Part shown: in pieces, positions 1 through 35,192 of the stretch
Position numbering within the stretch: position 1 is the first letter of the stretch
Layout of the letters: every line of letters starts with the position of its first letter
Source: Candidatus Peribacteria bacterium
GTDB lineage: Bacteria > Patescibacteriota > Gracilibacteria > UBA1369 > LOWO2-01-FULL-3
Length of the DNA stretch: 35,192 bases
NCBI GenBank assembly: GCA_943358175.1
Contig: CALRGV010000011.1
Location: forward strand, 1-35,192
Direction: 5' to 3'
Made by a program: the position numbers and the translations under genes
The notes under the pieces: generated by a model
What the model was told of the DNA's origin: nothing
The model's input: only the letters and a program-made list of their open reading frames with translations
Databases searched by the model: none

Positions 1-1798
<1,798 letters not shown>

Positions 1799-1816
1799 TT
1801 TTGAAATTACAGAGAA

Positions 1817-1840
1817 CCAATTACTTTAACTAGTAATTGG
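1817..1840 (-). other. 23S leader hairpin next to mature 5' end
   Basis: A perfect 9-bp inverted repeat (1817-1825 with 1832-1840, 6-nt loop) lies about 20 nt upstream of the predicted 23S 5' end, in the predicted precursor. It may take part in processing. The 3' flank of 23S is not in the window, so the long processing stem cannot be tested. Confidence 0.4.
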
Positions 1841-1866
1841 TAAAAAAAAATTTATTTATATGCCAC

Positions 1867-1880
1867 TAGTTTTCAAGGAT
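1867..1880 (-). promoter_or_regulatory. boxA-like antitermination element of 23S leader
   Basis: The minus strand reads ATCCTTGAAAACTA, which resembles the boxA found upstream of 23S genes in Firmicutes (TCTTTGAAAACT). BoxA RNA binds NusB/S10 and makes rRNA transcription resistant to termination. It lies just downstream of the terminator-like hairpin at 1881-1912, inside the predicted leader. The call rests on motif similarity and position. Confidence 0.5.
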
Positions 1881-1912
1881 CAAAAAAGGGTGTGTATTGC
1901 TACGCACCCTTC
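1881..1912 (-). terminator. Terminator-like hairpin with GCAA loop in 23S leader
   Basis: On the minus strand an 11-bp stem (AAGGGTGCGTA, loop GCAA, TACACACCCTT, with one wobble pair) is followed by a six-T run. This has the form of an intrinsic terminator, yet it lies between the consensus 23S promoter (2022-2050) and the boxA and 23S gene. It may act as an attenuator relieved by antitermination, as a stop for read-through from the upstream genes, or as a leader structure. Confidence 0.6.
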
Positions 1913-2021
1913 AAGCTACGACTTCATTAGACAAAAGTCATTAACCTAAAGGGTAAGTAGCTGATTTTTTCTGCATTAAGTTTCTTATTTTTAATCTGTT
2001 ATGTATCCCAAATGCCTCGCC

Positions 2022-2050
2022 ATTATATTTATGAGAGATAACAATGTCAA
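2022..2050 (-). promoter_or_regulatory. 23S rRNA promoter, perfect sigma-70 consensus
   Basis: The minus strand has TTGACA (2045-2050), exactly 17 nt, then TATAAT (2022-2027). Both hexamers match consensus fully. The predicted start near 2015 gives a leader of about 215 nt before 23S. The stretch 1799-2128 contains no gene: it holds this promoter, the leader hairpins, boxA and the terminator at 2082-2102. Confidence 0.85.
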
Positions 2051-2081
2051 CATCATTTTAAAAGAAAACTCTATAACTCAC

Positions 2082-2102
2082 AAAAACCGCTTATTTATGC
2101 GG
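2082..2102 (-). terminator. Weak terminator after small membrane protein gene
   Basis: On the minus strand CCGC, an 8-nt loop, GCGG and five T lie 27 nt beyond the stop of the small membrane protein gene and just before the 23S promoter. The stem is only 4 bp but all G-C. Confidence 0.4.
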
Positions 2103-2128
2103 AAAAATAGTAACCAGTAAGCTTCGCA

Positions 2129-2365
2129 TTAAAAAAACGACCCAAGAGTATTACCCAAAAGAGACTGAAAAGTTCCCAAGGAGTACATTAAGGAACCAAT
2201 AAAAACTAACATTCCAATCAATACTACTAAAGTATTTGTTCCACCCATTCCTAAATACTGTTCAGCAAAACCAACCTCACCAATAAATTCTTTAATCGAT
2301 CTGCGAAAATACATAATTACAAATCCGAGTGGGCAACCTAGCAGTAATGCAATCCAACGATCCAT
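2129..2365 (-). CDS. Small membrane protein, two predicted helices
   Basis: This 78-residue protein begins with a hydrophobic stretch (about residues 5-20), has a charged middle (RRSIKEFIGEVGFAEQYLG) and a second hydrophobic stretch (about 45-65). The pattern of a helix, an R/K-E-G-aromatic loop and a second helix resembles short uncharacterised membrane proteins common in Patescibacteria, but I cannot name a family. It lies 27 nt downstream of the M24 peptidase on the same strand, so the two may be co-transcribed. No Shine-Dalgarno sequence precedes the ATG. The hydrophobic pattern makes a real gene likely; the function is unknown. Confidence 0.72.
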   Translation of the reverse strand: MDRWIALLLGCPLGFVIMYFRRSIKEFIGEVGFAEQYLGMGGTNTLVVLIGMLVFIGSLMYSLGTFQSLLGNTLGSFF

Positions 2366-2392
2366 AAAATTTATTTTATTTCGCCCACTATA

Positions 2393-3817
2393 CTAGGCAT
2401 TGGTACCTTTTGGCAAAGCCAATCTGGTTAAATCTACATTGCCACTCAAAGCCTGACGCGTAACCCAAACATTGGTTTCAATCCTCGCCCCACCCTCCAA
2501 CATATCAATTAATTTCCAATCAAAATGTTCAGCATCACTACGATGCTTATCAAGCAATCCTTTGATAAAATAAATCCCCGGCTCAACCGTCATCACTTGA
2601 TTTTCAACAAAAGGTCTGCGCACTACCGTACCATTCAATATCGAATCCGGCTGATTCTTATCTGTCATCATTATAGGCTTTCCATTTTTGCCAAGCTCGA
2701 GCATTCCACGATCATGAACTCTTGCTCCCAAAGAATGACCTATGGAATGTGGACAAAAAACTTTTGTATAACCAGCCACCGCCGCTTCCTCGGCACTACA
2801 ATTCCTCAAAATACCGACCTGAATCAAAAGCTCCCCAATCCTTATATGCATCGCACGCTGCATCTCATTGAAATTGGAATCAACAGTCAGCATTTTCACT
2901 ATATCTCTTTGGATAATATCCAAACCTTTAACCACCTCCCTGAAAACAGGATTAGCATCATGTCTCAAAAAAGTCGACGTCACGTCCGCCGGATAACCCA
3001 AATGAGTCATTCCAGCATCAAGCAACAAATGATCTCCCAAATTAAAATCAAAATCTCCGCCCTCATGATGCAAAACGGCAGCATGCTTACCTATACCAAC
3101 TATTGGTGGATATGACTGATAAGCCTCTCTTTGTTTAGCACCTGCTGAAAAAGCCATTAAAACTTCTCCTTGAGTTCCACCATTCATAAAACTATCCAAA
3201 GCAGCCTCATGCCCACGAGCCGTATTAACATTAGCTAACCGCAAAGCAGCTATTTCAAAAGGAGTTTTTGCTAAACTATTTCTATCTAAAACTTTCAAAA
3301 AATCCACAGGATCATTTTTTATTCCACTAACTCCTTGAAAATCAGATTTTCTACCAACGCCTGCCACCTTTTTCCCATCCAAAAAAGCTCTCAAAGCACT
3401 ACGTATTTCGTTCGGCGTACCAACATTTAGATTAAAATGTTGTCCGGCACCTTCTGAAATAGCCGGTGGCATATACCAAGGACTCTTGGGATCAGAATTC
3501 ACAAAAAGAGTTGGTTTTTCACTTTCCAGATCAAGCACCACAAAATGTCCGGCAGTATAACCCAACCTTGCCCCAACGGCCGCAGTTTTTTCATCACGCT
3601 CAGCATCCAAACCACCAACCACTCTCATAAAATCAGCATTGCCGCGAAAAGCCGGAGCGTTATCATCACGATGATGAGGGACAGGTTGACCCGAGGCAAA
3701 TACCACGGCATCAAATTCATGGTTGCTCAAGTTTTCCGCTATACTCGTCTGCAGCTCCCTCAGATGATCACCATATAATTCTCCCGGAGCAGTATTGAGT
3801 GGAGATTTTTGTTCCAT
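2393..3817 (-). CDS. M24-family Xaa-Pro aminopeptidase/dipeptidase
   Basis: This 474-residue protein is a dinuclear-metal peptidase of the pita-bread fold, of the PepP/PepQ type that cleaves peptides next to proline. The five expected metal ligands are visible: D267 in LLDAGM, D278 in YPADVT, H361 in the HSIGHSLG motif, E412 in TVEPGIYF and E447 in RIETN. The first 180 residues form the creatinase-type N-terminal domain. There is no signal peptide, so it should be cytoplasmic and recycle proline-containing peptides. PepP-like and PepQ-like specificity cannot be separated by eye. It is followed by the small membrane protein on the same strand. The ATG has no Shine-Dalgarno sequence in front. 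Confidence 0.9.
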   Translation of the reverse strand: MEQKSPLNTAPGELYGDHLRELQTSIAENLSNHEFDAVVFASGQPVPHHRDDNAPAFRGNADFMRVVGGLDAERDEKTAAVGARLGYTAGHFVVLDLESEKPTLFVNSDPKSPWYMPPAISEGAGQHFNLNVGTPNEIRSALRAFLDGKKVAGVGRKSDFQGVSGIKNDPVDFLKVLDRNSLAKTPFEIAALRLANVNTARGHEAALDSFMNGGTQGEVLMAFSAGAKQREAYQSYPPIVGIGKHAAVLHHEGGDFDFNLGDHLLLDAGMTHLGYPADVTSTFLRHDANPVFREVVKGLDIIQRDIVKMLTVDSNFNEMQRAMHIRIGELLIQVGILRNCSAEEAAVAGYTKVFCPHSIGHSLGARVHDRGMLELGKNGKPIMMTDKNQPDSILNGTVVRRPFVENQVMTVEPGIYFIKGLLDKHRSDAEHFDWKLIDMLEGGARIETNVWVTRQALSGNVDLTRLALPKGTNA

Positions 3818-3910
3818 GGGAAATTAATAATAAACTAAGAGACAAAACTACCAGAGACATCAACAAAAAACAAATTAAAAAAGAATATCCATACATGATG
3901 GATATATAAA

Positions 3911-3987
3911 TGGTGGGCGAGGGAGGACTCGAACCTCCGACCTCGACATTATCAGTGTCGCGCTCTAACCACCTGAGCTACTCGCCC
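3911..3987 (-). tRNA. tRNA-Ile(GAT)
   Basis: A full cloverleaf on the minus strand: acceptor GGGCGAG/CTCGCCC, anticodon loop CTGATAA giving GAT, discriminator A and encoded CCA at 3911-3913. In many bacteria this tRNA sits inside the 16S-23S spacer. Here it still lies between the two rRNA genes on their strand, but as a stand-alone gene. Confidence 0.97.
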
Positions 3988-4016
3988 TAAATATGCAAAA
4001 CAAATTTGCGAAGACA

Positions 4017-4045
4017 AAGCTACTGGAAAGACAACCAGGAGTCAA
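4017..4045 (-). promoter_or_regulatory. Putative tRNA-Ile promoter
   Basis: The minus strand shows TTGACT (4040-4045), 17 nt, then TAGCTT (4017-4022). The -35 is good and the -10 weak. The position, about 30 nt before the tRNA and between it and the methyltransferase stop, fits. Confidence 0.45.
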
Positions 4046-4046
4046 T

Positions 4047-4604
4047 TTATTTTTTTACATACAGATAGACTCCATCCTTCTCTGCCGTGATCTTCACACC
4101 CCTTAATTTAAAAGCATTTGAAATAACTCTTGTCCCCTTTTTCAATTTCGGCCAAATATCTTTTTCAAAATTAGTCATTGCTTCAATCAATAAGAAACAA
4201 ACAATCACATCATATTTAGACAAATCCTGATGCCAAAAATTCCCGAAACGAATTTTTTCTTTTCCCCCGGCAAAAAAAGTCCTCAACCTCGCCAACAAAA
4301 AAGTGGGTATGGAAAGTTCATAACCGACAGCCTCCTTTACTTTTCCTCTAGCAATTCTTCTAATAACTCTACCATCACCGCAACCAATATCCACCACCCT
4401 GTCAGTCCCCTTAAATTTTCCCAATTTCAACATCCCCTCAATCGCTTTATTCATACTCGGCACAAAAGGAGCACCCCTAACCATGGCATAAACACCGGGA
4501 AAAACGAGCACAAGCAGTAGTGCCAAAAGCACTACCTTAAGCCAAAACCAAGCCGTCCAGACGATCAAAAATGTAAAAACAAAGGTAACTAAAACTTCAA
4601 GCAT
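4047..4604 (-). CDS. Membrane-anchored class I SAM methyltransferase (FAM173/ATPSCKMT-like)
   Basis: This 185-residue protein starts with a hydrophobic segment (about residues 3-42, one or two helices), then GAPFVPS, then a Rossmann methyltransferase core with the SAM motif VVDIGCGDGR (about 70-79) and the acidic strand-end YEL (95-97). A membrane anchor, a V-P-S/T motif before the core, and the order GDGR, then GYEL, then a late N-A-F element match the FAM173 layout. Human ATPSCKMT and ANTKMT of that family methylate lysines of membrane proteins. The general fold is secure; the link to that lysine methyltransferase family is inference, and the target is unknown. It is divergent from the sigma factor gene across 64 bp. 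Confidence 0.78.
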   Translation of the reverse strand: MLEVLVTFVFTFLIVWTAWFWLKVVLLALLLVLVFPGVYAMVRGAPFVPSMNKAIEGMLKLGKFKGTDRVVDIGCGDGRVIRRIARGKVKEAVGYELSIPTFLLARLRTFFAGGKEKIRFGNFWHQDLSKYDVIVCFLLIEAMTNFEKDIWPKLKKGTRVISNAFKLRGVKITAEKDGVYLYVKK

Positions 4605-4668
4605 TTAAAAAATATAAAAAAAGGTGTAATATCCTAACACTTATATAGTATACCTAGCTGTGTAGCCA

Positions 4669-5190
4669 ATGCCAAACTTCGAAGAATTCAACAAATATTA
4701 CGAGGATCATATGCCGCAAGTCTTTGGTTATGTTTACATGCGTACCAATAGAGACAGGTCGCTGGCGGAAGATATTGTTTCGGAAATATTTTTAAAAGCT
4801 ATAGAAAATTTTGAACAATACAGTAAAGAGAAAGGCAGCTTTAAATCATGGATTTTCCAGATTACCAAAAATTATCTGATCGATTATTTCCGCTCAAATA
4901 AGAATCGTGCGAGCAGCTCCATAGACGATCTGGCAAACGAACTAAAAGATCCCGGCGACACCAAACAATTAGCCCAGAACGAAATAGAGAAAGAAATTAT
5001 AATTGAAGCAATAAACACTCTGCCTGAAAACAAGAAAGAACTCGTGATTCTCAGATACTTCTCCGGATATTCATACGAAGAAATAGCCAAAGTAACTAAA
5101 GATAAAGAAAACAACATTAGAGTAATAATACACCGCACCTTACAAGATTTAAAAAGAAAGCTGGAACATATTAAATACCAATCAAACTAA
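4669..5190 (+). CDS. Sigma-70 family RNA polymerase sigma factor (ECF-like)
   Basis: This 173-residue protein has region 2 at about residues 7-80 (AEDIVSEIFLKAIENFEQY and GSFKSWIFQITKNYLIDYFR) and region 4 at about 113-165 (LPENKKELVILRYFSGYSYEEIAKV, then a recognition helix ending VIIHRTLQDLKRKL). Regions 1 and 3 are missing, as in ECF sigma factors. The next gene starts 1 nt after its stop and encodes a membrane protein of anti-sigma type, so the two form a likely signalling pair. The ATG has no Shine-Dalgarno sequence. A possible -10 (TATAGT, 4644-4649) gives a leader of about 13 nt, but no good -35 is visible, so control by a different sigma factor, perhaps itself, is possible. Confidence 0.9.
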   Translation: MPNFEEFNKYYEDHMPQVFGYVYMRTNRDRSLAEDIVSEIFLKAIENFEQYSKEKGSFKSWIFQITKNYLIDYFRSNKNRASSSIDDLANELKDPGDTKQLAQNEIEKEIIIEAINTLPENKKELVILRYFSGYSYEEIAKVTKDKENNIRVIIHRTLQDLKRKLEHIKYQSN

Positions 5191-5191
5191 A

Positions 5192-6118
5192 ATGTCAGAA
5201 AAGAATAACGATCAACAACTAGAGAAAATCTTACATAGCATCGCCCAAGATGCTAAGGCAGACAAAAACTTTGAACAAATGCTCAAAGTAAAGTTACGTG
5301 AACGTTTTCATCTACAACACGAAGCACCAAAAGAAGAGCAAAAAAAAACATTCCTCAAGAGAATATGGAGATTCAAAACTCAATTTGCATCCGCATTCAT
5401 CTTGGTGTTGTTCAGTTCTACAACACTCTACGCCTACAATAGTGATGAAGTAACCAACGGCAGCATTTTGTATCCACTAAAGCGTTCCACTGAAAACGTA
5501 GAAGAGCTCTTTGCCACAACCCCAGAAGCCAAAACAGAGCATTACAGCAAGATGGCTAAAAGAAGAATGCGCGAATTAGCTGTTCTTCAAGTAAAAGGTA
5601 TTACAGATGAAACAACCATAAAAGAAACAAACGCACTCCTAAGAAAAGCCTCAACCATTGCTCTAGAAGTAGCAGATGAACCAATCGAGTCTAATGAAAG
5701 GGAAACTCAGGAAAGGAAAACTGATGAAAGAAAATTAAATGAAAGAAAAACTGATGAAAGAAAAACAAATGAAAGAAAAACTGATGAAAAAATCAAGCAA
5801 AGACCTGTGGAAATAAATCTGGCTCAAGAAAGAACTCCAGACAAAGACCCAAATGCAGATGCGACAAGAACACCTCTTCAAAGAACTAAAAGAACAAAAG
5901 CCCTGGAGGAAATCTCCGAAATACGTGAAGAATTCGAAGAAAAATTTGAAAGGAAAGAAAGAGAACCAATAATTAAGGAAATTGAAAGACCAAAAGAAAG
6001 ACCAGTAGAAATAAAACTTATTAGAGATGAGCAAGCAAAAGAATCAAACCGTCCAACAGATCGCAAGGAAGAGAAAAGACTCGAAAAAAGACTCGAGAAA
6101 AATGATTCAAAAGGATAA
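5192..6118 (+). CDS. Anti-sigma-like membrane protein with DUF5667-type domain
   Basis: This 308-residue protein has a cytoplasmic N-terminal part (1-60), one transmembrane helix (about 63-82) and an outer region beginning with SILYPLKRSTENVEELF and PEAKTEHYSKMAKRRMREL. That pattern is typical of DUF5667 domains in Patescibacteria. The last 140 residues are extremely rich in Glu, Lys and Arg and contain six five-residue repeats (residues 169-198, ERKTD-like). The gene begins 1 nt after the sigma factor stop, so it is probably its regulator, holding the sigma factor at the membrane. The anti-sigma role is inferred from context: I see no clear zinc-binding HxxxCxxC motif. The charged tail is probably disordered or a long helix outside the cell. 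Confidence 0.75.
   Translation: MSEKNNDQQLEKILHSIAQDAKADKNFEQMLKVKLRERFHLQHEAPKEEQKKTFLKRIWRFKTQFASAFILVLFSSTTLYAYNSDEVTNGSILYPLKRSTENVEELFATTPEAKTEHYSKMAKRRMRELAVLQVKGITDETTIKETNALLRKASTIALEVADEPIESNERETQERKTDERKLNERKTDERKTNERKTDEKIKQRPVEINLAQERTPDKDPNADATRTPLQRTKRTKALEEISEIREEFEEKFERKEREPIIKEIERPKERPVEIKLIRDEQAKESNRPTDRKEEKRLEKRLEKNDSKG
5696..5785 (+). repeat. Six tandem 15-bp repeats inside the anti-sigma-like gene
   Basis: The units follow the pattern gaaagRaaaactgat, six in a row, each coding for five residues (ER-K-T-D/N type). Units 2, 4 and 6 are nearly identical, and units 3 and 5 carry an alternative ending, so the array may have grown by 30-bp steps. The frame is kept whatever the copy number. 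Confidence 0.85.
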
Positions 6119-6137
6119 GTAAATCCACAATTTTATC

Positions 6138-6166
6138 TTGCAAAGAAAGAGCAGTTTCCGTAATAT
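6138..6166 (+). promoter_or_regulatory. Putative tRNA-Ala promoter
   Basis: TTGCAA (6138-6143), 17 nt, TAATAT (6161-6166). The predicted start near 6173 is about 26 nt before the tRNA. Confidence 0.55.
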
Positions 6167-6198
6167 ACCGCTGTTCTTCATGGATCTGATAAGAACAT

Positions 6199-6275
6199 GG
6201 GGCTGTAGCTCACTTGGCTAGAGCGCCTCGCTTGCACCGAGGAGGTAAAGGGTTCGACTCCCTTCAGCTCCACCA
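6199..6275 (+). tRNA. tRNA-Ala(TGC)
   Basis: Acceptor GGGGCTG/CAGCTCC, D-arm GCTCACTTGGCTAGAGC, anticodon loop CTTGCAC giving TGC, discriminator A and encoded CCA. It lies between the two rRNA genes but on the opposite strand to them. It is often a 16S-23S spacer tRNA elsewhere, so its flipped orientation fits a broken-up ancestral rRNA operon. Confidence 0.97.
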
Positions 6276-6284
6276 TCATAAAAC

Positions 6285-6312
6285 AGACTTTCCGCAAGGG
6301 AGTCTATTTTTT
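6285..6312 (+). terminator. tRNA-Ala terminator with GCAA loop
   Basis: AGACT-T-TCC, loop GCAA, GGG-AGTCT, then A and six T. The 8-bp stem has one bulged T and starts 10 nt after the tRNA CCA. Confidence 0.75.
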
Positions 6313-6365
6313 GTTGTAAAAATTGTGATATTATTAAAACAATATTAATTTCCTTACCCTCAATT

Positions 6366-7376
6366 ATGAAATTATTCAGTACCAAGTCTCTTATTTTAGC
6401 TTTAATTGCTGCGATTATTTTAATTTTAGGATTTAAGGGATTTGAATATTTTGAAAACCAAAAGACAGAAACTATAGTTGAAAAAGTAGCAGCCGAAGAT
6501 CCGGTTGAAACAAAAATTATCAATGAAATCAAGACAAATGAACCGGCCAAAACAAATGAACCGGATAAAACCACCACCACTACTACTTCTTCACCAAACC
6601 AAGAGTTAATCGAACTTTACTATAATAGACTGGCACAAGGAGACTTGGATGAAGCTTATGCAATGAAGAAGTATAAAACTATGGACCTTAGCGTTTTTAA
6701 AGGATGGTACAAAAATCTTAAAGCAACAGAATTTCTCGATTTCATTACAGTTGCCCCAAATCAATATGACTTCATTGTTGAACTTGAAAACGATGACGGT
6801 TCCAAAGAAAAATTTCGCATAGTAATGCAAGTTGAAGGAAAACTGTTAAATACAATTTCCTCTACCTCAACAGATGAATCACCTGCTCTAAGATTCGTTT
6901 ATGGTGAAGATGGAGATGTCACAACTCTCTTCCTTGTAACAAAAGGAAATAAAAAAATTATTGATACCGCCAAAAAATCCAAATATGAAGAATTCAACAA
7001 TGTGGAGATAAGCTATGGTGGAGATTATCTGATGTATTTTAAAACTGGTGCGGAATCAAATGAGGGTAAAATTTACGACATAGCAACAAACAAAGTCATT
7101 CATGATATTGGACCTACCAGAGGGCTATATGGCTTTACTTATGACCTTAAACATTTCTACAACTGCATCGAATCCGGAATGCATGGAGGAGAAATTAAGA
7201 GCTATTCCGTACCTGGATTTAAACTCGAAAAAGACTTGGCAAACGAGTCCATGGTTATAAAGTGTGATAGCTATGACAAAAAATCTAATACTCTAAGGTA
7301 CACCCTCGGCCTGAATGGATTCGAGAACCAGCATAGCTACGTCTATGAATTCGCAACCGGATCGGTGAATAAATAA
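6366..7376 (+). CDS. Membrane-tethered hypothetical protein, possible NTF2-like domain
   Basis: This 336-residue protein has one N-terminal hydrophobic helix (about 9-24) without a lipobox, then a flexible acidic and Thr-rich linker (about 30-75, six Thr in a row). A folded part starts with ELIELYYNRLAQGDLDEAYAMK, which looks like the first helices of an NTF2-like or DUF4878-like domain (about 77-165). The last 170 residues are strand-rich (YGGDYLMYFKTG, GKIYDIATNKVIHDIG) and look like beta-propeller or WD-like blades. It is most likely exported and anchored. No enzyme motif was seen. A strong terminator follows its stop. It lies between tRNA-Ala and the 16S gene, which runs towards it. Confidence 0.75.
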   Translation: MKLFSTKSLILALIAAIILILGFKGFEYFENQKTETIVEKVAAEDPVETKIINEIKTNEPAKTNEPDKTTTTTTSSPNQELIELYYNRLAQGDLDEAYAMKKYKTMDLSVFKGWYKNLKATEFLDFITVAPNQYDFIVELENDDGSKEKFRIVMQVEGKLLNTISSTSTDESPALRFVYGEDGDVTTLFLVTKGNKKIIDTAKKSKYEEFNNVEISYGGDYLMYFKTGAESNEGKIYDIATNKVIHDIGPTRGLYGFTYDLKHFYNCIESGMHGGEIKSYSVPGFKLEKDLANESMVIKCDSYDKKSNTLRYTLGLNGFENQHSYVYEFATGSVNK

Positions 7377-7393
7377 GTAAATTAGCAACACTG

Positions 7394-7425
7394 AAAAAGG
7401 CCTTCACAATGGAGGCCTTTTTTTT
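7394..7425 (+). terminator. Bidirectional intrinsic terminator between convergent units
   Basis: AAAAAGGCCT (7394-7403), 9-nt loop, AGGCCTTTTT (7413-7422) and more T. The A- and T-rich arms let it work in both directions: for the hypothetical gene on the plus strand, and as a back-up for the 16S transcript on the minus strand. Confidence 0.85.
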
Positions 7426-7438
7426 GAAATGCGAGTAG

Positions 7439-7506
7439 AAGATTAATTGTATTGGATTAGATACGAGGCCTGAAAACGAAGTAGATAATCTAATACAATT
7501 AATCTT
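7439..7506. repeat. 21-bp inverted repeat, loop 26 nt, downstream of 16S
   Basis: Positions 7439-7459 pair with 7486-7506 over 21 bp, with one G-T pair. It lies between the 16S terminator (7509-7537) and the bidirectional terminator. No T tract follows on either strand, so it is not an intrinsic terminator. It could be an RNase III site, a protein-binding site or a small-element remnant. Confidence 0.75.
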
Positions 7507-7508
7507 AC

Positions 7509-7537
7509 AAAAAGAAAAAGACCTCCGCTGAGGTCTT
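7509..7537 (-). terminator. 16S rRNA intrinsic terminator
   Basis: On the minus strand AAGACCTC, loop AGCG, GAGGTCTT, followed by TTTCTTTTTG. It lies directly beyond the 3' arm of the 16S processing stem, so the 16S transcript ends before reaching the tRNA-Ile or 23S genes. The gene-free stretch 7377-7728 is filled by terminators, the 21-bp repeat, the processing arm and small hairpins. Confidence 0.8.
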
Positions 7538-7541
7538 AGCC

Positions 7542-7579
7542 TTAACATCCAGAATGTAATAGAGAAAAAAATGAGTCTT
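7542..7579 (-). other. 16S precursor processing stem, 3' arm
   Basis: This 38-nt stretch is the complement of the 5' flank at 9295-9332: 34 Watson-Crick pairs, 2 G-U pairs and 2 mismatches. Flanking arms that pair and loop out the whole 16S are the known layout for RNase III processing of precursor rRNA. The strong complementarity is directly visible; the enzyme is inferred. Confidence 0.85.
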
Positions 7580-7580
7580 G

Positions 7581-7606
7581 CCTCGCTTGCGCGAGGACTT
7601 TTTTTT
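7581..7606 (+). terminator. Plus-strand terminator facing the 16S gene (first of two)
   Basis: CCTCGC, loop TTGC, GCGAGG, AC, eight T on the plus strand. It would stop transcription entering the 16S gene from its 3' side. Read on the minus strand the same hairpin has a GCAA tetraloop and lies in the 16S precursor. Confidence 0.65.
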
Positions 7607-7607
7607 G

Positions 7608-7630
7608 CCAGTCTTGCGACTGGACTTTTT
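7608..7630 (+). terminator. Plus-strand terminator facing the 16S gene (second of two)
   Basis: CCAGTC, loop TTGC, GACTGG, AC, five T. It has the same layout as the hairpin before it (6-bp stem, TTGC loop, AC, T run) but a different stem sequence, so the structure rather than the sequence is repeated. Confidence 0.6.
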
Positions 7631-7659
7631 AAACTATCTACCGAAGCAAATAGTTCGAC

Positions 7660-7682
7660 CATAAGAATTTTGCATTCTTATG
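7660..7682. repeat. 9-bp hairpin just beyond 16S 3' end
   Basis: CATAAGAAT, loop TTTGC, ATTCTTATG, a perfect 9-bp stem about 47 nt from the mature 16S 3' end. It lies inside the precursor bounded by the processing stem. Confidence 0.5.
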
Positions 7683-7728
7683 AGTGGTTAACCAACCCAT
7701 AAGTTTGCAACTCTTTGTATCTCCATAA

Positions 7729-9193
<1,465 letters not shown>

Positions 9194-9294
9194 AAGAAAT
9201 CTCTTTACGAGATTAAGTTGGTAAGCCCGAAGGCAAAACCAAAATGTTTGTATAATGACTCACAACGCTGATATTTAAATCATTTGCTGTGAGA

Positions 9295-9332
9295 AAAACT
9301 CAAATTTTTCTCTATTACATTCTAGATGTTAA
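9295..9332 (-). other. 16S precursor processing stem, 5' arm
   Basis: This pairs with 7542-7579. It begins inside the boxA (9327-9338), so antitermination and processing signals overlap. It also overlaps a 67-codon plus-strand reading frame (9289-9492), which is therefore unlikely to be a gene. Confidence 0.85.
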
Positions 9333-9338
9333 AGAACG
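9327..9338 (-). promoter_or_regulatory. boxA of the 16S leader
   Basis: The minus strand reads CGTTCTTTAACA, very close to the E. coli rrn boxA TGCTCTTTAACA that binds NusB/S10. It lies about 55 nt after the predicted transcription start and about 130 nt before 16S. Confidence 0.75.
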
Positions 9339-9396
9339 GCTGTTTTTGGAAGAAATCCTAGGAGGAATCATTACTAACCACCTCCAGAGCATCGGA

Positions 9397-9425
9397 AGTG
9401 TATTCAAAATCAAAAACAAAGTCAA
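9397..9425 (-). promoter_or_regulatory. 16S rRNA promoter
   Basis: The minus strand has TTGACT (9420-9425), 17 nt, TACACT (9397-9402). The predicted start is near 9390, upstream of boxA and the processing arm as expected. The gene-free stretch 9194-9606 holds this leader, the promoter and the clpP promoter. Confidence 0.7.
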
Positions 9426-9558
9426 CACGAATTTATCAAGACTATTGAATGAGCCGATTTACAGCTTGAAAAGCCAATTTTTAACCATATAACGCTTATT
9501 TCACAATGATGACTCCAATGCGTCAATTCCAACAACCTGAAAGAAAACTCAAATTCTG

Positions 9559-9567
9559 ATATAATGA
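9559..9567 (+). promoter_or_regulatory. clpP promoter, extended -10
   Basis: TG-A-TATAAT, a perfect -10 with the TGn extension, and no clear -35. The predicted start near 9574 gives a leader of about 33 nt. Confidence 0.65.
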
Positions 9568-9606
9568 TTAGAGTCCTTATTAGAAATAATCCTTAAATTT
9601 CATCCT

Positions 9607-10224
9607 ATGCACTCCTCAGCCTTTGATCCGATTAAATCTGAATCTATTCTTATTCCAACCGTAATTGAAAAAACTCACGCCGGAGAAAGATCCTTTGATA
9701 TCTACTCTCGCTTACTTAAAGACCGTGTAATTTTTTTGGGAACCGGAATTGATAGCCATGTAGCAAACTTGATTGTCGCTCAATTACTATTCCTGGAAAA
9801 CGAAGATCCGAAAAAAGATATTATTATGTATATCAATAGTCCCGGTGGTCACGTCACGGCCGGTTTAGCTATCTATGATACTATGCAGTATATAAAACCG
9901 GATGTATCTACAGTATGTCTCGGTATGGCCGCTTCCATGGGCGCAGTACTTCTCACGGGTGGAGCCAAAGGAAAAAGATTCTGTTTACCAAATTCCGAAG
10001 TAATGATTCACCAACCTTTAGGTGGAACAGAAGGTCAAGCTTCCGACATCATTATTCATGCTGATCACATTAAGAAAACTAAACACATTTTAAATGGCAT
10101 TCTTGCCAAACATAGCAGTCAACCACTCAAGACAGTAGAAAAGGACACAGATCGTGATAACTACATGGATGCCGAAATGGCCAAAAAATACGGCCTGATA
10201 GACAGTATCATTGATAAACGCTAA
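9607..10224 (+). CDS. clpP: ATP-dependent Clp protease proteolytic subunit
   Basis: This 205-residue protein is the barrel-forming serine protease subunit that degrades proteins unfolded by ClpX or ClpA/C. The catalytic triad is visible: S110 in GMAASMGA, H135 in MIHQPLGG and D184 in [24 protein letters not shown] (about 76-81), which forms the oxyanion region, is intact. Length matches the family. No Clp ATPase gene lies nearby. The stop overlaps the stop of the convergent rimK-like gene. The ATG has no Shine-Dalgarno sequence but a clear extended -10 about 40 nt upstream. Confidence 0.97.
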
Positions 10225-11129
10225 GTACTAGTAGTAGCTTGCCTGTGTCTCGTACCATACTCAATGGCGTAATCTACAATCGCTCCGGCAATACTTACTC
10301 CGGTAGATTTTTCCAATTCCTTGAAACCCGGATTGGAATTAACCTCCAAAACAACAGGCCCATTTGCTCCTCTTATCACATCGACACCACCATAAGTTAA
10401 ATCCAAAGCCTGCACCGAACGCAAAGCAATGGAAGCCTCTTCCTCTGTAATTTCCACCGGCCTACCTACGGCACCCAATTCTATATTGGATCTAAATTCT
10501 CCCTTTTTGGCTTTTCTCATCATAGAACCGACAACTCGCCCATTTACCACAAAAATTCTAATATCTTTTCCTTTAGAATATTTCACAAATTCCTGCAAAA
10601 GGTACATCGGCTGATCCCAAAGTAAAAATGATTTCAAAGCACGCATACTTTCAATAATAGTAACACCAACACCAAATGAACCAACGGGCTGCTTCACTAT
10701 AATAGGAAAACCACCAAGCAACTTTGAAGCCTCCATCAAATCATCCTTCCTCCTAACCACCATGGTTTTGGGAATTGGAATACCATAATGATCCAAAATC
10801 TGCATCGTCTTAATTTTATTTTTTGCAGCCTGAATCGCATGAGATCTATTGAACAAAGAAATCCCCATCATTTCCATCTGCTGAATCAATGACACATGCA
10901 AGTCCACATTATTCAAAATAGAAGGTCTTGTAATCATCACATCGTAATTCTCAAAAGGTTTACCGTCATACAAAAGCCACGGAGATTTGGAATCAAAAAT
11001 TAATTGGAATTTTGAAGCACGAAAAATACGCGCTACATGACCCCTTTCTCTAGCTACCTTTTTGAGCTCAATTTCTTCCTTCGTAGCCGTATTGCTCAAT
11101 GAACGATAGGAAAGAATACCTATTTTCAT
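10221..11129 (-). CDS. RimK-type ATP-grasp ligase
   Basis: This 302-residue protein has the RimK layout: an N-terminal pre-ATP-grasp domain ([10 protein letters not shown] to about 95), then ATP-grasp with K146 in IIVKQP, the glycine loop GSFGVGV (150-156), DIRIFV (189-194) and the metal-binding E262-V-N-S-N-P. RimK adds glutamates to the C-terminus of ribosomal protein S6; relatives make other amide bonds (LysX, CofF, mutually similar by eye). I call the family, not the substrate. It converges on clpP, with overlapping stops (CTAA). It is divergent from the lipoprotein gene across about 95 bp carrying a palindrome. Confidence 0.88.
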
Positions 11130-11186
11130 AAATCTGCCAGTAATAAAACAAGCCTGAGTCTATACACTATTTATGCAAAGTCAACC

Positions 11187-11207
11187 CACGGCGTAGCCGT
11201 GTATAAT
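11187..11207 (+). promoter_or_regulatory. Palindrome abutting a perfect -10 before lipoprotein gene
   Basis: CACGGC-GTA-GCCGTG (11187-11201) runs straight into TATAAT (11202-11207). No good -35 is seen at 17 nt. The palindrome would sit in the spacer of this promoter, so it could be a repressor or activator site, or simply a hairpin. It lies in the divergent region with rimK. Confidence 0.45.
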
Positions 11208-11247
11208 TAAATATGATAAAATAATGCAAAAGCACCTAACTCATTAT

Positions 11248-11814
11248 ATGAAACTTAAACATTTAGCCGTCAGCATTGGATTTTTTTCTACTCTTTTTCT
11301 TACCGCATGCGGCAGCAGTGACAGCACCACCACGACAAGCACAACTCCATTAAAAGAAGGAAACAAAATTTATGAAAACGATAATTTTAGTTTACAAATT
11401 CCGATGCAATGGGAAACGATCGACAAAAGCAGCTTTACCAGCAATGTACCCGCAGAAACAATCATCGGATTCAGAAATCACGTAAAAAGTGATCTTTTTA
11501 CCGCTAATATAAATATTGCGCAAAAAGAAGTTGACTCAACTATGCCTGTAAAAGATTTTGCGAAAAGCAGTTTGGAAATCACGAGAAATAATCTAATTGG
11601 ATACCAATTAGTTAATGAAAAAGAAGGAAAAAACACATATTCCACGGAATTTGAAGGAAAAAAATCGGCCAGTGAACAAATAATTCATTTCAAACAATTA
11701 CACGTAATAAATAATAGCACCGCTTACACAATAACCGGCGCCTACTTACCAAATGAAGATGAAAGCGTCGTAAACGCTATAGGTGAAATGCTGGAGAGCT
11801 TTATGTTAAAGTAA
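11248..11814 (+). CDS. Lipoprotein of unknown function
   Basis: This protein of about 188 residues has a classic lipoprotein signal: a basic start, a hydrophobic core (HLAVSIGFFSTLFL) and the lipobox LTAC followed by GSS. A Ser/Thr-rich linker follows, then a folded domain beginning YENDNFSLQIPMQWETI. That opening is often seen in PsbP-like or DUF1795-like domains, but the match is weak. I chose the second ATG because it gives a normal signal peptide; an ATG at 11224 adds eight residues and would be almost leaderless. It is probably anchored on the outer face of the membrane. Confidence 0.75.
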   Translation: MKLKHLAVSIGFFSTLFLTACGSSDSTTTTSTTPLKEGNKIYENDNFSLQIPMQWETIDKSSFTSNVPAETIIGFRNHVKSDLFTANINIAQKEVDSTMPVKDFAKSSLEITRNNLIGYQLVNEKEGKNTYSTEFEGKKSASEQIIHFKQLHVINNSTAYTITGAYLPNEDESVVNAIGEMLESFMLK

Positions 11815-11816
11815 AC

Positions 11817-12062
11817 TTGGATGAGAGAAAATTTAGAGCATTAATCCATTTACACGATTACCATGAAGAAAAAGAAGAATTGAAATTTTGGTCGAAAGTA
11901 ACAAATATCCATACTTCACAATTTCATAAGTTTTACCGCAAACCAAACACGAAAATTCGTCAAAAGGAGGGCTACCACGGATGTATTTCTATTAGATATC
12001 TTGATGCTTCTATTGCCAAAAAGCTCAGTGCTTTGTATCATCAGCTGGCTCGACATTTATAG
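11817..12062 (+). pseudogene. Truncated C-terminal domain of a CPR homing-endonuclease-like/HTH protein
   Basis: The 81-residue frame begins at a TTG with no Shine-Dalgarno sequence, 2 nt after the lipoprotein stop. Its text (ALIHLHDYHEEKEELKFW, VTNIHTSQFHKFYRKP, GYHGCISIRY) resembles the C-terminal part of larger CPR proteins that have an HTH or LAGLIDADG-like N-terminal part, which is missing here. Its stop overlaps the first 2 nt of tRNA-Trp, and the likely tRNA promoter lies inside it. I read it as a decayed remnant, but a short functional gene cannot be excluded. The family link is from memory and needs a profile search. Confidence 0.5.
12013..12041 (+). promoter_or_regulatory. tRNA-Trp promoter inside the upstream reading frame
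   Basis: TTGCCA (12013-12018), 17 nt, TATCAT (12036-12041); each hexamer matches consensus in five of six positions. The predicted start near 12048 is about 13 nt before the tRNA. Confidence 0.65.
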
Positions 12063-12134
12063 GTCCTTAGTATAATGGTAGTACACGAGTTTCCAAAACT
12101 CTTAGCGTAGGTTCGATTCCTACAGGGCCTGCCA
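12061..12134 (+). tRNA. tRNA-Trp(CCA)
   Basis: Acceptor AGGTCCT/AGGGCCT with one G-U pair, anticodon loop TTCCAAA giving CCA, discriminator G as usual for bacterial tRNA-Trp, encoded CCA. The CCA anticodon reads only TGG, consistent with TGA serving as stop here. Confidence 0.96.
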
Positions 12135-12196
12135 GCAGCCACGAGGCAAAGCCGAGTGGGCATTGTGAGTTTAGAGAGAGAGATCTTTTAAAATAA

Positions 12197-12271
12197 GGCG
12201 CCATGGCCAAGTGGTAAGGCAGCGGTTTGCAAAACCGTTATTCTCCAGTTCGAATCTGGATGGCGCCTCCA
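12197..12271 (+). tRNA. tRNA-Cys(GCA)
   Basis: Acceptor GGCGCCA/TGGCGCC, anticodon loop TTGCAAA giving GCA, discriminator T (U), the known Cys identity base, and encoded CCA. It follows tRNA-Trp by 62 nt on the same strand and is probably co-transcribed. Confidence 0.96.
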
Positions 12272-12317
12272 ACAAATTTTCTCGCAACCCTCCAAATCAA
12301 AATATAGCCCACAACCT

Positions 12318-13022
12318 ATGCCCCTAAACACCGCCATAGTTAAAAACAAACAGCAATTCACGGAAGATGTAATAGAACTGGAATTTGAGACACCGCAGCC
12401 CTTCAATTTTGTGGCCGGACAATTTGTGACTTATAAAGTTACGGATAAAGTGCCACCATGCTTCAGGGCCTATTCCCTCTCCAACGCTCCAATAAAAGAC
12501 GGAAATATCCTAGCCACATGCCTTAAAGTAGTCCATGACGGACGCGGCAGCAACTGGCTGAATAGTTTGAAAATCGGTGACAAAGTGGAATTCATGGGAC
12601 CAAGCGGCAAATTAATTTTCCAAACCACTCCGGAAAAACTCGCTCTTTTTATCGCCACCGGCACCGGTATCACTCCCATGAAATCGATTATCGAAGATGA
12701 ATTAAATAAGGGGAATAGGCAAAAAATGCACTTACTTTTTGGCTTACGTCACGTCAAAGATGTTTTCTATAAAAACCATTTTGAAAATTTATCCGCAAGA
12801 TATCCAAACCTCACCGTCGAATACACACTTTCCCGCCCGGAAAATGATCCATGGGCAGGCTCAAGCGGCCGCGTCACGGAAATATTAGACAAAATGAACC
12901 CAGACCCAAAAACCACCGAAATTTACATCTGCGGCCTCAAAGATATGATTAACGACGTGGTCACACTACTAAAATCCAAAGGCTTCGAAGACACCTCCAT
13001 CCACGAGGAAAAATACAATTAA
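12318..13022 (+). CDS. Ferredoxin-NADP reductase-like FAD/NAD(P) oxidoreductase
   Basis: This 234-residue protein has both domains of the FNR superfamily. The FAD-binding barrel carries RAYSLSN (50-56). The NAD(P) domain has GTGITP (115-120), FGLRHVKDVFY (about 141-151) and ICGLKDMI (204-211). The length fits a minimal reductase without a fused ferredoxin domain. It would pass electrons between NAD(P)H and an iron-sulfur or flavin partner, which is not encoded nearby. FNR, dihydroorotate dehydrogenase electron transfer and phenol hydroxylase reductase subunits look alike, so the partner is unknown. The gene starts 46 nt after tRNA-Cys. Confidence 0.88.
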   Translation: MPLNTAIVKNKQQFTEDVIELEFETPQPFNFVAGQFVTYKVTDKVPPCFRAYSLSNAPIKDGNILATCLKVVHDGRGSNWLNSLKIGDKVEFMGPSGKLIFQTTPEKLALFIATGTGITPMKSIIEDELNKGNRQKMHLLFGLRHVKDVFYKNHFENLSARYPNLTVEYTLSRPENDPWAGSSGRVTEILDKMNPDPKTTEIYICGLKDMINDVVTLLKSKGFEDTSIHEEKYN

Positions 13023-13032
13023 AATAGCGTAC

Positions 13033-13851
13033 TCAAATAGCGCCTTTTAAACTATTCCTCCAATATAACCTTGGTATTACATAATAGATATAAACGAAAA
13101 AAACCAGAACTAGAAATAAAGCCCCAAGATATTCATGAAATAAATCTATCGCTAAAACCTTGGAAACATATCCCCCAATCATCAGAATAATAGTTATTCT
13201 AAGCAAATTCAACAAAACAACAGCCACCAATCCTACGAAAAAAGCCGCAAAAAATCTCAACCACTTAAACCTCCTACCATCACTCATAAATACGGAAGAA
13301 ATCGCAAAGAAAAACACAAAAGTTAACAATGAAAAAATTCCAGCACATGGTGGACCGATATATACGGAAAAATCTTTAACCCGTATATTAAAATTCTCAA
13401 AATTAACAAAAGACTCTGAAGAAAAAAAAGGCAAAATTTTAGACAAAGAAAACACAATCATATTGGAAAAGAACGACCAGTGAGCAGATACCAGAAGCTG
13501 AGCAGACATATAAAGAAACACCGCAAACAGTATCAACAAAAGCTCTTTCAAATAGCGCCTGAAAAAATTCCAACCGAAAACAGTCAAAAACAAAAAGAAA
13601 TTAGCGACAACGATTTGAAAATAATACTTTGAAAGAATAACCGCATCATAACCATCAACGGAAAGATTGAGGTAACCCCTCAAAGTAGGAAATAAAAACA
13701 CGAAAAGAGTCGAAAATAAAAACAAAAAGGTCATATCCTTCTCCTGATTGGGATACTCAATATTCACAAAATCGATTCTCTTTACAATAATAAAAATGAA
13801 AAAAAGCGCCGGAAAAAAAATAAACAAGATATGGATCCTGAAGATGCACAT
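13033..13851 (-). CDS. Exosortase/archaeosortase family transpeptidase (5' end frameshifted)
   Basis: This 272-residue polytopic membrane protein carries the three catalytic residues of the exosortase/archaeosortase family: C169 in GPPCAGI, R218 in LLNLLRIT and H239 in FHEYLG, all next to hydrophobic helices. Such enzymes cut C-terminal sorting signals of PEP-CTERM type and attach the protein to a carrier. The N-terminus as called starts inside a hydrophobic region. A second reading frame at 13757-13990 supplies a more normal start, so the gene probably runs 13033-13990 with one extra base in an A run (8 A at 13813-13820 on the plus strand). No protein in the window shows a clear sorting tail. 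Confidence 0.82.
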   Translation of the reverse strand: MCIFRIHILFIFFPALFFIFIIVKRIDFVNIEYPNQEKDMTFLFLFSTLFVFLFPTLRGYLNLSVDGYDAVILSKYYFQIVVANFFLFLTVFGWNFFRRYLKELLLILFAVFLYMSAQLLVSAHWSFFSNMIVFSLSKILPFFSSESFVNFENFNIRVKDFSVYIGPPCAGIFSLLTFVFFFAISSVFMSDGRRFKWLRFFAAFFVGLVAVVLLNLLRITIILMIGGYVSKVLAIDLFHEYLGALFLVLVFFVYIYYVIPRLYWRNSLKGAI

Positions 13852-13990
13852 CTATTCCATACAGACTCTTAGTAACAAAGGGATAACAGTAATTTAACAA
13901 AAAGAAAATTCCAAAAAACAACACGCATCGCAGAAAATAAGATCTGCCTCTACACAAATAGTTCCAAATGTTTTTTAAAAATAAAATCAT
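13757..13990 (-). pseudogene. Probable N-terminal part of the exosortase in another frame
   Basis: This 77-residue frame has a basic start and one strong helix (FLRCVLFFGIFFLLNYCYPFV), then reads into the exosortase frame region. Removing one base in the 8-A run at 13813-13820 joins LQDPYLVYFF to PALFFIFIIVKRIDFVN, giving one continuous protein of about 318 residues. Past the run this frame gives implausible text (HFYYCKENRFCEY). The cause may be assembly error, real mutation or slippage. Confidence 0.6.
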
Positions 13991-14184
13991 CAATACATTT
14001 TAACATAAAAATGATAAAATGTCAAAAAGATGTTCTAGATATACTTATTTTGTAATTTGTAAATTTGAGCTACGGAAAACACACCCTAGTCATCACGCGA
14101 TGATGATTAAAATCGGCGATATAAAGCACCTTCGCCTTGAAGTCAGTCGAGACTATCTTACAAAAAATATTACAAAACATAAAC

Positions 14185-14270
14185 TGGTGCTCGGGGAGGG
14201 ACTTGAACCCTCACATCATTGCTGATACAGGATTTTAAGTCCTGCGTGTCTACCATTTCACCACCCGAGC
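14185..14270 (-). tRNA. tRNA-Leu(TAA)
   Basis: 86-nt class II tRNA on the minus strand: acceptor GCTCGGG/CCCGAGC, anticodon loop CTTAAAA giving TAA, a long variable arm (TATCAGCAATGATG), discriminator A and encoded CCA. Confidence 0.95.
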
Positions 14271-14346
14271 AAGGGGTATGAGAACTACCGCCCCATTTTT
14301 CCCTTTTTCTCCAACAAAATCAACCCCTTCTTGAAAATCCCACTCT

Positions 14347-14375
14347 TTGACAAAACATCAATCCTAATCTATAAA
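14347..14375 (+). promoter_or_regulatory. Kinase gene promoter
   Basis: TTGACA (14347-14352), 17 nt, TATAAA (14370-14375). The predicted start near 14382 gives a leader of about 19 nt. Confidence 0.78.
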
Positions 14376-14400
14376 TAAGCACTATAAATTTTGCAGCACG

Positions 14401-15345
14401 ATGCCAATAAAAAATCCGGGAGAAATAGAAACAGTCTTAGGACAAGATTTCAGAATTGAAAGAATTGTAGGATTCGGCAACTACGCTGAAGTCTACCAAG
14501 CAGTAAATCAAGACAACGGTGACAAAGTTGCTCTAAAAATATATTCTCGCCCAATTAATACGTTCGTAAGAAAATTAATTGATAATGGCCACAAAATTCG
14601 CAGTCAACACCCTGAAATTCCCAATAATCGACTTATAAATCCTTTTATTACTGAATTAAACAGTGCTACACCAAGAGTAGCATACAATTTTGTTGATGGC
14701 GTAAGCGCTACCCACCAAAGCGATACAGCAATAGATCTAACCCAGCAAATAAAATATGGCCGCTCTCTGGCACTAAACACAGCAACTACGTTAGACCCAT
14801 TGAAGAACAATGGGCTGATCCATAGAGACATAAAAGCAGATAATATACAAATTGAGCCAACCTTAGCTCATGCAACCTTAATGGACATCGATTCACTGAT
14901 CGAAGAAGGAAATCAACCAGATACAGGTGAATTTACATATGGCACCTCTCTATTCATGTCTCCGGAACAAATTATTCACGACAGCCACATCAGCCCAGCA
15001 TCCGATATGTTTAATCTGGCCGCAACAGTAACTTTTTATCATTTAGACTGGGAAACAGCCGCAATTATTGATATTGGTACAATGACAACTAATCCTAGCA
15101 TTGTTTTTAAAAAAAGAATTGGTTCCTCCATCACAAACTCCGTAGAAAAACAAAAACGCCTACTCAACCTGGATCGTTTTCCGGAAGAGGTAAGAGACCA
15201 GGCACACGGCTTGCTTATGTTTATAATAGCCGGACTGCAACCAGATCCCAAGGCAAGACCGGCCAATTCAACCGAAGTAAAACAATTATTGGACAGTACC
15301 AGAAACGCCACCATGTATTGCGGACCGGTCACATTTTCAATTTAG
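14401..15345 (+). CDS. Hanks-type Ser/Thr protein kinase, soluble
   Basis: This 314-residue protein has the glycine loop GFGNYAEV (24-31), lysine K46 in VALKIY, the catalytic loop HRDIKADN (141-148), the metal aspartate D162 in MDID, where DFG is usual, SPE (187-189) and D202 of the F helix. It ends soon after the kinase domain, with no membrane helix and no PASTA or FHA domain, so it is probably cytoplasmic. It lies 52 nt upstream of a lysozyme-SGNH fusion gene that has its own promoter; a cell-wall signalling role is inference only. The alpha-C glutamate is not obvious to me, so activity needs testing. Confidence 0.88.
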   Translation: MPIKNPGEIETVLGQDFRIERIVGFGNYAEVYQAVNQDNGDKVALKIYSRPINTFVRKLIDNGHKIRSQHPEIPNNRLINPFITELNSATPRVAYNFVDGVSATHQSDTAIDLTQQIKYGRSLALNTATTLDPLKNNGLIHRDIKADNIQIEPTLAHATLMDIDSLIEEGNQPDTGEFTYGTSLFMSPEQIIHDSHISPASDMFNLAATVTFYHLDWETAAIIDIGTMTTNPSIVFKKRIGSSITNSVEKQKRLLNLDRFPEEVRDQAHGLLMFIIAGLQPDPKARPANSTEVKQLLDSTRNATMYCGPVTFSI

Positions 15346-15347
15346 CA

Positions 15348-15376
15348 TTGAAAAACAGGCCATATTATGTTATAAT
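15348..15376 (+). promoter_or_regulatory. Promoter of the lysozyme-SGNH gene
   Basis: TTGAAA (15348-15353), 17 nt, TATAAT (15371-15376) with a TGn extension. It starts 3 nt after the kinase stop. Predicted leader about 15 nt. Confidence 0.8.
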
Positions 15377-15397
15377 TAACAGATTAAAAACAAAAAA

Positions 15398-17380
15398 ATG
15401 CGCATTTCCCAGAAAACACAAAATTTACTCTTCAATCACCGCTTTATCTTTGATAAAACAGGTGAAAAACCCACGTCAGTGCCCGCACAAGCGGAAAAGC
15501 CGGACGGAAAAAAATTAACGGAAGGGAAAATGGCTGAACGTAAAGTCTTAGCGGATGCTGAAGCAAAAAAGAACACAGAAAAAACTGAAGAAAAACAGGA
15601 AACTCCAGCTGGAAAAGTTCATCAAACCTACTTCGAAAAAACCGAAGCCATATCTGAAACAGACGCCGAAAAAGACCGCGAAAAACTTCGCGCAAACGAC
15701 ATCAAAACTATTCGTTTCAACTCCAGACTGCTCAAAGAAAAAGCTGAAAAAGAAGACGAATCCACCCAAGCACTAGGCATTAAAGAAGAAACTCAAAAAC
15801 GCATTAAGGCATACACCGATAAGACTGAAAAAGACTGGTATATTCTCAATTACCAACGCCTTGGTTCAGATAAGAAAGGGCAGACTCACGAAATGAATGT
15901 CGGACTTGGAGATATTTTATTAGATCCGGATATCAAAGAAATTCTGGTAAAAAAAGCCGACGGTTCAGTGATAAAAGCGCATCGAGGAGTAGTAGCGATT
16001 CGCCAAAATCATGCCGGTCGCCAAGCCTTTCTCGATGAAAACAATCAATATGTGGACACCTACACCGGTGATAAATTCCGCATTCTCAGTAATCAAGAAA
16101 CAGATCTGAAAGATCCAAAATCCCTCAAGAAATACTTGGAAGAATTTTCCACGGAAGAAAAGGTACGCCAGGAAAATAAAAAACATTTTGATGATGAAAT
16201 CAAAACAACGCAAGACCAAGACGCCTACTATACCGAAGCCAATCTTGACCCAAATAAAAGCATAGTTGAACAAATAAAAATTCCATTATCCGGTTCTCAA
16301 AAGGAAAGTGCCAGAATAATAGAAAAAGTCTTCAAGGAAAGCCTACAAGGCAAAGGACTTTCAGATGAAGCGATAGCAAAAATCATCGCCGCCGCCATTG
16401 TGAATTCCTACAAAGAATCCCGTTTAAATGCCTCAAACAGAACCGGCGACGGTGGCCACAGCATCGGTCTATTCCAAGTAAACGATGCCGGTGGAGCAGG
16501 TGCCTATCTCCTGAAAACCATGAGTCGCGAAGAATCTATTATTTACAGACAAAATCCGGAAAATAACTGCAAAATAATTCTCGAACGTGAAATCCTGAAA
16601 GGATTTGGTAAAACATTACTTGCCCGAGCAAAAGCCGGTGCCTCAGTCACGGAATTAGCGGCTATTTTCTCCAGAGATATAGAAAGGCCTAAAGATAAAT
16701 ACGGCGCTATGCAAGGTCGCGCAAAACAAGCTTTAGTAATGTTTGGCGAACGCACTTCAAACACCAGCGAGGAAATTGCCGAGAGAATAGACAATGGCAA
16801 AGAAGGATACAACGGCAAAGGCATTATCAAACTTCGCAGCAATCAAGACTCTTGGATTTTCGGAAGTAGCGGTGCGGTAGCTATGAACAACCTCAAAAAC
16901 GGCCTAAATCTAGGCAATACCGGCTTCTTCGGAATTGTCGGAATCAGCCCGGGTAAATTTTACGAAAGACTGCAAGGAACTTGGCCAAAAATCTCTCAAC
17001 TTAAATTACCAAAACAAGTTGTATTGGTAGGATTGGCCGCAAACGGACTGGGCTCAAATACCGACACGGCAGTTCAAAAAAATATTGACACCTATGCTTC
17101 AATCAAAAAATTCCTCGAGGAAAAAGGAGTAAAAGTAAAAATCGCCACTGTACAACCAGCCGCAGGTCTGGGCGACCAAATCAGCAGATTCAACAATGAA
17201 CTCCGCAAAAAATATGACCCAGACACTCTAATCGACATTGCCAAATACACCACCACAGAAGATGGCAAACATCTCAACAGTGAATACGCCTCAGCCGATG
17301 GCATTCACATGAGCAATAAAGGCTACCAAAAATTAGCCGGCCTGATAAAAAAAGGCGCCGACCAAGAAAAAACAGCCTGA
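15398..17380 (+). CDS. Lysozyme-like plus SGNH-hydrolase fusion protein
   Basis: This 660-residue protein has three parts. Residues 1-90 are charged and low complexity with no signal peptide. Residues about 90-232 form a module shared with the convergent neighbour (ends TGDKFRIL). Residues about 295-455 look like a lysozyme or lytic transglycosylase fold: catalytic E340 in YKESRLN, then HSIGLFQVN. Residues about 484-650 look like an SGNH hydrolase: S491 in GSSGAVAM, N549 in GLAANG, D634 and H637 in SADGIHMSNKGY. One reading is a peptidoglycan enzyme that both cuts glycan and removes acetyl groups. The catalytic roles are inferred from motif order. How it leaves the cell is unclear. The stop is TGA. 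Confidence 0.75.
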   Translation: MRISQKTQNLLFNHRFIFDKTGEKPTSVPAQAEKPDGKKLTEGKMAERKVLADAEAKKNTEKTEEKQETPAGKVHQTYFEKTEAISETDAEKDREKLRANDIKTIRFNSRLLKEKAEKEDESTQALGIKEETQKRIKAYTDKTEKDWYILNYQRLGSDKKGQTHEMNVGLGDILLDPDIKEILVKKADGSVIKAHRGVVAIRQNHAGRQAFLDENNQYVDTYTGDKFRILSNQETDLKDPKSLKKYLEEFSTEEKVRQENKKHFDDEIKTTQDQDAYYTEANLDPNKSIVEQIKIPLSGSQKESARIIEKVFKESLQGKGLSDEAIAKIIAAAIVNSYKESRLNASNRTGDGGHSIGLFQVNDAGGAGAYLLKTMSREESIIYRQNPENNCKIILEREILKGFGKTLLARAKAGASVTELAAIFSRDIERPKDKYGAMQGRAKQALVMFGERTSNTSEEIAERIDNGKEGYNGKGIIKLRSNQDSWIFGSSGAVAMNNLKNGLNLGNTGFFGIVGISPGKFYERLQGTWPKISQLKLPKQVVLVGLAANGLGSNTDTAVQKNIDTYASIKKFLEEKGVKVKIATVQPAAGLGDQISRFNNELRKKYDPDTLIDIAKYTTTEDGKHLNSEYASADGIHMSNKGYQKLAGLIKKGADQEKTA

Positions 17381-17382
17381 AA

Positions 17383-18876
17383 TTAAGTAGTTGGAACTTT
17401 TTCTCCAGCTAGTTCATCAAGAATCTCTCTAACCTTCAATACCTCCTCAGCGTATCTCTTATAACCAGCGCCCCATCTTTTTAGGCCCTTTTCTTTCCTT
17501 GCACCATGATCATTAAATATTCCAGGAACATGATAATGAAATCTAATATTTGCAATTTGCCTTGGTGAAAGACGAGTCTTGTAACTAGTAATTAAGTTAT
17601 TAGCTTTTATGTCACTTTGTAAAACCATTGCGATAGCAAGTACATCAACCAAAACAGATTCACTTCTTTTTATCTTCCCTACTGGTTTATCAGTAAATCT
17701 AGCCATAATTTCACCAAATTGAGCCTTAGCGCGAACGAATTTAAATACAGGTTCATGAAGCTGCCCAAGTCCAATTGCTGCCCCATGATCTCCAACAATT
17801 CCAAGAATAAAACCACTTTCTTTTTTCATTGTTACTAGAATCAGCTCAATAGGAACCCCTGTTTCCGCTGCACAATATTTAACAATCTCCATCATATTTT
17901 CTTTTGCGAGTGCAAGATAATAATTTTTCACCGCATTCCCGGAACGATCTCTGCTACATTCTTTTTTTGCATCCTCAACCATCGTTTGAGTGGGAACCTT
18001 TATATCATTTGGATTATAAGAAAGCTTCTTCGCCGCTTTTAAAGCATCTTCCTTTCTTGAAAAGGTTGAGGCGGAACCTCTTTGCGTTTGATATGAATTT
18101 TTATGTTCCCCTCTGTGATAATCTTCAGAATCCACCCAGTCGGAATACGTTTCTATATTTTCCCTGTCTGATAATATTCTAAATTTATCACCTGAAAATA
18201 CCGGCACAAATCGTTTATTTCCATCAAAAAAACCAACACGCCCTTTATATCCACCATCTTCACCAACCCCCCTTGTGGCTTTTATCACTGTACCATCCCC
18301 TCTTTGAATCAAAATAGTTTGAATATCCGCATCTACCAAAATATCACCGAGTTGAATATTATTTTCATGAGTTAATTTCACTTTTTTATCTGACCCAATT
18401 TTCCTAAAATCCAAAGTAAACCAGTCGCCTATTTGGCTTGTATATGCCCTTAGTCTTCGAGCGGTTTCTTCCTTCAGACCCGCGATTTCTTGTTCCCCAT
18501 TTTCACCTTCTTGTTTTGGACAAAAAAGACGTGGATTGTATCTAATTGCTGAAAGCTTAGAGTTTCTAAGGAAATTTTCATCACCTTCTAATGGAAATTC
18601 AATAGATTTGATCCTTGCAAGGTAAGCAGCTTGAAGCTTTCCAGGAGAAGGTAGAATATTTTTTTCCTTACAAATATCTTCTGCAGGAGCTTCCTGACCA
18701 TCCATAACACTATCAACAGCAGCCTTAGTATCTGAAACCTCATCGGCCACCGCCACTTCGCTATACGCAGCCATTGCAGTCATAGCGAGAAGCAGTAAAG
18801 ACATTCTATTGGCCACACTCAAAGTCACCCCCTTAGGAGTGCTTTGATCAACACCGTCCGCCTCATTGTTGCTCAC
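17383..18876 (-). CDS. Exported lytic transglycosylase (SLT-like) with shared N-terminal module
   Basis: This 497-residue protein carries a hydrophobic signal (about 26-44, MSLLLLAMTAMAAYSEVAVA, likely cleaved) after 24 residues read from a GTG start; an ATG at codon 25 (18804) would give a more normal signal peptide. Residues about 100-240 match the module in the convergent gene, for example GLKEETARRLRAY against GIKEETQKRIKAY, GDILVDADIQTIL against GDILLDPDIKEIL, and SGDKFRIL against TGDKFRIL. The C-terminal part (about 325-485) is SLT-like: E353 in KKESGF, then AAIGLGQLHEP. It probably cuts peptidoglycan strands outside the membrane. Its stop lies 2 nt from the partner's stop. Confidence 0.82.
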   Translation of the reverse strand: MSNNEADGVDQSTPKGVTLSVANRMSLLLLAMTAMAAYSEVAVADEVSDTKAAVDSVMDGQEAPAEDICKEKNILPSPGKLQAAYLARIKSIEFPLEGDENFLRNSKLSAIRYNPRLFCPKQEGENGEQEIAGLKEETARRLRAYTSQIGDWFTLDFRKIGSDKKVKLTHENNIQLGDILVDADIQTILIQRGDGTVIKATRGVGEDGGYKGRVGFFDGNKRFVPVFSGDKFRILSDRENIETYSDWVDSEDYHRGEHKNSYQTQRGSASTFSRKEDALKAAKKLSYNPNDIKVPTQTMVEDAKKECSRDRSGNAVKNYYLALAKENMMEIVKYCAAETGVPIELILVTMKKESGFILGIVGDHGAAIGLGQLHEPVFKFVRAKAQFGEIMARFTDKPVGKIKRSESVLVDVLAIAMVLQSDIKANNLITSYKTRLSPRQIANIRFHYHVPGIFNDHGARKEKGLKRWGAGYKRYAEEVLKVREILDELAGEKVPTT

Positions 18877-19061
18877 ATCTAAATTTCTGATAACGTCTAG
18901 AGTTAAGATTAATAAAAAATGTCACTCACCAAAAAAGCACCATATCAGATAATCAATTCAGGTCAAGAGAAAAGGAAATTTTTTGGAGAATGGAATCGCT
19001 TCGCGATTGGTGTTGCTATGCCTGCTTTATGGCAAGCGCGGAAATTTGCCCTGCAAATTTT

Positions 19062-19147
19062 TGGTGGTCAAGGAGGGACTTGAACCCTCACAGGATTGCT
19101 CCCACAGCGTTCTGAACACTGCGTGTCTACCATTTCACCACTTGACC
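19062..19147 (-). tRNA. tRNA-Leu(CAG)
   Basis: 86-nt class II tRNA: acceptor GGTCAAG/CTTGACC, anticodon loop TTCAGAA giving CAG, long variable arm (TGGGAGCAATCCTG), discriminator A and encoded CCA. It is 36 nt downstream of tRNA-Lys on the same strand. An 8-bp hairpin (AAATTTGC, 3-nt loop, GCAAATTT at 19043-19061) directly follows it. Confidence 0.95.
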
Positions 19148-19183
19148 AGAGGAAATTTTTTACCCAGCTTCGCCGAGCTTTCA

Positions 19184-19259
19184 TGGTGGGGCAGCCGGGG
19201 GTCGAACCCGGGACCGTCGCCTTAAGAGGGCGCTGCTCTACCAGCTGAGCTACTGCCCC
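19184..19259 (-). tRNA. tRNA-Lys(CTT)
   Basis: Acceptor GGGGCAG/CTGCCCC, anticodon loop CTCTTAA giving CTT, discriminator A, encoded CCA. It starts 83 nt beyond the stop of the DUF4153 gene and precedes tRNA-Leu(CAG). Confidence 0.96.
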
Positions 19260-19342
19260 ATGAAATATCTATGCAAAAATTGCAAGGAGCAAACTATCAT
19301 CAATCTGGCTCGCTTGCAAGATTTTCGCAGAACCGACACCAA

Positions 19343-21193
19343 CTACTTTAGCAATAAAATTCCGGAGAGATTGTCCATACTCTTGAATTTATCAGCCTCA
19401 TATTGAACATTAATATTAGAAATTTTCAATATTCCCTTACCAAAATTCACGATTAAATCCTCAGCTGGAATTTCGCTAGTGTTAGGATATTTTTTAACTA
19501 AATTCTCTATAAAATCCTTTAAATTAACAGTCACCAAAATTTCTGTACCACTAACATTCTGAATTGTTAAGACCTCCCCACCTTTCATGTTTACCACATA
19601 TTCCCCATCGTCAGAAATAAAGCGCGGACTAATAAAATTACCACCACCATACACATCCATTTGAAAATAATATTTATACCCGCCAACATTCACAGCACAA
19701 ACAAAGCCGTTTTGACTATACTTTTCTTTCAATCTGTTCTCACATGCATCCTGACCCATGGCATAAAAGTTTCTATAACTTGAAGATGTTCCACCATATG
19801 GTCCATGAAATTTACTAATATCAATTCCCATATAACCTTCCATTGTCTGTACCTTACTCCAATAATCATTTGGATATTGAGTCACAATACTATTCAAATC
19901 TTGAGTAAACCAAGGCTGAAAAATTTCTACACCATAGCCCTCGGCAAGATAAGTCATAATTGAATTAATAGCATAACCATCATCCTGACTTAATTTAGAA
20001 TCATCAATTTTTACTACTTTTCCATCTATCAAAATTCCATTCTTTAATAAAATCGTTTCCAAACGAGCCATTTGACTAGCTCTAGGCAATTCAAAAACAC
20101 TTTGAGGTCCATACATTGTCAGCAACAAAATCACAAACAATGAACTGGCCATAAATTTCAAATTTTTTGAACGAGAAATGAGGTAAAAAGCCGCTATAAC
20201 TGTAGCCCAAATACCAAAAACAGCTACGAAATACCTATCTTGAGTCACGGCATAGCTTTGAATTCTAATACCGATTGAAAGAGCCAAAACTAAAAGCAAA
20301 GGAAGAAGACTGACAAAAAACCATTTTTTATAAAACTCCACGTAGCCAAGAAATTTTTCTTTTATCGAATAAACAAAGAAATATGTCAAAACACCTACAG
20401 CAGAAAAACCCATAATCCAAGCAGCAACTCCTCCAAGAGGCCAAGTCAAAGTAAATAAAATTTTCGCACTATAAGCATATAAAACAATCAAATAGAGTGA
20501 AACCAAAGGCACCAAAAAATACTCCGTCAAAACTCGCAAAAACTTTGGATAAGCCGTGGTTTGATCAAGACTCTTATAATTAGCAGGAACACCGGAAAGA
20601 CCATAAATCGAAGCAAAAATTCCGACAATAATAAACCAAGCATCACCAAAATATTCACCATCAATATTCAACTGAAACATGTAATCAACAGATTCAATCA
20701 AAAGGGCGATTCCCAAAAACAAAATACCAAAATACACCAAAGTCTGGAAAAATCTCACGATTAAAGAAATTGCAAATTGCCAGAAAGCATTAGCCTTACC
20801 TCTACAGAAAAATGGCGCAAGAAAGACCAAAACCGCCGCAGATATAAACATCAAAAAAGCTCTCAAACCATCAACTGAAAAATTTTCCTTTAACCCTCTG
20901 AATACAAAATAATAAGCTGCACCAATTACCCCAAGCACCGCTGCTCTGGAAAAAAATCTTCCAATTCCCCCAATTTTTTTCGATTCCATAAAAACATCCA
21001 CCGCCAAAGCCAAAGGAAAAGCAAAAAGACAGGTCATAATATAGGAATACAAACCATATTGATCACTAAAGTTATTATGATTTGAAATCACCGCCAAAAT
21101 CGTCGCCACATAAGCCGCAAGAACAGAAATTGTGAAACGACGAATAGTCCTTGCCGTAAAGTCGGAAACTTCAAGCAGAGTAGGTAGAGCCAT
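19343..21193 (-). CDS. DUF4153-type polytopic membrane protein
   Basis: This protein of about 616 residues has roughly 11-12 hydrophobic helices in its first two thirds (for example FTISVLAAYVATILAVIS and FQTLVYFGILFLGIALLIESVDY) and a soluble C-terminal part of about 220 residues. The pattern FSVDGLRAFL, LFLGIALLIESVDYMF and LTEYFLVPLVSLYLIVLYAY fits DUF4153 membrane proteins, whose function is unknown. I chose the ATG at 21193 because the upstream alternative at 21250 lies inside the likely promoter (-10 at 21222-21227). It is divergent from a glycosyltransferase gene with overlapping promoter elements, so both may serve the cell surface. Confidence 0.78.
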   Translation of the reverse strand: MALPTLLEVSDFTARTIRRFTISVLAAYVATILAVISNHNNFSDQYGLYSYIMTCLFAFPLALAVDVFMESKKIGGIGRFFSRAAVLGVIGAAYYFVFRGLKENFSVDGLRAFLMFISAAVLVFLAPFFCRGKANAFWQFAISLIVRFFQTLVYFGILFLGIALLIESVDYMFQLNIDGEYFGDAWFIIVGIFASIYGLSGVPANYKSLDQTTAYPKFLRVLTEYFLVPLVSLYLIVLYAYSAKILFTLTWPLGGVAAWIMGFSAVGVLTYFFVYSIKEKFLGYVEFYKKWFFVSLLPLLLVLALSIGIRIQSYAVTQDRYFVAVFGIWATVIAAFYLISRSKNLKFMASSLFVILLLTMYGPQSVFELPRASQMARLETILLKNGILIDGKVVKIDDSKLSQDDGYAINSIMTYLAEGYGVEIFQPWFTQDLNSIVTQYPNDYWSKVQTMEGYMGIDISKFHGPYGGTSSSYRNFYAMGQDACENRLKEKYSQNGFVCAVNVGGYKYYFQMDVYGGGNFISPRFISDDGEYVVNMKGGEVLTIQNVSGTEILVTVNLKDFIENLVKKYPNTSEIPAEDLIVNFGKGILKISNINVQYEADKFKSMDNLSGILLLK

Positions 21194-21221
21194 GGAGGAT
21201 TGATTATTGAAAACAAAGAGA

Positions 21222-21250
21222 ATGATAGCAATTTTCAAGTCTTTCCACAA
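21222..21250 (-). promoter_or_regulatory. DUF4153 gene promoter
   Basis: The minus strand has TTGTGG (21245-21250), 17 nt, TATCAT (21222-21227) with a TGn extension. Its -35 overlaps the -35 of the divergent glycosyltransferase promoter. Confidence 0.55.
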
Positions 21251-21270
21251 ACAAATTCCCTCGCTATACT
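21242..21270 (+). promoter_or_regulatory. Glycosyltransferase gene promoter (leaderless)
   Basis: TTTCCA (21242-21247), 17 nt, TATACT (21265-21270). The -10 ends 7 nt before the GTG at 21278, so transcription should begin at or next to the start codon. Confidence 0.6.
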
Positions 21271-21277
21271 AAACAAC

Positions 21278-22399
21278 GTGAAAAACATTCTACTTTATAC
21301 AGACACCCCGCAAGTCGGCGGCGCAGAACTGCAGATGTTTTTGTTGGCAAAATTTTTGGATAAAAAGGAATTTACGCCAATTTTGGCTTGTAGTAGCTAT
21401 CCAGCGCTTGACAGATGGTGTGATAATTTCCACAAAGAAGGTATTAAAACAATTCGCATAGCCGTAAAACACAAACACGACCCTAAACATTTTTTCTCAT
21501 TACGCCGCATTATTAAAGAGGAAAAAATTGACTTATTACATGCGCACATCTGGAATCCAGCAAGCTGCAGATATGCTTTTAGCGCAGCTAGCAGTACAAA
21601 AACTCCAATAATTACCACCGAACACGATCCCTTTAAACTTTCCTTCCTCAAAGATTTTTTCAAAAAAAGAAGCCTAAAAAAAATCCGCAAAATCGTGACG
21701 GTCTCTGAAGCCAATCAAAAAGTTCTCAAAAAACTTTACCCGGAAGAAAAAAATAAATTCGTTGTCATATCAAATGGCATTGATACTACTTGGTGGCATT
21801 CTCAATCACTACGTATTACAGATCTGGATCGCAAAAAAACAAAAGAGGAATTATTTCTCGCGCACGAAAATTCTCTCATAATAATCAGTGTCGCCGAGCT
21901 TCACGAACGCAAAGGTCTCAAATATTTAATTGAAGCAATTCCGGAAGTTTCAGCCAAATTTCCAAATATAAAATTGGTAATAGTAGGAGAAGGCCCGGAA
22001 CGTCCGGAGCTCGAAAAGTTAATCAAAAAACTCGACATCGCAAATCACGTAATACTCACCGGCCGTCAAAAAGAAATTCCAAAACTTCTGAAATGTGCGG
22101 ATATTTTTGTACTTCCATCACGTCGCGAAGCCTTTGGTTTAGTAATTCTGGAAGCCATGATTACCGGGCTACCGGTAATTGCGAGCACGACTGGAGGCAT
22201 TCCAGAAATTATCACTGACAATAAAACAGGCATTCTCGTGAAACCGGAAAATTCTGCGGAAATTTCAGAGGCACTACTTGATTTAATTGCTCATCCTGAA
22301 AAGCGCTCAAAACTCTCCTCAGCCGGCGCAAAACTCGTCCACGAAAAATTCCAAGCCAAAAAAATGGCCGAGGAGTACGAGAAAATTTACCGGTGTTGA
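21278..22399 (+). CDS. GT4 family glycosyltransferase
   Basis: This 373-residue protein (GTG start) has the GT-B layout. The N-terminal domain opens with KNILLYTDTPQVGGAELQM, typical of GT4 enzymes. The C-terminal nucleotide-sugar domain has SVAELHERKGLKYLIEA, IVGEGPERPELEKL, and the EX7E motif E284-E292 (REAFGLVILEAM). Such enzymes transfer a sugar from a nucleotide sugar onto lipid or polysaccharide acceptors at the inner face of the membrane. The GTG start fits both the alignment and the -10 box 7 nt upstream; 26 further residues are possible in frame but lie in the promoter. Donor and acceptor cannot be told. The stop is TGA. Confidence 0.9.
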   Translation: MKNILLYTDTPQVGGAELQMFLLAKFLDKKEFTPILACSSYPALDRWCDNFHKEGIKTIRIAVKHKHDPKHFFSLRRIIKEEKIDLLHAHIWNPASCRYAFSAASSTKTPIITTEHDPFKLSFLKDFFKKRSLKKIRKIVTVSEANQKVLKKLYPEEKNKFVVISNGIDTTWWHSQSLRITDLDRKKTKEELFLAHENSLIIISVAELHERKGLKYLIEAIPEVSAKFPNIKLVIVGEGPERPELEKLIKKLDIANHVILTGRQKEIPKLLKCADIFVLPSRREAFGLVILEAMITGLPVIASTTGGIPEIITDNKTGILVKPENSAEISEALLDLIAHPEKRSKLSSAGAKLVHEKFQAKKMAEEYEKIYRC

Positions 22400-22494
22400 A
22401 CGGACTTCGACAACACAAAATTGCATCGATTTTCGGCTTAGCATAAAGAAAAATAGAAATTCAATAAATAAAAAACTTGCAAAGAATTTGGCAG

Positions 22495-22503
22495 TGCTAT
22501 AAT
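22495..22503 (+). promoter_or_regulatory. Extended -10 promoter of coiled-coil gene
   Basis: TG-C-TATAAT. TTGCAA lies 15 nt upstream (22477-22482), a short spacing that the TGn extension may offset. Confidence 0.65.
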
Positions 22504-22543
22504 GAAGACACATCTAAGCACTCAACAAATTAAATAAACAATC

Positions 22544-22945
22544 ATGACCAATGCAATTACTACAGAAATGCTATACGAATTAATGCTGGATTTCAAAAAG
22601 GAAATGCAAAGTTTTAAAGTAGAATTGAATGGATTAAAAAACGAGCAACAAGGCTTTAAAACAGAGCTAAAAGGAATCAAAGAAGAGCTAAGACTTTTCA
22701 AATACGAAGTCACCAAAAGATTCGATCTCGTCGACATGCACCTTAACATCAACGATAAACGCTTTGATGCAATTGAAAATCTACAAGCTCAAGATCATAA
22801 AGTCCTCACAGATCTATGGGAAAACCGAAAGGACATGAAATTAAGCCTTACACATACACTTCTAACAGTAACAGGAGTGACCTCAGGAGTAATAGCCTTT
22901 GTAGTAGCTATAATTACAGGTAAAGCAATGACTTTTAGAAATTAA
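22544..22945 (+). CDS. Small coiled-coil protein with C-terminal membrane helix
   Basis: This 133-residue protein has heptad-like repeats over about residues 15-100 (FKKEMQSFKVELNGLKNEQQGFKTELKGIKEEL, shown only in part as FKTELKGIKEEL here) and a C-terminal hydrophobic helix (about 105-126, TVTGVTSGVIAFVVAIITG) with a short basic tail. It is therefore a tail-anchored cytoplasmic coiled coil. XhlA-like and DUF1640-like proteins have this form, but I cannot assign a family. It has its own promoter and no Shine-Dalgarno sequence. Confidence 0.72.
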   Translation: MTNAITTEMLYELMLDFKKEMQSFKVELNGLKNEQQGFKTELKGIKEELRLFKYEVTKRFDLVDMHLNINDKRFDAIENLQAQDHKVLTDLWENRKDMKLSLTHTLLTVTGVTSGVIAFVVAIITGKAMTFRN

Positions 22946-22959
22946 GAACAAACAATCTC

Positions 22960-22988
22960 TTGACGGTGAGCATATGCTCACCTATACT
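22960..22988 (+). promoter_or_regulatory. radA promoter with 18-bp palindromic operator in the spacer
   Basis: TTGACG (22960-22965), 17 nt, TATACT (22983-22988). The spacer holds a perfect palindrome, GGTGAGCATATGCTCACC (22965-22982), which fills the gap between the two boxes exactly. The -10 ends 6 nt before the ATG at 22995, so the mRNA should be leaderless. A repressor bound here would block polymerase; a damage-response regulator is a natural but unproven candidate. Confidence 0.8.
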
Positions 22989-22994
22989 TGCGGC

Positions 22995-24323
22995 ATGAAA
23001 CTAAAAACAGTCTACATCTGCAATTCTTGCCAATATGAAAGCTCTAAATGGATTGGCCAATGTCCAGAGTGCAATACCTGGAACAGTTTTGCTGAAGACG
23101 TAATTAATGTGGGGAAACCAGCTAATGGCAGTTTATCCAAAACACCACGATCGCTAAAAGTAGGCGCTCAATCCCCCACCTCACTAGAGCAAAGTGGCAA
23201 AGTCAGTACCGCCAGACTAATGAGCGATATTGAAGAATTTGATCGGGTTCTGGGAAATGGCATCACCCCGGGAAGCATGATTTTACTAAGTGGCGAACCG
23301 GGAATCGGCAAATCCACTCTTACTCTACAAATCGCCAATAATTTGGCCAAAAAAATAAAAGTTCTCTTAGTCTCTGGAGAAGAATCCGTAGAACAAATCG
23401 CCGGTCGTGCCGGTCGTCTTAATTTAAATGAAAAAAATCTATTGGCTTTGAATGAGTACAACCTCGAAAACATTCTGGCAACAATCCAAGCCGAAAAACC
23501 AGGTCTAATAATTATCGACTCCATTCAAGTAATTTCCAGCATGGATTTTCCGGGATCTGCAGGCTCAATTACACAAGTCCGCTACTGCACCGAACGCCTA
23601 CTAGAAATATGTAAAACAAGCAATATTCCTATAATTTTGATAGGTCACGTCACGAAAGATGGCACTCTAGCCGGACCCAAAGTGCTAGAACATTTAGTGG
23701 ACACTGTGCTGCTTTTTGAAGGTGATCGTTTCCAACAATTTCGTTTATTACGTGCTCAAAAAAATCGCTTCGGGCCTTGCTCAGAAGTTGGAATTTTTGA
23801 AATGACTGAAGATGGTTTAATTGAAATAAAAAATCCTTCTCAACAATTTCTCGAAGGACGTAAAAAAAATGCAATCGGCTCCGCAATTACTGTGGCAATG
23901 GAGGGCACTAGACCATTTTTAGTTGAAGTACAAGCCCTTGCTTCCACCAGCTCCTTTGGTTTTCCAAAACGCACAGCCAACGGCTTCGATTTAAATCGCT
24001 TACAAATTCTTATCGCCGTTTTAGAGAAATACGCCAAATTTAACCTGCAAAACCAAGATGTTTTCATCAACGTCGTCGGCGGAATAAAATTAAATGAACC
24101 AGCTGCAGACCTTGCAGTACTTATGGCAATCGCCTCTTCCTATCTCAAAAAACCTCTACCACAGACTAGTGCCATATTCGGAGAGGTCGGGCTATCGGGA
24201 GAGCTCCGCAAAGTAATCCATCACGACAAACGTCTCAAAGAAGCCGATAAATTAGGCTTCAAAGAGATAGTTAGTCCGGCAACTCACAAAGAAATTCAGA
24301 CGGCACTAAAAATTCTAAATTAA
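22995..24323 (+). CDS. radA: DNA repair protein RadA
   Basis: This 442-residue protein has the full RadA/Sms layout: a zinc finger (C9, C12, C23, C26), a RecA-like ATPase core with Walker A GEPGIGKST (about 100-108) and Walker B LIIIDSIQ, the RadA-specific KNRFG motif, and a C-terminal Lon-protease-like domain (VVGGIKLNEPAADLAVLMAI, GEVGLSGELRKV). RadA drives branch migration of recombination intermediates. I use the ATG at 22995, not 22974: the latter lies inside the promoter palindrome, and the family begins right before KTVYICNSC. It converges on the SLH-like gene with 6 nt between the stops. Confidence 0.97.
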   Translation: MKLKTVYICNSCQYESSKWIGQCPECNTWNSFAEDVINVGKPANGSLSKTPRSLKVGAQSPTSLEQSGKVSTARLMSDIEEFDRVLGNGITPGSMILLSGEPGIGKSTLTLQIANNLAKKIKVLLVSGEESVEQIAGRAGRLNLNEKNLLALNEYNLENILATIQAEKPGLIIIDSIQVISSMDFPGSAGSITQVRYCTERLLEICKTSNIPIILIGHVTKDGTLAGPKVLEHLVDTVLLFEGDRFQQFRLLRAQKNRFGPCSEVGIFEMTEDGLIEIKNPSQQFLEGRKKNAIGSAITVAMEGTRPFLVEVQALASTSSFGFPKRTANGFDLNRLQILIAVLEKYAKFNLQNQDVFINVVGGIKLNEPAADLAVLMAIASSYLKKPLPQTSAIFGEVGLSGELRKVIHHDKRLKEADKLGFKEIVSPATHKEIQTALKILN

Positions 24324-24329
24324 CGATTC

Positions 24330-25007
24330 TTACTCCTCCAATAATTTCTTGAAATTCTTATCCCAAGTAGCTAATCGAGACTTCAACAAATATTTTTTGG
24401 CACTAAAATCCTTCTTTTTCCATGGCTTAACGTCCAAAATTCCATTCACTGCCAAGTTTGCTACATCATAACTATATTCATCAGAATCTTTCACATCTTT
24501 ATACATACATTTACTTTTCGATTTGCACACATCCGGCACATCCACCGCTTCGATCATCTCTTCATCCACTAAAATATCATGAGCCACCGTGAAATATCTT
24601 GCCGCTTCTTGCCTAGTGACAAAATCATCAACACCGAAATCACCATCAACATTTGGCAACATCACTCCCTTTTCAATTACAAAACAAATAGCTTCCGCAT
24701 TTGGAGTCGTTTCATCAACATCAGAAGCACAATTGGTATCACTAGATGAATCCTCGTCCTCATCCTCATCCTCATCCTCATCCTCGTCTTCGTCTTCATC
24801 TTCGTCTTCGTCTTCATCCTCATCTTCATTAATAAGATACTGAGCTATCACCACAGCAACATCAGTACGACTAACTTTGGCCCCCTTGTCATCAGTTTTT
24901 ATAACCTTTCCCATCAAATCCTCACCATTTATAACAAAATTAGCTACACCAAAGGCCACTAGCACAGCAACAACCAATACTGAAAAGATTTTTAGATTTT
25001 TATTCAT
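24330..25007 (-). CDS. Secreted acidic protein with SLH-like segments and a Glu-Asp repeat
   Basis: This 225-residue protein has an N-terminal hydrophobic signal or anchor (about 7-24), a short segment VSRTDVAVVIAQYLI, a run of 13 Glu-Asp pairs (26 residues), and then two stretches that look like S-layer homology repeats (VTRQEAARYFTVAHDIL and YDVANLAVNGILDVKPWKKKDF). SLH domains bind cell-wall polymers. The acidic run splits one SLH-like part from the others and may bind calcium or act as a spacer. The SLH call rests on the pattern of T/S-R-x-E/D-A and the G-I-x-x-x-x motif and is moderate. The promoter shows an extended -10 at 25034-25042. Confidence 0.65.
   Translation of the reverse strand: MNKNLKIFSVLVVAVLVAFGVANFVINGEDLMGKVIKTDDKGAKVSRTDVAVVIAQYLINEDEDEDEDEDEDEDEDEDEDEDEDEDSSSDTNCASDVDETTPNAEAICFVIEKGVMLPNVDGDFGVDDFVTRQEAARYFTVAHDILVDEEMIEAVDVPDVCKSKSKCMYKDVKDSDEYSYDVANLAVNGILDVKPWKKKDFSAKKYLLKSRLATWDKNFKKLLEE
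24750..24827 (-). repeat. 78-bp hexanucleotide array coding for 13 Glu-Asp pairs
   Basis: Thirteen units GA(A/G)GA(T/C) in a row. Synonymous third positions vary (five GAG-GAT and four GAA-GAC units, mostly in blocks), so the array is old enough to have changed at silent sites, yet could still expand or shrink in steps of six bases without breaking the frame. Confidence 0.9.
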
Positions 25008-25033
25008 ATTTTTATTTTAAAATATCACTAAAT

Positions 25034-25042
25034 ATTATATCA
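25034..25042 (-). promoter_or_regulatory. Extended -10 promoter of SLH-like gene
   Basis: The minus strand reads TG-A-TATAAT with no good -35. The predicted leader is about 20 nt. Confidence 0.6.
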
Positions 25043-25098
25043 CATTTAGCCCTTATTTAAAAGCACCATTCCATTAACTGATCAATAAAATTATACAC

Positions 25099-25971
25099 CT
25101 ACATTCCGAAAAATTTCTTTGAATTCTTCATCGCAAGTTTTTCTATTTCACCAAGTTCCATTCCTTTCACCTCGGCAATCTTCTCTGCCGTCTCCACAAC
25201 ATAAGCCGGCTCATTCCTTTTGCCCCTATAGCCTTGTGGCGCCAAATAAGGACAATCAGTTTCCACCATAAATTTGTCCAATGGAACTTCCTTGACCACC
25301 TCACGAAGTTCCCTCGCACTTGGATAAGTAATTATTCCCGTAAATGAAGTCATAAATCCTGCCGCCCAAACCCTCCGAGCAAATTCCAAATTCGAACCAT
25401 AACAATGAAAAACAGCCCTCACCGGCATAATCATATTTCCATCATCACATCCGCAATCCTGAACAAGTTTTTTATACAAACCCCCGTCCCGACTAAATTC
25501 CAATAATAAATTCAAAGTATCCTCATCCGCCGCGCGATTATGGACTATCACCGGCAATCCCACCCTCACCGCCAATTCCAAATGCTTTCTAAAAGAAAAT
25601 CTCTGTTTTTCATGATCAATTTCAGCTTTAAAATAATCCAAACCGGTTTCTCCAATCGCCACAATTTTTCGCCTACCTACCGGACAGGCAAGCGCGCCCC
25701 CACCATCACGGTCCTCCACAATCCACTTCTCCCATTCCGCCAAAAGCTCATCAGTCACCTCCAGCGCATCATATGGATGCAAACCAACCGTCGCATACAA
25801 AAATCCACTCTCATCCTTACGAGCCATTTTTACTGCCAACTCCGAAGAGGCGGCACCGCAACCTACACATACTATTCCCTCCAAACCGACCGCACGAGCA
25901 CGTTGAACCACCTCTTCACGATCTTCATCGAACTCCGGAAACATGATATGCGCGTGTGTATCGATAAGCAT
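25099..25971 (-). CDS. TatD family metal-dependent hydrolase
   Basis: This 290-residue protein has the TatD signatures in order: DTHAH near the start (metal ligands), VGLHPYD, GETGLDYF, VIVHNR, FHCYGSN, MVETDCPYLAP and the terminal RNEP. The fold is a TIM barrel of the amidohydrolase superfamily; TatD proteins act as 3'-5' exonucleases and in some cases as D-aminoacyl-tRNA deacylases. Two insertions, near residues 85-100 and 180-190 (CGCDDGN), make it a little longer than the usual 255-265 residues. No export signal is seen. It stands between the SLH-like gene and the phosphofructokinase gene on the same strand. Confidence 0.92.
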   Translation of the reverse strand: MLIDTHAHIMFPEFDEDREEVVQRARAVGLEGIVCVGCGAASSELAVKMARKDESGFLYATVGLHPYDALEVTDELLAEWEKWIVEDRDGGGALACPVGRRKIVAIGETGLDYFKAEIDHEKQRFSFRKHLELAVRVGLPVIVHNRAADEDTLNLLLEFSRDGGLYKKLVQDCGCDDGNMIMPVRAVFHCYGSNLEFARRVWAAGFMTSFTGIITYPSARELREVVKEVPLDKFMVETDCPYLAPQGYRGKRNEPAYVVETAEKIAEVKGMELGEIEKLAMKNSKKFFGM

Positions 25972-26006
25972 ACCTTGAATTTACCAGAAAATACAACATA
26001 GCACCA

Positions 26007-27713
26007 TCAGTCCTTCCAAAAAACTCCACCTCTCCTCAACATATCCTCAGGATAGACCTCCTTATCTGCCAAATTATTTTCATTATTAATTCTTACCAAA
26101 TTCAACACTACGGGATCTTGATCCAAATTCATACCCTCCAAATACACCACAGCTCTACCACCAATCACTCGCTCCCTCACAAGCTGCGCCATTTTTTTAC
26201 CGGATTTTTGCCCCATAACCTGATCATCTTTATTTGGACTTTCTCCACGCGCATGATAAGTCTCCAAGCCTTCACCAACTTTACTAATTTTTCCAATTTG
26301 CCTTATAGCTCCCTCAACAAATTCCCTCAGCCTCATAAGTTTTACTTTACGCTTACCAGAATCATCTCTTTCTCTACCCAAAACAAGCTTCATAAAATGC
26401 TCAGCCAATTCAGCATCACTCTGCAAAATTTCTTTCAAAGCAGCAGCCTTTTTACTATTACCACCATCACCAATCATCTTCACCAACAGATCACGATTTA
26501 CTTCTCGTCCCGCCACCCTTTCCTTCTCAACAAATGCATATAATTCACCGGTCCATTCTCTCACTTCAGGAGGCACAAAACCCTCAGCCACAACTACAAC
26601 ACAACTACCGTACTGCTCTTTACATTTCGCCACCTCCTTCGCAATACTCAACAAAGAAGTAGGCTTTTCCGGCACCAAAATCCTTACGGTTCGACCAAAT
26701 TCTACAATTTTACGAGCCAAATCCTTAGTAGCGGGATCATTTTGCAATTTCTGAAAATTACCCGGATCCATACGCCCCGCTTCAAAAGACAAACGACCAC
26801 ATTCTCTACCAAAAATTTGCATCACTCTCACTTCCTTATGAGTAGCAGCATTTTGCGCAAAACTATAAACGGATTTCTGCACCTCCTCCACAGCCGTCCT
26901 AAATCCCAACGCTTGCACACGTTGACCATCAACACAGACATCCGAATCGAGAGTTTTCGGTGACCCTACGACTACTTTCTCTGGAAATTTCTGCGCTAAA
27001 AGTTCCATAAATTCTAAATTGCCATTACCACCAGTACCCACAACAGCCCCAAACTTAGCAACATTCGCCAAAGTATTTGCAACACTGCCATTACTAAGCG
27101 CATTTAAACGTATGGAACCAAAAGGCGTGCTAGCCTGTCCCTTCATGTCATTAGCCAATAACTTATCAACCAGAATTAATTGTTCAGCCAATTTATCCGG
27201 ATTAACCGTCAAACCCTTACCGGCATCTTTAATGCCTAATAATACCAAATTTGGATCAAGATCCTGAGCAAAAGAAGACATACAATCAGCAATTCCGGCA
27301 CAATCTCCACCACCAGTAACTCCCAATACCATTTTTCCGGTTTTCATCAAAGCCTCAACTAATTCAAATTGAGTAAAATATCTCAATGAGCCACCAACCA
27401 AACCGGCAGTCACACCATCCTTAGTAAAATCAGCATGTCTCAACTCTCTCCGACAATTCGCATTCAATCTTTCAACTACCCCATTCATTATCTGCGCAAC
27501 ATTTAAAACCGCATGTACATCATCCCAAACTTCCTTTCTAACAATAAGATAGGAAGGAACATCGGGGCCTCTGGGTTGAGGCAATTCATCCGTTCTGTGA
27601 TGCTCAAACACTAGTGGCAAAACAGAAATCCCAGCACCTGAGAAGGGAAATCCACTATCCCTTAGGTCACTATCCACACCACGAGCCTGCGATCCAAAAG
27701 TATCGTTTGCCAT
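26007..27713 (-). CDS. 6-phosphofructokinase family protein with long N-terminal extension
   Basis: This 568-residue protein contains the phosphofructokinase core from about residue 127: GVTGGGDCAGIAD (substrate loop), GTGGNGN (226-232), PKTLDSD (252-258) with the catalytic aspartate D256, MQIFGRECGRLSFEAG (298-313), VVAEGF and a late YHARGESPNKDDQ. The lysine in PKT is typical of PPi-dependent or unusual enzymes, while Gly in GGNG is typical of ATP-dependent ones. The usual Asp of GGDG is Asn here, which is odd because it helps bind magnesium. The first 125 residues are an extension I do not recognise. The phosphoryl donor is uncertain. The -10 ends 6 nt before the ATG, so the mRNA should be leaderless. 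Confidence 0.85.
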   Translation of the reverse strand: MANDTFGSQARGVDSDLRDSGFPFSGAGISVLPLVFEHHRTDELPQPRGPDVPSYLIVRKEVWDDVHAVLNVAQIMNGVVERLNANCRRELRHADFTKDGVTAGLVGGSLRYFTQFELVEALMKTGKMVLGVTGGGDCAGIADCMSSFAQDLDPNLVLLGIKDAGKGLTVNPDKLAEQLILVDKLLANDMKGQASTPFGSIRLNALSNGSVANTLANVAKFGAVVGTGGNGNLEFMELLAQKFPEKVVVGSPKTLDSDVCVDGQRVQALGFRTAVEEVQKSVYSFAQNAATHKEVRVMQIFGRECGRLSFEAGRMDPGNFQKLQNDPATKDLARKIVEFGRTVRILVPEKPTSLLSIAKEVAKCKEQYGSCVVVVAEGFVPPEVREWTGELYAFVEKERVAGREVNRDLLVKMIGDGGNSKKAAALKEILQSDAELAEHFMKLVLGRERDDSGKRKVKLMRLREFVEGAIRQIGKISKVGEGLETYHARGESPNKDDQVMGQKSGKKMAQLVRERVIGGRAVVYLEGMNLDQDPVVLNLVRINNENNLADKEVYPEDMLRRGGVFWKD

Positions 27714-27719
27714 CCTTGC

Positions 27720-27748
27720 CGTATAGTTTATAACTCTAAATTTGACAA
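27720..27748 (-). promoter_or_regulatory. Phosphofructokinase gene promoter (leaderless)
   Basis: The minus strand has TTGTCA (27743-27748), 17 nt, TATACG (27720-27725). The start codon follows 6 nt later. The -35 overlaps the -35 of the divergent aroF promoter almost exactly. Confidence 0.65.
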
Positions 27749-27770
27749 ATGTATTCTATCTAAATATTAT
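27742..27770 (+). promoter_or_regulatory. aroF operon promoter
   Basis: TTGACA (27742-27747), 17 nt, TATTAT (27765-27770). The predicted start near 27777 lies 18 nt before the leader peptide ATG. Confidence 0.8.
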
Positions 27771-27794
27771 TATAGTACAACCATAAATAATTCA

Positions 27795-27878
27795 ATGTTA
27801 GAAGAAAGCCAAAAAATCAGACCTCTCCTTAAAGAAAATTCTTTTGGCTGGGCTTTCTTTTACTTTTATTTTAGCTAA
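27795..27878 (+). CDS. Aromatic-rich leader peptide of the aroF attenuator
   Basis: A 27-codon frame starting ATG, TTA, GAA, GAA and ending in SFGWAFFYFYFS before TAA. Eight of its last 11 residues are aromatic: five Phe, two Tyr and one Trp. It lies 75 nt upstream of the DAHP synthase gene, the first enzyme of aromatic amino acid synthesis. Leader peptides rich in the end-product amino acid are the hallmark of ribosome-mediated attenuation (trpL, pheL). Here all three aromatic products are represented. No Shine-Dalgarno sequence is visible, as for most genes in this window. It is too short to be found by usual gene callers. Confidence 0.85.
   Translation: MLEESQKIRPLLKENSFGWAFFYFYFS
27802..27859 (+). 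promoter_or_regulatory. Attenuator hairpin 1:2 spanning leader peptide codons
   Basis: AAGAAAGCC (27802-27810) pairs perfectly with GGCTTTCTT (27851-27859). The right arm covers part of the Trp, Ala, Phe, Phe codons, so translation would open this stem. It fits the pause or 1:2 hairpin of a trp-type attenuator; the loop is large (40 nt), so its stability is modest. Confidence 0.5.
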
Positions 27879-27883
27879 CCCCC

Positions 27884-27919
27884 GAGGCCTTTAGATTAAT
27901 TCTCTTATCTACAAGCCTC
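27884..27919 (+). promoter_or_regulatory. aroF antiterminator hairpin
   Basis: GAGGC (27884-27888) pairs with GCCTC (27915-27919), continued by TAGAT (27892-27896) with ATCTA (27907-27911) and a small internal loop. It takes up the 5' arm of the terminator, so the two cannot coexist. Its 5' arm starts 6 nt after the leader stop codon, where a ribosome at the stop would cover it. Confidence 0.75.
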
Positions 27920-27935
27920 AAAAGAGGCTATTTTT
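27914..27935 (+). terminator. aroF attenuator terminator
   Basis: AGCCTC (27914-27919), loop AAAA, GAGGCT (27924-27929), A, five T, then ATTT. It ends 18 nt before the aroF start. A full intrinsic terminator between promoter and gene is evidence of regulated termination. Confidence 0.85.
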
Positions 27936-27953
27936 ATTTATAACCCCAAAACT

Positions 27954-28967
27954 ATGATTATCGTAATGCAAGCAGGCGCACCAAAAACTGACGCCACAAG
28001 AATTATCGAAGAATTACAATCTCAAGGTTTTACACCCATGCCACTATACGGGGTAGAACGCACTGTTATTGCTGTTATTGGTGAAGAAAGAGACTTGAGC
28101 ATCGGACACCTCGAAGCTATGGCCGGCGTGGAAAAAGTAATGCGTGTAGTTCATCCATATAAACTTGTCAGCAAAGAAACCAAACACGACCCCAGCATTA
28201 TCGAAGTAAACGGTATCAAAATCGGCAGCAATCAATTAGCAATAATCGCTGGACCATGTTCCGTAGAATCTGAAGATCAAATGGAAGAAGTCACGCGCGA
28301 ACTCTCAAAAGTTGGAGTAAAAATCCTCCGTGGTGGCGCTTATAAACCACGCACAGGACCATACTCTTTTCAAGGTCTTGGAAAACCTGGACTGGAAATA
28401 ATGCGTAAAGCTGCGGACCGCTACGGTATGGCCACAATCACCGAAGTTCTCGATATTCGCGATCTGGATAATATTGCAGCCCAAAGCGACATGATCCAAG
28501 TCGGCGCTCGCAACATGCAAAATTTCGAATTACTCAAAGAGCTTGGCAAAATAAAAAAACCGGTTTTATTGAAACGCGGACTTTGTGCCACAATCGAAGA
28601 ATTACTTCTAGCAGCGGAATACATTATGTCTCACGGAAATCCTCAAGTAATTCTTTGCGAACGCGGCATTCGCACTTTCGAAACAGACACTCGCAACACA
28701 CTCGCTCTCGCCACAGTGCCACTGGTAAAAGAATTAAGTCATTTACCAATTCTCGTAGATCCATCTCATGCGACCGGCAAAAGATCTCTTTTGGAACCAA
28801 TGAGCAAAGCCGCTATTGCCTGCGGAGCGGATGGCATTTGTATCGAAGTTCATCCAAATCCGGAGAAAGCATTATCCGATGCTCAACAACAAATTACGCC
28901 AGCCAGATTCGCGGAAATATTAGAAAGTTTAAAACCAATTATTGCGGCAGTGGGCAAGACATTATAA
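27954..28967 (+). CDS. aroF: 3-deoxy-7-phosphoheptulonate (DAHP) synthase, AroF/AroG type I-beta
   Basis: This 337-residue enzyme joins phosphoenolpyruvate and erythrose 4-phosphate, the entry step of the shikimate pathway. Residues 1-70 form a ferredoxin-like (ACT-like) domain that in Thermotoga maritima binds tyrosine or phenylalanine for feedback. The barrel follows, with AGPCSVE (99-105), [17 protein letters not shown] and the metal ligands C102, H272, E298 and D309, at the same numbers as I recall for the T. maritima enzyme. So the gene appears to be controlled both by attenuation and by feedback on the protein. It is followed by aroB 25 nt later. Confidence 0.96.
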
Positions 28968-28992
28968 GCATAACGTGTTAAATTTAAATCAT

Positions 28993-30039
28993 ATGAAAAT
29001 AATTACCGCTCACCACAAAAAAATTATCGACGATTCCTACAAAGTCTTTATAGAACAAGGCGTTATTAACAAACTACCAAGCCTTTTAAAAAAAATAAAT
29101 TTAGGGCAAAAATATGCCATAATTACCGACTCGAAGACTTCAAAAATTCATGGGATTAGTATTTCGAAATTTCTCAATAAAAATGGAATTAAAAACGAAA
29201 TTTTTTCTTTTGAGGCCGGTGAAAAATCCAAAACTTTAAAAACAATTGAAGAACTTTCTGAAGCAATGGTGGAAAAAGGTTTTAATCGTAAAGATTCCAT
29301 CATTGCACTTGGCGGAGGAGTAGTTGGAGACATAGCCGGATTCCTCGCTTCAATTTATTTACGTGGAATTCCGTTTGTGCAAATACCTACTACCCTACTC
29401 GCTATGGTTGATTCGGCCATCGGTGGAAAAACTGGTGTAGATCTCAAGGCCGGTAAAAATTTAATTGGCACAATCACTCAACCTAAAGCCGTTTTTATCG
29501 ATATAAATTTTCTAAAAACGTTACCGGAAAACCAGATTAGAAGTGGCCTTGGAGAAATCATTAAATACGGAGTGATTAAAGACGAAAAATTCTTCACCTA
29601 TTTAGAAAAAAATCTTTCAAAAATTTTCGCTCACGATGAAAAAGTTCTCAACTATATCATCAAAAAATCCATCGACATTAAAGTAGAGGTAGTTGAAAAC
29701 GATGAGAAAGAAAGCAAAAATCGCATGATCCTCAATTACGGTCACACCTACGGACACGCATTGGAAAAACTTTCCAATTACACATTGCTTCACGGCTACG
29801 CAATTAGTATTGGTATGGTCATCGCCAACCAAATGGCCGTAGAAAAAAAACTATTAAAACAAAAAGATGCCGATCGTATCAAAGCCTTATTTGAAAAAAC
29901 TGGACTACCAACTTACAGCATGCACAAGCCAACAATCAAAGACCTTATGACCGACAAAAAGAGCGATGGTAAATCCATCAATTTCATTTTACCAACAAAA
30001 ATTGGCAACGCAATTATTTACAATCAAAAATTTAATTAA
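28993..30039 (+). CDS. aroB: 3-dehydroquinate synthase
   Basis: This 348-residue enzyme converts DAHP to 3-dehydroquinate, the second step of the shikimate pathway, using NAD and a divalent metal. Visible motifs are GGGVVGDIAGF (NAD loop), IPTTLLAMVDSAIGGKTGVD, LGEIIKYGVI with the first metal ligand Glu, NYGHTYGHALE with a His ligand, and LLHGYAISIGM with the second His ligand. I start at the ATG at 28993; an upstream in-frame start would overlap aroF. It follows aroF by 25 nt and is clearly in the same operon. Confidence 0.96.
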   Translation: MKIITAHHKKIIDDSYKVFIEQGVINKLPSLLKKINLGQKYAIITDSKTSKIHGISISKFLNKNGIKNEIFSFEAGEKSKTLKTIEELSEAMVEKGFNRKDSIIALGGGVVGDIAGFLASIYLRGIPFVQIPTTLLAMVDSAIGGKTGVDLKAGKNLIGTITQPKAVFIDINFLKTLPENQIRSGLGEIIKYGVIKDEKFFTYLEKNLSKIFAHDEKVLNYIIKKSIDIKVEVVENDEKESKNRMILNYGHTYGHALEKLSNYTLLHGYAISIGMVIANQMAVEKKLLKQKDADRIKALFEKTGLPTYSMHKPTIKDLMTDKKSDGKSINFILPTKIGNAIIYNQKFN

Positions 30040-30046
30040 ACACACT

Positions 30047-30226
30047 ATGAATCCATATCTACGCGAAGCACTCGAAGAACTAACTAAAGCCGGCGCCGAA
30101 AAATTACCAAGAGAAGAAACAATTGAAGCTGCCGCAGATGGCAAGGTTTTCAGTGGAAAAAAAGCGGACGGTGGCCTTTGGGTATTGAAGAAAAACCATG
30201 AAGATAGCTATAACTGCCAGTGTTAA
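30047..30226 (+). CDS. Small hypothetical protein (59 residues) after aroB
   Basis: The frame starts 7 nt after the aroB stop and codes for a mostly helical N-terminal half (NPYLREALEELTKAG) and a C-terminal half with GKKADGGLWVLKKN and a final CQC. It is not similar to anything I recognise. Its position in the operon favours a real gene. Its stop overlaps the stop of the convergent hypothetical gene (TTAA). No known shikimate enzyme is this short. Confidence 0.55.
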   Translation: MNPYLREALEELTKAGAEKLPREETIEAAADGKVFSGKKADGGLWVLKKNHEDSYNCQC

Positions 30227-30633
30227 TCGCCTACCTGCCGAACATCAAAAGCGAAAACTTCATTGTCGTAAAACTGTGACATAGAAGCGGAATCGGCTGT
30301 AGCGACAGTGAAACGCCAATCTCCATAATTCTTCCTGGCAGCACCATGGTTTTGGTAAAGCACGACATAAACCCTACCACGCACCTGCTCATCAATTGGC
30401 GAAGGCAAAGATTCGAAATTATCCGGTTCTTGAAACCTTCCCAATACAGAAGAAGCCTCCCTACCCAACAACTGCCTAAGACCTAAAACCACCTCATCAT
30501 TATCAACTAAAGCTTCATCAACAAAAACCAGCCTTGCACCACTGACAATCTGATTAATCTCACCCAACGCTGGTTTCAACACAATATCAAAAATCTGAGA
30601 CGCTCGATCAAAACTTTTATTACCATCACCCAT
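30223..30633 (-). CDS. Hypothetical protein antisense within the shikimate cluster
   Basis: I start this 136-residue protein at the ATG at 30633; a longer frame reaching 30807 would run 142 nt into aroA on the opposite strand. The sequence (ASQIFDIVLKPALGEINQIV, LVFVDEALVDNDEVVL, RGRVYVVLYQNHG, YGDWRFTVATAD) looks like a mixed alpha-beta soluble fold. No family is recognised. It breaks the run of shikimate genes in the opposite direction, so the aroA-aroK gene downstream needs its own promoter or antisense-tolerant read-through. Confidence 0.6.
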   Translation of the reverse strand: MGDGNKSFDRASQIFDIVLKPALGEINQIVSGARLVFVDEALVDNDEVVLGLRQLLGREASSVLGRFQEPDNFESLPSPIDEQVRGRVYVVLYQNHGAARKNYGDWRFTVATADSASMSQFYDNEVFAFDVRQVGD

Positions 30634-30665
30634 TGAGAAAATATTATTTGTAAAATAAAGAAAGC

Positions 30666-32591
30666 ATGAAATCAAAAACAATTCAACCTCGCCCAAAAAA
30701 TCTAAGTATTCCTGGTTCCAAAAGCCATAGCAATCGAGCCTTGATTTTAGCAACTTTATCCAGTGGAACAACGACACTGAAGAATGTAGCAATTTGTGAT
30801 GACACAAATTATTTAGTGATAAATTTGAGAAAACTTGGAGTTAAAATTCAGCAAAATGACACAACCTTAAAAATTAACGGAGTTAATAAAAAAGGTAAAT
30901 TAAATTTCCCTAAATTCTCAAAACCAATCACCCTTTACACCGGAAACGCAGGCACCACTACACGCTTTCTGGCCGCACTCGCACCATTAACTGGCAATGA
31001 GATAATTATAGATGGAGATTCACGCATGAAAGAGAGACCAATTGAGGAATTGGTAAAAGCCCTAAATAAACTCGGAGCAAAGATACAAAGCACAAATGGC
31101 TGTCCCCCATTACATATTTTTCCAAAAAATTTGGAAGGAGGAACAATCAATCTTCCAGGCAATATTAGCAGCCAGTATCTTTCAGCACTTTTAATGATTG
31201 CCCCCTATGTAAAAAGAAAAATCACAATAAATATTGAACAAAAACTTTATTCAAAACCATACGTAGACATGACATTAGAGATAATGAGGCAATTTAAGAT
31301 CAAAACATTGAACAAAAAATTTAGACAATTCTCGGTTAATCCAATCAAAACTCTTTCAACTCAAAACAAACCAAATATTTTCACAATAGAAAGTGATGCC
31401 TCTTCCGCTTCTAACTTTGGAGCTTACGCCGCTCTTCATCCGCAAAAGCCAATTCTACTAAAAAACATTCACAAAGATTCTCTGCAAGGAGATATAAAAT
31501 TTCTAAATTATTTAAAAAAAATGGGCTGCAAAATCACTGAACAAAAAGGCAAAAACTCAGGCACATTAGTTCAAGGTCCCACAAATTTAAAATCTCTCAG
31601 GACCATAGACATGAACGAAACCCCGGATCTCGTCATGACTTTCGCAGTGATTGCCTTATTCACACCAGGCAAAACTCTCATCACAAATATTGCCAATTTA
31701 CGAATCAAAGAAACTGATCGCATACAAGCCTTGGAAAATGAATTAAAAAAACTCGGAGTCACAGTCAAAACCGGCAAGGACTGGATAGAAATTCAAGGAC
31801 TTGTCAAAAATCACAAATTAGAAAGCCCCGCCGGCGGGGAATTAAAGTATGAATTGCAAACAAGTCAAGATGATGAGCGACTACAAAAAAAAAGATTCTT
31901 CATCTCCACCTACAACGACCATCGCATCGCCATGGCCTTCGGCATTTTAACAGATTTACTTCCAAATTTAAAAATTGAAAATCCATCCTGCGTTTCCAAA
32001 AGCTATCCAAATTTCTGGAAAGATTTGTCGAAATTAACAGATCAAAAAGTCCAGAAACAAGTGAATCATAGAATGGACATTCCTAAAAAAAACATCATTC
32101 TCACCGGCCTTCGCGGCAGTGGTAAAACTAAAATCGGCACAATGCTCGCCCTTAAATTAAAAATGAATTTCATAGATATCGATGAAGAAATTGAAAAGGA
32201 AGAAAACGCAAGTATCCCGGACATTGTATCCGTCCGCGGCTGGGAATATTTCCGTGCGGTAGAAAGTAAAGTCACACAAGAAATCGCTAAGTTAAAAAAT
32301 ACTGTCATCTCCACCGGTGGAGGCACAATTCTCGATCGTGAAAACGAAAAAGCCCTGAAAAAAAATGGCAAAATCATCTATCTTTATGTGAAACCAGAAA
32401 TAGCCGCAAAACGCATCCTGAATAGCAAAAATCGCCCACCTCTCACCAACAAAGAATCAGTTGAAGAAGAAATGAAGCACCTCTACAAAGAACGCAATGG
32501 CCGTTACTGCGAAAGTGCCAACCTGATTTTTGAACGCAGCGAAAATGCGGAAAAGGACTGCAAAGAAATCATCAAAAAGCTTGTAAGATAA
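30666..32591 (+). CDS. aroA-aroK: Fused EPSP synthase and shikimate kinase (AroA-AroK)
   Basis: Residues 1 to about 460 are EPSP synthase: PGSKSHSNRAL (16-26), GNAGTTTRFLAAL (93-105), DGDSRMKERP (116-125), SSQYLSALLM, NETPDLVM with catalytic D321, RIKETDRI with E349, and TYNDHRIAMAF. Residues about 473-641 are shikimate kinase: P-loop GLRGSGKT (481-488), DIDEEIE (504-510), RGWEYFRAVES (524-534), STGGGT (549-554) and a lid region with R590 in NRPPL. The two enzymes act on consecutive steps: the kinase makes shikimate 3-phosphate and the synthase uses it, so the fusion order is reversed relative to the pathway. A 35-residue linker region joins them. Confidence 0.94.
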   Translation: MKSKTIQPRPKNLSIPGSKSHSNRALILATLSSGTTTLKNVAICDDTNYLVINLRKLGVKIQQNDTTLKINGVNKKGKLNFPKFSKPITLYTGNAGTTTRFLAALAPLTGNEIIIDGDSRMKERPIEELVKALNKLGAKIQSTNGCPPLHIFPKNLEGGTINLPGNISSQYLSALLMIAPYVKRKITINIEQKLYSKPYVDMTLEIMRQFKIKTLNKKFRQFSVNPIKTLSTQNKPNIFTIESDASSASNFGAYAALHPQKPILLKNIHKDSLQGDIKFLNYLKKMGCKITEQKGKNSGTLVQGPTNLKSLRTIDMNETPDLVMTFAVIALFTPGKTLITNIANLRIKETDRIQALENELKKLGVTVKTGKDWIEIQGLVKNHKLESPAGGELKYELQTSQDDERLQKKRFFISTYNDHRIAMAFGILTDLLPNLKIENPSCVSKSYPNFWKDLSKLTDQKVQKQVNHRMDIPKKNIILTGLRGSGKTKIGTMLALKLKMNFIDIDEEIEKEENASIPDIVSVRGWEYFRAVESKVTQEIAKLKNTVISTGGGTILDRENEKALKKNGKIIYLYVKPEIAAKRILNSKNRPPLTNKESVEEEMKHLYKERNGRYCESANLIFERSENAEKDCKEIIKKLVR

Positions 32592-32618
32592 GCCAAGATT
32601 GAGTAAAATTCCGTCACT

Positions 32619-33650
32619 ATGCAACTTCGCAATTTAATCAACAAAGAGGAGCTGAAAGCCAAATTGGCTACAACAGAAGAAAAACGCCGTACTTTTTCCT
32701 TCTATCGTTATGTTAAAATTGAAAATCCACAAGAGTTGCGTGATGAACTTTTTATAAAATGGAACAATCTGGGGGTTATGGGACGCATATATCTGGCACA
32801 CGAAGGAATCAATGCTCAACTATCACTTCCGGAAAAAAACTTCGCGGAATTTCAAAAAGAACTTTACTCAAACACATGTTTTACAGATACACCTTTCAAG
32901 ATTGCCATAGAAGACGATGGCAAATCTTTCTACAAACTCACGATAAAAGTGAAAGAAAAAATAGTAGCAGACGGTCTGGATGACACCACTTTTGATCCAT
33001 CAAATACAGGCACCCACCTCGACGCCGAAAATTTCAACAAACTCATGGATGATGAAAAAACTCTGGTCGTCGATATGCGCAACCAATACGAAAGCGAAAT
33101 AGGACATTTTGAAAACGCCATTTGCCCCGACTCCGATACTTTCCGCGAAGAATTACAGATAGTAAAAAAACTCCTGAGAGGCAAAGAAGAAAGACAAATT
33201 TTGCTCTATTGTACAGGCGGAATTCGTTGCGAAAAAGCCAGTGCTTACCTGAAACATGAAGGATTTAAAAACACTTTCCAACTCCAAGGCGGTATCATTC
33301 AATATGCCAAAGAAGTAAAAGAAAAAAATCTAGATTGCCGTTTCAAAGGCAAAAATTTTGTCTTCGATGAACGCATAGGCGAACGCATTACTAAAGACAT
33401 CATCAGCGCATGCCACCAATGCGGCAACCCCTGCGACACTCACACTAATTGCTCCAACGACGACTGCCATCTTTTGTTTATCCAATGCGCAAAATGCCGC
33501 ACTTCATACGCCGGCTGCTGCACCCCAAAATGTCAAGAAATCGCTGCGCTTCCAAACGAAGAACAACGCCTTCTACGCAAAGGTAAAAACAAAACAGACT
33601 GCCTTTCGGTATACAAAAGCCGCCTTAGACCAAAACTGCATGCGAACTAA
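32619..33650 (+). CDS. trhO: tRNA uridine(34) hydroxylase, rhodanese family
   Basis: This 343-residue protein matches the UPF0176/TrhO (YceA) layout. It has an N-terminal acylphosphatase-like domain (FSFYRYVKIENPQELRDEL, GRIYLAHEGINAQLS), a rhodanese domain with VVDMRNQYESEIGHFENA and active loop CTGGIRCEKA (C198), and a C-terminal cysteine-rich domain (at least ten Cys between 265 and 305) that probably binds zinc. In E. coli TrhO makes 5-hydroxyuridine at the wobble position of tRNAs in an oxygen-dependent way. It is 27 nt after aroA-aroK and overlaps nadB by 11 nt, so the three are likely co-transcribed. Confidence 0.94.
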   Translation: MQLRNLINKEELKAKLATTEEKRRTFSFYRYVKIENPQELRDELFIKWNNLGVMGRIYLAHEGINAQLSLPEKNFAEFQKELYSNTCFTDTPFKIAIEDDGKSFYKLTIKVKEKIVADGLDDTTFDPSNTGTHLDAENFNKLMDDEKTLVVDMRNQYESEIGHFENAICPDSDTFREELQIVKKLLRGKEERQILLYCTGGIRCEKASAYLKHEGFKNTFQLQGGIIQYAKEVKEKNLDCRFKGKNFVFDERIGERITKDIISACHQCGNPCDTHTNCSNDDCHLLFIQCAKCRTSYAGCCTPKCQEIAALPNEEQRLLRKGKNKTDCLSVYKSRLRPKLHAN

Positions 33651-35139
33651 TTTTCTCGTCATAGGCTCAGGCATATCAGGCCTAAATTTCGCCCTCCATG
33701 CAGCCAAAAAAGGCCGTGTACTTATTGTAACCAAAAAAAAATTAATCGATTCAAGTACAAACTACGCCCAAGGAGGCATTGCTGCTGTTCTCGATAAAAC
33801 TGATGATTTCAAGCAACACGTCAAAGACACACTCGAAACCGGCGCCTACCACAACAACAAAAAAGCCGTAGTTTTCATGATAAAAAATTCCGCTGCAGCC
33901 GTCCACAGGCTAATGGATCTGGGCGTAGAATTCGCCAAAGAAAACGGCCAACTAAAACTCACTCAAGAAGGAGGACATCATCATCGTCGTATTGCATATG
34001 TCGGCGATTATACCGGCAAAGAAATCGAAAGAATTTTGGTCAAAAGAGTAAAAAACAACAAAAATATTACAATCATTGAAGACGCTTTTGCTTTAAAACT
34101 TATTACTACAAATAAAACTTGTTTCGGAGCACAAATTATTCATAAAAACAAAATTCAGATAATTCTTGCTGATCAAACAATTGTCGCCACCGGCGGCATC
34201 GGCCAGCTTTTCGAATATACTACCAATCCACCAATTTCCACCGGCGACGGCATCGCTCTTGGCATAGAAGCAGGTTGCAAAACCAAAGACTTGGAATTCA
34301 TTCAATTTCACCCAACAGCACTGGAAAAAAACATTTACCCACGCTTTCTAATTTCTGAAACAGTACGTGGCGAAGGAGCTAAACTTATCAACAGCAAAGG
34401 CGAATACTTCATGGAAAAACTTCATCCCTTAAAAGACTTAGCACCTCGCGACATAGTGGCCCGCGAAATATACTCCCAGATGAAAAACGGTCCAGTATTC
34501 CTCGATAGCAGTACAAAATGCACCGGTCACACCAAAAAATTTCTTCAAAATCGTTTTCCTCAAATTTACAAACACCTCCTTAAAGACGGGATTAAGATGG
34601 AGAAAAATTTAATTCCAGTCACTCCGGCTGCGCATTATATTTGCGGCGGAATCGTCACCGATCTTCATGGCCGCACCGGTATAAAAAATCTCTTTGCTTT
34701 CGGCGAAGTCACCTGCACTGGAGTCCACGGAGCCAATCGTTTAGCCTCAAATTCACTATTGGAAGCCCTCGTTTTCAGCAATCAAATTATTAAAAAACTA
34801 AAGAAATCAGTAACAAAAGCGGACACAAAAATAAAATCACCAAAACTTCTAGCAAAAAATTCTCGCCAAACAAAAACCGCTCTCATCCTCAAACAAGAAA
34901 TTAAACATCTCATGTGGCAATACGCCGGCATCATCAGAAAACGCAGCCTAATAAAACAAGAAGCCATTCCACAAATGCAAAAAATCATCACCAAACTATT
35001 CCAACTTTCCCAAAATAAAACCCTCACCAACCAAACCCTGACCGAAACTGAAAACATGGCCAAAGTCGGCCTCTTAATTCTTCAAGCCGCCAACAAACGC
35101 AAAAAATCTCTAGGCTGCCATTTCGTTCAAGCCATCTAG
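33640..35139 (+). CDS. nadB: L-aspartate oxidase
   Basis: This 499-residue flavoenzyme oxidises L-aspartate to iminoaspartate, the first step of de novo NAD synthesis. The FAD motif GSGISGL (8-14) and the succinate dehydrogenase/fumarate reductase family blocks are present: SSTNYAQGGIAAV, TQEGGHHHRRIAY, EFIQFHPTAL, SETVRGEGAKLI, LAPRDIVAREI, TPAAHYICGGI, GEVTCTGVHGANRLASNSLLEALVF. The C-terminal helical part is present. Start overlap with trhO (11 nt) shows one operon. No nadA or nadC lies in the window; they may follow outside. Confidence 0.95.
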   Translation: MRTNFLVIGSGISGLNFALHAAKKGRVLIVTKKKLIDSSTNYAQGGIAAVLDKTDDFKQHVKDTLETGAYHNNKKAVVFMIKNSAAAVHRLMDLGVEFAKENGQLKLTQEGGHHHRRIAYVGDYTGKEIERILVKRVKNNKNITIIEDAFALKLITTNKTCFGAQIIHKNKIQIILADQTIVATGGIGQLFEYTTNPPISTGDGIALGIEAGCKTKDLEFIQFHPTALEKNIYPRFLISETVRGEGAKLINSKGEYFMEKLHPLKDLAPRDIVAREIYSQMKNGPVFLDSSTKCTGHTKKFLQNRFPQIYKHLLKDGIKMEKNLIPVTPAAHYICGGIVTDLHGRTGIKNLFAFGEVTCTGVHGANRLASNSLLEALVFSNQIIKKLKKSVTKADTKIKSPKLLAKNSRQTKTALILKQEIKHLMWQYAGIIRKRSLIKQEAIPQMQKIITKLFQLSQNKTLTNQTLTETENMAKVGLLILQAANKRKKSLGCHFVQAI

Positions 35140-35192
35140 CTCCCGAGCTTCGCCAACTTCTGTTCCTGATCATATTTTTTCATCGTCTCCAC
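35136..35192 (-). CDS. C-terminal end of a gene entering from the right edge
   Basis: The minus strand has an open frame with no stop from the window edge to TAG at 35136-35138, ending KKYDQEQKLAKLGS. Its stop overlaps the nadB stop (CTAG), the same convergent layout seen at clpP/rimK and at 30223. Only 18 residues are visible, so neither reality nor function can be shown. Confidence 0.35.
   Translation of the reverse strand: METMKKYDQEQKLAKLGS

Follow-up and report, generated by a model that had tools for sequence, protein, structure and literature searches.

A probable ribosome-mediated transcription attenuator with Phe, Tyr and Trp codons before the DAHP synthase gene of a Candidatus Peribacteria genome and its Gracilibacteria relatives

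Leader-peptide attenuation is known from Proteobacteria and Actinobacteria, to which a survey of 2010 added the Firmicutes (PMC2965389). A direct precedent for the element described here is the aroR-aroF region of Corynebacterium glutamicum, where ribosome stalling is reported to raise aroF transcription (Neshat et al. 2014, via PMC11802643; for the leader see also PMC4046766) in response to Phe, and not Tyr, limitation (PMC11802643). In both cases a leader with aromatic codons, a Phe-Tyr-Phe run in the C. glutamicum account, lies before the gene for DAHP synthase; however, the described part of aroR contains no Trp, whereas the leader considered here has Phe, Tyr and Trp codons together. Since C. 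glutamicum belongs to another phylum, the two arrangements are probably convergent. The trpL and pheL leaders of Escherichia coli have a similar architecture, in that a short leader containing a series of cognate codons precedes an antiterminator that overlaps an intrinsic terminator, the 5′ arm of the antiterminator being masked once a ribosome has reached the stop codon. The E. coli trp and pheA attenuators each control a terminal branch, whereas the present one would act on the common first step of the pathway. In open-access papers, no literature was found that couples CPR bacteria or Patescibacteria with amino-acid leader-peptide attenuation.

The window, by which is meant the whole stretch of 35,192 nucleotides that was analysed, comes from a genome of 1.38 Mb that is 99% complete, and the features of interest are collected in Table 1. 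A preliminary description had placed a promoter, a leader, an antiterminator, an overlapping terminator and the start of aroF around positions 27742-27953, and direct reading together with the ORF listing bears out each of these elements. The leader ORF begins 25 nt past the −10 box, is predicted to be translated and ends in SFGWAFFYFYFS, such that Phe, Trp or Tyr account for eight of its last 11 codons. The arms of the antiterminator pair at 11 of 13 positions, with two mismatches, and the terminator stem is of 6 bp only; the whole leader fold is more stable than its shuffles (z −2.6). A phosphofructokinase-like gene lies upstream on the opposite strand, while downstream the gene under putative control belongs to the very pathway that the leader would sense, DAHP synthase being followed by aroB and an aroA-aroK fusion, in the C-terminal part of which shikimate kinase models match below their cut-offs. 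Both of these further genes are probably under the attenuator as well. Elsewhere in the window, a protein predicted from 24330-25007 on the minus strand contains an extended (Glu-Asp)n tract, the repeat length of which is likely to be variable.

Table 1. Positions of the attenuator elements and of the genes behind them in the window
Feature	Position	Strand	Remarks
Sigma-70-type promoter, TTGACA-17-TATTAT	27742..27770	+	11/12 match
Leader peptide ORF, 27 codons, MLEESQKIRPLLKENSFGWAFFYFYFS	27795..27878	+	Stop TAA 27876-27878
Leader-internal hairpin, 5′ arm	27799..27810	+	Pairs with 27851-27862, 12 bp
Leader-internal hairpin, 3′ arm	27851..27862	+	Within aromatic codon run
Last leader codons, UAGCU	27872..27876	+	Predicted pairing with 27926-27930 (GGCUA), closes antiterminator
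Antiterminator 5′ arm, GAGGCCTTTAGAT	27884..27896	+	
Antiterminator 3′ arm, ATCTACAAGCCTC	27907..27919	+	Final 6 bases double as the terminator 5′ arm
Intrinsic terminator, AGCCTC-AAAA-GAGGCT plus ATTTTTATTT	27914..27939	+	Stem 27914-27929, U-tract 27930-27939
aroF, DAHP synthase (3-deoxy-7-phosphoheptulonate synthase), B. subtilis type, 337 aa	27954..28967	+	ATG at 27954; NF006421 483 bits, TIGR01361 403 bits, both above cut-off
aroB, 3-dehydroquinate synthase	28993..30039	+	Next gene, same direction; TIGR01357, 374 bits
aroA-aroK fusion, EPSP synthase plus shikimate kinase domain	30666..32591	+	TIGR01356, 391 bits

From the arrangement of these elements and from the folding and conservation described below, the region is very probably a ribosome-mediated transcription attenuator, which would tune DAHP synthase to the charged tRNAs of Phe, Tyr and Trp. 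RNA polymerase would pause past the leader-internal hairpin while a ribosome enters the leader. A shortage of an aromatic tRNA would stall the ribosome in the run FGWAFFYFYF, upon which the antiterminator (27884-27919) could form, closed by the pairing of the last leader codons with the 3′ arm of the terminator, and aroF would be transcribed. When aromatic tRNAs are plentiful, the ribosome would reach the stop at 27876 and cover the 5′ arm of the antiterminator, such that the terminator halts transcription before aroF. Presumably all three amino acids count in this respect, and termination would be expected to take place in vivo.

T-rich intergenic DNA can mimic a leader of this kind, its Phe and Tyr codons arising by chance next to an unrelated terminator before aroF. 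Both strands of the window were scanned for short ORFs with at least seven Phe, Trp or Tyr in their last 14 codons followed by an intrinsic terminator. Phe codons are indeed raised by the T-richness of the DNA, and four ORFs with aromatic tails were found, three of which have no terminator; the remaining one is the aroF leader. The combination of such an ORF with a terminator is, however, expected at a mean of 0.03 per window (30 dinucleotide shuffles), and it is conserved in divergent relatives with arms that vary together (see below), such that chance is scarcely credible as an explanation. The promoter carries no such weight by itself, since a scan of the window found three against 4.7 expected, which is not above chance; a TTGACA-type promoter nevertheless stands at the equivalent relative position in close relatives of the locus.

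The preliminary description had also proposed the logic of the switch, in which a stalled ribosome leaves the antiterminator free to form and a ribosome at the stop codon lets the terminator form. This behaviour is reproduced when the RNA is folded according to the position of the ribosome. For each locus the RNA left free was folded for two ribosome positions, a stall at the first Trp codon (or the first aromatic codon) and arrival at the stop, each ribosome being taken to cover 15 nt beginning with the A-site codon, and the terminator probability was taken as the chance that the five bases preceding the U-tract pair locally. The folds are equilibrium predictions, the kinetics of the polymerase lying outside the model. 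In the window the computed probability is 0.01 with the ribosome stalled at Trp and 0.99 with the ribosome at the stop; in other words, the 5′ arm of the antiterminator is computed to be free in the first case and masked in the second. Across 43 of 49 curated loci (six without a clear U-tract having been excluded) the mean rises from 0.15 to 0.91, a change of +0.76 as against +0.095 in shuffles, where the best gain among 40 replicates was +0.17. The gain exceeds 0.3 in 39 of the 43, a slightly conservative count since in one locus (L003) the U-tract was placed inside the antiterminator loop. The helix between the last leader codons and the 3′ arm of the terminator has a probability above 0.5 in 22 of the 43 loci, compared with 15% in shuffles, and in about half of the loci it is accordingly predicted to lock both arms of the terminator during a ribosome stall. 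With the ribosome stalled at the final aromatic codon, the terminator of the window is still predicted to form (0.98), from which it follows that not all eight aromatic codons need be sensors.

The wiring of the leader differs from that of trp. The stem inside the peptide, previously labelled a 1:2 stem, does exist, with 12 bp, but has no arm in common with the antiterminator, ending 21 nt upstream of it with a U-rich stretch after the stem, and is therefore not a trp 1:2 stem; a role as a trp-like protector is ruled out on the same grounds. In E. coli trp, the 3′ arm of stem 1:2 also serves in the 2:3 antiterminator, so that lack of translation leads to termination, whereas the separate stem of the window does not compete with the antiterminator and an untranslated leader should therefore read through, with no ‘superattenuation’ predicted. 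Indeed, without a ribosome the terminator probability is 0.01 in the window (the mean of the loci being 0.39), which is to say that the antiterminator would win and that termination would require an arriving ribosome. Equivalent stems of differing sequence occur in several relatives, for example AAAGTAAG/CTTACTTT and AGAAGCC/GGCTTCT, and across the loci they are moderately more stable than shuffles (mean z −1.3, with 14 of 32 below −1.5). The stem is probably an RNA polymerase pause hairpin, which would let the ribosome catch up.

The leader lacks a Shine-Dalgarno sequence, as had been remarked at the outset, although this is no peculiarity of the leader: by eye, a clear Shine-Dalgarno sequence precedes none of about 20 gene starts in the window, which rules out its absence as a specialty of the leader. 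The 3′ end of the 16S rRNA (7728, minus strand) keeps the anti-Shine-Dalgarno CCUCC. An element resembling TTAACC is found repeatedly at related aroF loci, 10-20 nt upstream of the starts of both aroF and the second small ORF described below.

Whether homologous upstream regions keep aromatic codons and hairpins had been put forward as the refuting test of the proposal, and it has now been run; they are kept in the family, in much of the order and in parts of the class. The sequence before aroF is available for 24 genomes of the family. An aromatic leader and the switch occur together in 18 of these, the window's leader thereby having counterparts in 17 others; in G019 a leader is present but its U-tract is degenerate, and the remaining five are without a leader. 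The leader tails within the family have little in common beyond the aromatic run (SFNWAFFYFLANY, PFGWAFFYFS, TGWAFFYSFFG, TFSWNFFYAFFS, QTWAFFNFYFYT and YAWAFFYSFFG). Elsewhere in the order, further families have ADWGFFYFYF, FVWAYFYFTNF, QKWGFEYFYFPSP and SWGFEFYFYFY, and in the class beyond it NYFFYGFYFKVR, where the hairpins are CCGC/GCGG, MYAWFAFYFFYFAR and AFWAFYFFPEHRV occur. In 49 leader loci picked by eye across the class there are 306 aromatic codons in the leader frame and 102 and 134 in the other two, a comparison that is supporting only, the loci having been chosen partly on aromatic content. The intrinsic terminator before aroF is likewise kept in relatives.

The 5′ arm of the antiterminator (A), the shared arm (B) and the 3′ arm of the terminator (C) vary in concert between loci, with motifs such as GAGGC, GAGAC, GAGAT, GCATGAG, GAAAGT, GAGGAGT, AGTGC and GCGGA. 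Identical A and C with a complementary B, over at least 5 nt, were found in 18 of the 49 loci and in 2.7% of shuffles. This triple-arm test and the ribosome-position folding stand in place of a column-based count of covariation, which was dropped because a MAFFT alignment of 13 leaders misplaces the 3′ arm of the terminator. The same freedom of sequence bears on a ligand-binding riboswitch, or a leader bound by a TRAP- or TrpR-like protein, that would use the antiterminator and terminator with the ORF as a by-product. Repressor control of aromatic genes probably exists here, to judge from a trpR-like gene seen by eye directly before the genome's trpE. Hairpin sequences that vary freely while pairing and aromatic codons persist are, however, the opposite of a conserved aptamer; by eye, no conserved TrpR-like palindrome stands at the aroF promoter of relatives; and the leader matches no attenuator or riboswitch family in Rfam (Trp_leader, Phe_leader, T-box and others), its matches being to unrelated families at chance level, nor did a scan of the whole window give a gathering-score match there. 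Taken with these points, such a leader is very unlikely, and attenuation by the translating ribosome is preferred.

Outside the class, four of 78 aroF loci pass an automatic scan (for example L057 of Mesoaciditoga, and L079 and L092 of Syntrophobacterales), the same scan passing nine of 24 in the family. The kind is therefore not restricted to Gracilibacteria, and attenuation of aroF may be widespread beyond them. As a separate observation, short aromatic-rich ORFs, some with terminators, are seen before aroF in Brachyspira (L078 and L108, both with SIYAYYFFYYGV upstream of aroF), Mesoaciditoga (L057), Deferribacteraceae (L071) and Syntrophobacterales (L079 and L092).

Regulation of this type had been thought unexpected in a reduced CPR genome. 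This expectation does not hold for the genome in question, which encodes a PheA-TyrA fusion and TrpE, the terminal enzymes for Phe/Tyr and Trp, as well as the trpR-like gene; a cell that makes these amino acids for itself can be expected to regulate the first step. No attenuator was seen before its own PheA-TyrA fusion or trpE. Within the family, 19 genomes match prephenate dehydratase (PF00800), TyrA (PF02153) or both above the cut-offs, and 18 of them keep the attenuator intact, compared with none of the five that match neither (Fisher p 1.4e-4, kinship ignored). The count is indicative, some of the five being incomplete and the aroF match being without its N-terminal part in G007 and G022; the five come from four genera. 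In one genome (G029) prephenate dehydratase is present and the leader deleted. The losses of the switch in the family coincide, on this indicative count, with losses of the Phe/Tyr branch enzymes. At the level of the order the rule holds less strictly, and some dehydratase-bearing genomes (G051, G052, G043, G047 and G036) show no leader. In one genus (g18) the codons themselves appear to follow the enzymes: G024, with TyrA and no prephenate dehydratase, has the leader tail WISDLYAYLLYILGVR with Tyr and Trp codons and no Phe, while its sister G027, with both enzymes, has WVADLYFYFFDLLGMR with Phe codons present. A partial exception is G026, which keeps two Phe codons yet has no dehydratase, and members of the genus without a clear TrpE still keep Trp codons in the leader.

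These patterns weigh on a further explanation, that of a constitutive or growth-coupled terminator, in which the amino acids of the leader are incidental and the hairpins merely lower aroF or couple it to the general rate of translation. In its favour, translation of the leader per se would move the switch, the terminator probability of the ribosome-free window being low. Against this, the aromatic codons stay in frame though other leader residues differ, the leader is lost along with the Phe/Tyr branch in the family, and Phe codons are gone in the Tyr-only relative, all of which makes growth coupling improbable, if somewhat less so than a riboswitch, and favours the sensing of aromatic tRNAs.

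Control of the trp genes offers some parallel observations. A trpR-like repressor gene precedes trpE at three loci (L152 of G000, L154 of G014 and L159 of G008), and the trpE promoter region of G014 contains the palindrome GTACTATTGCAATAGTAC; a Trp repressor is probable in Gracilibacteria. Downstream of the trpR-like gene, in the interval from about 120 to 14 nt upstream of trpE, locus L158 of G020 carries a trp leader, MIRTNTTWWNWNQKSRF, accompanied by GAGTCG/CGACTC/GAGTCG-T7; to judge by its sequence, it would give the window's family a second attenuator, one that is specific for Trp.

In many relatives, and not in the window, a second small ORF (ORF2) starts just past the terminator and has its stop 19-58 nt upstream of aroF (L009, L010, L013, L014, L016, L019, L020, L021, L029, L111, L116, L117, L119, L121, L123, L124, L125, L128, L130, L131, L132, L168 and L169), the distance from the leader stop to aroF being roughly 170-230 nt, as against about 75-92 nt elsewhere. 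Its N-terminal part is variable, while Tyr lies within the last ten codons in 23 of 23, with motifs such as AYRY, AYRN, AYQNN, CLYRR, YLYRR and WLYRR (METIATKLFAPVEFKRYLYRR in L124 is an example), and there are 31 Tyr codons in frame compared with 2 and 1 in the other frames. Two loci of the class (L168 and L169) have ORF2 with no first leader seen. In one family of the class, f34 (L172, L173, L174, L175, L177, L183 and L186), a strong hairpin follows the terminator (z −2.8 to −6.7, mean −3.9, seven loci), its Tyr codons being paired with the bases immediately 5′ of the aroF start, and the region mostly holds a Tyr-rich ORF, for example MHFNKFGYYRFY (L177) and MHFNNFGYYRSYRPAKRGY; from its predicted fold this resembles translational attenuation that senses Tyr. 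For the order to which the window belongs, folding predicts no hairpin of this sort (mean z 0.1), and ORF2 there would be compatible with an undescribed kind of peptide, serving in coupling or ribosome arrest. Two consecutive small ORFs before one gene are also found in ermBL/ermBL2, although that system is one of drug-induced translational attenuation and not of amino-acid sensing (PMC8274638). It is conceivable, if rather less than an even prospect, that Gracilibacteria have two serial leader ORFs at the entry to the aromatic pathway, the first a transcription attenuator sensing Phe, Trp and Tyr, and the second a Tyr-motif ORF acting on the translation of aroF.

The kind of switch is already known, and what is new is the lineage, the wiring and, in relatives and not in the window, the conserved Tyr-motif ORF2, which is possibly a new regulatory layer. 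Because loss of the leader, and in part the codons of the leader, track the aromatic amino acids that are made, the leader could be used to gauge biosynthetic independence from the genomes of uncultured bacteria. The attenuator being wide in a class of uncultured bacteria with small genomes, fine feedback control of amino-acid synthesis would appear to be kept where the pathway is kept.
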